Source of the DNA: Bryobacterales bacterium
GTDB taxonomy: Bacteria; Acidobacteriota; Terriglobia; Bryobacterales; Bryobacteraceae
Reading direction: 5' to 3'
Assembly: GCA_003169195.1 (NCBI GenBank)
Contig: PMQB01000422.1
Location: forward strand, 1,772 to 48,814
Length of the DNA stretch: 47,043 nucleotides
The position numbers and the translations under genes are program-made. Shown in pieces: positions 1 through 47,043 of this stretch. The notes under the pieces were generated by a model. It did not search any database. It worked only from the letters and a program-made list of their open reading frames with translations, and was not told where the DNA came from. Every line of letters begins with the position of its first letter. Within the stretch, counting starts at the first letter, position 1.

Positions 1-2
1 TG

Positions 3-956
3 ATTGTGACGACGCGCTTTCCGCGAGATTCGGCTAAGCGTTATGCGCAAGAGCCGGATTTTGCGGAGTGGGGCCATCGTCTGGAGATCTTCGGACTCGA
101 CATGCGCCATACGCCGAGCGTGGAAGCGCTTTGCCAGCAGTTACTGGCAACGCGGACGCGCTTGGATTTCATCATCAACAATGCGTGTCAGACGGTGCGG
201 CGGCCACCCGAGTTCTATCAGCACATGATGGATGGTGAACGAGTCGCCTTGCGCGATGCGCCTGAGCATGCTCGGAAGTTGTTAGGCACCTATGAAGGTT
301 GGCGCGATGGAGCGGCGGTGGCTAATCGCAACCTTCCCGAATACGCTGGGCTGGCGCGCGCGGCGGAGCTATCGCAAGTGCCGTTGTTGGCGGAAGAGTT
401 GATTGGGCAGAAGCATCTGTTTCCCGAGGGGAGGCTTGATCAAGATTTGCAACAGGTGGACTTGCGCGGCCGTAACTCGTGGCGTTTGTTGATGGCGGAA
501 GTATCGTCGGTGGAGTTGCTGGAAGTGCATCTCATCAACGCGGTGGCGCCTTTCCTTTTGAACGCTCGACTGAAGCCGCTGATGCTGCGCACGCCGGAGC
601 GGGATAAGCACATTGTCAACGTTTCCGCGGTGGAGGGACAGTTCTACCGGGTTTGCAAAACGACTCGGCATCCGCACACGAACATGGCGAAGGCCGCGCT
701 GAACATGATGACTCGGACTGCCGCGACTGATTACCATTGCGACGGAATCCACATGAACAGTGTTGATACCGGTTGGGTGACGGACGAGGATCCGATTGAA
801 ATTGCGCAACGTAAGACGGTGGAACAGCGATTTCATCCGCCGCTGGATATTGTGGATGGCGCGGCGCGGATCTTGGATCCGATCATTGACGGGATCAATA
901 CGGGCAAGCACGTGTGGGGACAGTTTTTGAAGGATTACCGGCCGGCAGATTGGTAA
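3..956 (+). CDS. SDR family oxidoreductase (5' end outside window)
   Basis: Short-chain dehydrogenase/reductase with a Rossmann fold, predicted to use NAD(P)H on an unknown substrate in the cytoplasm. The frame is already open at the first base, so the N-terminal glycine-rich nucleotide motif lies upstream and the protein is partial. Visible SDR signatures are the NNA-type motif (INNACQTVRRPPEFY) and the helix carrying the active-site lysine (NMAKAALNMMTR), then a C-terminal substrate loop (SVDTGWVTDEDP). The usual YxxxK reads TNMAK here, so the catalytic tyrosine is not at its normal place; a VSAVEGQFYR segment just before may supply one. A long insert of about 100 residues after the NNA motif separates it from classical 250-aa SDRs. 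The family is clear, the substrate is not. Confidence 0.8.
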   Translation: MVTTRFPRDSAKRYAQEPDFAEWGHRLEIFGLDMRHTPSVEALCQQLLATRTRLDFIINNACQTVRRPPEFYQHMMDGERVALRDAPEHARKLLGTYEGWRDGAAVANRNLPEYAGLARAAELSQVPLLAEELIGQKHLFPEGRLDQDLQQVDLRGRNSWRLLMAEVSSVELLEVHLINAVAPFLLNARLKPLMLRTPERDKHIVNVSAVEGQFYRVCKTTRHPHTNMAKAALNMMTRTAATDYHCDGIHMNSVDTGWVTDEDPIEIAQRKTVEQRFHPPLDIVDGAARILDPIIDGINTGKHVWGQFLKDYRPADW

Positions 957-1020
957 GCTTGCTGGTTCGCCAATGGGAACGAATAAACTAGGAATTCACA
1001 CTTTCTATTTTAAGAGGAAC

Positions 1021-1890
1021 ATGCGCTATTCCAAGTTGATTCGCTGTGCTGCGGCTTTTGTTGCTGCGGCCTGCCTATGGGGCCAGGAGCCTCGCGTAAC
1101 TCCTAAAGCTTCTGCGGGTGATGCTGGTGCAGATGGCGTGAGTGCCGCTGCTATCAGCGGTTCAGGCCAAGACCCGGCCGCTTTTCAACGGGGCGGTAAA
1201 GTGTTTGCGACCTATTGTGCGGGGTGCCACGGCATTGCGGGAAAAGGAGGACCGGGCGCGCCCGATCTGATCCGATCCGTTCTTGTTCTTGATGATGAGA
1301 AGGGCATTCTTATTGCGCCGGTGATTCGCGAAGGGCGGCCCGATAAAGGCATGCCGAAGCTGCCGCTGAGTGAGGCGCAAATTGCCGACGTAGTGGCGTG
1401 GCTGCACGTTCGCACGTACGCGGCGGGACATCGCGGCACGTACACGTATGGCAACGTGGTGACTGGCGATGCGCAAAAGGGCGAGGCGTATTTCAATGGC
1501 GCGGGCAAATGCAGTACATGCCACTCGGCTACGGGCGACTTGGCAGGCATTGGTAAGAAGTACGATCCGTTCTCTCTGCAAGCGCGTTGGTTGCAGCCGC
1601 GCGGCGGAAATGCAAGACGCGGTGCGGCCGCTGCGAGCCACAGCGCTTCGCCGACAGTGAAGGTGACGCTGGCGAGTGGCGAATCGTTCGCGGGAACGTT
1701 GGACCGCATTGACGATTTCACGGTGTCGCTGCATGATTCCACGGGCCAGTTCCATTCTTTCAATCGCGAGTCTGCCGATTCGCCTAAGGTGGAGGTGAAT
1801 GATCCGCTGCAAGCGCACACTGATTTGCTTCGCCGATATACCGACGCCGATATCCATAACCTCACTGCCTACCTGGTGACACTCAAATGA
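1021..1890 (+). CDS. Dihaem c-type cytochrome, secreted
   Basis: Periplasmic electron carrier of 289 aa. The chosen ATG follows an AAGAGG ribosome site and opens directly into a signal peptide (residues 1-22, ending LWGQ); an upstream in-frame start at 973 would only bury the signal. Two haem-binding motifs are visible, CAGCH at 66-70 and CSTCH at 164-168. Met111 in KGMPKLPLS is a plausible axial ligand for the first haem, and no equally clear methionine follows the second. The stop overlaps the start of the PQQ dehydrogenase by 4 bp, so the two are translationally coupled and this cytochrome most likely accepts electrons from that enzyme. Confidence 0.88.
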   Translation: MRYSKLIRCAAAFVAAACLWGQEPRVTPKASAGDAGADGVSAAAISGSGQDPAAFQRGGKVFATYCAGCHGIAGKGGPGAPDLIRSVLVLDDEKGILIAPVIREGRPDKGMPKLPLSEAQIADVVAWLHVRTYAAGHRGTYTYGNVVTGDAQKGEAYFNGAGKCSTCHSATGDLAGIGKKYDPFSLQARWLQPRGGNARRGAAAASHSASPTVKVTLASGESFAGTLDRIDDFTVSLHDSTGQFHSFNRESADSPKVEVNDPLQAHTDLLRRYTDADIHNLTAYLVTLK

Positions 1891-3467
1891 ACCGATGCCG
1901 ATGGTTTTGTCTTTTCTTGATTGCAGGGCCGATTGCCAGTTGGGCACAGGGGCTTGATCCTAAGGCGTTACTGCATCAGCCACCGAATGTGTGGCCGACT
2001 TACAACGGAGATTATTCGGGCAGGCGATTCAGCCCGTTGACGCAAATCAATTCATCGAACGTGAAAGATTTGTCGCTCGCTTGGGCCGCCCGCTTTACCA
2101 GTTCGAGCGCTAATGCGATCACTATCAAGTCGACGCCGCTGCTGGTAAATAATGTCTTGTATTTCACAGCCCCGAACAATGTTTGGGCGGCTGACGTACG
2201 AACGGGCAGGGAACTCTGGCATTACACGTATCCACCGAATACCGGCAGTACGATTGGCAATCGCGGCGTGGGCATGTATGAGAACTGGTTGTTCTTTGAG
2301 ACCCCTGACAGTCATCTGGTGAGTTTGGACGCGCGCACGGGCAAGGAACGTTGGAAAGTGGAGATTGCCGATCCTAAGCTCGATTACACGTCCACCGTCG
2401 CGCCGGTCATTATTGGCAATCACGTCATTCTCGGCATTGGCGGGGACCATCTTGATAACCCTGGTTTTATCCAATCGCGCGATCCGGAAACCGGAGCATT
2501 GCAGTGGAAGTTTTTCACCACGCCACGCAAAGGAGAACCGGGCATTGAGACATGGCCTGATGAATACGCGTCCGCGCACGGCACGGGGCAGGCATGGATG
2601 CCTGGCACCTATGATCCGGAGTTGAATCTCTATTACGTGGGGACGGGCAATCCGAATCCGGTGATGGCCGAAAAGAGCCGCAAAGGGGACAACCTTTATA
2701 CGTGTTCGATTATTGCGCTTAACCCTGACACGGGAAAACTCGTTTGGCACTATCAGGTCTCACCGCACGATGTGCATGATTGGGATGCGGCCGAGACGCC
2801 CGTGCTGATTGATGGTGTGATTGATGGGCAGCCGCGTAAATTGCTTGCGCAGGCAAGCCGTAACGGTTTCTATTTCTTGCTGGACCGCACGAATGGGAAG
2901 CATCTAGTAACCGCGCCCTTTATTGACACACTGAACTGGGCGAAGGGCTTGAATGCTAACGGGCAGCCGATTCCCGATCCTGCCAAATATCCGGCGACAG
3001 ATGGAGTGCTGGTTTCTCCATCGTCGAACGGCGCGACCAACTGGCCCGCTCCGAGTTTCGATCCGGAGACGGGATTGTTTTATGTCGGATCGAGCCGCAC
3101 GTTCAGTATGTTTTACTTGACCGACACCGACGAGCGTCCGGAAGGTTGGGGCGGGCTCGATAGCGTGGTGGGCGGCCAAGGGGGCGCGCTGCTGGCGATC
3201 GACTACAAAACGGGCAAGACTGTTTGGCGTCATGATTGGCCGAGCGGGGGTGGCGTTGTCTCGCATCTTTCTACGGCGGGAAAACTGTTGTTCACGAGCA
3301 ACCTGAATTACCTGATTGCTTTTGAACCTACCACGGGAAAAATTTTGTGGCATGCCGGATTGACAGGCATTCCGAGTGCCGGACCGATTACCTATATGTT
3401 GGACGGCAAGCAGTATGTGCTGGTAGCTGCGGGCGACACGCTTTTTGCCTTCGCGTTAAATCGCTAA
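1887..3467 (+). CDS. PQQ-dependent (quinoprotein) dehydrogenase
   Basis: Periplasmic eight-bladed beta-propeller dehydrogenase of 526 aa that would oxidise an alcohol or sugar-type substrate using pyrroloquinoline quinone. It has a signal peptide (FCLFLIAGPIASWAQG), repeated tryptophan-docking segments (TGRELWHYTY, TGKERWKVEI, TGKLVWHYQV, TGKTVWRHDW, TGKILWHAGL) and the active-site segment SPHDVHDWDAAETPV, whose aspartates fit the calcium/catalytic positions of this family. It overlaps the cytochrome c gene by 4 bp (ATGA), giving a dehydrogenase plus electron-acceptor module. No PQQ synthesis genes are in the window. Family assignment is firm; the substrate cannot be read from sequence. Confidence 0.9.
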   Translation: MNRCRWFCLFLIAGPIASWAQGLDPKALLHQPPNVWPTYNGDYSGRRFSPLTQINSSNVKDLSLAWAARFTSSSANAITIKSTPLLVNNVLYFTAPNNVWAADVRTGRELWHYTYPPNTGSTIGNRGVGMYENWLFFETPDSHLVSLDARTGKERWKVEIADPKLDYTSTVAPVIIGNHVILGIGGDHLDNPGFIQSRDPETGALQWKFFTTPRKGEPGIETWPDEYASAHGTGQAWMPGTYDPELNLYYVGTGNPNPVMAEKSRKGDNLYTCSIIALNPDTGKLVWHYQVSPHDVHDWDAAETPVLIDGVIDGQPRKLLAQASRNGFYFLLDRTNGKHLVTAPFIDTLNWAKGLNANGQPIPDPAKYPATDGVLVSPSSNGATNWPAPSFDPETGLFYVGSSRTFSMFYLTDTDERPEGWGGLDSVVGGQGGALLAIDYKTGKTVWRHDWPSGGGVVSHLSTAGKLLFTSNLNYLIAFEPTTGKILWHAGLTGIPSAGPITYMLDGKQYVLVAAGDTLFAFALNR

Positions 3468-3478
3468 CAACGATTGAG

Positions 3479-4288
3479 TCAGCGACGCCGCCAAACAGCG
3501 GGGCGGCGTTCCGGGAGAGTAAAGCCTTCCAATAACGTGGGTGAGACTTTGGCAAAGAAAAACTGCACAATCCACGGAGAGGTGGCCCACGGGTTTGTGA
3601 TGGCGTTTTGCAATCCGTCGAGCGTCAATTGATGTGGCTCCTCCACCCGCCAGGAACCAGTCACGGTGACGGTTTCGAAAGAGTTCGGACGGAGAGTAAG
3701 GCCTTGAAATCGGCCTATGGGCGCAAGCGCTATGTCTAGATCCCACGATCCCCAAGCGTCCTCCATGTGTCCTTGCCACGCTCCGTCCATCAGCGGTGCA
3801 AGCGCTACCTGTGGGGCGACCGGCGGCGCGAATGTCAGTTTGCGTGTTAACGGATCATTACCGAGTTTGATGGCGCCTCCAGAGTGACGGATGGTTTCCA
3901 TGAGTTGCGCACAAGCATTTAGAAACGGTTGTTCTACAAAGTCAATGCACTGTACAGACTGAAAACGACCAATGGGAACGCCGCGCCGCGCGAACAGAAT
4001 GGGGATGATTCTCTTTTGGTTTTTCTCCGCAAGCTGCAGCTCCTGAGCCACCATTTCCGAGCCAACAGAGCTCTGTGAAACGATAACTACCACTGCAGCA
4101 CAATCAGCAATCGCGCGGCTGATGTTCTGCCACCATTGCTCGCCCGCGGGTAGCTGGTTGCGATCAACCCATGTGGTGAAGCCAGCCTCCTGGAGTGCGT
4201 TCGAGACTTGATCGGCGAACTGGACATCTGCGCGTGCGTAGCTGATGAAGATGGAAGTCTTAGGGAGGAAAGGGCGTGCTGGCAACAT
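3479..4288 (-). CDS. TIR-domain protein with C-terminal uncharacterised domain
   Basis: A 269-aa protein with an N-terminal TIR domain (about residues 11-135): IFISYARAD at 13-21, then SQSSVGSEMVAQEL, where Glu83 aligns with the glutamate that makes many bacterial TIR domains NAD-cleaving enzymes. The remaining 130 residues are rich in Trp, Gly and predicted beta strands (GAWQGHMEDAWGSWDLDI, VTVTGSWRVEEPHQLTL) and match no family I recognise; they could be a ligand sensor. There is no signal peptide or membrane segment. It is convergent with the PQQ dehydrogenase, with 11 bp between stops. Bacterial TIR proteins act in anti-phage defence or signalling; no partner effector or sensor gene is evident next door. 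No good ribosome site precedes the ATG. Confidence 0.8.
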   Translation of the reverse strand: MLPARPFLPKTSIFISYARADVQFADQVSNALQEAGFTTWVDRNQLPAGEQWWQNISRAIADCAAVVVIVSQSSVGSEMVAQELQLAEKNQKRIIPILFARRGVPIGRFQSVQCIDFVEQPFLNACAQLMETIRHSGGAIKLGNDPLTRKLTFAPPVAPQVALAPLMDGAWQGHMEDAWGSWDLDIALAPIGRFQGLTLRPNSFETVTVTGSWRVEEPHQLTLDGLQNAITNPWATSPWIVQFFFAKVSPTLLEGFTLPERRPAVWRRR

Positions 4289-4310
4289 TTACTGAAATTG
4301 TGTCAAATTT

Positions 4311-4353
4311 CGGGGAACTCTTTCATGCGGTTTTGCTAGCTGAGAGTTCCCCG
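4311..4353. repeat. Perfect 11-bp inverted repeat
   Basis: CGGGGAACTCT at 4311-4321 is matched exactly by AGAGTTCCCCG at 4343-4353, with a 21-nt spacer. It lies just upstream of the TIR gene start and downstream of the winged-helix gene, both on the minus strand. It could be a terminator stem, an operator, or the ends of a very small mobile or repetitive element; no run of U follows on either strand. Confidence 0.6.
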
Positions 4354-4358
4354 CAAGC

Positions 4359-4434
4359 CTCCGAAGGAAGGTCGGAGTAGTGTGGAGACTTTTCTAAGGA
4401 TCTTTTTGTGACGGTGGCCAGCGACGTGGCCACC
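4359..4434. repeat. Two further perfect hairpins in the same gap
   Basis: CTCCGA/TCGGAG (4359-4364 and 4372-4377, 7-nt loop) and GGTGGCCA/TGGCCACC (4413-4420 and 4427-4434, 6-nt loop). The second sits 17 bp past the stop of the minus-strand gene at 4452 and is the best candidate for its transcription terminator, although no T-rich tail follows on that strand. With the 11-bp repeat next to it, three perfect dyads lie within 125 bp. Confidence 0.5.
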
Positions 4435-4451
4435 CAGCAAAGAATGTGCAG

Positions 4452-5042
4452 CTATTTGCCAGCAGCTTTGTCGGCGGCTCTTTTCGCGGCCCAGCGCTTC
4501 TTCAACGCCTCACGAATGCGCTTCAAACCGGCCGGACTGAGTCTACGTTTGGTGGGAGTTTTCGCTACAGAAGCCGCCGGAGCAGGAACAGCTGCTTTCT
4601 TCGGGGTTGGCGCGCCCGCTGCTGCGTAGTAACGGCCGTCGCGGCGATGCAACTTCTTCTGAGCGACTAGATAGCTGAGCGTGTTGTAAATCAGATTCTT
4701 GCTTCGTTTGATTTTGCGCGCCGAAAAGAATTGATCGACATCTTTCGGAGAAGCGCCTTGGCTTCCATGTGCAGTTACAATCTCGGCTATGAGAGTGGTT
4801 TTGCTGCCTGTGCTTTTGATGTGAGCCAATCCTACGCCTGCGGTGGCTGGAGCAGCGTGTACAGAGCTGGTTTTTACTGAGGCCGCAGTTTCTTTCTTCG
4901 GAGCTACCTCAGGGGTGACGTTTCCTTTGGAAGTTTCGATCTGGAGGAGGTGCTCGTAGGCGGCCAACTCAGTCTTATGGGCCTCAATCGATGTATTGAG
5001 TTCTTGGATTCGAGTCTGCAAGGACTTGATGAAGTGTGACAT
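4452..5042 (-). CDS. Coiled-coil / winged-helix DNA-binding protein with basic tail
   Basis: A 196-aa basic protein, probably binding DNA. Residues 1-38 are a predicted coiled coil (SLQTRIQELNTSIEAHKTEL). An Ala/Pro/Thr-rich linker leads to a winged-helix-like middle (about 83-145; ASPKDVDQFFSARKIKRSK, then YNTLSYLVAQKKLHRR, and a wing ending GRYYAA). A second Ala/Pro linker ends in a Lys/Arg tail beginning RRLSPAGLKRIREALKKRW, a motif frequent at the ends of bacterial chromatin-like proteins. The architecture suggests a dimeric transcription regulator or nucleoid-associated protein; that is inference. It stands alone between the TIR gene and the cupin gene. Confidence 0.65.
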   Translation of the reverse strand: MSHFIKSLQTRIQELNTSIEAHKTELAAYEHLLQIETSKGNVTPEVAPKKETAASVKTSSVHAAPATAGVGLAHIKSTGSKTTLIAEIVTAHGSQGASPKDVDQFFSARKIKRSKNLIYNTLSYLVAQKKLHRRDGRYYAAAGAPTPKKAAVPAPAASVAKTPTKRRLSPAGLKRIREALKKRWAAKRAADKAAGK

Positions 5043-5096
5043 ATCTTACTGATGGTATCTAATGAGTGGGGTAGTTGTACACAAATAAGTTATTAG

Positions 5097-5112
5097 GAGT
5101 CTCGCCAGACTC
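5097..5112 (-). terminator. Candidate hairpin terminator of the cupin gene
   Basis: GAGTCT/AGACTC perfect 6-bp stem with a 4-nt loop, 4 bp beyond the cupin stop. On the minus strand it is followed by CTAATAACTTATTTG, which is only moderately T-rich, so the call is tentative. Confidence 0.4.
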
Positions 5113-5116
5113 AGTT

Positions 5117-5695
5117 TTAGAAGTTGACTGACTGCCAGAGTGAGGTCAATGGGCCGCTCTTGCCACTGACAGGATCTGACTTTGGGAAGGGCAGATCTCG
5201 CATGCGAGTCAGCATTTCCGTGCTCGGTGCACTGCGACAGATGTCCCACTGCTGACCTTCGGGGTACGCTCCCACGACTAAAAAATCCGAGTTTGCCGAC
5301 AACCGACAGTGTCCCGTTCCTGTAGGCAGGACGGCTACATCTCCTGCCGTGACCTCGACTACATGACCATCTTCCCCGCCTAACATGAGCTTTGCGAGAC
5401 CTCCCGCGAAACCCAGCACTTCGTGGGCAGTGGAATGATAGTGATGGAAGTCATAGACACTGTCTCTCCACTGCGGAGGCCAGCCATGCCTCCGAAACGT
5501 TTTTTCAAACAACATCGCGGGGTCAGGACTCTCAACGCTAATCGCGTTGCGATAAAGCAAAACGGGTAAGTGGTCATTGTTAGGCATCCAACCGTTTCGC
5601 GTTAACGGTATTATCTCCGGTTGAATCGCCCTGTTGGCCTCTAGACCCAATCCGGCAGCGGCACCCAGCATGGAACTGAAGTTCCTGCGCTTCAT
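5117..5695 (-). CDS. Cupin-domain protein with Tat-like signal
   Basis: A 192-aa single-cupin protein related to YjlB-type cupins. The ATG at 5695 is preferred over the upstream TTG because it opens into a KRRNF twin-arginine-like motif followed by a hydrophobic Ala/Gly segment. The cupin core runs from [17 protein letters not shown] to [20 protein letters not shown], with the histidines and glutamate expected to hold a metal. After it comes [17 protein letters not shown], typical of this group. It may be an exported metal-binding or sugar-modifying enzyme; no reaction is known for the group. Confidence 0.78.
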
Positions 5696-5745
5696 ATCTG
5701 TATTGGACAACAAGCTTTCTCTAACGTTTCGGAAATACTAGCTGG

Positions 5746-6225
5746 CTACTGCCTTACAAATTCGAACGTGCAGGCACGTCTTACAATGCTTTCACGTCGT
5801 AGTTATACTCTTCACCCTTGTGAGCAAGCACGCCGCGGACATACTTTCTGGAAACTACTATGCCTGTTGCCGCCAGTTTAGCGTTGCCGTCCGGGGTAAG
5901 CTTGCCTTCCAGCAAAGTAGTAGCCAAGTTCTCCGGCCGTGCCGCGCTCGTCCCGTAGATTGTTATTTTAAATGACACTGACGAATCTCCAAGTGTAACC
6001 TTCAGTGCTCCCTTTGGGAGGGCATGTGAGTTTCGTAAGCCACTTGCCGTCGAAGACTGCTACTGCTTTACGGCTGCCACTCTTTTGCGTCGGGGGCATA
6101 ATGCTTTGAGATAAAGCCAGCGAACCTAGCAAGAACGCAATGCCAAATGTCCGAGTCAATTTATCGACAATAATGGAACTCAGGGAAACTCCTCCTACGG
6201 AAGACCTGTGCAATTCGCAATCCAA
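5746..6225 (-). pseudogene. Frameshifted small secreted-protein gene
   Basis: Three pieces of one small secreted protein lie in order but in changing frames. Piece 1 (6225-5968) has a signal-like segment (TFGIAFLLGSLALSQS) and the family opening FDGKWLTKLTCPPKGSTEGY, ending at a stop just after TWRF. Piece 2 (5978-5784) continues in another frame (PENLATTLLEGKLTPDGNAKL, then KYVRGVLAHKGEEYNYDVKA) and stops. Piece 3 (5778-5746) returns to the first frame and reads RACTFEFVRQ-stop, which matches the typical C-terminal end (R-x-C-x-x-x-F-x-x-Q) I recall for these proteins. At least two indels, or deletions, therefore break a roughly 130-140-aa gene. Sequencing error could explain one of them, but the missing segments argue for decay. 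Confidence 0.6.
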
Positions 6226-6371
6226 ATATTGGAAGTGTGATGTTCAACACTTAAACAAGCCCATTGGGCCGCTTTACAGGTTCATTGTCCCGTGACGCTG
6301 TCCTTTGTGCGTAACTCGCAGTGTGCGGTTTGCGTACTTTGGCGCAGTTCAACGTATACGCAGAGCACTGT

Positions 6372-7364
6372 TTAGCGGTCGATCCAGCCCATTTGGCGCT
6401 CGGGGTAGCGCTGCCCGGCAATCCTACGAGGGGCGAGCGCACTGTCCAGTTGCGTTATCTCCGAATCACTCAATGACAAAGTTACAGCCGCCACATTGTC
6501 TTCCAGATGACCGGATTTGGTTGTAGCGGGAATGGGAACAACACCCAACTCGCGATGCAGCAGCCATGCCAGGGCAATCTGTCCGCTCGTTGCGCCTTTG
6601 CTCTCAGCTAACTCGCGAACGGCAGCAAACACCTGCAGGTTTGCATCGAAATTCTGTCCTTGAAAGCGCGGATCGTTGTGACGCCAGTCTTCTGCGGGGT
6701 ACTCTTCCGCGCGTTTCACAGTGCCCGTAAGAAAGCCGCGTCCCAAAGGCGAGAAGGCTACTAACCCGATTCCGAGTTCTTGCAGAACGGGTATGATGTT
6801 TGCTTCCAGATTCCGTTCCCACCACGAGTATTCACTTTGCAGCGCGGAAAGTGGATGACAAGCGTGCGCCCGACGAATGATGTTTCCACCCGCCTCGGAC
6901 AGTCCGAGGAATTTCACTTTTCCTTGAGTGATTAGATTCGCCATGGCTCCCACTACATCTTCAATGGGAACAGCCGGGTCGACGCGATGCTGATACAGGA
7001 GATCGATACATTCCACGCGCAGTCGCCGCAGTGACCCCTCTACTGCTTGCTGAATGTATTGGGGTCGGCTATCCATTCCCACCGCCTTCCCGTCTTCAAA
7101 GCGCATGCCAAATTTCGTTGCGATGACGAATTCGTCGCGGGGATAGCCCTGCAAGACTCTCCCCAGGAGTTGTTCATTTGCGAATGGCCCATATGACTCG
7201 GCGGTGTCGAAAAAACGTATGCCCAGCTCGAACGCACGGTGGATGGTGGCGACGGAATCTTCCTCGCTGGCTGGCGTGTACGAGTGCCCAGTCATCCCCC
7301 AGCACCCAAGTCCCATGGCTGAGACCGTGAGTCCTTGTCGTCCTAGTTTTCGCTTGCTCATCAT
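6372..7364 (-). CDS. Aldo/keto reductase
   Basis: A 330-aa cytoplasmic NADPH-dependent oxidoreductase with the (beta/alpha)8 fold of the AKR superfamily, closest in look to the AKR13/YakC-type group. The catalytic tetrad is visible: Asp and Tyr in FFDTAESYG, Lys in VIATKFG and His in LLYQHRVDP. The cofactor-binding end is IPATTKSGHLEDN. Full length for the family. It is divergent from the 5'-3' exonuclease gene with only about 50 bp between the starts, so the promoters overlap. The substrate is unknown. Confidence 0.9.
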   Translation of the reverse strand: MMSKRKLGRQGLTVSAMGLGCWGMTGHSYTPASEEDSVATIHRAFELGIRFFDTAESYGPFANEQLLGRVLQGYPRDEFVIATKFGMRFEDGKAVGMDSRPQYIQQAVEGSLRRLRVECIDLLYQHRVDPAVPIEDVVGAMANLITQGKVKFLGLSEAGGNIIRRAHACHPLSALQSEYSWWERNLEANIIPVLQELGIGLVAFSPLGRGFLTGTVKRAEEYPAEDWRHNDPRFQGQNFDANLQVFAAVRELAESKGATSGQIALAWLLHRELGVVPIPATTKSGHLEDNVAAVTLSLSDSEITQLDSALAPRRIAGQRYPERQMGWIDR

Positions 7365-7416
7365 CCATCAATTGTCGCCGCTTCCTCATCTTCTAAGCTT
7401 GTTAGGGAAGTTCTCT

Positions 7417-8280
7417 TTGAACGTTTATCTTGTTGACGGAACCTATGAACTATTCAGGCATTACTATGCGCTGCCGCCTGCCTTAGATAAAGAGGGTAAG
7501 GATGTTGCTGCTGTTCGAGGGGTGCTCAGATCGGTGCTGAGCATGATTAACGATGGCGCCACGTACATTGCGGTTGCTACCGACCATGTCATTGAATCTT
7601 TCCGCAATCGTTTGTGGCCAGACTACAAGACCAGTAAAGGGATTGAGCCCGCTCTGTTCGCACAGTTCCACCTTTTGGAACAAGTTCTAGCAGCGGCGGG
7701 TGTGGTGGTGTGGCCGATGGTGGAATTCGAAGCAGATGATGCGCTGGCTGCTGCTGCTGCGAAGGCGGTGGCGGATGAGCGTGTCGAACAAGTGATTATT
7801 TGCACCCCCGATAAGGATCTGGCGCAATGCGTCAGCGGCAAGCGCATCGTGCAACTCAACCGTCGAACGCGTGCGATTCTAGACGAACCGGGCGTGATCC
7901 AAAAATTTGGTGTCCCACCGGCATCCATTCCCGATTATCTCGCCCTAGTTGGTGACACGGCAGACGGCTATCCTGGCCTCGCTGGGTGGGGTGCGAAGAC
8001 AGCGTCGGCCGTTCTGGCGAAATATTCGCACCTGGAACTTATTCCAGAGGATTGGCGCGAATGGAAGGTGAATGCTGCCAAGGCAGGTGCGCTTGCCGAC
8101 ACTCTGACGAAAGAGCGAGAGATGGCGCTGCTCTTTCGAACGTTGGCGACGCTGCGAACGGATGTGCCGCTGTTTGAGGACGTGGAGGATCTGAAGTGGC
8201 GTGGTCCAACTCCGGCCTTTTCTCATCTCGCCGCCCGTCTCGATTCGGCGATAACCGTAAAGAAACGGACTTTGACCTAA
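7417..8280 (+). CDS. Stand-alone 5'-3' exonuclease (FEN / PolA N-domain type)
   Basis: A 287-aa flap-endonuclease-type nuclease, equivalent to the N-terminal domain of DNA polymerase I but without the polymerase. The longest frame would start at 7204 inside the divergent reductase gene; TTG at 7417 is preferred because AGGGAAG lies just upstream and the protein then begins directly with the first beta strand, NVYLVDGTYELFRHYYALP. Conserved metal-binding and arch residues are visible: the first-strand Asp, SFRNRLWPDYKTSKG, EFEADDALA, CTPDKDLAQCV, and the helix-hairpin segment DYLALVGDTADGYPGLAGWG. It may process RNA primers or flaps during repair. It stands apart from other replication genes. 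Confidence 0.88.
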   Translation: MNVYLVDGTYELFRHYYALPPALDKEGKDVAAVRGVLRSVLSMINDGATYIAVATDHVIESFRNRLWPDYKTSKGIEPALFAQFHLLEQVLAAAGVVVWPMVEFEADDALAAAAAKAVADERVEQVIICTPDKDLAQCVSGKRIVQLNRRTRAILDEPGVIQKFGVPPASIPDYLALVGDTADGYPGLAGWGAKTASAVLAKYSHLELIPEDWREWKVNAAKAGALADTLTKEREMALLFRTLATLRTDVPLFEDVEDLKWRGPTPAFSHLAARLDSAITVKKRTLT

Positions 8281-8354
8281 CAGGCCCTCAATCAAATTGC
8301 GCTCTCCCTTGAAACGATTGGGTCGATTCGGTCACTGTTTCCATAGGAGCGCGT

Positions 8355-9389
8355 ATGTCCAAACGAATTGCCTTCTGTGCCGACGGCACGTGGGATAACT
8401 CAACTTCCCATAGCAACGTATATAAACTTTTCAAATCACTCCCTGTCACGTCCGACCAAATGCCGTTCTACGACGACGGCGTGGGAGCTGACGGGAACAT
8501 TATCCTCAAGGTGGTGGAGGGGGCCAGCGGTATTGGTCTGCGCCAAAAGGTAAAAGACGGTTACACAAAGATTGCGCATGTCTATGAGGATGGCGACCAA
8601 ATTTTCATTTTTGGCTTCAGCCGCGGCGCGTTCACGGCGCGTGCGCTGGCCGGGATGATTGCGCACTGCGGGTTACCCACCAAGAACTTTTCCGATGATT
8701 TGGTGAACAAAGCTTTTCAGGCGTACGAGTTCCCTCTGCAGCGAAAGCAGATCCTACAGTCGCTCAGCAACTGCAGTATGGTGGACGCGAAAATCACCAT
8801 GATTGGCGTGTGGGACACGGTGGGCTCTATCGGTTTTACGTCTCTAATCGGAGGTGTGGATCCGATCGATTTCTTTCTGGACACTACCCTCCAGCCCAAC
8901 GTCTTAAACGCTTATCATGCCTTGGCCATTGACGAAAAGCGGCCGCCGTTCCAACCCACTTTGTGGAATGCCGCAGGTCCCGGCCAAACGTTGGAACAAG
9001 TTTGGTTCTCTGGTTATCATTGCGACGTTGGCGGCGGCGTTAGTGGCATTCCACCCGGTGCGAAGGCGTTGTCGGACATTCCGCTCGCGTGGATCATTCA
9101 CAAGGCGCAAGATTTGGGATTGCAGTTTGATCCGGCACTGTTGGAAGCGCTTCCGCTGCCCATGGATCCGAGCTACGTGGAACTGGCTATGAACCCTGCC
9201 AACAATGGAGTGGGCCAGATTGAGCCACGTATTATTGCGGATGGCGCAACATTGGCGGATAGCGTGGTGATTCGCTGCCAAGATCCTTCTAAGCGCCCGA
9301 GCAACTTGAAGTTCGTCAACGGTGCGCTGGCATCGAGCTATCAAATCGCGAGCGTGGTGAAGCCGTTGCAAGCAGTGGCGGTGGGCTGA
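8355..9389 (+). CDS. DUF2235 alpha/beta-hydrolase domain protein
   Basis: A 344-aa protein of the DUF2235 family, alpha/beta hydrolases that include type VI secretion phospholipase effectors (Tle1-like) as well as housekeeping members. It shows the hallmark opening FCADGTWDN, the nucleophile elbow GFSRGAFTAR (Ser91), and the later WFSGYHCDVGGG segment that carries the aspartate and histidine. A GGAG ribosome site precedes the ATG. No signal peptide is present, and no T6SS, VgrG, PAAR or immunity gene lies in the window, so an effector role is not supported here. The next gene, an esterase, is 19 bp downstream and may be co-transcribed. Confidence 0.85.
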   Translation: MSKRIAFCADGTWDNSTSHSNVYKLFKSLPVTSDQMPFYDDGVGADGNIILKVVEGASGIGLRQKVKDGYTKIAHVYEDGDQIFIFGFSRGAFTARALAGMIAHCGLPTKNFSDDLVNKAFQAYEFPLQRKQILQSLSNCSMVDAKITMIGVWDTVGSIGFTSLIGGVDPIDFFLDTTLQPNVLNAYHALAIDEKRPPFQPTLWNAAGPGQTLEQVWFSGYHCDVGGGVSGIPPGAKALSDIPLAWIIHKAQDLGLQFDPALLEALPLPMDPSYVELAMNPANNGVGQIEPRIIADGATLADSVVIRCQDPSKRPSNLKFVNGALASSYQIASVVKPLQAVAVG

Positions 9390-9408
9390 GCTCGGATATC
9401 ATGTCGGC

Positions 9409-10719
9409 ATGTCTTTCGCAAGAGTCGCCACTCTAACGGCGGCAATGGCTGCAGGTTTTGCTGTATATACGGTGGCGCAAACCCCTGCGCCACCGAAAGA
9501 GGTTGCGGGCATCCCGGTTAACTATGACGAAGCGTTAGTTGGCCACTATACACTGCCTGATCCATTACAATTGGCGAACGGCAAGAAGGTGGGTGATGCC
9601 AAAACGTGGTATCAGAAGCGCAGGCCGGAAATTGTAGATCTGTTTGAAGAGAATCAATTGGGACGAAGCCCTGGGCCACCGGCGCACATTAGCTATGACG
9701 CGTTTGATCCGGGTACGCCTGCCTTTGACGGCAAAGCGATTCGAAAACAGACAACCATCTATTTCTCGGGCGACAAGACCGGACCCAAGATGGATTTGCT
9801 GGTCTACGTTCCCGCGAATGCGCGGGGTCCGTCGCCACTGCTGCTGAACATAAGTTTCTCGGCTAACTCCACGATTGTGGATGATCCTGGAGTGAAAGAA
9901 GGCACGGTTTGGGATAAAGATCACAAAAGAGTGCCTGCCCAGCAAGGGAGAGCGATTGGCAAGGTAGACGTTCTGCCGCTGCTGGCGGCGGGCTTTGGTT
10001 TTGCCACCGTATATTACGGCGACATCGAACCCGATTTCGAAGGTGGCTTGCCCTATGGTGTTCGAGCGCTCTACCTGAAGCCTGGGCAAACGCAGCCAGC
10101 GCCAGACGAATGGGGAGCTATCGCGGCTTGGAGCTGGGGACTCAGCCGCGCACTCGATTACCTTGAGAAAGATTCGAAGATCGATGCGAAGCGCGTGGTG
10201 TTGTACGGAGCATCGCGCCTGGGTAAGACAGTACTGTGGACCGGCGCTCGCGATACTCGATTCGCTGCAGTGATTGCTTGCTGTTCTGGTGAGGGCGGTG
10301 CTGCGTTGAGCCGAAGAAACTATGGCGAGACGATCGCTCATCTCACGGCTCCTGGCCGGTTTCCGTACCAGTTCTGTGCGAACTATGGAAAGTTCGGACA
10401 GCGAGTGGATCAATTTCCGGTTGATGCAAATCTGCTTGTGGCGCTCATGGCGCCGCGGCCGCTGTTGCTCCAAACCGGCGACACCGATTATTGGTCCGAT
10501 CCAAAGGGCGAGTTTCTGGCAGCGCAAGGGGCGGACCCGGTCTATGCCCTTTTAGGCAAGCAAGGTGTGGAGACGAACGAATGGCCACCGGCCGGAACGC
10601 TTGTAGGGCACACGCTTGGCTATTACATGCATGCAGGCGGACATGGGACACTGCCAGCGGATTGGAATGTGTTCCTACAATTCCTTAAGGCGCAGCTTGG
10701 GTGTCGCGACCGTCCTTGA
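9409..10719 (+). CDS. Secreted CE15-like glucuronoyl esterase
   Basis: A 436-aa exported serine esterase resembling carbohydrate esterase family 15, which cuts ester bonds between lignin and glucuronic acid on xylan. It has an N-terminal signal segment, the nucleophile motif YGASRLGKTVLW (Ser near residue 269), CSGEGGAALSRRNYGE with the candidate acidic residue near 294, MAPRPLLLQTGDTDYWSDP and the catalytic histidine in HAGGHGTLPADW near 411. The 3' end overlaps the convergent HupE/UreJ gene by 45 bp. It fits the plant-polymer-degrading lifestyle suggested by other genes here. The substrate is inferred from family only. Confidence 0.85.
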   Translation: MSFARVATLTAAMAAGFAVYTVAQTPAPPKEVAGIPVNYDEALVGHYTLPDPLQLANGKKVGDAKTWYQKRRPEIVDLFEENQLGRSPGPPAHISYDAFDPGTPAFDGKAIRKQTTIYFSGDKTGPKMDLLVYVPANARGPSPLLLNISFSANSTIVDDPGVKEGTVWDKDHKRVPAQQGRAIGKVDVLPLLAAGFGFATVYYGDIEPDFEGGLPYGVRALYLKPGQTQPAPDEWGAIAAWSWGLSRALDYLEKDSKIDAKRVVLYGASRLGKTVLWTGARDTRFAAVIACCSGEGGAALSRRNYGETIAHLTAPGRFPYQFCANYGKFGQRVDQFPVDANLLVALMAPRPLLLQTGDTDYWSDPKGEFLAAQGADPVYALLGKQGVETNEWPPAGTLVGHTLGYYMHAGGHGTLPADWNVFLQFLKAQLGCRDRP

Positions 10720-11985
10720 CCAGTAAAGCAGGCTTGCCAAGAATAAAACTGCAGCGATTAGAGCGGAGTGATATGCGACGGCACCTACGATTACATCCAC
10801 CGGATTCGGAACGTTGAGTAGCCGCTCGGCGATCCAACCGAGCGAGGCGATGCCTGCAAAGACAGCCCCGCCAATTCGCAGGACTGCATACGCTGGCGTA
10901 CGGCTTAACAACAGAAGTGAGGGAAGCGTGGCAACCACCACCATTAGCTGCATTGTCTCTATGCCGAGGTTGAATCCGAGCAGGCCACCAACGCGCTCCC
11001 AGCGACCGAGACCCAGTTGGTTTAAAGTGCTGGCAAAGGCTAATCCGTGAATCAGGCCGAAGAAGGCTGCGATAACAGATTCGCGCCCGGGAAAGATTGG
11101 ACGGAGCGCGTGTGCGGCGGAGACAAGAATTGAGACCGCGATGAGGACTTCAATAGGACGACTGGGGACATGAACTAATCCCAAGGCTGCTAGTGCCAGC
11201 GTGATGGAGTGCCCAACGGTGAACGCCGTGACCACTTTTAGAATTTGCAGCAGACTGGGGCGCACACCTGCGAAGCCCTCCCAATGTGGGCCGACGGCAA
11301 GGAGAGGTGCGGGCAACAACAGCGCGAGCAGGAAGAGCAGGTGATCTGTACCTTCCGAGATGTGCCGGATGCCGAGGCGGAACATACCATTGAACCCGCG
11401 ATACCAGAACAGCAACGTTCCAGGCGAAAAAGAGATCTCCGATTGACCACCCGACTGCACATACTCCAGCTGATAAAAGGACTGCATCTCATTGCGTTTC
11501 TGCGCCACGACGCGAATGGCTTTGTCGCGCGGAACAAGGCAATTGACCAAATACGCGGAGATGCGGCTTTGGTGGTGGTTTTCCAGGATGAGCGTGCGGT
11601 TCTCGCCGCCGCGCGGCAGAGTGGACGTGAACTCGATCTGAATTTCACCAATGCCTTCCTTCACTTCCGGAATGCTTGGGAAAGTAAAAGAAAGTATGTG
11701 AGGTTGCAGATGGTGTCCGTCAATGCTGAGAGAAAGATCGCCAAGAACACTTGACGCGTAATTCTTTTGCTCGATGTTTGAGAGGATACCGTCACGATTG
11801 ACGTCGATACTCGAGGTGACCTCGGACGACACGGCCACTCCTGGAATCAGACGTAGGGATACTTGGACTTGGTCTTTGTCTAGAGACACCAAGGCAGCTT
11901 GCAGATACTCATCAAGCCGGTGCGCGGAGGCGAGGGTTGTGAGTGATAGAAGAAGGGCACCGACGGCGGCGACTGTCTGGTTCAT
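10675..11985 (-). CDS. HupE/UreJ-family membrane protein
   Basis: A 436-aa protein with a signal peptide ending SAHRLDEY, a periplasmic domain of about 190 residues, then six to seven membrane helices of the HupE/UreJ_2 type. Typical motifs are the GIRHISEGTDHLLFLLALLL helix, VTAFTVGHSITLALA and FGLIHGLAFASTL, whose histidines could bind a metal such as nickel. The periplasmic part includes an EF-hand-like loop, DVNRDGILSNIE. No hydrogenase or urease genes are nearby, so a general metal-transport role is more likely than hydrogenase maturation. It overlaps the upstream DUF3500 gene by 4 bp (ATGA) and is thus coupled to it. Confidence 0.82.
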   Translation of the reverse strand: MNQTVAAVGALLLSLTTLASAHRLDEYLQAALVSLDKDQVQVSLRLIPGVAVSSEVTSSIDVNRDGILSNIEQKNYASSVLGDLSLSIDGHHLQPHILSFTFPSIPEVKEGIGEIQIEFTSTLPRGGENRTLILENHHQSRISAYLVNCLVPRDKAIRVVAQKRNEMQSFYQLEYVQSGGQSEISFSPGTLLFWYRGFNGMFRLGIRHISEGTDHLLFLLALLLPAPLLAVGPHWEGFAGVRPSLLQILKVVTAFTVGHSITLALAALGLVHVPSRPIEVLIAVSILVSAAHALRPIFPGRESVIAAFFGLIHGLAFASTLNQLGLGRWERVGGLLGFNLGIETMQLMVVVATLPSLLLLSRTPAYAVLRIGGAVFAGIASLGWIAERLLNVPNPVDVIVGAVAYHSALIAAVLFLASLLYWSRTVATPKLRLKEL

Positions 11986-13142
11986 TTTGCCGAGAGCCTC
12001 TTGCCGTAGTCATTTGTTGGGTCGCGGTACATGGTGTGGACATGCAGCGCTGGGTCGCCACCCAGTTGTTGAGGAGCATACTCGATGACGAGCTTCGGGC
12101 CTTGAATCCGATAGTAGGCGGTGATGTTGTTGCCGGGAGTTGCGGTAACGGGACCACTCCAGCAGAACCAAGTCTCGTTGAGGTCGGCTTTGATTTCGGC
12201 CATGCGAGCTTTGGCAGCGCTCTCATGAATGATGCCCGACCATTCTGCGATGACGTCCAGCAGCATTGCGCGTTGATGCTCGTTCATCGCGGAAGCCTTC
12301 AGCCCTTCCGGCTGAATCGTCTTGCCATCCTGTCCAGGGCCCAGCACGAGATCAGCCAGACGGAAACTCAGGATTGCTTGTTTGCGCTGGTTTTCATCGA
12401 GTGTGTTAAGCAAGGCGAGTGCTTTATCGCTCTCCTGGCCAAGGGGCCGTACGGTTTTGCCGTTGCTCGTGTATAAAGCGGGTTGGGCACCGGTCAAGGT
12501 GGGTGTCAGGACCCCTTGGTCGCCGGCAATGGTGATATTGAGCGCTAGATGGTGACCGCCGAACTGCAACATCCACGGATCTTTCTCGGAGGGCTTGCCT
12601 AGGATGGAGATGTAATACAGATCTTTACCGAACATATCGCCACCACCACCTCGGTTACCTCTTCGGGGCGGCGGACCGCCGTTGCCAAACTGTGGAGGCG
12701 GCCCTCCATTTCCCATTGGCGGGCGATTTCCACCGTTGCCGCGTTGCGGGCCATCGCCGGGCGGCGGACCGTTGCCTTCGTTCGTCTTGAGAATTTCATC
12801 GCCCTCCATGATTTGCACGACCTTTTCATAACCGCGCTGGCTGAGTGATGACGAAACGAGTGCGAGCGCCGCGGCGCGTTGAGCGGTGGTCATTTCTTTT
12901 AAGCTGATGCCGCCTCGTGGAACGAATCCGGTTGGAAAATTGGACCAGCGCTGGCGCTGCTGTTCGTCGTTGAACGCAAACAGTACGGTTTGCCGCTGCT
13001 TGTCATCTAGCGTTCCAAGAAACGCATTCGCGGCGGTTACGATTTTACCGGTGGCTGTCTGCGCCATTACAGGTGTCAGTGACAAACAAAGGGCGGCCCA
13101 CACAAACATGCCACGGGTCGGTCTCATAAACAAAGCTTTCAT
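11982..13142 (-). CDS. DUF3500-domain secreted protein
   Basis: A 386-aa protein with a signal peptide (LCLSLTPVMAQT) and a DUF3500 fold: LDDKQRQTVLFAFNDEQQRQRW near the start and GGHHLALNITIAGDQGVLTP in the middle. Between them is a low-complexity Gly/Pro/Asn/Arg spacer of about 55 residues (PPMGNGGPPPQFGNGG and similar). The end contains WFCWSGPVTATPGNNITAYY and a His-rich HVHTMYRDPTNDYG. The function of DUF3500 is unknown. Its direct coupling to a HupE/UreJ membrane protein suggests that the two act together at the cell envelope, perhaps in metal handling; that is inference. Confidence 0.85.
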   Translation of the reverse strand: MKALFMRPTRGMFVWAALCLSLTPVMAQTATGKIVTAANAFLGTLDDKQRQTVLFAFNDEQQRQRWSNFPTGFVPRGGISLKEMTTAQRAAALALVSSSLSQRGYEKVVQIMEGDEILKTNEGNGPPPGDGPQRGNGGNRPPMGNGGPPPQFGNGGPPPRRGNRGGGGDMFGKDLYYISILGKPSEKDPWMLQFGGHHLALNITIAGDQGVLTPTLTGAQPALYTSNGKTVRPLGQESDKALALLNTLDENQRKQAILSFRLADLVLGPGQDGKTIQPEGLKASAMNEHQRAMLLDVIAEWSGIIHESAAKARMAEIKADLNETWFCWSGPVTATPGNNITAYYRIQGPKLVIEYAPQQLGGDPALHVHTMYRDPTNDYGKRLSAK

Positions 13143-13166
13143 CAGTGGTCTCCTTTTTCAATTGCC

Positions 13167-14615
13167 TTAAGCGAATACTTCTGAGAACGTCTCGTCAGAA
13201 ATGAGACGCTCCGTGGCGGTGTTTGCATGTCGGAAGCGAACCACCATCAAGGTGCGGTCATCCGCTGGAATCGCCGCGCTGGCAAACGAAGCTACCTTGT
13301 TCATGATCCGGTCGCAAACTTCAGACGGTGCGGCGCTGGCGGTATCGGAAACCAAGTCGCAAATGCGCTTTTCTCCAAACTCTTCGTCGATTTGATTGGT
13401 GGCTTCGTTGATGCCGTCGGAGTAGAGGATGAGCGTGTCACCTGCGTTAATTTCGACGGTGCGCGCGGAGTAATCGGTGGTGGGAAAAAGCCCAAGAACG
13501 AGGCCGCCGCCATCCAATCGCTGGATGCGATTCGGGTCGCCGGCGTGAACAAGCATGGGCGCCGCGTGGCCACAGTTCACATAGCGCAGCGTACTAGTAG
13601 CAGGATCAAAGACAGCCCAGAATAATGTGGCGAAGCGCTCACAGGCTGTTCGCTCGCACAGCATTCGATTAATGCGTTCGCATGCCTGTTCATGCTCCGA
13701 TACCATTGATGAACGAATGGCGCCCTGCAACACATTCACCAATAGCGCCGCAGGCACTCCTTTGCCGGAAACATCCCCTAACACCATGGCAATCTTGCCG
13801 TCCTGGGCTTCAAAGATGTCGTAGAAGTCACCACCCACGTGGTCGGCTGCGATGGCCGCTGCTCCGAATTCGAAATGTGGCGAACGTAACTGCGGTTTCG
13901 GCTGCAGATCGTTCTGAACTCGCTTGGCCAGTTGCAACTCGCTCTCAAGATAACGTCCGCGGAGATAGTGTGGCGCGCGGAGCGCAATGACAGCGAGTGA
14001 TAACAAGAGAGCGATAGAGGCGATCACGCCCACAATGAGATTCTGACGTAGGCCGTCAAATGCGCCGGTAACCGCCGTTAAAGGAAGGGCCACCTCAACT
14101 ATGAATCCAGGAGGACGATGCGCTGCGCCGAGCGGCGGTCCGGAGAACGCAGGCCTTTCAATGGGTCGCGACGGACGCGGTAAGCGAAATGGGATCATTG
14201 CGATGAAAGCTTTGCCGCGCGCTGTATCCGCCACTCGTCCGAGGCTTTCATGTTTCTCCACTCGCTCCCACCATTGCGCCGGAATGTTGACGGTTCCCTC
14301 GGGATGACCACCTTGTGCGAGAACGTGACCATCAGCAGTAAGCACGCGGACCCATAAAACACGATCTCCCGAAGACTCCAAGGCGTGTTCGATGACGGGA
14401 GCAAGCGCATGCGGTTCATTTATGCCGGCACTGCGGGCTGCCGTGGTCAGCGCGCCTACCTGTCGCTCCGCTTCGCGTTCCGCCTGCTGGGGAACAAGCA
14501 CCGCGCCGGTATACATGTAAGTCCGCACACTTTGGACACAGAGCACAGCGGCAACCAATGCTCCAACTCCGAGCACGAGTCGAAACCTAAATCGAGAATA
14601 CTTATGTAGCTTCAC
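13167..14615 (-). CDS. Membrane PP2C/SpoIIE-type serine phosphatase (RsbU-like)
   Basis: A 482-aa membrane-bound protein phosphatase. Two membrane helices (about residues 11-31 and 193-212) bracket a 160-aa periplasmic sensor region, and the cytoplasmic part is a PP2C-type SpoIIE catalytic domain. Metal-binding aspartates are visible in DHVGGDFYDIFE, LGDVSGKGVPAALL, LYSDGINEATN and PADDRTLMVV. Such enzymes dephosphorylate anti-anti-sigma (STAS) proteins to free a sigma factor. It lies 24 bp upstream of DUF3500 and HupE and may head that operon. A STAS/anti-sigma pair is encoded 17 kb away at 31.3-32.1 kb; a link is only possible. Confidence 0.88.
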   Translation of the reverse strand: MKLHKYSRFRFRLVLGVGALVAAVLCVQSVRTYMYTGAVLVPQQAEREAERQVGALTTAARSAGINEPHALAPVIEHALESSGDRVLWVRVLTADGHVLAQGGHPEGTVNIPAQWWERVEKHESLGRVADTARGKAFIAMIPFRLPRPSRPIERPAFSGPPLGAAHRPPGFIVEVALPLTAVTGAFDGLRQNLIVGVIASIALLLSLAVIALRAPHYLRGRYLESELQLAKRVQNDLQPKPQLRSPHFEFGAAAIAADHVGGDFYDIFEAQDGKIAMVLGDVSGKGVPAALLVNVLQGAIRSSMVSEHEQACERINRMLCERTACERFATLFWAVFDPATSTLRYVNCGHAAPMLVHAGDPNRIQRLDGGGLVLGLFPTTDYSARTVEINAGDTLILYSDGINEATNQIDEEFGEKRICDLVSDTASAAPSEVCDRIMNKVASFASAAIPADDRTLMVVRFRHANTATERLISDETFSEVFA

Positions 14616-14696
14616 GAATCACTCCTCGCATAGTTGGAGTTTGAACTGAGAATCTTAAAGCCATCTGAAAAATGATAGTGTTAAGTGGGTACTCTG

Positions 14697-16127
14697 CTAA
14701 ATTGCGCGCTCGCTTGATGTTTCCAGCAAGGGCGATTGCTTAGTGCTGGGCATGCGAACGGTGAACGTGGAGCCATGCCCAACTGAGCTTTCTACCGTCA
14801 GTTCTGCATGATGACTCTCCGCAATTTCACGAGCGATAGCCAGTCCTAATCCGGTGCCGCCTGCATCTCGAGAACGAACTTTGTCGGCGCGCCAAAAACG
14901 ATCAAACACGAAAGTTAATTGATCGACCGGAATCCCAACTCCGGTATCCGCGACGGCGATTATTACTTGACCAGCGTTGTGCGTTACGCGAATGCTGACT
15001 CTGCCGCCTGGTGCTGTGTACTTAATGGCATTATCGAGAAGAATCAAGAGCATTCGGCAAAAGGAAGCCTCGTCTACGTCGGCAAACACGGGCACGTCGG
15101 GCAAACCGCTTCCGACAGTAATGTCTTTGTTCGCAGCCATCAGAGACATCTCCGCGACCATGTCTCTTACCAACGCTGAAATATCATTAGGAACCAACTC
15201 CAGTTTGCTATTTCCCGCATCTGAGCGAGCAAGGGTTAGAAGCTGATTGATGAGGTCGGTGCAGCGTTTCGCCTCACGGAGAATTTTCTGCAAAGACTCC
15301 TTCAACTCCTCAGGACTGCGTTCGCGCCGCAGCGCAAATTGCGCGGCGGTGTAGATCAAAGTCATAGGAGCACGGAGTTCATGCGAAGCGTCCGCGGTGA
15401 AGCGACGCATCTGCTGAACCGATTGCTCGACGTGGTCCAACATTTGATTGAGCGTTTCCGAAAGCCTCTGCAATTCATCTCCGGAAGCGGGGACAGAGAG
15501 CCTAGCCGTTAGGTTGGCAGGATCAATGGCGCGGGCTTCGTCAATGATTTGATCCACTGGCCCGAGAGCCCTACCGCTGAGCCAGTAACCGCCAAGCGCC
15601 GCGATCAGCAAGACAATCGGGAGAGCCACATAGAGCACTGAATAGAACTCGCGCAAGACTCCTTCGTACTTGCGCTGTGGGTCGGCGACTTCGATGGTGA
15701 GTGCTTCGTCTCCGACGTAGATGCGCTGTGTAGCCATGCGCATAGGGAACCAGTGCGGACCGGCACTTCGAAAAAGCATACGGGCGCCGGGGTCGGGCGG
15801 CGGATCTGTACTTACTCGATGGCGAGCCAAGCCGTCGGACTGTGCCATCAGTTCGCCATGGGGGCCAAAAACCTGGAACAGTTCGCCGAGGTGATCCAGT
15901 TCGCGAAGCTTGAATTTCAGCCGGTCCAAACCATCGCCACTGTTTTCATCAATAAAGCCGCGGAGGCCAATCAGCCGATAGCGCAAACTTTGATCGAGCG
16001 CGTGATCGAGGCTTACTGCCAAGGCCCAGCGACTGGCTCCGCCCAATACCAGAGCCACAAGAATCAGCGCGCACGAATACCAGAAAGTGAGGCGAACGCG
16101 CAACGAACGTGGGTTTACGCGGTTCAT
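14697..16127 (-). CDS. Sensor histidine kinase
   Basis: A 476-aa membrane histidine kinase. One helix near residues 13-34 and a second near 168-188 enclose a periplasmic sensor domain, followed by a HAMP segment (SGRALGPVDQIIDEARAID). The H box is FTADASHELRAPMTLIY, and the ATPase part shows the N box LLDNAIKYT, G1 DTGVGIP, F box FDRFWRADKVR and G2 GGTGLGLAIAREI. The start overlaps the response-regulator stop by 4 bp, so the two form a cognate pair. The arrangement with a nearby RND pump resembles heavy-metal or antimicrobial sensing kinases; the signal is unknown. Confidence 0.93.
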   Translation of the reverse strand: MNRVNPRSLRVRLTFWYSCALILVALVLGGASRWALAVSLDHALDQSLRYRLIGLRGFIDENSGDGLDRLKFKLRELDHLGELFQVFGPHGELMAQSDGLARHRVSTDPPPDPGARMLFRSAGPHWFPMRMATQRIYVGDEALTIEVADPQRKYEGVLREFYSVLYVALPIVLLIAALGGYWLSGRALGPVDQIIDEARAIDPANLTARLSVPASGDELQRLSETLNQMLDHVEQSVQQMRRFTADASHELRAPMTLIYTAAQFALRRERSPEELKESLQKILREAKRCTDLINQLLTLARSDAGNSKLELVPNDISALVRDMVAEMSLMAANKDITVGSGLPDVPVFADVDEASFCRMLLILLDNAIKYTAPGGRVSIRVTHNAGQVIIAVADTGVGIPVDQLTFVFDRFWRADKVRSRDAGGTGLGLAIAREIAESHHAELTVESSVGHGSTFTVRMPSTKQSPLLETSSERAI

Positions 16128-16795
16128 TGCTCACCCTGCCGCAAACTATAGCCCAGTCCTCTCTCCGTGTGAATGAGCTTTGGTGAGCCCACCACATCCA
16201 CTTTGGAGCGTAGAAACTTGATAAACACATCGAGATTGTTTTCACTCACTTCCCGGTCATTCCAAACCGTTTCAATGAGGCGGTCTCTTGTCACTACTCG
16301 GCCCGCCGATCGCAGCAGGCATTCCAAGAGCGCGAACTCGGTGCGAGTTAAGACCATCTCGCGCTTGCCACGCCAAGCCTTGTGCTCGTCAACATCCAGC
16401 CTTACGTCGGCAAATCGTAAGGGCGGGTTGTTCTGATCAAACTTGCGAGTGCGGGCTCGTATGCGTGCCAGCAAAACGTCGAACGAAAACGGTTTTGTCA
16501 AATAATCGTCTGCCCCGGCCTCAAGCCCGCGGACGATCTCCTCAGGAGCATCGCGGCCCGTCAGCAGCAGGATAGGCGTGAGAATCTCCTTTCTTCGCAA
16601 GCTGCGCGTCACCTGCAAGCCATCCATGAAAGGCATCATGACGTCCAACACGATGATGTCGAACGCGGATGTCTCTGCCATTTGCAAAGCTGTGGCGCCA
16701 TCGTGAGCTAAGACGACGGTAAAGGATTCCTCTTCCAACTCGCGCCGCACATACTCGATCACTTCCCGGTCATCATCCACAAGCAGAACGCGCAT
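16124..16795 (-). CDS. OmpR/PhoB-family response regulator
   Basis: A 223-aa transcription factor. The receiver domain has the phosphorylated aspartate in IIVLDVMMPFMDG and the conserved lysine in DDYLTKPFSF. The C-terminal winged helix includes VLTRTEFALLECLLRSAGRV, then VTRDRLIETVWNDREVSENN and the HTERGLGYSLR wing. It is first in a two-gene operon with the kinase. The 115-bp gap to the divergent PepSY gene contains an 11-bp-period direct repeat typical of binding sites for this family, which suggests direct control of that gene and perhaps autoregulation. Confidence 0.95.
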   Translation of the reverse strand: MRVLLVDDDREVIEYVRRELEEESFTVVLAHDGATALQMAETSAFDIIVLDVMMPFMDGLQVTRSLRRKEILTPILLLTGRDAPEEIVRGLEAGADDYLTKPFSFDVLLARIRARTRKFDQNNPPLRFADVRLDVDEHKAWRGKREMVLTRTEFALLECLLRSAGRVVTRDRLIETVWNDREVSENNLDVFIKFLRSKVDVVGSPKLIHTERGLGYSLRQGEQ

Positions 16796-16851
16796 CTTAC
16801 CTGAGACTCATTTCAGCAGATTCAAGTGCCCGATTGGGGATTTACCAATAG

Positions 16852-16885
16852 TTTTCAGCTAATTTTCAGGTGAGGGGTTGATGCT
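16852..16885 (+). promoter_or_regulatory. Response-regulator box and -10 of the PepSY gene
   Basis: Direct repeat TTTTCAG-CTAA-TTTTCAG (16852-16858 and 16863-16869; period 11 bp, one helical turn) as bound by OmpR/PhoB-type dimers. Ten bases later comes GATGCT (16880-16885), a weak -10; no good -35 is present, as expected for an activator-dependent promoter. Transcription would begin near 16892, which supports ATG 16911 as the PepSY start. A weaker related pair (ATTTCAG, ATTCAAG) lies at 16810-16826 toward the regulator gene. The same arrangement recurs at 22481-22512. Confidence 0.65.
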
Positions 16886-16910
16886 GAATTGTCGGGTAAC
16901 GGGAGAAACG

Positions 16911-18083
16911 ATGATTCGCAAGATCTTTTTCTGGATGCATTTGTCAGCCGGCGTGGCCGCTGGTGTGTTCATCTTCATCATGTCCGCTAGCGGTGTGTTG
17001 CTTGCCTTCGAAAGGCAGATTACGGCATTTGTTGAGCGCGATGTCCGTTCGGTGGTGGTGCCGAACGAAGCTCAGCCACGGTCGATGAACGATCTGCTTG
17101 ACGCAGTTCGCCGCGCTGGAGTGGGCGAGCCAACCGCGATCGCGGTGCGCAATGAGCCGCAGGCTTCCGCGCAGTTTTCTATTGGCCGAGGCAGAACAGT
17201 CTATGTCGATCCCTACACCGGTGCGATTCTTGGCCCCAGTTCTGCGCGCGCTCGTGAGTTCTTTTCCACCGTGGAAAGATTCCACCGGGCTCTGGGAGCG
17301 GCGCTGGGTCCGAAGAATGCCGGTCGCCGGCTCGTGGGAATCGCAAATCTTGTCTTCGGTGTGTTGATTCTGCTCGGCACCTTTCTTTGGATTCCGCGGC
17401 AATGGAGTGCGAAGGCTTTGCGCGCCGGCATCGCTTTTCGCAGCGGACTCCGCGCAAAAGCTCGCGAATGGAATTGGCATAACGTGGTGGGCATCTGGTG
17501 TGCGCTGCCGCTGCTGGTCATCGTTCTTTCCGGCGTGGTGATGTCGTTTGATTGGGCGAACGCGCTGCTGTTTCGCTTGAGTGGATCGCCGCTCCCTAAC
17601 GCTGCTGGACGCGATGAAGGCGGAAGGCGTGCGCATGGCAAAAAGTCTGAAACTGGACTGGCGCCGAACTACAATCAGTTGTTTGCAACCGCTAAAGGTA
17701 TTAACCCAGACTGGCGCACCATTACCATCAACGTTGTAAGAGATGCGAACGCGCCGCTAACGGCAAACATTGATGCGGGAAATGGCGGCCAGCCTCAAAA
17801 GCGTGCGCAATTCGTTTTGAATCGTGACACAGGTGCGATCGTTAGATCCAACACTTTTGAAAGCGGCAGCCTCAGCCAAAGACTTCGCGCGTTTGTCCGC
17901 TTTGGCCATACCGGCGAATACTATGGATTGGTTGGCCAAGCGGTTGCGGCCATCGCTTCACTGGGAGCATGCTTGCTCGTCTACACCGGCTTGGCGCTCT
18001 CAATGCGCCGACTGTCCGCTGCCCTCAAGCGCAGAAAAATAGTGACCACGCGCGAGATCTTCACCGAACAGCCGATCCGTTGA
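16911..18083 (+). CDS. PepSY-associated transmembrane protein
   Basis: A 390-aa inner-membrane protein with four predicted helices. ATG 16911 is chosen because of the GGGAG ribosome site and because an earlier TTG would lie upstream of the predicted transcription start. The first helix carries FFWMHLSAGVAAGVFIFIMS, followed by a periplasmic PepSY region, then WNWHNVVGIWCALPLLVIVL and a second PepSY-like region ending FGHTGEYYGLVGQAVAAIAS. Conserved histidines and tryptophans in the helices are typical of the group, often linked to iron uptake or ferric reduction. It is divergent from the two-component operon and has its predicted binding site in the promoter. Confidence 0.88.
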   Translation: MIRKIFFWMHLSAGVAAGVFIFIMSASGVLLAFERQITAFVERDVRSVVVPNEAQPRSMNDLLDAVRRAGVGEPTAIAVRNEPQASAQFSIGRGRTVYVDPYTGAILGPSSARAREFFSTVERFHRALGAALGPKNAGRRLVGIANLVFGVLILLGTFLWIPRQWSAKALRAGIAFRSGLRAKAREWNWHNVVGIWCALPLLVIVLSGVVMSFDWANALLFRLSGSPLPNAAGRDEGGRRAHGKKSETGLAPNYNQLFATAKGINPDWRTITINVVRDANAPLTANIDAGNGGQPQKRAQFVLNRDTGAIVRSNTFESGSLSQRLRAFVRFGHTGEYYGLVGQAVAAIASLGACLLVYTGLALSMRRLSAALKRRKIVTTREIFTEQPIR

Positions 18084-18122
18084 GTCGAATTGCACTAAAC
18101 TAGTTTTCGATAAGGAGCGGAT

Positions 18123-18986
18123 ATGTGTGATCGGGATCATTTCGATAAAGACCGGCAAGAATACGAGCGCCTGGGCTTAGTCACTCGCAAGCAGTTTGGC
18201 AAGATGTTGGGCGCCGGCATGGCTATGATGCTGCCTAAAGTGGCCAACGCGGCTTCGGTAGTTGAATCGGATGTAAACATCACGACGCCTGACGGCACTG
18301 CCGATTGCTATTTCGTACATCCTGCGACTGGCGCAACCGTCGGCGTTCTAATATGGCCGGATATCTTTGGACTGCGCCCTGCCTTTCGACAAATGGGAAA
18401 ACGACTGGCCGAATCGGGCTACTCGGTGCTGGTGGTGAACCCGTTCTACCGTACCCAGAAAGCCCCCACAGCCGAAGCCGGTGCGGCCACTCCGATTCAA
18501 TCGGTTATGCCGCTCGCGAAAACGCTTAGCGAAACAACGCACATGACGGATGCCAAGGCGTTTATCGCATGGCTCGACACGCAACCATCAGTGGCTAAGA
18601 GTCGCAAGATCGGTACACAGGGTTATTGCATGGGAGGACCCATGGCGTTTCGGAGTGCTGCGGCCGTGCCCGATCGCGTCGGCGCAGTTGCTTCCTTTCA
18701 TGGGGGCGGACTTGTCACAGACCAACCGAACAGTCCTCACCTCGAGGCATCGAAAAGCAAGGCGCAGTTTCTGGTGGCCATCGCGGCGAATGATGACGCG
18801 CGTTCGCCGAAGGACAAGGATGTCATGAAAGATGCTTTCGCAAAGGCTGGTCTACCGGCCGAAATCGAAGTGTATGAAGGATCCGCGCATGGTTGGTGTC
18901 CGCCGGATTCGCATGTCTATAACGAGCCGCAAGCTGAAAAAGCTTGGAGTCGCCTGCTGGTGCTGTACGGCAAAGCTCTGGCTTAA
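18123..18986 (+). CDS. Dienelactone hydrolase family protein
   Basis: A 287-aa alpha/beta hydrolase with the cysteine nucleophile characteristic of dienelactone hydrolases (GTQGYCMGGPM, Cys169), an Asp in NDDARSPKD and the His in YEGSAHGWCPP. An unusual 45-residue N-terminal extension ends in an Ala-rich hydrophobic stretch (KMLGAGMAMMLPKVANAA), which may export the protein. A strong AAGGAG ribosome site lies 6 bp before the ATG. It follows the PepSY gene by 39 bp and may share its promoter. The substrate is unknown; ring-cleavage lactones are the classical ones, but no aromatic pathway is seen here. Confidence 0.87.
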   Translation: MCDRDHFDKDRQEYERLGLVTRKQFGKMLGAGMAMMLPKVANAASVVESDVNITTPDGTADCYFVHPATGATVGVLIWPDIFGLRPAFRQMGKRLAESGYSVLVVNPFYRTQKAPTAEAGAATPIQSVMPLAKTLSETTHMTDAKAFIAWLDTQPSVAKSRKIGTQGYCMGGPMAFRSAAAVPDRVGAVASFHGGGLVTDQPNSPHLEASKSKAQFLVAIAANDDARSPKDKDVMKDAFAKAGLPAEIEVYEGSAHGWCPPDSHVYNEPQAEKAWSRLLVLYGKALA

Positions 18987-19002
18987 GCGCGTATTGTCGG
19001 GG

Positions 19003-19030
19003 GCGCGCGGAGGCATCTATATCCGCGCGC
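19003..19030. terminator. Convergent hairpin between hydrolase and deacylase genes
   Basis: GCGCGCGGA/TCCGCGCGC, a perfect 9-bp GC-rich stem with a 10-nt loop, placed between two convergent genes and reaching into the last codons of the minus-strand one. It could stop transcription from both sides; neither side has a clear T tract. Confidence 0.45.
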
Positions 19031-20678
19031 GCTGCACTACTCTGCCCGGCTTCGCTCCCGTGTGCTGACCGTTGTGAATTACTTCCGTGCCATTCACAAA
19101 GACCTCTGAGACACCTGTCGATAACTGCCTCGGCTTCTCAAAAGTCGCATGATCTTGGATCGTCGCGGGATTAAAAACTGCGACATCCGCGAAGTAACCA
19201 GGCTTCAGCATGCCGCGCCGCTCAATGCCCAGATTTGCAGCCGGCAGCGAGGTCATCTTTCTGACCGCTTCCGCTACACTCAATAATTTCTCATCGCGAA
19301 CGTAGCGCGCGTAGACCCGCACAAAATTGCCAAAGGTGCGCGGATGAGTGCTCGATTTGAGAAATACGCCATCGACACCTTCTGGCTCGGAATCCGCGGC
19401 AAAGCTAACCCACGGCAGAACAATTTGCTTTTTGATGTTGTCTTCGCTCATCAGGAAATAGACCGTTTCCACGCGCGAATCGTCTTCAATTACTAAATCC
19501 ATGGCCGTGTCCTCGGGCGAGCTATGACGCATCCGGGCCACCTCTCCCAGCGTCTTGCCGGTCAGCGGTTTGAGTTTCTCACTCTTGAATCCAACTAACA
19601 GAATCTTGTCTGGAGATTCGGCGGCCGCGAACAAATCATCATAGGTCGTGCCGGTCGCCATCTCGGCTTTCACCCGCTTACGAATCGCCGGATCTTGTAG
19701 CCGCTTGCGCCACTCCTCCAACCCACCCGCTTGCACCCAAGGCGGCATGGCTCCGTCGAGTCCGGTGGCGCCTGCCGGATAGGTGTACATGTCGGCGGTA
19801 ATCTTGAGGCCTTCGGCTTGCGCCGCTTCAATCTGGGCAATCACTTCCGGTTCATGAACCCAGTTCTTCGCGCCGGAGATTTTCAAATGATAAATCTCGG
19901 CGGGAATTCGCGCTGTACGCGCGATGGTCAGCAATTCGTTGATCGCGTCTTTTTCGTGGTCTCCCTCACTGCGCATGTGTGAGATATAGATGCCTTTGTA
20001 CTTCGCCGCCACTTGCGCAAGGGCGGTGAGTTCGCCGGTTTGCGCGTAATTTCCGGGTGCATAGATGAGGGCCGAAGCGATCCCCAGCGCGCCGTCTTGC
20101 ATGGCTTTTTCAGTGAGTGCGCGCATCTGATCGAGTTCCGCGGCGGTTGGTGCACGATTCGCGCGGCCTAATACATAAACTCGCGGAGTGGCCGCTCCTA
20201 TGAATGAAGCAACATTCGGCGAAACGCCGTGTTTCACGAGCGTATCCAACCCCTCGGCCAGCGTGTGCCACGTGATTGGGTAGTGAAAGTCGCCCTGCAT
20301 TTTCTCCTCTTCCGCGCGCATCGAGTCATTCAACGGACCCATGGATTCGCCTTCGCCAAAGATCTCGAGTGTCACCCCTTGCGTCAAATCGCTCAGACCG
20401 CGGCCGTCGGCGAACAGTCCTGTTTCGCCCGACATCATATTGATAAAGCCGGGCGCGATCACTTGCCCGTGCACATCTATGTCGGTTCGTCCAAGATCTG
20501 CATTCACATCTCCGGTTTTCGCGATACTATCTCCGTTGATGGCGACACCTCCAGCAACACAGGGCGAACCCGAGCCGTCGCAAATCTGACCATTTCGTAA
20601 AACAACATCAAACTGTGGGGGACGCGCGCACGAAGCGAGCAGAATCGCAGCGAGCAAAACCAGAACATAAGAACGCAT
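19017..20678 (-). CDS. D-aminoacylase-like amidohydrolase lipoprotein, variant metal site
   Basis: A 553-aa amidohydrolase-superfamily protein related to N-acyl-D-amino-acid deacylases. The N-terminus is a lipoprotein signal (LLAAILLASC). The fold is recognisable from GQVIAPGFIN, YISHMRSEGDHEKDAINE, IYHLKISGAKNW, the ADSEPEG segment near the catalytic aspartate and the closing NLGIERRGMLKPGYFADVAV. The usual HxH after PGFID is absent (PGFINMMSGETG), and the metal cysteine position in GNCG reads GEGE, while both later histidines remain. This looks like a distinct subfamily with a changed metal site, so deacylase activity should not be assumed. It is divergent from the CocE gene. Confidence 0.82.
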   Translation of the reverse strand: MRSYVLVLLAAILLASCARPPQFDVVLRNGQICDGSGSPCVAGGVAINGDSIAKTGDVNADLGRTDIDVHGQVIAPGFINMMSGETGLFADGRGLSDLTQGVTLEIFGEGESMGPLNDSMRAEEEKMQGDFHYPITWHTLAEGLDTLVKHGVSPNVASFIGAATPRVYVLGRANRAPTAAELDQMRALTEKAMQDGALGIASALIYAPGNYAQTGELTALAQVAAKYKGIYISHMRSEGDHEKDAINELLTIARTARIPAEIYHLKISGAKNWVHEPEVIAQIEAAQAEGLKITADMYTYPAGATGLDGAMPPWVQAGGLEEWRKRLQDPAIRKRVKAEMATGTTYDDLFAAAESPDKILLVGFKSEKLKPLTGKTLGEVARMRHSSPEDTAMDLVIEDDSRVETVYFLMSEDNIKKQIVLPWVSFAADSEPEGVDGVFLKSSTHPRTFGNFVRVYARYVRDEKLLSVAEAVRKMTSLPAANLGIERRGMLKPGYFADVAVFNPATIQDHATFEKPRQLSTGVSEVFVNGTEVIHNGQHTGAKPGRVVQRARI

Positions 20679-20723
20679 TTCCCGATTCTAATGGAAAGCC
20701 CTCATGTTCGTTACACTAACGGG

Positions 20724-22475
20724 ATGCTGCGTTGTTTCTTCTTCTTTTTGATTTCTTTCGGCTTAGCGTTAGCCTCGGATGCGCCTCCCAAGGAAGTCGA
20801 CATGCAGTGGGGCGTCAAAATTCCGCTGCGCGATGGCATCCATCTGAACGCCACTGTCTACCGGCCTCACGAACAGAAGGAGCCGCTGCCAGTGATCTTC
20901 ACGCTGACGCCGTATATCGGCGATAGCTATCTTGACCGAGCCACTTATTTCAGTCAGAACGGCTATGTGTATGCTTTAGTCGATGTCCGTGGCCGCGGCA
21001 ATTCGGAAGGCGCGTTTGAGCCCTTTACCAACGAAGGACGTGATGGCTTCGACGTGGTGGAATGGCTCGCGAAACAGCCTTGGTGCAATGGAAAAGTCGC
21101 TATGTGGGGCGGTTCCTACGCGGGCTTCGATCAGTGGTCGACTCTCAAGGAATTTCCGCCGCATTTAGCTACCATCGTTCCGGCCGCCGCCGCGCACGCT
21201 GGTGTGGACTTTCCCTTCTTTCACGGCGTCTTCACTTCGTACATCATGCAGTGGCTCACCTTCACCAGCGGCGTCACCGGCAACGCCAACACCTTTGGCA
21301 ACTCCGCGTTCTGGACCGCTAAGTTTACGCAGCTTTACACCGATCACCTTCCTTTCGAAAATCTCGATCAGGTAGTGGGCAACACATCCACTGTGTTTCG
21401 CAAGTGGCTCGACCATCCCACGCCTGATGCCTATTGGAATGCCATGGCCCCCAGCACGGAGGATTATCGACGCATCAACATTCCGATTCTCACCATTACC
21501 GGCGACTACGATGGCGATCAAGCGGGCGCCATGACTTACTACTTGCGTCACATGCAGTACGGAAAGCCTGACGCCAAAAGCAAACACTATTTGATTGTGG
21601 GACCTTGGGATCATGCCGGTACTCGAACGCCTCGCAAAGAAGTAGGTGGCCTTACGTTCGGAGATGCCAGTGTCCTTGATCTCAACAAACTTCATAAAGA
21701 GTGGTACGACTGGACGATGAAGAGCGGACCCAATCCTCGGTTCCTCAAAGATCGTGTGGCTTATTTCGTCCCTGGTGCGGAGGAATGGAAATACGTTGCG
21801 AGTTTAGAGGCAATCACTCCCCTGAAGAGCACCCTCTTTCTGCATTCCAGCGGCGATAGTGCAAAGGATGTGTTTCACTCGGGCCAACTCGACGAAGCGA
21901 AACCGGCGAGCGAGAAGCCCGATCATTTCGTCTACGATCCGCTTGATATTCGTCCCGCAGCGCTGGAGCAGAAGGAGCGGCCCGCTTATCTCACAGATCA
22001 GACGCAGGCGATGAATCTATTTGGCGACGGGCTTGTCTACCATAGCGAGCCTTTCAGGGCCGACACAGAAATTACCGGTTTTATCCATCTCGTTGCATGG
22101 ATGGCGATGGACGTTCCGGATACGGATTTCGCGGCTGAGTTAGATGAGATTAAGGCCGACGGAAGCAGCGTGCAACTGACCTCAGACATCTTGCGCGCTC
22201 GTTACCGTGAATCTCTGAGTGAAGCCAAACTCGTGATGCCCGGCGAGATCAATCGCTATAACTTTTCCGGCTTCACGTTTTTCTCCCGTCGCATTGCCAA
22301 AGGAAGCAGGCTCCGTTTACTGCTGGTTTGTCCGAATTCGATTCAGTTGGAGAAGAACTATAACAGCGGCGGGGCAGTGGCCCATGAGTCCGGAAAAGAT
22401 GCGCACACCGCGCACATCACCCTGTACCATGATGATGCCCACCAGAGCTTTCTTGAAATACCGACGGTTAAATAA
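20724..22475 (+). CDS. CocE/NonD (X-Pro dipeptidyl-peptidase S15) hydrolase
   Basis: A 583-aa secreted alpha/beta hydrolase. ATG 20724 opens directly into a signal peptide (FFFFLISFGLALASDAP); an in-frame ATG 33 bp upstream is less likely. The S15/CocE core shows VRGRGNSEGAFEPF, the nucleophile WGGSYAGFDQW (Ser131), the aspartate in TGDYDGDQAGA and the histidine in VGPWDHAGTR, followed by the jelly-roll C-terminal domain (from about 360) ending YNSGGAVAHES. Members cleave acyl or peptide bonds of diverse substrates, such as X-Pro peptides, cocaine-like esters or glutaryl-cephalosporins. The facing deacylase-like gene and this one suggest scavenging of modified peptides; that is inference. Confidence 0.88.
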   Translation: MLRCFFFFLISFGLALASDAPPKEVDMQWGVKIPLRDGIHLNATVYRPHEQKEPLPVIFTLTPYIGDSYLDRATYFSQNGYVYALVDVRGRGNSEGAFEPFTNEGRDGFDVVEWLAKQPWCNGKVAMWGGSYAGFDQWSTLKEFPPHLATIVPAAAAHAGVDFPFFHGVFTSYIMQWLTFTSGVTGNANTFGNSAFWTAKFTQLYTDHLPFENLDQVVGNTSTVFRKWLDHPTPDAYWNAMAPSTEDYRRINIPILTITGDYDGDQAGAMTYYLRHMQYGKPDAKSKHYLIVGPWDHAGTRTPRKEVGGLTFGDASVLDLNKLHKEWYDWTMKSGPNPRFLKDRVAYFVPGAEEWKYVASLEAITPLKSTLFLHSSGDSAKDVFHSGQLDEAKPASEKPDHFVYDPLDIRPAALEQKERPAYLTDQTQAMNLFGDGLVYHSEPFRADTEITGFIHLVAWMAMDVPDTDFAAELDEIKADGSSVQLTSDILRARYRESLSEAKLVMPGEINRYNFSGFTFFSRRIAKGSRLRLLLVCPNSIQLEKNYNSGGAVAHESGKDAHTAHITLYHDDAHQSFLEIPTVK

Positions 22476-22480
22476 GCCAG

Positions 22481-22512
22481 TTCAGCAAATTTTCAGAAAT
22501 CGGCGGTATGCT
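22481..22512 (+). promoter_or_regulatory. Response-regulator box and -10 of the efflux operon
   Basis: TTCAGCAAATTTTCAG (22481-22496) differs by one base in 16 from the box in front of the PepSY gene, with the same 11-bp period. TATGCT (22507-22512) follows after exactly 10 nt, as GATGCT does there. Predicted transcription start is near 22519, so the tolC-like gene must start downstream of it. This ties the RND pump to the OmpR-type regulator at 16.1 kb. Confidence 0.62.
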
Positions 22513-22564
22513 CGTTTTTACCTGCCATTCAATCGGTAGACGAAAAGGGAATTCATCAGATCCA

Positions 22565-23953
22565 ATGTTTGGTTATGCTCAACGAATTCAGTGTGTGAGA
22601 GCGGCCGGCGTTGCGGTGATTCTCATCGCTAGCGCCTTGCCTGGTTCTGCCCAAAATACAAGCTCCACCTTATTCAATCAGCCGGCCGCCTCGAAACCAG
22701 GGCCAGTCACTCTCACGGTTAAAGATGCCCTGGTGATGGCTGAGAAGAATGATCCGGCCGTGCTCGCTGCCATTGGCGACGCCGCCTCGGCCAACGAAGA
22801 TCGCCGTCAAGCGCGCGCTGCCCTCTATCCCTCACTGTCTGGCCGCTCTGAATATCTCGGCACGCAGGGTAACGGCAAATTGGCCGAAAGCCGGTTCGTT
22901 ACTAATGACGGTGTCCACGTCTATCGCGACTGGGCCGTGGTCCATCAAGATCTTTCGCCCGGCACGTTAAGTGGCAGCGGCGTACAACGCGCTACCGCAT
23001 CGCAGGCCTTAGCGCATGCGAAGCTCGAGATCGCCCGTCGCGGCCTCGTTGCGACTGTGACCAGGAATTATTACGCGCTCATCGTCGCTCAACGCAAATA
23101 CGCCACTGCGCAAACCTCTGTTGATCAAGCGCACCGCTCTCTTCAAATCAGTCAGGATCTCGAACGCGGTCGCGAAGTGGCACATAGCGACGTCGTTCGT
23201 TCCCAACTTATCGAGAACGCCGCGCTGCAGGCTCTCCAGGAGTCCAAACTCGCTATGGAAAACACGCGCCTTGATCTGGCCGTTCTCCTGTATCGCGATT
23301 TCAACGAAGACTTCTCCATCGTTGACGATCTCGATGTCGCTCCATCTCTACCTTCTCTCGAAGAGGCTGAAACGATGGCCTCGCGCAGCAATCCTTCGCT
23401 CTCGGCTGCCATCGAAACGTTGCGCGCCTCCCGCATTGATGTAAAGATCGCCCGTCAAGCTTTCTTGCCCACTCTCACCCTCGACGCCGTTTACGGTATT
23501 GAGGCGAATGCCTTCGCTTTGAACAGCACGGTTGCCTCCGCCAAACAAGACGGGCCTTTGCCCAATCTGGGCTATTTCATTACCGCGAGTCTGAACGTTC
23601 CCGTATGGGATTGGGGCGTGCGCCGCAGCAAACTGAAACAGAGCGAACTGCGGCACGATGAGGCCGAAGCAGATTTGAGTGCGGCTCAACGGGCTTTGGT
23701 TAGAAATTTGCGCGGGTTCTATGGCGAAGCGCAATTAGCCCACGACCAAATCGATCTGCTGCGCCGCGCTGTTGATCTGGCCTCCGAGAGTCTTCGCCTC
23801 AACACGCTTCGTTATCAGGCTGGCGAAGCGGCTATTGTCGATCTTGTGGATGCGCAAGCCGGCGCGATCCAGACGCAAAATGCCTATTACGACGGTATGT
23901 CTCGCTACCGTCTCGCCGTCGTCAATCTTCAAACCATCACGGGGACGTTCTGA
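22565..23953 (+). CDS. TolC-family outer-membrane efflux channel
   Basis: A 462-aa outer-membrane factor that would form the exit duct of a tripartite pump. ATG 22565 is preferred over 22508 because the predicted promoter lies over the latter and because a signal peptide follows (VAVILIASALPGSAQN). Two OEP repeats of long helices are visible, each with the Gln/Ala/Leu-rich pattern (for example VTRNYYALIVAQRKYATAQT in the first half and LRYQAGEAAIVDLVDAQAGA in the second). It is first in a tight operon: 3 bp separate it from the adaptor gene. Length is normal for the family. Confidence 0.9.
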   Translation: MFGYAQRIQCVRAAGVAVILIASALPGSAQNTSSTLFNQPAASKPGPVTLTVKDALVMAEKNDPAVLAAIGDAASANEDRRQARAALYPSLSGRSEYLGTQGNGKLAESRFVTNDGVHVYRDWAVVHQDLSPGTLSGSGVQRATASQALAHAKLEIARRGLVATVTRNYYALIVAQRKYATAQTSVDQAHRSLQISQDLERGREVAHSDVVRSQLIENAALQALQESKLAMENTRLDLAVLLYRDFNEDFSIVDDLDVAPSLPSLEEAETMASRSNPSLSAAIETLRASRIDVKIARQAFLPTLTLDAVYGIEANAFALNSTVASAKQDGPLPNLGYFITASLNVPVWDWGVRRSKLKQSELRHDEAEADLSAAQRALVRNLRGFYGEAQLAHDQIDLLRRAVDLASESLRLNTLRYQAGEAAIVDLVDAQAGAIQTQNAYYDGMSRYRLAVVNLQTITGTF

Positions 23954-23956
23954 ACA

Positions 23957-25270
23957 ATGCCTTTGAAAATTTACGTTGTCGTCCTCGCTATCGTTTTATT
24001 GGCTGCATGCAGTAAGCCCGCGGAAGAAAAACAAAAGCCGCCCGTTCCTGTGCAGGTCACCTCGGTCACGCAAGCCACCATCCGCCGTATCGTACAGGGC
24101 GAAGGCGCGCTCTACCCTGTTGACCAAGCCAGCATCATGCCGAAAGTCTCCGCGCCGGTGCAGAAGTTTTACGTCCACCGTGGCGATCACGTGAAGCGTG
24201 GGCAACTACTCGCCGTTCTTGAAAACCGCGATCTCATCTATGCCGCAGCAGAAAGCAAAGGCGCGGTTGACCAGGCCCAATCGAACTTCAAAACGACGGA
24301 GGTTTCCACACTTCCCGATTCGGTGGTCAAAGCACAAACTGATTTGCAAGCGGCAACCGATGCGCGCGACAGCGCCAAACGAGTTTATGAATCCCGCCAG
24401 CGGTTGTTTAAACAGGGCGCGCTAGCGGGCCGTCTTGTCGATGACGCGCAAGTGGCGTACGCGCAAGCCGAAGGACAATTTCGCTCCGCACAAGAACATT
24501 TGAAGACACTCGAATCCACCAGACAGGATCAGATGAACGGTGCCGCCGCTCAAGTCAGAACCGCGCAAGCTCACTTTGATTCGCAAGAAGCGCAAGTCGC
24601 GTATTCGCGAATCATCAGCCCCATTGCAGGCATCGTTGCTGATCGCCCGCTCAATGTCGGTGAAATGGCAAGCCCTGGGTCACCTCTTATCAGCATCGTC
24701 GATATCTCGCGCATCGTCGCACATGTCAACGTGCCTCAGGTAGACGCAGCCACAGTTCGCGTGGGCCAACCGGCAACACTTGCGCAGCCCGATAGCAAAG
24801 ACGAAATTGAAGGCAAGGTGAGTGTAGTGAGCCCCAGCACCGATCCAAACACAACCACCGTGCAAATCTGGATTGAAATCGCGAATCCAGACGAACGCCT
24901 AAAGCCTGGAATGCCGGTACATGCCGCCATTGCCACAGAAGTCTACAAGGCCGCCAGTGTAGTGCCGGCGTCGGCGATCTTCCCGGGCGAAGAAGGGGGC
25001 ACCTCGGTTCTCACCATTTCGGCCGATTCTGTAGCGCACAAGCGAGCCGTCACTCTCGGAGTACGTGAAGGCAATCAAGTGCAGATCCTGACCGGCGCTA
25101 ACCCCGGTGAGGAGGTAGTCACCGTGGGTGGCATGGGCCTCGATGACAACACAAAAGTCAAGGTCATCACTACGGCTGTCGAAGAGTCGGATGATGACGA
25201 CAATAACGACGATAACGCGCCGCCTGCGCCAAAACCTGGTGCGAAAAAAGATCAGGCGAATCCGAAATGA
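23957..25270 (+). CDS. RND efflux periplasmic adaptor (membrane-fusion protein)
   Basis: A 437-aa lipoprotein adaptor (signal ending LLAACSKP) of the HlyD/AcrA kind. It has the first half of the lipoyl domain (KFYVHRGDHVKRGQLLAVLE), a long coiled-coil hairpin (about 95-200), the second lipoyl half (SRIISPIAGIVADRPLNVGE) and beta-barrel segments (LKPGMPVHAAI). The C-terminus ends in an unusual Asp/Asn-rich tail, ESDDDDNNDDNAPP, then a Lys/Pro end, which might bind cations. The stop overlaps the pump gene start by 4 bp. It links TolC and the inner-membrane pump. Confidence 0.92.
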   Translation: MPLKIYVVVLAIVLLAACSKPAEEKQKPPVPVQVTSVTQATIRRIVQGEGALYPVDQASIMPKVSAPVQKFYVHRGDHVKRGQLLAVLENRDLIYAAAESKGAVDQAQSNFKTTEVSTLPDSVVKAQTDLQAATDARDSAKRVYESRQRLFKQGALAGRLVDDAQVAYAQAEGQFRSAQEHLKTLESTRQDQMNGAAAQVRTAQAHFDSQEAQVAYSRIISPIAGIVADRPLNVGEMASPGSPLISIVDISRIVAHVNVPQVDAATVRVGQPATLAQPDSKDEIEGKVSVVSPSTDPNTTTVQIWIEIANPDERLKPGMPVHAAIATEVYKAASVVPASAIFPGEEGGTSVLTISADSVAHKRAVTLGVREGNQVQILTGANPGEEVVTVGGMGLDDNTKVKVITTAVEESDDDDNNDDNAPPAPKPGAKKDQANPK

Positions 25271-28200
25271 GCAACGTTTCGATCGCGCCTACGAGCGCTC
25301 GTCAAGACGCGCTCCCTTGGACGGCGCTTCACGGTAAGCCCATCATCTTCACCATTCTTACCTTGGTGGCCGTGGGCGTTTACCTGGCTGTCTCTATTCC
25401 AGTCTCTGTCTTTCCTAGTACAGATTTTCCTCGGATCGTTGTCGGCGCAGACGTCGGCGTTTATCCCATTGACCAGATGCTCGTGACAGTCACCCAGCCT
25501 CTGGAAGAAGCGCTCAACACCGTCTCTGGCTTAGACCACGTGAACTCCATCACCAGCCGTGGCAGCGCGGAAATTGATTTGTTCTTCAACTGGAACGTTG
25601 ACATGAACCAAACTTTGGAGTTGGTGAACGCTGCCATTGCGCGGGTACAGTCAACACTTCCTCCCAATGCAAAAGTAACGGCCAATCGCCTTACCTTCGC
25701 GGCGTTCCCCATCATGGGTTACAGCCTTACGTCGGATCGGATCCCGCAAACTGCTCTTTGGGAAATCGCCAACTACACGCTGAAACCGCGTCTGAATCGC
25801 GATACCGGTGTTTCGTCCGTTGTGGTGCAAGGTGGCCAAGTACCCGAATATCTCGTCCAGCCCGATCCCGGCAGGCTCGTACAAACCGGCGTCACCATTC
25901 CGAATATTCTTGATTCTATCAGCCGCAGTAACATGATCGATTCACCCGGCCTGATTGATACCAACCATCAACTAGCGCTGACACTGATGAGTGGCCAAGC
26001 CCACAGCCCGGAAGACATTTCGAACATCGTCATCAAAACGAGTCCCGCCGGTTCGGCGGTCCTTATCAAAGACGTGGCCACTGTTACGAATTCTGTGATG
26101 CCGGTTTATACTGTCGTTACGGCCAACGGCAAACCCGCCGTTCTCCTCAATATCTTTCGTCAACCCGCCAGTAACACGGTTGACGTGGCCGACGCTGTTC
26201 ATGAGGAGATCGCCACTCTCAAGAAGGGCCTCCCCCCCGGTGTCGACATCCGTCCGTTCTATGACCAGTCGGAGTTGGTCACAGAATCTATCGATAGTGT
26301 CCGCGATGCCATCCTGCTCGGCTTGATGCTAGCGTCTCTCATCATGGTTCTGTTCCTCCGCGATTGGGGCACCTCTCTCGTCGCGGGCTTAGTCATCCCT
26401 GCTACCATCGGCATCACTTTCATCGCGATGCGGGTGCTGGGCGAGAGTTTTAATCTGATGACGCTCGGAGGCCTGGCCGCAGCCGTTGGCTTGGTGATTG
26501 ACGATGCCATTGTCGTCGTCGAAAATATTGTTCTTCATCGCGATTCAGGGCAGTCGCGCGCCGAGGCCATTCGCAGCGCCATTCAAGAAATTCGCGTTCC
26601 CTTGGTGGGCTCAACCATTACCCCCATCGTTGTCTTCCTGCCGCTCATTTCCATCACTGGCGTCACCGGCGTTTTCTTCCGCGCGCTCGCTGTTACTGTG
26701 GGCGTTGCACTGCTCACGTCGCTCGTATTAGCGCTCACTTGGACTCCCACCCTCAGTTACTACCTGATTCGCAACAGGACTGGTAGCACCGAACATCACG
26801 ACACTGTTCCGCCTTCGCTCATGCGCGCTTATGAACGCACCCTACTCTTCACGTTGAAGCATCCTTTGGTATTGGCGTTATCTACCATTCTATTGATCGC
26901 AGTATCATATCTCTGCTATAAACACACCGGTTCCGATCTGCTGCCTGCTATGGACGAAGGCGGTTTCATTGTCGACTACACCATGCCGCCTGGCTCTTCT
27001 CTCAAAGAGACCAATCGCGTCATCAGCCATGTTGAAAAAATCCTGCGCGACACTCCGGAAGTGGCCACCACGTCGCGCCGCACTGGTTTACAACTTGGCT
27101 TAGCCGCTGTCACCGAAGCGAATCAGGGTGATATCAGCGTTAAGTTGAGGCCTATGGCGTCGTTCTTCTCGAAGTTGTTTGGAAGTGCTTCGGCTAACCA
27201 GCGGACACATTCAGGTGAAGACGTGATTGCGGATGTGCGCGCGAAGATTACACAGGCCGAACCATTGCTCGATGTCGAATTTCCGCAACTTCTGCAAGAC
27301 ATGATTGGCGATCTGACCAGCGCGCCCCAACCCGTGGTCATCAAACTTTTCAATGAAGATGGTGAACTTTTGCGACACTGGGCGCCCGTAGAAGCAAGCG
27401 CCATCAAGAAGATCCCTGGCGTGGTTGACGTAGAAGATGGCATTGAAGGCACCACCAGCGGAACCGCTTTTACGTTCAATATCGATCCGGTCGTCGCTGC
27501 CCGCTCCGGCTTCACTCCCCAAGAAGTCGAGCTAGATGCCAGCGCCATGCTGCAGGGCGAACCGTCCACCACTCCCGTCATCTTGAACTCTCGCTCTTAC
27601 ACCATTCGTGTGCAGTTCCCGCCATCGGCCCGCAAGACACTCGATAGTATGCAGAAAACGCTTATCGTTAGTGGGACAGGCAAAACTGCTACCATCGGCT
27701 CACTCGCCACGATGACGGAGTTGCCTGGGCAAACCGAAATCATTCGCGAAAACTTGCAGCGCTCGGTCGACGTCACGGCCCGCTTCGAGGGCATCAACTT
27801 GGGTGATGGTATGGCCGCCATTCAGAAAGCCGTGGCCGAATCGAATCTCCCACCTAGCATTCGCGTCGAATACGGCGGCCAATTCGCCGAACAGCAGAAG
27901 TCTTTCCGCGATCTTGTGTTCGTCTTGGCGCTCGCCATTGTCCTGGTCTTCTTGGTGCTGCTTTTTGAATTCGGCGAATTCGGCGCGCCCATTGCTGTCT
28001 TGTCGTCCGCGCTGCTATCCACTTGCGGGGTGTTCCTGGCACTGCTGGTCACGCGCACTACGTTCAATCTTTCCTCGTTTATGGGATTGATTATGGTGGT
28101 GGGGATCGTGGCGAAAAACGGCATCCTTTTACTGGATGCCGATCAAAAATTTCGAGCCACCGGCATGGCTCCGGAGCAAAGCATGATTCAGGCCGGAGAG

Positions 28201-28422
28201 CGCCGCTTGCGGCCTATCATGATGACGGCGCTCGCCACCATCGCGGGTATGTTTCCTTTAGCTTTCGCTGTTGGCGCAGGTTCGCAAATGTTGCAACCTC
28301 TGGCGATTGCCGTCATCGGCGGTATTCTCGCCTCAATGATTTTGTCTCTCGTAGTGACACCGGCCGTACGCTTTTATCTGGGGGGCCGCAATTTAACTGG
28401 AAGGAAGAATGAGAATGAGTAA
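25267..28422 (+). CDS. RND efflux pump inner-membrane transporter
   Basis: A 1051-aa AcrB/MexF-CzcA-like proton-driven exporter, normal in length. The first helix follows residue 20, with two large periplasmic loops between helices 1-2 and 7-8. Helix 4 carries the paired aspartates of hydrophobic-compound and metal RND pumps (GLVIDDAIVVVENIVLHRD). Other RND signatures are GESFNLMTLGGLAAAVGLVI, STITPIVVFLPL near helix 6 and MGLIMVVGIVAKNGILLLD near helix 11. It lacks the metal-specific DFGxxxD motif of CzcA proteins, so small organic or antimicrobial substrates are at least as likely as metals. Middle gene of the operon. Confidence 0.93.
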   Translation: MSNVSIAPTSARQDALPWTALHGKPIIFTILTLVAVGVYLAVSIPVSVFPSTDFPRIVVGADVGVYPIDQMLVTVTQPLEEALNTVSGLDHVNSITSRGSAEIDLFFNWNVDMNQTLELVNAAIARVQSTLPPNAKVTANRLTFAAFPIMGYSLTSDRIPQTALWEIANYTLKPRLNRDTGVSSVVVQGGQVPEYLVQPDPGRLVQTGVTIPNILDSISRSNMIDSPGLIDTNHQLALTLMSGQAHSPEDISNIVIKTSPAGSAVLIKDVATVTNSVMPVYTVVTANGKPAVLLNIFRQPASNTVDVADAVHEEIATLKKGLPPGVDIRPFYDQSELVTESIDSVRDAILLGLMLASLIMVLFLRDWGTSLVAGLVIPATIGITFIAMRVLGESFNLMTLGGLAAAVGLVIDDAIVVVENIVLHRDSGQSRAEAIRSAIQEIRVPLVGSTITPIVVFLPLISITGVTGVFFRALAVTVGVALLTSLVLALTWTPTLSYYLIRNRTGSTEHHDTVPPSLMRAYERTLLFTLKHPLVLALSTILLIAVSYLCYKHTGSDLLPAMDEGGFIVDYTMPPGSSLKETNRVISHVEKILRDTPEVATTSRRTGLQLGLAAVTEANQGDISVKLRPMASFFSKLFGSASANQRTHSGEDVIADVRAKITQAEPLLDVEFPQLLQDMIGDLTSAPQPVVIKLFNEDGELLRHWAPVEASAIKKIPGVVDVEDGIEGTTSGTAFTFNIDPVVAARSGFTPQEVELDASAMLQGEPSTTPVILNSRSYTIRVQFPPSARKTLDSMQKTLIVSGTGKTATIGSLATMTELPGQTEIIRENLQRSVDVTARFEGINLGDGMAAIQKAVAESNLPPSIRVEYGGQFAEQQKSFRDLVFVLALAIVLVFLVLLFEFGEFGAPIAVLSSALLSTCGVFLALLVTRTTFNLSSFMGLIMVVGIVAKNGILLLDADQKFRATGMAPEQSMIQAGERRLRPIMMTALATIAGMFPLAFAVGAGSQMLQPLAIAVIGGILASMILSLVVTPAVRFYLGGRNLTGRKNENE

Positions 28423-29422
28423 AAAACTTTTGGCTGCAGGCTTGGCAATCGGTGCCTTGGCGCTAGCCGCGGAGGGCTTCAAGGTCCTCTCTTCAATCAA
28501 GATTGGCGGCACGGGCGGTTGGGACTATGTGGCCGTCGATGCCGATGCGAACCGTGTGTATGCGTCACATGGCACTGTCGTAGAAGTTGTGGATACGAAG
28601 GCCGGTAAAGTCGTCGGTCAAATCACGCAATTGCATGGCGTGCATGGTATTGCCGTCGCACCTGAATTCGGGAAGGGCTTCATCACCAATGGTCAGTCGA
28701 ACAGTGTGACTATTTTTGATCTCAAGACTCTGGCGAAGGTAGGCGAACCGCAAACCGGTCAGAACCCCGATTCAGTTTGCTTCGAACCTAAAACCAAGCG
28801 CATCTTTACTTTCAATGGCCGTTCGAGCGATACCACAGCAATTGATCCGAAAACGAACGAGGTGATCAAGAGCCTACCGCTGGGCGGAAAGCCTGAGGAG
28901 TGCGCGGCCGATGGGACCGGAAAGCTGTACGTCAACCTCGAAGATTCGAGCGAAATCATCGAACTCGACGCTGCGAAACCAGCAGTGCTTCGTCACGCTT
29001 CACTTGCTCCTTGTGAATCGCCCTCCGGTCTTGCCATCGATATCAAAAACAAACGTCTCTTTGCGGCTTGCAGTAACAAGGTAATGGCAGTCATCGACAT
29101 TGCAACCTTGAAAGTATTGGCTACTCCGCCCATCGGGCCCGGCGCAGATGGCGCAGGCTTCGATTCGGGACTCGGCCAGGCCTACACCTCTAATGGGGGC
29201 GATGGAACACTCAGCATCGTGAAAGAGGTGGGCGGTAAGTACCAGACAGTGGACAATGTGCCCACCGAAAAAGGCGCCCGCACCATGACCGTCGATTCGA
29301 AAAATCATCGTGTCTATTTGCTAGCTGCGGAGTACGGTCCAGCGCCAGAGGCAGAGCCCGGCAAGAGAGCGCGCCCCCCAATCCTGCCCGATAGCTTTCA
29401 CATCATCGTCGTTGGAAAGTAA
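28409..29422 (+). CDS. YncE-like secreted beta-propeller protein
   Basis: A 337-aa exported protein of the YncE/40-residue beta-propeller type (signal LLAAGLAIGALALAAEG). Repeats of about 40 residues read roughly as VDADANRVYASHGTVVEVVD, APEFGKGFITNGQSNSVTIF, EPKTKRIFTFNGRSSDTTAI and DIKNKRLFAACSNKVMAVID. It overlaps the end of the pump gene by 14 bp with GGAAGGA as ribosome site, so it belongs to the efflux operon. Members bind DNA, metals or other ligands, or act as scaffolds; no enzyme activity is visible. Its presence in the operon suggests a role at the periplasmic face of the pump, which is inference. Confidence 0.83.
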   Translation: MRMSKKLLAAGLAIGALALAAEGFKVLSSIKIGGTGGWDYVAVDADANRVYASHGTVVEVVDTKAGKVVGQITQLHGVHGIAVAPEFGKGFITNGQSNSVTIFDLKTLAKVGEPQTGQNPDSVCFEPKTKRIFTFNGRSSDTTAIDPKTNEVIKSLPLGGKPEECAADGTGKLYVNLEDSSEIIELDAAKPAVLRHASLAPCESPSGLAIDIKNKRLFAACSNKVMAVIDIATLKVLATPPIGPGADGAGFDSGLGQAYTSNGGDGTLSIVKEVGGKYQTVDNVPTEKGARTMTVDSKNHRVYLLAAEYGPAPEAEPGKRARPPILPDSFHIIVVGK

Positions 29423-29430
29423 CAGAGAGC

Positions 29431-29898
29431 ATGACAGACGATCAAGTGAAGATTCTGGTTCGGGAGTGGGAGCGCGTGAGACTTGGCACCAAAGACTATA
29501 TCGAGTCGATGCCCGAAGACAAACTCAGTTTTCGTCCCGTTCCGGAAGTGCTGAGCTTCGCCGGGCAGTTCTTGCACGTCGCCGATGCGAATTACGTGTT
29601 CGCGTCGGCCGCGTTCGGCCTCGAAAACGCGCATCAGGGGAAGTCGGAAAACAAACCGGAACTGCAGGGCAGACCAGCGCTGCTCGACTTTGTACTGGGG
29701 AGTTACGACTTTATCGTCAAAGGGATTCAGTCATTGGAACCAAAAGCCTTAGACGAGGAAGTTCCGTTCTTCAAATGGACCATGGCCCGACACCTTCTGC
29801 TTTCCAAAGCCCTGGAACATCACGCGCATCATCGGGGCCAGACGGCCATCTACTTCCGGTTAAACGGCATACAACCGCCGAGTGAAGGTTTGTTTTAA
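29431..29898 (+). CDS. DinB-family metal-binding four-helix protein
   Basis: A 155-aa cytoplasmic four-helix protein of the DinB/YfiT-like fold. The expected three metal-binding histidines are present: QFLHVADANY in the second helix and HHAHHRGQ in the last. Members include thiol-dependent transferases and, more often, proteins of unknown task induced by stress or drugs. The ATG lies 8 bp after the propeller gene, so it is likely the last gene of the efflux operon. That link points to detoxification of the same compound, perhaps by thiol conjugation; this is inference. Confidence 0.85.
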   Translation: MTDDQVKILVREWERVRLGTKDYIESMPEDKLSFRPVPEVLSFAGQFLHVADANYVFASAAFGLENAHQGKSENKPELQGRPALLDFVLGSYDFIVKGIQSLEPKALDEEVPFFKWTMARHLLLSKALEHHAHHRGQTAIYFRLNGIQPPSEGLF

Positions 29899-29948
29899 AA
29901 GACAGCCAGCCTTAGTCCACTTGCCGGGAATTTGCCGGACGCTGTGTT

Positions 29949-30027
29949 GGGTCAAATGACCCTCTGCCATGCGTTCTTTCGAGCACGCCGCTGTTTCCTC
30001 ACTCTCACTGTGATGCAATACCTCACA
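29949..30027. promoter_or_regulatory. Two dyads upstream of the small membrane-protein gene
   Basis: GGGTCA-AA-TGACCC (29949-29962) is a perfect 14-bp palindrome of operator type. TGTGA-N9-TCACA (30009-30027) resembles a CRP/FNR half-site pair, but the 9-nt spacer is wrong for those proteins, which want 6 and 4. Both lie in the 176-bp gap before the 53-aa gene. No other gene is seen between 29899 and 30074. Confidence 0.35.
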
Positions 30028-30074
30028 GCCAACATGGTGCTTTAGGTGCTACCAGGAAAGAGAGTGAGGTCGCC

Positions 30075-30236
30075 ATGACGTTAAACCATATTGATCCGCA
30101 CCGCAACCCATCGAAACTGGATGATCCCGCGGCCGAACCGGTGCACGCCGGTACAGTATATGTCCTGCTCGCGATCTGTTATGTGCTTATCGCAGCTACT
30201 ATGTACATCATCTGGCAGAAGGCCGAAACCGGCTGA
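30075..30236 (+). CDS. Small single-span membrane protein
   Basis: A 53-aa ORF with a ribosome site (GTGAGG) 7 bp upstream of its ATG. A 26-residue polar N-terminus (NHIDPHRNPSKLDDP) leads to one clear membrane helix, TVYVLLAICYVLIAATMYII, and a short WQKAETG end. The arrangement of a short polar start, one helix and a charged end recalls the tiny subunit IIa of haem-copper oxidases, but no oxidase genes are near, so this is only a resemblance. It precedes the haemoglobin-ankyrin gene by 33 bp and may be co-transcribed. Confidence 0.55.
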   Translation: MTLNHIDPHRNPSKLDDPAAEPVHAGTVYVLLAICYVLIAATMYIIWQKAETG

Positions 30237-30269
30237 TCATCTGCGGCGGGAGTACAATCTGGCCTAGGG

Positions 30270-31289
30270 ATGGGTCATTTCCTGGTAGCGCTAGGCGGTG
30301 AGGCCGGTTGCAATCGGCTGTCTGCGGAATTTTATGCACGCGTCGCCAAAGATCCACGTCTTCGTCCATTATTCCCTGGCAAAAGCCTACGCTGCGCTAC
30401 CGAGGAGTTCGCCGCTTTCCTGATTCAGTTTCTAGGTGGCGACGAAGAACAAACCCAACATCGCTGGTGGCTGAGCCTGCGCGAATCGCATGCGCGTTTC
30501 CGCATTAGCCTCGTCCAGCGAAGCGCTTGGTTGGAGCACATGCAGGCTACCCTGGAAGCGGCTCCGGTTGCTGAGGAGACGCGTCAGGCCCTTCGTCAGT
30601 TCTTCTTGCAGAGTTCCGCTTATGTCGTAGGAAACGAGTCTTCCGAACCGGAGCAAGCGGAACTAGCGGCCCGCTGGGCTGAACAGAGAGCTTTAGATGA
30701 CGTCGTCAGCGCCATCGTCCTCGTCCGTGATCTGGACGTCCTCGCCTGGGCACCGCAATTCTCTTCACGTCCATCGGTTTTCATTGGGCTGCTCGCACGC
30801 ATGGCTCAGTCTGGCCGCCAAGCGCTGGTTCGCTTCGTGATGGATTCCCTTAAACGGGACCCCTCCCTCGCGGCGCACCATTTTTCCGGAAAAACGCTTC
30901 TCCATTTCGCAGCGGGTGCAGGCTCCCTCGACGTGGTGGCCGCGTTGCTCCAACTCGGCACGGACCCGAATACGCAGGACCGCGGAGGCCACACACCGCT
31001 CTACTGTGTAGCGAACCAGTGCGCGTCAGAAACAGGTCCACAGGTAGTCCGCGCGTTGATTGGGGCTGCTGCTGACGTGAATGCATGTGGCGGGGTCACA
31101 CATGCCACTGCCCTGCACATGGCGGCCAGGCGAGGATATCTCGAGATCGCCCGAGTGTTACTCGATTGCGGCGCAGCTATTAACGCAAAAGATAACAAGG
31201 GCGTTACGCCGCTGCAGCGAGCCCTGAATTGCCGCCGCAATGATGTCGCCCAATTGCTGCTGGACCGTGGCGCCAAGCGAACCGCCTAA
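30270..31289 (+). CDS. Truncated haemoglobin fused to ankyrin repeats
   Basis: A 339-aa two-part protein. Residues 5-97 match group II truncated haemoglobins: the LGGEAGCNRLSAEFYARV start with Tyr22 at the B10 position, DPRLRPLFPG, FLIQFLGG, proximal His74 in LRESHARFRI and Trp87 in QRSAWLEHM at G8. After a linker of about 100 residues, four ankyrin repeats follow (from about 204), such as GKTLLHFAAGAGSLDVVAAL and VTPLQRALNCRRNDVAQLLL. The haem domain probably senses or binds O2 or NO and the repeats dock a partner. Its stop abuts the stop of the convergent anti-sigma-factor gene with no spacer. Confidence 0.83.
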   Translation: MGHFLVALGGEAGCNRLSAEFYARVAKDPRLRPLFPGKSLRCATEEFAAFLIQFLGGDEEQTQHRWWLSLRESHARFRISLVQRSAWLEHMQATLEAAPVAEETRQALRQFFLQSSAYVVGNESSEPEQAELAARWAEQRALDDVVSAIVLVRDLDVLAWAPQFSSRPSVFIGLLARMAQSGRQALVRFVMDSLKRDPSLAAHHFSGKTLLHFAAGAGSLDVVAALLQLGTDPNTQDRGGHTPLYCVANQCASETGPQVVRALIGAAADVNACGGVTHATALHMAARRGYLEIARVLLDCGAAINAKDNKGVTPLQRALNCRRNDVAQLLLDRGAKRTA

Positions 31290-31736
31290 CTACTCCCGCT
31301 CTTTCAACCTCTTTACCATCCGAACATGCGTTCCATGCGGCGGATTCTGCTCTACGCTGAACTCATCCATAATCGCTTTCGCCATTGCAATACCCCGGCC
31401 TGACAATCGCTCCCGATTCTCATATGACCGCGGGTCGGGCACGGCGTCCAGTTGAAAGCCCTCCCCCTCATCTAGCACTTCAATGGTCAAACGGCCGTGC
31501 ACCAATGACAACTGCAGAGTGACTTTCTTATTCAAGTCGAAGCGATTACCGTGAACGATGGCGTTGATGAGAATTTCGCGCGCGGCGAGACCCAGAAAAT
31601 AAAGATCCTCGTCTCCGAAACCTCCCTGCTGGGCGAAGGAACGCACCGATGCCTCGGCGGCATCTACGGCTTCGACTCGCGACTCTATTGTCGTTGAAAC
31701 GGACAGCTTGGACTCCACGCCAGCAGCTCTTTTCAC
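31290..31736 (-). CDS. RsbW-like anti-sigma factor / serine kinase
   Basis: A GHKL-type ATPase of about 148 aa that would hold a sigma factor and phosphorylate the STAS protein encoded just before it. The N box is AAREILINAIVHGN, the G1 region is VLDEGEGFQ and the G2 region is LSGRGIAMAKAIMDEF. The longer open frame upstream is antisense-like overlap with the STAS gene; GTG 31736, with AGGG just before it and 5 bp after the STAS stop, is the best start, and GTG 31712 is possible. No sigma factor gene is in the window. Confidence 0.85.
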   Translation of the reverse strand: MKRAAGVESKLSVSTTIESRVEAVDAAEASVRSFAQQGGFGDEDLYFLGLAAREILINAIVHGNRFDLNKKVTLQLSLVHGRLTIEVLDEGEGFQLDAVPDPRSYENRERLSGRGIAMAKAIMDEFSVEQNPPHGTHVRMVKRLKERE

Positions 31737-31741
31737 CTGCC

Positions 31742-32098
31742 CTACGCGTGCGCCGAGATGGACGCAACTGCTTCGTCCCGCGTTGTGCTGATCGGCAGTA
31801 CGCCATCCAGTCCAACCATCTTCAAAGTGGCAAGAACCTTGTCCGCAATACCCGCCAACCGAAACTGGCCACCGGCGTTTTTTACCAAAGCCGAACACTT
31901 CACCAGAACGCCCATCCCTGAGCTGTCGAGATAGCTGATCTTCGACATGTCGACAATGATCTTGTTCTGATTATTTTTTGTTAGCTCCTCAATCGTCCAT
32001 TCCAACTTCTGCAAAAGATTGCCCATGGTCATCGTGCCCGACAGGGCCAGGACCAGAATTCCAGAATCCAACGTGATTTGCTCGGTATCGAACGGCAT
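31742..32098 (-). CDS. STAS anti-anti-sigma factor (RsbV-like)
   Basis: A 118-aa STAS-domain protein. The key segment MSKISYLDSSGMGVLV carries the conserved serine (Ser59/Ser60) phosphorylated in RsbV and SpoIIAA. ATG 32098 has a GAGGAAC ribosome site; the longer frame upstream runs antisense into the GH38 gene and is not real. It heads a two-gene operon with the anti-sigma kinase, forming a partner-switching module that sequesters or frees an alternative sigma factor. The PP2C phosphatase at 13.2-14.6 kb is one possible reset enzyme. Confidence 0.9.
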   Translation of the reverse strand: MPFDTEQITLDSGILVLALSGTMTMGNLLQKLEWTIEELTKNNQNKIIVDMSKISYLDSSGMGVLVKCSALVKNAGGQFRLAGIADKVLATLKMVGLDGVLPISTTRDEAVASISAHA

Positions 32099-32134
32099 TG
32101 TTCCTCTTCTACTCGTAGGGTAACCTGTTGAGTC

Positions 32135-34753
32135 ATGCGCCCAATAATAAATCCTGTTCTCCTCATGCTCGCGCTTGCTTTGCTGGCAGGGAATGCCGCG
32201 GCGGCTGAACCTCCCGCAAAAGATACCGCCCTGGTCATTCCGCATACCCATTGGGAAGGCGCGGTCTTCAAAACGCGGGAGGAATATTTGGAAATGGGAC
32301 TGCCCAACATACTGAAAGCTCTTTACCTGTTGAAGAAGTATCCGAGCTATCGATTCGTGCTCGATCAGATGTGCTACGTGCGACCTTTCCTGGAGCGGTA
32401 TCCGAGCGAGGTGCCGATCTTCCAGCAGTTTCTTGCCGAAGGGCGATTGCAGATTGTCGGCGGGACCGACACGATGCACGACAACAACATGCCGGGCGGC
32501 GAATCGATTGTGCATCAGTATCTGCTGGGCAAGTCGTACTTTCGTAAAAAACTCGGATATGACGTGACCACTGGCTGGGGGCTGGACACGTTCGGGCACA
32601 ATGCGCAGATGCCGCAGATTCTGAAGTTGGCGGGAATGAAATCGTACTGGTTCCAGCGCGGGGTGGCTTCGGCGGAAGTTCCAAGCGAATTCGTGTGGCA
32701 GGGGATTGACGGCACACAAATACCGGCGTTCTGGTTGCCCATTGGCTATAGTCCGTTGGTCGGTGTGCCAGGCGACGAACATGAGTTCAGTGCGCTGTTG
32801 AACGGGAGATTCAACAGCCTGACGCCGTTCGCTCGCGGCGGCCATGAACGCGCATTGCTGGCGGGCGCTGATGTGTCCGAGCCTGAAGAGAAGCTGGCGA
32901 TCATGCTTGACAAGTTTAATCAGACGGGCACCGAACCGATCCGCGCCCGCTTCGCCTTGCCCTCAGATTTCGAAGCATCGGCGGCCAAGCGTTCAGACCG
33001 CCCGGTGATTGAAGGTGAACTCAATCCCGTTTTTCAGGGAGTTTATAGCAGCCGCATCGAGATGAAGCAAGCGATTCGAACTATGGAACAATTGCTCACG
33101 ACGGCCGAAAAACTGGGCGTGATGGCTAGCCTGCTGGGTGGTGACGCGAATCGAGAAGCCATTGATGAAGCGTGGGAACCCCTCTTGTTCAATCAGACGC
33201 ACGACCTGACATCGGGCGTGATGGTGGACAAAGTTTACGAGGATTCGATGCAGCGCTATGCGCAAGCGCGAGCGATGACCGAGAAACTGATCAGCGGCAG
33301 TCTGGAGACAATTGAGAGCAAAATCGACACAACTGGAAACGGGGTACCGGTTGTCGTGTTTAACATGTTGGGCTGGCCGCGAAGCGATGTAGCCGAAGTG
33401 GACGTGCCGTTCGCGGACTCGGGAGTGAGACAGCTAACGCTGTTCGATTCCGAAGCCAAGCCGGTGCCCTTGCAGTTTCTGAAAGTTCTGCGCAACGAAG
33501 ATGGCGGCATTCGGCAGGCGCGGATTGTCTTTATAGCGTGTGATGTACCGGCCATGGGTTATGCGGTTTATCACGTGGTGGCCAATGCGCCTACGACCGC
33601 GAAAGAAGCGCCTGCGCAATCTCACAGCACCATTCGCGACGATTTCGCGTCCATTGAAAATGAGTTTTACAAAGCCACGTTCAACTTGTGGACCGGCGAG
33701 ATGACAAGCCTCATTCTGAAAGAGAACAACTGGGAAGCGCTGTCGGGTGCCGGCAATATTGTGGCGCGCGAGTATGATGGCGGCGATTTCTGGGAACTCT
33801 ACGGAACGTTGAACGGCGGGCGATTCACTGCTATGACAAAAGAGATTCCGGCGCCGCGTCCTGCGTACACACAATGGAGCACCGATTTCGTAGGCGGCAG
33901 CGGCTCAACGAACGCGGGTGCCGTGTTTTCGGAATTCCGAATCCGTCATCCATTGGGGAAGAATCAGTTTGCCACACGGGTGCGCCTCTATCAGGGACTG
34001 CGGCGAATCGATATCAGCACTGAGTTAGTGAACGAGGAAGAGTTAGTTCGTTATCGCGCTGTATTTCCAACGAACCTACAAAGCGGCAAGCTGATGGAAG
34101 AGATTCCGTTCGGCGCGATTGAGCGGCCGCAAAAGCGCGAGTTCCCCGCACAGAACTGGATCGATTACAGCAACGGTACTAACGGGCTGACGCTGTTGAA
34201 CCAAGGCTTGCCCGGCAGCAACCTGGCGGACGGAAAACTTATGATTTCGCTGATGCGTTCGGCGCGGCTGATTTCCTATGGGTTCGGCGGTGGCTATGAG
34301 CCAGGAGTGGGGTCAGATAGTGGATTAGGAATCGGCGGGAAATACATACTCAACTATGCGATGGCTCCGCATATAGGAGATTGGCGGGCAGGAGCACCGT
34401 GGCGCGCGGGCATGGAGTTTAACAATCAGCTGATGGCGCGCACCGCTGCCGCGCATTCCGGCAGTCTGCCCGCTAAGTGGGGACTCATCAAGATCTCTGG
34501 AAGTGGCGATGATGTGGTCACATCGGCGCTCAAGTCCAGTGCCGACGGAAGTGTAGTCTTACGAGTGTATGAGGCAGCGGGCATTCCGAGTGAAGCGAAA
34601 GCCAGTTGGAGTGGGACGTTGACCCAGGTGCATGAGGCGAATTTGATTGAGGATGCGGGAGCGAGCGTCGATGTGCAACATGACAGCTTCAAGTTTGATT
34701 TGCGGCCGTATGAAATCAAGACCTTCAAGCTGGCGGTGAAACCGCTGCACTGA
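32135..34753 (+). CDS. Secreted GH38 alpha-mannosidase-like enzyme
   Basis: An 872-aa exported glycoside hydrolase of family 38 (signal LLMLALALLAGNAAAAEP). The catalytic-nucleophile segment is GWGLDTFGHNAQMPQ (Asp151). The first metal motif, normally H-x-H-W-D, reads HTHWEG at 37-42, a conservative Asp-to-Glu change at the zinc site. A helical middle domain with QTHDLTSG (metal histidine) and two beta-rich C-terminal domains complete the usual layout. It would release alpha-mannose from glycans in the periplasm. It sits 25 bp from the convergent symporter gene, which fits a sugar uptake and breakdown block. Confidence 0.87.
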   Translation: MRPIINPVLLMLALALLAGNAAAAEPPAKDTALVIPHTHWEGAVFKTREEYLEMGLPNILKALYLLKKYPSYRFVLDQMCYVRPFLERYPSEVPIFQQFLAEGRLQIVGGTDTMHDNNMPGGESIVHQYLLGKSYFRKKLGYDVTTGWGLDTFGHNAQMPQILKLAGMKSYWFQRGVASAEVPSEFVWQGIDGTQIPAFWLPIGYSPLVGVPGDEHEFSALLNGRFNSLTPFARGGHERALLAGADVSEPEEKLAIMLDKFNQTGTEPIRARFALPSDFEASAAKRSDRPVIEGELNPVFQGVYSSRIEMKQAIRTMEQLLTTAEKLGVMASLLGGDANREAIDEAWEPLLFNQTHDLTSGVMVDKVYEDSMQRYAQARAMTEKLISGSLETIESKIDTTGNGVPVVVFNMLGWPRSDVAEVDVPFADSGVRQLTLFDSEAKPVPLQFLKVLRNEDGGIRQARIVFIACDVPAMGYAVYHVVANAPTTAKEAPAQSHSTIRDDFASIENEFYKATFNLWTGEMTSLILKENNWEALSGAGNIVAREYDGGDFWELYGTLNGGRFTAMTKEIPAPRPAYTQWSTDFVGGSGSTNAGAVFSEFRIRHPLGKNQFATRVRLYQGLRRIDISTELVNEEELVRYRAVFPTNLQSGKLMEEIPFGAIERPQKREFPAQNWIDYSNGTNGLTLLNQGLPGSNLADGKLMISLMRSARLISYGFGGGYEPGVGSDSGLGIGGKYILNYAMAPHIGDWRAGAPWRAGMEFNNQLMARTAAAHSGSLPAKWGLIKISGSGDDVVTSALKSSADGSVVLRVYEAAGIPSEAKASWSGTLTQVHEANLIEDAGASVDVQHDSFKFDLRPYEIKTFKLAVKPLH

Positions 34754-34778
34754 TGGTTAGTGATCATGAAATGCTTTC

Positions 34779-36332
34779 TCAGCGGAAGCTCCACCACAGC
34801 ACCAGCGTACACACGAACAGCACCGTGGCCCAGATCCGGTAATCTGTTCCACCCGCTCGCTGCTCCTCGGAGCTAAACACCGTCCCCTCGATTTTGTACT
34901 CGGCCGGCGGCGTGGTCATGAGGCTCACTCCGATCATGGTGATCGCCGCCAGGCACCAGACCAAGATCGAACGATGGAGGAACGAAGTTAGATAAGGGTG
35001 CGATACTATCTCCCAACCCAATGTCTGGTCCAGGAACAAGAACATGCCAAACGCGAAACCTGCAACGCCTCCCGCGATAGCCCCAGCGGTGTTCCCGCGT
35101 TTCCAGAGCAACCCAATGAAGATCACCGCGCAAAGAGGCACTCCTAAATACGCCGAGATCATTTGGAGGTAGTGCCAGATTGTGACCGAGAGTCCCACCA
35201 ACGGAGCTGCCAACACACCAAGCACGGCCATCAGCACCGTGATTTTGCGCCCGGCCGCAACTTGCTCCTTATCGGAGAGGGTGGGTTTCCAGCGCATGAG
35301 AAAGTCGCGCACCACCAGCGTCGCGCTCGCGTTGTAGCAGGCGCTCATGGAGGACATCAGGATGGCGATGAGGCCGGCCAACACCAGGCCGCGAAGACCA
35401 ACGGGCAGTAGATCACTCACCATGCGCGGATAGGCCATATCCGCTTTGGGCAAGTGCGGATACAAGACACGAGCAATGACACCCGGTAACACCAGTATGA
35501 ACGGGATAAGCAACTTGAGGAAGCCTGCGAAAATGGCGCCCTTCTGGCCTTGGTCCACGGAGCGTGCGCCCAATACTCGCTGCACAATGGTCTGGTCCAT
35601 GCACCAATAGAACATTCCTCCGAAGAGGTTCCCGATGAAGAAGCCCGTAATGGGAAGCTCGGAATTGAGCGGCTTCACCATATGGATAAACGCGGGATCA
35701 ACTTTCGCGGTGAGGCCATGCCATCCGCCCACGCTGATGAGGCCAACCACAGTGAGGACGATGCTGCTGACAATGAGCCACGTGCCCTGCACCATATCTG
35801 CATAAACCACCGCGCGCAGGCCGCCCTTCATTGTGTAGAGTGCCGTGAAAATGGAGAGGACTATCATGACTACCAGTTGATTCCAACCGAATAGCAAGAC
35901 CAAGAGCAGGGAGCCGGCCCAAAGATCGATGGCGTTCTTGGTGAACACATTCATCACCAGCAGATTGCCAGAGAGGAAGGCGCGCAGTCCCCAGCCGAAG
36001 CGGCGTTCCAGGAATTCGGGGATGGTGTAGATTTTGTTGCGCAGATAGAGCGGGGTAAACAGCGAGGCGAGAATGATGAGGCACCAAGCCGCCATCCATT
36101 CGTACCCGCCGGTCACTAGGCCGACACGATAGCCATCACCTGCCATACCAACCACGTGCTCGGCTGAAATATTGGAGGCAAGGAGAGACATGCCGATAAA
36201 CGGCCACCGCAGATCGCGTCCCGCCAGGAAGTACTCAGCGTCGGTTTGCTTTTTGCCCGCCGCACGGAGCACGGCGCCCACTACAAGCGCCAAGCTGATA
36301 ACGATAATCACCGAATCGAGGATGCCTAACAT
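34779..36332 (-). CDS. Sodium:solute symporter (SSS family, sugar-type)
   Basis: A 517-aa transporter with 13-14 predicted helices of the SSS family, in the SglT-like branch. ATG 36332 is chosen over the longest frame because of AAGGAG upstream and because it leads straight into helix 1 (LDSVIIVISLALVVGAVL). Family landmarks are AEYFLAGRDLRWPFIGMSLL, ASNISAEHVVGMAGDGYRVG, YTIPEFLERRFG and GLVLAGLIAILMSSMSACYN. It would import a sugar or sugar acid with sodium. It is divergent from the lactonase/dehydratase operon, supporting uptake of its substrate. Confidence 0.9.
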   Translation of the reverse strand: MLGILDSVIIVISLALVVGAVLRAAGKKQTDAEYFLAGRDLRWPFIGMSLLASNISAEHVVGMAGDGYRVGLVTGGYEWMAAWCLIILASLFTPLYLRNKIYTIPEFLERRFGWGLRAFLSGNLLVMNVFTKNAIDLWAGSLLLVLLFGWNQLVVMIVLSIFTALYTMKGGLRAVVYADMVQGTWLIVSSIVLTVVGLISVGGWHGLTAKVDPAFIHMVKPLNSELPITGFFIGNLFGGMFYWCMDQTIVQRVLGARSVDQGQKGAIFAGFLKLLIPFILVLPGVIARVLYPHLPKADMAYPRMVSDLLPVGLRGLVLAGLIAILMSSMSACYNASATLVVRDFLMRWKPTLSDKEQVAAGRKITVLMAVLGVLAAPLVGLSVTIWHYLQMISAYLGVPLCAVIFIGLLWKRGNTAGAIAGGVAGFAFGMFLFLDQTLGWEIVSHPYLTSFLHRSILVWCLAAITMIGVSLMTTPPAEYKIEGTVFSSEEQRAGGTDYRIWATVLFVCTLVLWWSFR

Positions 36333-36424
36333 CCGCAGAGCGCTCCTTGCTAGTGAGTATTGGCCCTCCAATTGTATTCGTTGAACGGCTAGCGGCTCGG
36401 CCTCTTCCCATCGTTTGACATACA

Positions 36425-37474
36425 ATGACGCCGATGCGTTCCAAATACTCTAACCAGTCCGGCTTAGGCCGAAGGTTGTTCCTCTTGGGCTCCGCCGCCG
36501 CGCCTCTCTTCGGTCAGACAATGCGCGATTGGGCCGGCAACGCTCAGCCCATCCGCTATCCAGACCCTGATGTGATCGCGCTAGACAAGAGCTTTGCCAA
36601 ATACCAGTTGTTCAACGCAATCGTGTATCGCCACTATGTCGGCACAAGGTGGGCAGAGGGGCCCGCTTGGTGCGGTCAGGGGCAGTATCTTCTCTGGAGC
36701 GACATTCCCAACAACCGCCAATTGCGTTTTCTGGAAGAGGACGACCATGTGACTACGTTCCGCAGTCCTTCCGGATACAGCAACGGCAACACCTTCGACT
36801 TCGAAGGGCGGCAGCTTTCCTGCGAGCACGCAGGCCGGCGCGTTGTGCGCTATGAGCACACAGGTGCGGTGACAACCATTGCCGACCGGTACAACGGAAA
36901 GCCCCTCAATTCGCCGAACGATATCGTGGTTCACCCGGATGGCTCCATTTGGTTTACCGACCCTCCCTATGGCATTCTAGGGAACTATGAAGGCAACGAG
37001 GCGACGCCCGAAATTAAAGAAGCCGTCTACCGTGTAGATGCGAAGACAGCCAAGATCGAGATGATGACGGACGCGCTGGACAAGCCCAACGGTATCTGTT
37101 TCTCAAACGATTACAAAAAGGTCTACATCTGCGATACCGGGCAGCCGCGCAATGTGCAGGTGTTCGATCTGGCGGATAACAAGCTGCGTAATCAGAAACT
37201 GTTTACCGATATGAAGCTCGGAGACAAATCCGGCCTGGCCGACGGCATTCGTGCCGATGTGGACGGCAACATCTGGGCCGGGTCAAATGGCGGACCCGGC
37301 TACGACGGCGTGCAAGTTTTTTCACCGGCCGGACAGCGGATCGGCATGATTGTGCTGCCGGAGATTTGCGCCAACCTTTGCTTTGGTGGACCGAAACGCA
37401 ACCGGCTCTTCATGGCGGCCAGTCAGTCGTTGTATTCGCTTTATGTGGGAACACAAGGGGCGCACATCGCGTAG
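36425..37474 (+). CDS. SMP-30/gluconolactonase-family lactonase
   Basis: A 349-aa six-bladed propeller lactonase. The N-terminus has a Tat-like GRRLFLLGSAAAPLFGQ, so it is probably exported. Metal and active-site residues are seen in RWAEGPAWCG (Glu), LNSPNDIVVHPDGSIWFTDP (Asn/Asp), LDKPNGICFSNDYKKVYICD (Asn) and GLADGIRADVDGN (Asp). ATG 36425 or 36434 could be the start. It would open an aldonolactone to the acid, which the next gene's dehydratase (4 bp downstream) would then act on. Substrate specificity cannot be read from the sequence. Confidence 0.88.
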   Translation: MTPMRSKYSNQSGLGRRLFLLGSAAAPLFGQTMRDWAGNAQPIRYPDPDVIALDKSFAKYQLFNAIVYRHYVGTRWAEGPAWCGQGQYLLWSDIPNNRQLRFLEEDDHVTTFRSPSGYSNGNTFDFEGRQLSCEHAGRRVVRYEHTGAVTTIADRYNGKPLNSPNDIVVHPDGSIWFTDPPYGILGNYEGNEATPEIKEAVYRVDAKTAKIEMMTDALDKPNGICFSNDYKKVYICDTGQPRNVQVFDLADNKLRNQKLFTDMKLGDKSGLADGIRADVDGNIWAGSNGGPGYDGVQVFSPAGQRIGMIVLPEICANLCFGGPKRNRLFMAASQSLYSLYVGTQGAHIA

Positions 37475-37478
37475 CAGA

Positions 37479-39251
37479 ATGAGCGAACCCTCGGACAAAC
37501 GACTGCGCAGCGAACTCTGGTTCAACGACGAACCCGGTGAGACGGCGGTCTATCTCGAACGCTTCTTCAACTACGGCATGACCAAGGCCGAGCTTCGTTC
37601 CAAGCGGCCCATCATCGGCATTGCGCAGTCGGGCGGAGATCTGACTCCATGCAACCGGATACACGTGAGCCTGGCCAGCCGCGTGAAGGATGGCATTCGG
37701 GACGCGGGCGGCATTCCGTTCGAGTTCCCCACGCACCCGCTGCAAGAAACCGGCCGCCGCCCTACCGCTGCGTTAGATCGCAATCTCGCCTACTTAGGTT
37801 TGGTCGAGATTCTGAGTGGCTACGCTTTCGACGGCGTGGTGCTGATGACCGGTTGTGATAAGACCACGCCCGCTTGCCTGATGGCGGCGGCTACCGTCAA
37901 CATGCCCGCGATCGTTCTTTCCGGCGGTCCTATGTTGAACAGCTATCTGAATGGGAGGCCCGTTGGCACCGGCACCATGCTATGGGAGGCGCGCCGTCTG
38001 ATGGCCGCTGGGCAGATTGATGGAGAAGAACTGATCGACCGCGTTGTGCACGGCATACCGAGTGCCGGCCATTGCAACACCATGGGTACCGCGTTATCGA
38101 TGAACTCGCTGGCCGAAGCTTTGGGCATGTCTCTTCCCGGCTGTGCCAGCATTCCGGCTCCCTATGCTGAACGTGCTCGCCTCGCTTACGAAACGGGTAA
38201 GCGCATTGTCCAGATGGTTCACGAAGACTTGACACCGAGCCGCATTCTCACGCGCGAAGCTTTCGAGAACTCCATCGTGGTGGCATCCGCCATTGGCGCT
38301 TCGACGAACTGCCCTCCGCATATCATCGCCATCGCACGGCATATGGGCGTTCCCCTCGACATTCACGACTGGGAGACGTTCGGCCACGACGTACCGCTGC
38401 TTGCCAACATTCAGCCCGCTGGTGAGTTTCTGGGAGAGGAGTATCACCGCGCTGGCGGCGTGCCCGCCATCATAGGCGAATTGATTCACGCTGGCCATGT
38501 TCGAACTGGACCGCTGACGGCGAATGGAAAAACAATTGGCGAAAATTACAGTGATCAGCGCAGCCTGAACAACAACATTATCCGGCCTTGCAGCAATCCG
38601 GTGAGTGACCGCGCGGGTTTCGTTGTCGTGTCGGGCAATCTTTTCGATTCCGCATTGGTCAAGACTTCAGTGATTGGCGAAGACTTCAAGCGTCGTTTTC
38701 TTTCAACCCCTGGATCGATTGACTGCTTCGTATCTCGCGTCATCGTCTTTGATGGGCCCGAAGACTATCGCCGCCGTATCGAAGACCCGGCGCTCGATAT
38801 TGACGAAACGTGCATGCTGGTTGTCCGAGGTGCGGGGCCGGTGGGATATCCGGGTTCGGCCGAGGTAGTCAACATGACTCCCCCAGGCCATTTGACCAGC
38901 CGCGGGATTGGCGTTTTACCTTGTATGGGAGACGGCAGGCAAAGCGGCACGTCCGACACGCCCTCAATTCTGAATGCGTCGCCGGAATCGGTAGTCGGGG
39001 GTAATCTGGCCATTTTGCAGACGGGTGACAAAGTGAAGGTGGACCTCCGAAACCGGCGCGTGGATGTACTGCTGAGCGAGGAGGAAATTGAGGAGCGGCA
39101 ACGCAATTTGAAACCGGTGGTACTCAAGAACGATTCGCCTTGGCAGGAGTTGTACCGGCAACATGTCGGCCAATTGGATACGGGCGGTTGTTTGGAATTC
39201 GCGATTGGGTATAGAGATCTGCGAAGTGTGGTTCCACGCCATTCACACTGA
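37479..39251 (+). CDS. IlvD/Edd-family sugar-acid dehydratase
   Basis: A 590-aa iron-sulphur dehydratase, in length and motifs closer to L-arabonate/D-xylonate dehydratases than to IlvD. Cluster cysteines are Cys58 (GGDLTPCNR), Cys126 (MTGCDKTTPACLM, with Lys128) and Cys199 (HCNTMGTALSMNSLAEALG). The IIRPCSNPVSDRAGFVVV segment leads into the C-terminal domain. The longer open frame starting inside the lactonase gene is rejected in favour of ATG 37479. It would convert an aldonate to 2-keto-3-deoxyaldonate, and forms an operon with the SMP-30 lactonase. Confidence 0.92.
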   Translation: MSEPSDKRLRSELWFNDEPGETAVYLERFFNYGMTKAELRSKRPIIGIAQSGGDLTPCNRIHVSLASRVKDGIRDAGGIPFEFPTHPLQETGRRPTAALDRNLAYLGLVEILSGYAFDGVVLMTGCDKTTPACLMAAATVNMPAIVLSGGPMLNSYLNGRPVGTGTMLWEARRLMAAGQIDGEELIDRVVHGIPSAGHCNTMGTALSMNSLAEALGMSLPGCASIPAPYAERARLAYETGKRIVQMVHEDLTPSRILTREAFENSIVVASAIGASTNCPPHIIAIARHMGVPLDIHDWETFGHDVPLLANIQPAGEFLGEEYHRAGGVPAIIGELIHAGHVRTGPLTANGKTIGENYSDQRSLNNNIIRPCSNPVSDRAGFVVVSGNLFDSALVKTSVIGEDFKRRFLSTPGSIDCFVSRVIVFDGPEDYRRRIEDPALDIDETCMLVVRGAGPVGYPGSAEVVNMTPPGHLTSRGIGVLPCMGDGRQSGTSDTPSILNASPESVVGGNLAILQTGDKVKVDLRNRRVDVLLSEEEIEERQRNLKPVVLKNDSPWQELYRQHVGQLDTGGCLEFAIGYRDLRSVVPRHSH

Positions 39252-39260
39252 GCGAGCCGA

Positions 39261-39594
39261 TTTTGCGAAACGAACCCAATTATTGAAGAAGGAATGAGAC
39301 CGGAGTGCGCTTCGAAGCCAACGATAGGCGAAGAGAAGGCGATTTTTACGAAACAAGATCTGGGATCTGGGCCGTCGATGGGCATTTTGCGCTACGAAGC
39401 CAACTTAGTTCAGGCGGTGCTGTTTGAAAAAACGAACCCAACGCCGCGGGCCGTCCCGGACATATTGCGGAGCCATGAGGTCGGCTTACGCTTCGAAGCC
39501 AAAGAAAAGGCGAAGAGAAGGCGTCTTTTGCGAAACGAAGTGAAACGAAGCCAAAAGGTATGAGTGTCGGCCGTTTGAAAAAGCGAACCCAACG
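39261..39594. repeat. Cluster of degenerate repeats in a 714-bp non-coding gap
   Basis: Three copies of a core resembling GTTTGAAAAARCGAACCCAACG lie at 39261-39280 (diverged), 39422-39443 and 39573-39594. Two copies of a second unit, CTTCGAAGCCAA followed by GGCGAAGAGAAGGCG, lie at 39310-39341 and 39490-39523, each followed by TTTTnCGAAAC. The order unit 1 - unit 2 repeats about every 150-180 bp. Short open frames through it look like read-through of repeats rather than genes. I recall similar text recurring between genes in other acidobacterial genomes. From 39595 to 39965 I see no gene or clear signal. Confidence 0.6.
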
Positions 39595-39965
39595 GCCGAG
39601 GGCCAACCCCAACTAGATAAAGGTGGGTGGCCCAAGACGGAAGAAGCGATTGCCGAGCCTTGGCAGAATTTAAGTTGTCAAATAACTGTTGGCCAACGCT
39701 TCGAACACCTTGCGGCGAGGAAAGATTGGCGCGGAACCAACGGCCCCGAGTGGTTCGAAAATAGCGCAGGGCAGTGGACGCCTGGATGAAGGTAATAGAG
39801 TGAAAATTGGCTAATGCCTTGTGGTTCAAATAGTTAGCTTGCGAAAATAAACCCTGAAAATTTGTGACCGAGGAACACGGATGACCTTTGACGGGATTTC
39901 GCGCTGAATAGGGGATCGACTAACAGAGCGGTCACGCCCGGCAACGGCTCTCCTGCTCAAGTTGA

Positions 39966-40730
39966 TTAGCACAGTAAGCCGCGCACAGCTGCCAACCCGG
40001 CTCGCGCCGCTCGCGCCATGAATTGCAGATCGCTGCCGACCGTCAAGATTTGGCCACCACGTTTTATGTAACTCTGGCATTCTTCGGCACTCCAAGTCGG
40101 CAGTCCATAGGGCGTCGAATGAGCCCGAGCCCGCTCAATGGCCTTGTCGACCAACTGTTGGACAGCGGGATGATCCGTTTGCGCCGCCAAGTTCATAAAA
40201 TTAGCGAGATCAGAAGGGCCAATGAATACTCCATCAATCCCCTTCGTTTGAAGAATGTCGTCCATGCAGGCCACAGCCGATGGTGTCTCAATCTGAATGA
40301 TCAGAGCGATATCGCTATTCGCTTTCTCGGCGTAGTCGCGCAGGTCTTGAAAATACCGGCTGGCGCGAGTTGGACTGAAACCGCGAACACCTTGCGGCGG
40401 ATACCGGCAATAACTCACGGCTTTTTCGGCATCCTCCGGAGTGTTGATCATTGGAACAACCACGGCTTGCGCTCCTAGGTCAAGCGCCGTTTGAAAGTGA
40501 TCTTGCGAGTTGCTCGACAAACGCACCACCGGTGCCGACACGCTGCCTTTCATTGAAACAAGAATTGTCCGCAGATTGTGCCGGTCAATCGGAACATGTT
40601 CGGTATCAATCAGCAGCCAATCGAACCCGACATCCGCCATCAACTCCACCGAATATGGATCGGCAAAGGCAATCCAACTGCCAATCGCCGGGCGCCCGCT
40701 TTTCAAAAGAGTCTGGAAGGAATTCGCCAT
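39966..40730 (-). CDS. HpcH/HpaI-family aldolase
   Basis: A 254-aa class II (metal-dependent) aldolase of the HpcH/HpaI/2-keto-3-deoxy-L-rhamnonate type. Visible active-site residues are His45 in LIDTEHVPID, Arg70 in PVVRLSS, and the metal ligands Glu148 (IIQIETPSAV) and Asp174 (GVFIGPSDLA). The much longer open frame upstream runs antisense through the FAH gene and is not real; ATG 40730 gives the normal family length. It would split a 2-keto-3-deoxy sugar acid into pyruvate and an aldehyde, the step after the IlvD/Edd dehydratase. Confidence 0.92.
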   Translation of the reverse strand: MANSFQTLLKSGRPAIGSWIAFADPYSVELMADVGFDWLLIDTEHVPIDRHNLRTILVSMKGSVSAPVVRLSSNSQDHFQTALDLGAQAVVVPMINTPEDAEKAVSYCRYPPQGVRGFSPTRASRYFQDLRDYAEKANSDIALIIQIETPSAVACMDDILQTKGIDGVFIGPSDLANFMNLAAQTDHPAVQQLVDKAIERARAHSTPYGLPTWSAEECQSYIKRGGQILTVGSDLQFMARAARAGLAAVRGLLC

Positions 40731-40781
40731 AAAAAGAAGTTCAATAATATCGCCTAGCGCTGCACGTTCTACACTGCTTAC

Positions 40782-41639
40782 ATGCGCTTTGTGACATTTG
40801 AATATGGCGGAAAGATCGCCCCGGGCCTGATGGCGCCGGATGAAACAGTGATCGATCTTTCGGAGGCGGGGTTTACGACTCTGCTGGATTTGATTGAGGC
40901 GGGCGATGATGGCCGCATGAAGGCCGAGAATTTTGCGGCGGGTGCGAAGGCGGAGAATAAGCGCGCGCTCAAGACTGTGAAATTGATGGCGCCGATTCCG
41001 AAGCCGCGCAAATTGCTGTGCGTTGGACTGAACTATCGGGATCACGCGGCGGAGACCGGTGCGACGATTCCCGATGTGCCGACGATTTTCAACAAGTTCG
41101 CCACGGCGGTGATTGGTCCCGGCGACGATATTGTGCTGCCGAAAGTTTCGAAGTCGCCGGATTATGAGGCGGAGTTCGCGTTTGTGATTGGACGCGGCGG
41201 GCGGCACATTGCCAAGGAAGATTGGCAGGACCATGTTTGGGGCTACACGATTGTGAACGATGTTTCGGCGCGGGATTATCAGCGTGCGACGACGCAGTGG
41301 CTGATGGGGAAGACGTTCGATACGTTTGCGCCGATGGGGCCTTGGATTGTGACGGCGGATGAGATTGCCGATCCGCACAATGTGAATATTCAGTTGGAGA
41401 TTAGTGGCGAGGTTTTGCAGAACTCCAATACGCGCGAGTTGATTTTCAAGATTCCGGAGTTGATTGCGTTTCTTTCGAGTGTGTTTACGTTGGAGGCGGG
41501 CGACATTGTTTCGACGGGGACGCCGGCGGGTGTGGGTGTGGCGCGGAAGCCGCAGCGGTTTTTGAAGCCAGGGGAGGAAGTGGTGATTACGGTGCAGGGG
41601 ATTGGGGAGTTGCGGAATCCGGTGGTGGCGGAGGGGTAG
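40782..41639 (+). CDS. Fumarylacetoacetate hydrolase (FAH) family protein
   Basis: A 285-aa FAH-fold hydrolase, decarboxylase or lyase. The N-terminal small domain (FEYGGKIAPGLMAPDETVID) precedes the catalytic core with the metal triad: LCVGLNYRDHAAETGA, Glu-x-Glu in SPDYEAEFAFVIG and Asp in GYTIVNDVSARDYQ. It ends with GDIVSTGTPAGVGV. It starts 51 bp from the divergent HpaI aldolase. In non-phosphorylative L-rhamnose and L-fucose pathways, FAH proteins hydrolyse 2,4-diketo-3-deoxy acids; that is a possible role here, among others such as oxaloacetate decarboxylation. Confidence 0.9.
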   Translation: MRFVTFEYGGKIAPGLMAPDETVIDLSEAGFTTLLDLIEAGDDGRMKAENFAAGAKAENKRALKTVKLMAPIPKPRKLLCVGLNYRDHAAETGATIPDVPTIFNKFATAVIGPGDDIVLPKVSKSPDYEAEFAFVIGRGGRHIAKEDWQDHVWGYTIVNDVSARDYQRATTQWLMGKTFDTFAPMGPWIVTADEIADPHNVNIQLEISGEVLQNSNTRELIFKIPELIAFLSSVFTLEAGDIVSTGTPAGVGVARKPQRFLKPGEEVVITVQGIGELRNPVVAEG

Positions 41640-41779
41640 TGATGGTGACTTTCGGCATTGCGGCGATGAGCAGCGCGAAAGGGTACACGCCTGTGTTATC
41701 GGACAGTGGGAAGTTGCCGACAACAGCCCGGAGTGTCCCCATTTCGCTTTCGGACTTTCGCGGGGTGCGATGAACGAAT

Positions 41780-42811
41780 ATGTCGTCTTTTAGTGTGGCG
41801 CAGTTGAGCCAGTTGTTGGGTTGCCAACTGCATGGGCCGGCGGATCTGGAGATTCACGGCGTTTCGACGATTGAGAAAGCAGGCGCTGGCGAGATCACGT
41901 TTTTGGCGAATATGAAGTATGCGCCGAAGGTGAAAGGGTGCCAAGCGTCGGCGATTATTGCGGCGGGACCGATCAAAGACTTCAGCGGGGCCACGCTGGT
42001 ATCGAGCAATCCGTATCATGATTTCGCAAGGGCATTGGCGCAGTTCTATCAAGCACCGAAACCGGAGCCGGGGATTCATCCGCTGGCTTGTATTGCGAAG
42101 ACGGCGGTGATTGGGACGAATCCGTCGATTGGGCCGTTCGCGGTGGTGGGCGAGCGGGTGACGATTGGTGCGAATGCGACGCTGCATCCGCATGCGGTGA
42201 TCTATGAAGGATGCGTGATCGGTGATGATTTTACGGCGCATGCGCATGTGTCGGTGCGGGAGTTTTGCCGGATTGGGAATCGCGTGATGCTGCAGAACGG
42301 TGTGGCGATTGGCGGCGATGGGTATGGGTTTGCGAGGACAAACGAAGGGCGGCAGTATAAGATTCCGCAGTCGGCGATCACGGTGATTGAGGATGATGTG
42401 GAGATTCAAACGCTGACCTCTGTTGATCGCGGGGCTTTGAGTGAGACGCGCGTGAAGCGGGGGGCGAAGATTGATAGCCTTTGCCAGATTGGGCATGGCT
42501 GCATTGTTGGGGAAGACAACATTATTTGCGGGCAGACAGGATTGGCTGGCAGCACCGTGTTGGAAGAGAACGTGATTATGGCGGGGCAGACGGGCTCGTC
42601 GGGGCATATCACGATTCATAAGAATGCGATTGTGTGGGCGCAGTCGGGTGTGGGACATGATGTGCCGGAGGGGGCGGTGGTGAGTGGGTCGCCGGCTTTT
42701 GATTCGCGGGTGTGGTTAAGGGCGTCGGCGGGGTTTTCGAAGTTGCCGGATATGTTGAGCAAGTTGCGGGCGTTGGAGAAGAGGGTGGCGGAGTTGGAGG
42801 GGAAGAAGTAG
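41780..42811 (+). CDS. lpxD: UDP-3-O-acylglucosamine N-acyltransferase LpxD
   Basis: Third enzyme of lipid A synthesis: it adds a 3-hydroxyacyl chain to the 2-amino group of UDP-3-O-acylglucosamine in the cytoplasm. The 343-aa length matches known LpxD. An N-terminal uridine-binding domain (GVSTIEKAGAGEITFLANMK) is followed by a left-handed beta-helix of hexapeptide repeats from about residue 100 (ACIAKTAVIGTNPSIGPFAV and so on) and a C-terminal coiled-coil end. The catalytic histidine is in CQIGHGCIVGEDN. Other lpx genes are not in the window, so it is separated from the usual lpxD-fabZ-lpxA cluster. Its presence implies a lipid A-bearing outer membrane. Confidence 0.95.
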   Translation: MSSFSVAQLSQLLGCQLHGPADLEIHGVSTIEKAGAGEITFLANMKYAPKVKGCQASAIIAAGPIKDFSGATLVSSNPYHDFARALAQFYQAPKPEPGIHPLACIAKTAVIGTNPSIGPFAVVGERVTIGANATLHPHAVIYEGCVIGDDFTAHAHVSVREFCRIGNRVMLQNGVAIGGDGYGFARTNEGRQYKIPQSAITVIEDDVEIQTLTSVDRGALSETRVKRGAKIDSLCQIGHGCIVGEDNIICGQTGLAGSTVLEENVIMAGQTGSSGHITIHKNAIVWAQSGVGHDVPEGAVVSGSPAFDSRVWLRASAGFSKLPDMLSKLRALEKRVAELEGKK

Positions 42812-42822
42812 TTGGCGGCGGC

Positions 42823-42839
42823 TGCACCATTTTGGTGCA
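42823..42839. promoter_or_regulatory. Palindromic operator before the RHH antitoxin gene
   Basis: TGCACCA-TTT-TGGTGCA, perfect 7-bp arms ending 10 bp before the antitoxin ATG, with a -10-like CATACT just after it. Its position and symmetry fit autoregulation by a dimeric ribbon-helix-helix protein. It could instead be a short terminator stem for lpxD, but no T tract follows. Confidence 0.55.
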
Positions 42840-42849
42840 TACTGGTGTT

Positions 42850-43107
42850 ATGGCAGTATCTAATAAGATTGTCCGCCAAAGCGTGAGCCTGCCAGCCGAA
42901 ACCGCACGCAAAGTGCAGCGTTTAGCAAAGGGGCGCCGGTTGAGCTCGAACCGTATGTTGGTGGAACTTGTCGAAGATGGTCTTGCGGCGCAGGAACGCA
43001 AGCAGCAGGAGTTCTTCGCTCTTGCCGAAAGATTCCGGTCGGCGACTGACAAGAAAGAGGCCGAGAAGCTTGGGGATGAATTAGGCCGTATGGTGTTTGG
43101 CGGCTAG
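42850..43107 (+). CDS. Ribbon-helix-helix antitoxin-like protein
   Basis: An 85-aa small protein with an N-terminal ribbon-helix-helix-like DNA-binding segment: strand RQSVSLPAETARKVQRLAKG, turn, then second helix SSNRMLVELVEDGLAAQE. The charged C-terminal helix (about 52-85) would bind a partner. It overlaps the following gene by one base (TAGTG), and a perfect palindrome sits just upstream of the ATG. These features are typical of type II antitoxins that repress their own operon. The frame also extends upstream through lpxD, but that part is shadow. Confidence 0.7.
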   Translation: MAVSNKIVRQSVSLPAETARKVQRLAKGRRLSSNRMLVELVEDGLAAQERKQQEFFALAERFRSATDKKEAEKLGDELGRMVFGG

Positions 43108-43352
43108 TGCCCAAGATCGCCCGCTGGTCGGATCTGCCGTTGGCTGTTCGCAAGCATCTGGCAGAGCGGATGCATGATCGAAGTATCAGCATTGCAGACC
43201 TGAACGAGCTACGTTTGTGGATTGAGACGCAGCCGACTACACCAGATGGCCATTGGTTCAAGGACTTTGGGTCGTTCAAGCTTTGTGGCGAGGGGCCGTA
43301 CCCGAAGACGTTTCTGCTTAAGGGTCAGGCGGCTACTGGGAAGCCACTGTAG
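43107..43352 (+). CDS. Putative toxin partner, uncharacterised 81-aa protein
   Basis: An 81-aa basic protein that starts with GTG overlapping the antitoxin stop by one base, so its translation depends on that of the antitoxin. It reads as compact and globular: SDLPLAVRKHLAERMHDR, then SISIADLNELRLWIETQP and the end HWFKDFGSFKLCGEGPYPK. I recognise no named toxin family; the C-terminal FGSFKLCG-type strand is only loosely like RelE/HigB folds. The toxin role is inferred from gene order, size and coupling only. Confidence 0.55.
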   Translation: MPKIARWSDLPLAVRKHLAERMHDRSISIADLNELRLWIETQPTTPDGHWFKDFGSFKLCGEGPYPKTFLLKGQAATGKPL

Positions 43353-43366
43353 TCTGCGAATTAAGT

Positions 43367-43552
43367 CTAGCTATGATTCTGGGCATTTAGGGCGCGTATG
43401 GCCAGGATGTCGTTGATGCGATCATTCAAGAATTCAAGCCGCTCGGCTGGCGTGAGTGATAGGGTCCAGCGAATGATACTGAGATCGACGCCACTTTCGC
43501 TATAGTCCGGCAGAGGTGCGGGTTCCTCGATCTTGGCAGTGGCGTCTGGCAT
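43367..43552 (-). CDS. Small hypothetical protein (61 aa)
   Basis: A 61-aa acidic protein. The central segment VDLSIIRWTLSLTPAERLEF followed by LNDRINDILAIRALN predicts two helices, and it resembles small proteins I recall in other acidobacterial and planctomycete genomes next to nucleotidyltransferase-like genes. None is present here. It lies 35 bp downstream of another small gene on the same strand and is convergent with the putative toxin gene, 14 bp apart. Function unknown. Confidence 0.5.
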   Translation of the reverse strand: MPDATAKIEEPAPLPDYSESGVDLSIIRWTLSLTPAERLEFLNDRINDILAIRALNAQNHS

Positions 43553-43587
43553 CCCTTTAGGATAACCGCCGAGCGAGCGAAGAAAGC

Positions 43588-43875
43588 CTACGCGTGATGC
43601 TTGTGGGTTTTTCCGTTGGTGGGTGTCGCCGGATCGAAGGCGGCGAGTTTTTCTTCTAGGAACATCAAAGACTGCTTGAGGATGTCTTGATATCGGGGGT
43701 TGGTCGCCTTCTCTAAATCTTGCAGGACGCGGGTGCGGGATAGTTCCAGGCTTTCGCGTTCCCTTTGGCGAGTGATTTCTGCCGCGTGCATCTGGTTCAC
43801 CCTAGACTGCTCGCTTCGAGTAGCCGCCGCTTCGATCTGCGATTCGACAGCTTTACTTTCCCAGCCTCTAGCCAT
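43588..43875 (-). CDS. Small coiled-coil hypothetical protein (95 aa)
   Basis: A 95-aa highly charged, mostly helical protein. ATG 43875 is chosen because MARGWESKAVESQIEAA matches the start of a small protein I recall as conserved in Acidobacteriota; an upstream in-frame start adds only six residues. The body (REREELELSRTR-like pattern, here RERESLELSRTRVLQDLEKA) predicts a coiled coil, then NPRYQDILKQSLMFLEEKL. The end is His/Lys-rich. A TATAGAT sequence lies directly before the ATG, so the mRNA may have a very short leader. No function known. Confidence 0.6.
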   Translation of the reverse strand: MARGWESKAVESQIEAAATRSEQSRVNQMHAAEITRQRERESLELSRTRVLQDLEKATNPRYQDILKQSLMFLEEKLAAFDPATPTNGKTHKHHA

Positions 43876-43903
43876 ATCTATAGCTTGACACATTCAGAGT
43901 GCT

Positions 43904-44935
43904 TTAGCTGCCGCCCAAGAGGCGTTCCAGTTTTTCCAGGCCTGGTTTTTCGCCGATGGCAATCAAATAATCGCCCGCGCACACCATTGTTTCGGACGAA
44001 GGATTGAAGACCATTTGGCCTCCGGCGCGGCGGATGGCGAGGAGAATGACGCCGACGATGGAGCGCTTCTGGATCTCGCCAAAGGTTTTGGAGGCGAGCG
44101 CGCTTTTGGGAGAAAGCACCATCTGTTCGAGCGTGACCTGTGGGCCAACGTCGGACGTGGCGATGTTGAGGAATTCGACCAGATGGGGTTTGACGAGCGC
44201 TTGCGCGATGCGGTGGCCCACGATAGCGTAGGGCGTGAAGACGATGTCGGCACCGGCGCGGCGGAGTTTGAGTTCGGCCTCTTCTTCTGACGCGCGGGTT
44301 ACGACGGTGAGACCGGGGTTCAGCGTCTTGGCGGAGAGAATGATGAAGAGATTCTCGGCATCGCTGGGCAGTGAGGCGATGAGGCCCTTGGCGCGCATGA
44401 TGCCGGCGGCGCGTAAGGTGTCATCGCGAGTAGCATCGGCCTCGAGGGCGAGCATGCCAGAGTGCATCGCGCGTTCGACACGATCTTCTTTCTGGTCGAT
44501 GACCAGAACGGGCGCTTGCAGGCGCAGGAGTTCCATGGAGGCGTTGCGGCCGACGCGGCCAAAGCCACAAACAATGAAATGGTCGTGCAAATTGTCGATC
44601 ATTTTCTTTATCCTTCGTTTGCCGTAGCGGTTTTGCAACTCCAATTCGATGATGCTTTGGGTCATGGCGCCGGCGGCAATGAAGATTACCGAGACGCCGA
44701 AGCAGATTAAAAACGAATTGAAGATGCGGCCCGCGCGAGTGAGACGGTGAATTTCCTCGTAACCTATGGTGGTGATGGTGATGAGCGTCATGTAGAACGC
44801 GTCAAACACGCCGTAGCCTTCGATGACCACGAACCCGACGGTGCCGATGCACAGAGTAATGGCCAGAAGCGCGGCAATGAAGGCAGCGCGGCGGAGGAGT
44901 CGATGATCGGGTCGAATGAGCGAAGGTGTCGCCAT
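43904..44935 (-). CDS. RCK (TrkA-N/C) potassium channel protein
   Basis: A 343-aa two-helix channel with cytoplasmic gating domains. Helix 1 is about residues 17-38, a pore loop follows, and helix 2 is about 71-95. The RCK N-domain has the nucleotide motif CGFGRVGRNASMEL (124 on) and a Glu/Asp-rich strand end VLVIDQKEDRVERA; a TrkA-C domain covers about 255-340. The selectivity filter reads TTIGYEE at 55-61 instead of the usual TVGYGD/E, so the last filter glycine is replaced by glutamate. It is divergent from the trpE(G) gene. Membrane potassium (or other cation) flux is the likely role. Confidence 0.88.
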   Translation of the reverse strand: MATPSLIRPDHRLLRRAAFIAALLAITLCIGTVGFVVIEGYGVFDAFYMTLITITTIGYEEIHRLTRAGRIFNSFLICFGVSVIFIAAGAMTQSIIELELQNRYGKRRIKKMIDNLHDHFIVCGFGRVGRNASMELLRLQAPVLVIDQKEDRVERAMHSGMLALEADATRDDTLRAAGIMRAKGLIASLPSDAENLFIILSAKTLNPGLTVVTRASEEEAELKLRRAGADIVFTPYAIVGHRIAQALVKPHLVEFLNIATSDVGPQVTLEQMVLSPKSALASKTFGEIQKRSIVGVILLAIRRAGGQMVFNPSSETMVCAGDYLIAIGEKPGLEKLERLLGGS

Positions 44936-44987
44936 TGAGCAGATTATCGTCTATTGGCTGATATCCTGATTAGTTAGCACCCCTCCC

Positions 44988-47043
44988 ATGCCGCAGCTGC
45001 GCTACATTACCCCGCACGGAATTACCGTTACCCGCACTGAAACCAAGTTGGCGTACTCGCGCGGCTTGGGTCACATTCTGAAGCAATTGGATACGAAGCG
45101 CGGGGCGTATTTTTCGTCAGGGTACGAATATCCAGAGCGTTATTCGCGCTGGGACGTGGCTACACTGGCACCGCCGATTGAGATTGTGGGGCGGGAGCGG
45201 ACGGTGGCAATCAACGCGCTGAACGAACGCGGCAAGATGCTGCTGCGGGTGTTTGATCCGCTGCTGCGAGGGCATGATCATTGGGAGTGCGACCCGGCGA
45301 CTAGTGAATTTTTGCACTTGCGATTGAAGCCGCTCGCGGAGCGATTTTCGGAAGAAGAACGCAGTAAGCAGCCTTCGCCGTTTTCGTTGGTGCGGTTATT
45401 GGTACAGGAGTTTCATAACGCGGCGGATTCGCGATTGATGCTGACGGGCGCGTTTGGCTACGACTTGCTGTTGCAGTTTGATCCGATCACGCAGCACTTG
45501 CCGCGGCATGACGAAAAGACGCTGCACCTGTTTCTTTGCGATGACATTTACTTTATGGATCGCAAGAAAGAGGTGATTGAGCATTATCAATATGACTTTG
45601 AAAGTGCGGTTGGATCGACGGCGGGATTAGATAGAGTCTCGGCCAGCATTGTGAAACCGAAGAAGGCTCCCGCGCGGGCGGAGATTGTTTCGGATCATCA
45701 GACCGAAGAATACATGGAGAAGGTAGAAGCCGTGCGCGAAGGGATGCGGCAGGGAAACTACTACGAAGTTGTGCTGCGGCAGACGTTCAGCGCGCCTTTT
45801 GCGCAGAGCCCATCGGAACTGTTCCAGCGGATTCAGAAATCGAGCCCGAGCCCTTACGAGTTCATCATGCAAATGGGCGATGAGCAACTGGTAGGCGCGT
45901 CGCCTGAGATGTTCGTGCGGGTGGAAGCAGATCAGGTGGAGACGTGCCCGATTGCGGGGACGGCACGACGGTCAGGCGATCCGATTCGCGATGCCGAGAG
46001 TATACGGGCGCTGTTGAATTCGGCGAAGGAAGAATCGGAGCTGACGATGTGCAGCGATGTGGACCGCAATGATAAGTCGCGGGTCTGCATTCCAGGCAGT
46101 GTGAAGGTGGTGGGGCGGCGGTTGATTGAATCGTACGCTGGACTGTTTCACACAGTGGATCACGTGAAGGGCATTTTGCAGCCGGGGTTTGATTCGCTGG
46201 ATGCGTTCCTGACGCACATGTGGGCGGTGACGATTATTGGTGCACCGAAGAAGGCAGCGGCGCAGGCGATTGAAGATCTGGAAAAGGATGCGCGCGGCTG
46301 GTATGGCGGGGCGATCGGAATGATTGGTTTGAATGGCGATATTAACACGGGCATCACCATTCGCACGATTCATTTGAAGAACGGGATTGCTAAGTATGCG
46401 GCGGGGGCGACGCTGCTTTATGATTCGGAACCGCGTGAGGAAGATGCGGAGTGCCGGTTGAAGGCGACGGCGTTTTTCCGGGCATTGTTTCCGACGGCGG
46501 CGGCCGGCGTTGACACTCACAAGACGCGCAAGGTGGGTGAGGGCGTGCGGTTGCTGCTGGTGGATAACGATGATTGCTTTATCCATACGCTAGCGAATTA
46601 TGCGCGACAGACGGGGGCGACGGTTTCAACCTATCGATCAAACGTGGCTTTGGAAGCGATTGATAGCAGCAAGCCGGATGTGGTTTTGATTTCGCCTGGA
46701 CCAGCGCGGCCGGCGGATTTCGGAGTGCCGAATCTGGTGAAGGAATTGGCGAAGCGCGGCATTCCCACGTTCGGTGTGTGTCTGGGTTTGCAAGGGATTG
46801 TGGAAGCGTTTGGCGGCGTACTGGAAGTGCTGCCGTATCCGATGCATGGCAAGCCGTCGCTGGTGCGGCACCATGGTGTGGGCGTGTTCGAGGGGCTGCC
46901 GGAGGAGTTTGAGGTCGGGCGCTATCACTCGCTGTTTGCGATTCCCGAGCGGATGCCGGATGTGCTCGAGGTGACAGCGCAGACCGAAGACGGCGTCATT
47001 ATGGGAGTGCGGCATCGCGAACTGCCCATCGAGGCCACCTACG
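44988..47043 (+). CDS. trpE: Anthranilate synthase TrpE-TrpG fusion (3' end outside window)
   Basis: First step of tryptophan synthesis, chorismate plus glutamine to anthranilate, with both subunits in one chain. 685 codons are visible before the window ends. The TrpE part shows the chorismate-binding core: VETCPIAGTARRSG near 320, ELTMCSDVDRNDKSRVCIPG, and LFHTVDHVKGILQPG, in the form typical of rhizobial-type fused enzymes. The TrpG glutaminase begins near 515 (VRLLLVDNDDCFIHTLANYA) with the nucleophile Cys in FGVCLGLQGIVEAFGG near 597; the catalytic His-Glu pair lies beyond the edge. No leader peptide or attenuator is evident in the 52-bp upstream gap, and no Shine-Dalgarno is clear. Confidence 0.93.
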   Translation, partial: MPQLRYITPHGITVTRTETKLAYSRGLGHILKQLDTKRGAYFSSGYEYPERYSRWDVATLAPPIEIVGRERTVAINALNERGKMLLRVFDPLLRGHDHWECDPATSEFLHLRLKPLAERFSEEERSKQPSPFSLVRLLVQEFHNAADSRLMLTGAFGYDLLLQFDPITQHLPRHDEKTLHLFLCDDIYFMDRKKEVIEHYQYDFESAVGSTAGLDRVSASIVKPKKAPARAEIVSDHQTEEYMEKVEAVREGMRQGNYYEVVLRQTFSAPFAQSPSELFQRIQKSSPSPYEFIMQMGDEQLVGASPEMFVRVEADQVETCPIAGTARRSGDPIRDAESIRALLNSAKEESELTMCSDVDRNDKSRVCIPGSVKVVGRRLIESYAGLFHTVDHVKGILQPGFDSLDAFLTHMWAVTIIGAPKKAAAQAIEDLEKDARGWYGGAIGMIGLNGDINTGITIRTIHLKNGIAKYAAGATLLYDSEPREEDAECRLKATAFFRALFPTAAAGVDTHKTRKVGEGVRLLLVDNDDCFIHTLANYARQTGATVSTYRSNVALEAIDSSKPDVVLISPGPARPADFGVPNLVKELAKRGIPTFGVCLGLQGIVEAFGGVLEVLPYPMHGKPSLVRHHGVGVFEGLPEEFEVGRYHSLFAIPERMPDVLEVTAQTEDGVIMGVRHRELPIEATY

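Follow-up and report, generated by a model that had tools for sequence, protein, structure and literature searches.

What might a truncated haemoglobin do when four ankyrin repeats follow it in the same chain, and does the sigma-control pair encoded directly beside it take any part? We addressed these questions for one locus of a Bryobacterales bacterium, in a stretch of 47,043 nucleotides that was analysed as a whole and is called the window below. A first-pass annotation of this DNA had described a group II truncated haemoglobin (trHb) with Tyr22, His74 and Trp87 present, joined to four ankyrin repeats, and had suggested that such a protein could report O2 or NO to a docked partner. The fusion gene and its parts are the following.

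30270..31289, plus strand: truncated haemoglobin (group II)-ankyrin fusion, 339 aa (ORF call, Pfam, AlphaFold2 model, family members)
30288..30599, plus strand: globin domain, residues 7-110 (PF01152, alignment to solved trHb chains, globin-only model)
30657..30878, plus strand: helical linker or N-terminal cap, residues 130-203 (model helices H130-150, H154-164, H168-181 and H184-196)
30879..31277, plus strand: four ankyrin repeats, residues 204-336, with a conserved strip (Pfam, VIA-align, row alignment)

Both halves of this description were borne out. Pfam placed Bac_globin on residues 7-110 (E 3.3e-17; 63.3 bits for PF01152 against a cut-off of 21) and Ank on four stretches (E 4.8e-24). 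Nothing else rose above cut-off, FAD/NAD, kinase, cyclase and MCP domains included, and Pfam found no STAS domain in the protein at E values up to 1. Searching solved structures with the first 135 residues, phmmer ranked 5d1v and 2bmm best, followed by 4uzv and 1ngk, and its alignment with the C. aurantiacus, T. fusca and Mtb HbO globins set Tyr22, His74 and Trp87 at TyrB10, HisF8 and TrpG8. The helix labels (Tyr22 B10, Phe35 CD1, Ala43 E7, His74 F8, Trp87 G8) are those we take to apply. A full-length AlphaFold2 model built from nine homologues had a mean pLDDT of 87.9, its least certain part being the EF loop (residues 64-68, pLDDT <50). VIA-align superposed residues 206-336 on 4ANK (1n0r; Z 23.2, rmsd 1.4, 126 aligned), which agrees with the tandem helix-turn-helix repeats of about 33 residues that define ankyrin-repeat proteins. 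Because the VIA-align rows of the full-length model cover mainly residues 166-336, a globin-only model was built (pLDDT 77.6), whose matches include 5d1v, 2bmm and 1ngk; its seven best PDB matches in Foldseek are group II trHbs, by group labels that are partly our own assumption. No export signal was seen by eye.

The fusion is a recurring unit. An exact-peptide scan over 84,980 species genomes returned 12 loci, nine of which span the fusion with identities of 51-70% (in L009 over two frames); L010 matched residues 5-79 only, and L011 and L012 were weak ankyrin-only matches. The nine spanning loci bear the labels Acidobacteria/Acidobacteriales, Eremiobacterota (Vulcanimicrobiota in tree labels), Fimbriimonadaceae (Armatimonadota) and, in one case, Rhodanobacteraceae, and their records are MAGs or bins, with binning error possible in single cases. 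A profile search with the globin half over 257 genomes of the window's order (best 16 candidates scored per genome, limit 1e-18) gave 40 genomes, the window's own included, with a match at E 5.3e-30 or better. Other globins scored 1e-22 or worse, most of them in short frames, and this gap separates the fusions. Among 396 genomes spread evenly over the phylum (globin half, best 10 candidates each), only the window's own fell in the fusion range. The ankyrin half as query gave matches at E 1e-28 or better in 41 of the 237 genomes searched in the window's family (best 13 or fewer candidates per genome): 39 of the 40 globin-half genomes, G411, whose copy ends at a contig end, and G463, where internal deletion has left a remnant lacking most of its middle. 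G570, cut by a contig end, was found by the globin half and missed by the ankyrin half. The globin and ankyrin halves occur together within the family searched.

For the whole order this amounts to 41 genomes with the fusion, G411 counted and G463 not, a number constrained by contig ends and taken among the best-scored candidates per genome; the copy in G632 (L086) is frame-broken. One more copy was found in G451, a genome from a different family within the class. Of 17 genomes searched in the genus of the window, 2 carry the fusion, one copy being cut. The spread across phyla is patchy. In the tree, the members from other phyla (L001, L003, L006 and L007, with L009 left out) fall within the window's 16-row clade, inside which branching is mostly unresolved, a placement compatible with lateral transfer. 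Regarding mobile carriers, there was no plasmid match and no viral contig relative.

Conservation was read from an alignment of 45 rows, comprising the 49 fusion loci compared (window included) minus the frame-broken or cut copies L009, L086, L094 and L102. His74 and Trp87 are present in 45/45 rows and Tyr22 in 44/45, His replacing it in one; Phe35 occurs in 43/45 (two Tyr) and Cys42 in 44/45. Among 12 stretches compared, residues 65-77 vary least, with a mean entropy of 0.61 bits over the 45 rows. Residues 35-57 had 0.79 bits, two other globin stretches 1.36 and 1.80, the four ankyrin stretches 1.19-1.53 and residues 121-203 between 2.0 and 2.9. The fused globins mostly have PheCD1, Cys42 and an EF/F-helix motif of the RWWLSLRESH type, whereas in stand-alone trHbs Tyr occupies position 35 and Gly position 42, and the motif reads RGHPRLRxRH; at position 73, beside His74, the Arg of the stand-alone sequences is replaced by Ser in the fusions. 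This comparison used 13 stand-alone rows, 12 of them distinct (L061 and L109 represent one gene), drawn from the matches of the globin-half search and so near the fusion family. The window's own genome also encodes a stand-alone globin (L017), which lies outside these 13 rows. The RWWLSLRESH-type motif appears to mark a subfamily, and we take RGHPRLRxRH to be no strict criterion of group II. Judged by its conserved residues and fold, the fused globin would bind haem.

The ankyrin half carries a conserved polar strip. In the 45 rows, Asn249 is kept in 44, Arg287 and Arg288 in 43 each, Arg317 in 45, Asn320 in 43 and Cys321 in 44, and His241 is found in 43/45 of the same alignment. Gln250, at position 14 of repeat 2 and usually Glu, is more variable than the strip. 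The strip is near-fixed in repeats 2-4, and this holds for each of the two deep clades, one of 16 rows and one of 29. Judged from designed ankyrins, Asn249, Arg287, Arg288, Asn320 and Cys321 occupy the inner-helix positions 13/14 of the repeat, which are presumably variable as a rule. This pattern suggests a single partner, although the same conservation could instead serve self-assembly or packing against the globin.

The surroundings of the gene vary. Upstream, the first-pass annotation had pointed to a small membrane protein preceded by palindromes.

30075..30236, plus strand: 53-aa ORF with one hydrophobic stretch, by eye (ORF call)
29997..30069, plus strand: perfect 10-nt inverted repeat, arms 29997-30006 and 30060-30069 (script search; chance-level)

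The ORF with its hydrophobic stretch is there. It had no family match above cut-off and, across 99 other genomes, one marginal match (E 0.009); it is an orphan with no sign of belonging to the fusion system. The 3' arm of the repeat overlaps the likely ribosome-binding site of the ORF. Palindromes are not above chance here because the 47 kb window holds 8 comparable pairs, about 6 of them distinct (script, spacer up to 80), and because the leader folds no better than its shuffles (z -1.07). No tRNA or Rfam match was found within the window.

Neighbours were compared by all-against-all BLAST of the ORFs within 6.5 kb at the 49 loci. Besides the fusion itself, the recurrent clusters reached 8/49, 7/49 and 6/49 loci, and DUF1501 genes lie near five. 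Pfam scans covered part of all neighbours, in 40 submissions (the DinB gene of L064 twice, three window genes) plus eight ORFs. Seven of these eight came from the 8-locus cluster and were kinases in L065, L077, L082, L095 and L096 and TPR only in L062 and L068; the eighth (L100) was a peptidase. The 6-locus cluster is an FtsX/MacB permease, judged by one member (L071). DUF1501 is directly upstream in L090, L098 and L097 (= G475); in L080 and L095 it lies no more than about 5.4 kb away. We took the kinase/TPR and DUF1501 neighbours as background because these genomes hold many copies of both families (31-102 protein kinases per genome in 8 genomes, 7-76 DUF1501 copies in 10). DinB-type proteins occur upstream in the window and in L064 and align poorly to each other; an HMM of these two sequences, a weak test, found no third. 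A GNAT gene is common to L001 and L003 only. Otherwise the neighbours include DinB, AHSA1, DUF1801, GNAT, TetR, LacI, receiver-PilZ, thymidylate kinase, amidohydrolase and other proteins, with no reductase, catalase or haem-synthesis gene among those scanned with Pfam. The fusion has no conserved neighbourhood in the loci examined, and its surroundings do not point to a partner.

How does this architecture compare with known systems? Mtb HbO (1ngk), T. fusca trHb (2bmm) and C. aurantiacus trHb (5d1v) share the 2/2 fold and TyrB10, HisF8 and TrpG8 with the fusion; unlike them, it has a linker with four ankyrin repeats, Phe at CD1, Cys42, and RWWLSLRESH in place of RGHPRLRMRH. RsbR stressosome proteins resemble it in a globin-like N-terminus and are tied to partner switching; they carry a C-terminal STAS domain, which the fusion lacks. 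Globin-coupled sensors and flavohaemoglobins likewise put an N-terminal globin before a C-terminal effector part, but their globins are 3/3 and that of the fusion is 2/2 (PMC1457004). The fusion therefore falls outside the globin-coupled sensors, defined by an N-terminal 3/3 globin and a known output domain. The chimeric globins in that 2006 survey are built on the 3/3 fold, as flavohaemoglobins or globin-coupled sensors, save one predicted plant protein, a 693-aa Arabidopsis sequence with an N-terminal 2/2 Hb domain; there, too, a truncated globin sits in a longer chain, and no ankyrin is mentioned (PMC1457004). Ankyrin repeats work with a haem protein in Cj1386 of C. jejuni, AnkB of P. aeruginosa and ank-katE of Leptospira: catalase activity requires the ankyrin proteins in P. 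aeruginosa and C. jejuni, and Leptospira has an ank-katE operon (PMC7567364, PMC11442138). In these cases the haem enzyme is separate, whereas the fusion carries its globin within the same chain. A search of the open literature by title and start of abstract, with subscription journals outside its scope, found no report of a truncated haemoglobin-ankyrin fusion among the papers listed; the word "ankyrin" is absent from the texts of PMC4720485 and PMC1457004, and "globin" from PMC3932732. The parts are known, and the combination, the signature and the recurrent pairing look new.

Our preferred reading, held tentatively and at close to even confidence, is that the fusion acts as a free-standing haem-linked switch in which the state of the globin is relayed to one partner held by the ankyrins. 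The protein would be free-standing and probably cytoplasmic. Its globin half would hold haem through His74, and the distal pocket with Tyr22 and Trp87 would hold a diatomic ligand or react with NO or peroxide. TyrB10 together with TrpG8 predicts a tight hold on ligand, consistent with the redox functions proposed for group O trHbs (PMC4720485). The ankyrin half would grip a conserved partner through Asn249, Arg287-Arg288, Arg317 and Asn320-Cys321, and the rebuilt proximal loop and F-helix (RWWLSLRESH) may relay the haem state to the ankyrin half or to the partner; it is this rewritten and strongly conserved proximal stretch that suggests coupling between haem state and partner. The wider version of this reading, that these are laterally moving one-gene haem switches in which a trHb with a rebuilt proximal side signals to, or acts on, a single ankyrin-held client, we hold with more doubt.

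Alternatively, the globin could be a haem enzyme on a scaffold, performing NO dioxygenation or peroxidation while the ankyrins only hold a reductase, a haem donor or a client. This is a possibility of some substance, if short of a probable one. A pocket of TyrB10 and TrpG8 is characteristic of group II trHbs; such redox functions have been proposed for them, and a peroxidase case is cited (PMC4720485). Ankyrin proteins serve catalases in other bacteria, as described above (PMC7567364, PMC11442138). The catalase partners are, however, separate proteins and Cj1386 itself binds haem, which leaves these cases as analogies. The replacement of the stand-alone proximal motif by a different, highly conserved one suggests more than catalysis. 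This change on the proximal side, together with the lack of a reductase or catalase among the scanned neighbours, places the switch slightly ahead of the scaffolded enzyme. It is also conceivable, though unlikely, that the globin is a structural relic or a domain for a non-haem ligand and that the ankyrin array does the work. The rewriting of the motif beside His74, with Arg73 turned into Ser, the Phe at CD1 and the one row with His for Tyr22 would fit such a loss. Against it, His74 and Trp87 are invariant in the aligned rows, and the globin stretches 35-57 and 65-77 lie below all four ankyrin stretches in entropy.

The remaining explanation ties the fusion to the genes that meet it from the other side.

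31290..31718, minus strand: RsbW-like anti-sigma/HATPase_c_2 kinase, neighbour (HATPase_c_2 E 2.9e-24; likely GTG start 31716-31718, placed from where homologues begin)
31742..32098, minus strand: RsbV-like STAS anti-anti-sigma factor, neighbour (STAS E 1.4e-17)

A STAS protein and an HATPase_c_2 kinase encoded together are what a partner switch consists of, and the stop codons do touch, as the first-pass annotation had noted: that of the fusion (31287-31289, plus) and that of the RsbW gene (31290-31292, minus) have no base between them, and the genes are convergent. The ankyrins might then dock RsbW or RsbV, a sigma factor being freed when O2 or NO binds. We consider such a gas sensor very improbable, even though the globin-like RsbR sensors of stressosomes offer a precedent and the Vibrio stressosome is reportedly an oxygen sensor. 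Iterative HMMs run over 3410 ORFs (60 aa or more) at the 49 loci, which span 3 to 17 kb with some contigs ending near the gene, found no RsbW/STAS ORF at 47 of the 48 other fusion loci. The exception, L062 (= G495, on the same contig as L008), speaks for a link in having RsbW, STAS and fusion co-directional in this order, with some 100 bp between the pair and the fusion gene. For one or more RsbW genes to lie near the other 48 loci by chance, the estimated probability was about 0.046 within 1.5 kb and about 0.17 over all flanks examined, with 2.5 RsbW per 7 Mb assumed, the 1.5 kb limit set after the match was seen and the window excluded as ascertained; the assumed density reflects 25 full-length RsbW-like genes in ten genomes (E below 1e-18), 2.5 each. 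Convergent genes, moreover, are not co-transcribed, and RsbW relatives (E 1e-15 or better) occur in 234 of the 257 order genomes compared with 41 for the fusion. In a tree of 40 RsbW rows (the fetched locus L149 gave no RsbW match), the window's RsbW forms a clade of four (100/100) with those of G493, G546 and G621, its closest relatives there, while that of L062 falls outside, so that the two adjacent pairs differ in clade as well as in gene order and orientation. In G493, G546 and G621, RsbV stands in front of RsbW, and no fusion was found within about 1.5 kb or elsewhere in the genome as searched. The neighbourhood is thus not conserved, and the sigma-control link was set aside as unsupported, yet not disproved, as one other locus does place a fusion beside such genes. 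Most probably the adjacency is incidental and the pair are bystanders, though a genuine link keeps a small probability. What stands of the sensing idea is the haem globin tied to a docking domain, with its haem residues conserved and the whole recurring as one unit; the sigma-control partner does not.

For the study of truncated globins, the ankyrin half is a handle on their targets and should pull out the partner. The sigma-control neighbour, tempting from adjacency, is probably a bystander. If the wider reading is true, bacterial 2/2 globins would, like the 3/3 sensor globins, be two-domain proteins acting directly in signalling or in redox chemistry aimed at a client.

Besides the window, a single case among the fusion loci found places an RsbW/STAS pair beside the haemoglobin-ankyrin fusion, namely L062 in genome G495, where the gene order is RsbW, STAS and fusion, all running in a single direction:

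L062:8486-9364, minus strand of the locus, RsbW/STAS pair

At three further loci, a regulator gene touches the fusion or lies just 3' of it in the same direction, and no family is common to these three regulators:

L095:6542-7339, co-directional with the fusion, receiver-PilZ
L072:3611-3856, co-directional with the fusion, HTH_3
L088:6172-6834, co-directional with the fusion, TetR

Protein kinase/TPR-type genes were found ca. 6.5 kb or less from the fusion at eight loci (L065, L068, L077, L082, L095, L096, L062 and L004), divergent from it and at most 1 kb away at L068, L077, L095 and L096. Since kinases are abundant, with 31-102 copies per genome, these neighbours are probably background. The same reasoning applies to DUF1501 proteins, encoded near the fusion at five loci (L090, L097, L098, L080 and L095), which probably also reflect background given the 7-76 copies per genome of this abundant family.

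Some fusion copies are damaged. Only the first ca. 16 and the last ca. 100 residues remain at L162 (genome G463), and a frame change is present within the L009 and L086 copies; either gene loss or assembly errors would account for this.

Upstream of the 53-aa ORF that precedes the window fusion lies an inverted repeat:

window 29997-30069, 10-nt inverted repeat with its 3' arm over the probable ribosome-binding site for this ORF

This repeat could mask that probable site in the RNA, a reading weakened by the chance-level density of such 10-nt repeats.

Elsewhere in the window, the start of an ORF at 3479-4288 (minus strand), FISYARADVQFADQV..., resembles that of a TIR domain by eye. The window further encodes a phosphatase 17 kb from its RsbV/RsbW pair:

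window 13167-14615, minus strand, SpoIIE-type PP2C phosphatase (PF07228, E 2.6e-48)

Its N-terminal part looks membrane-bound on visual inspection. We consider this phosphatase a candidate RsbU-like protein.
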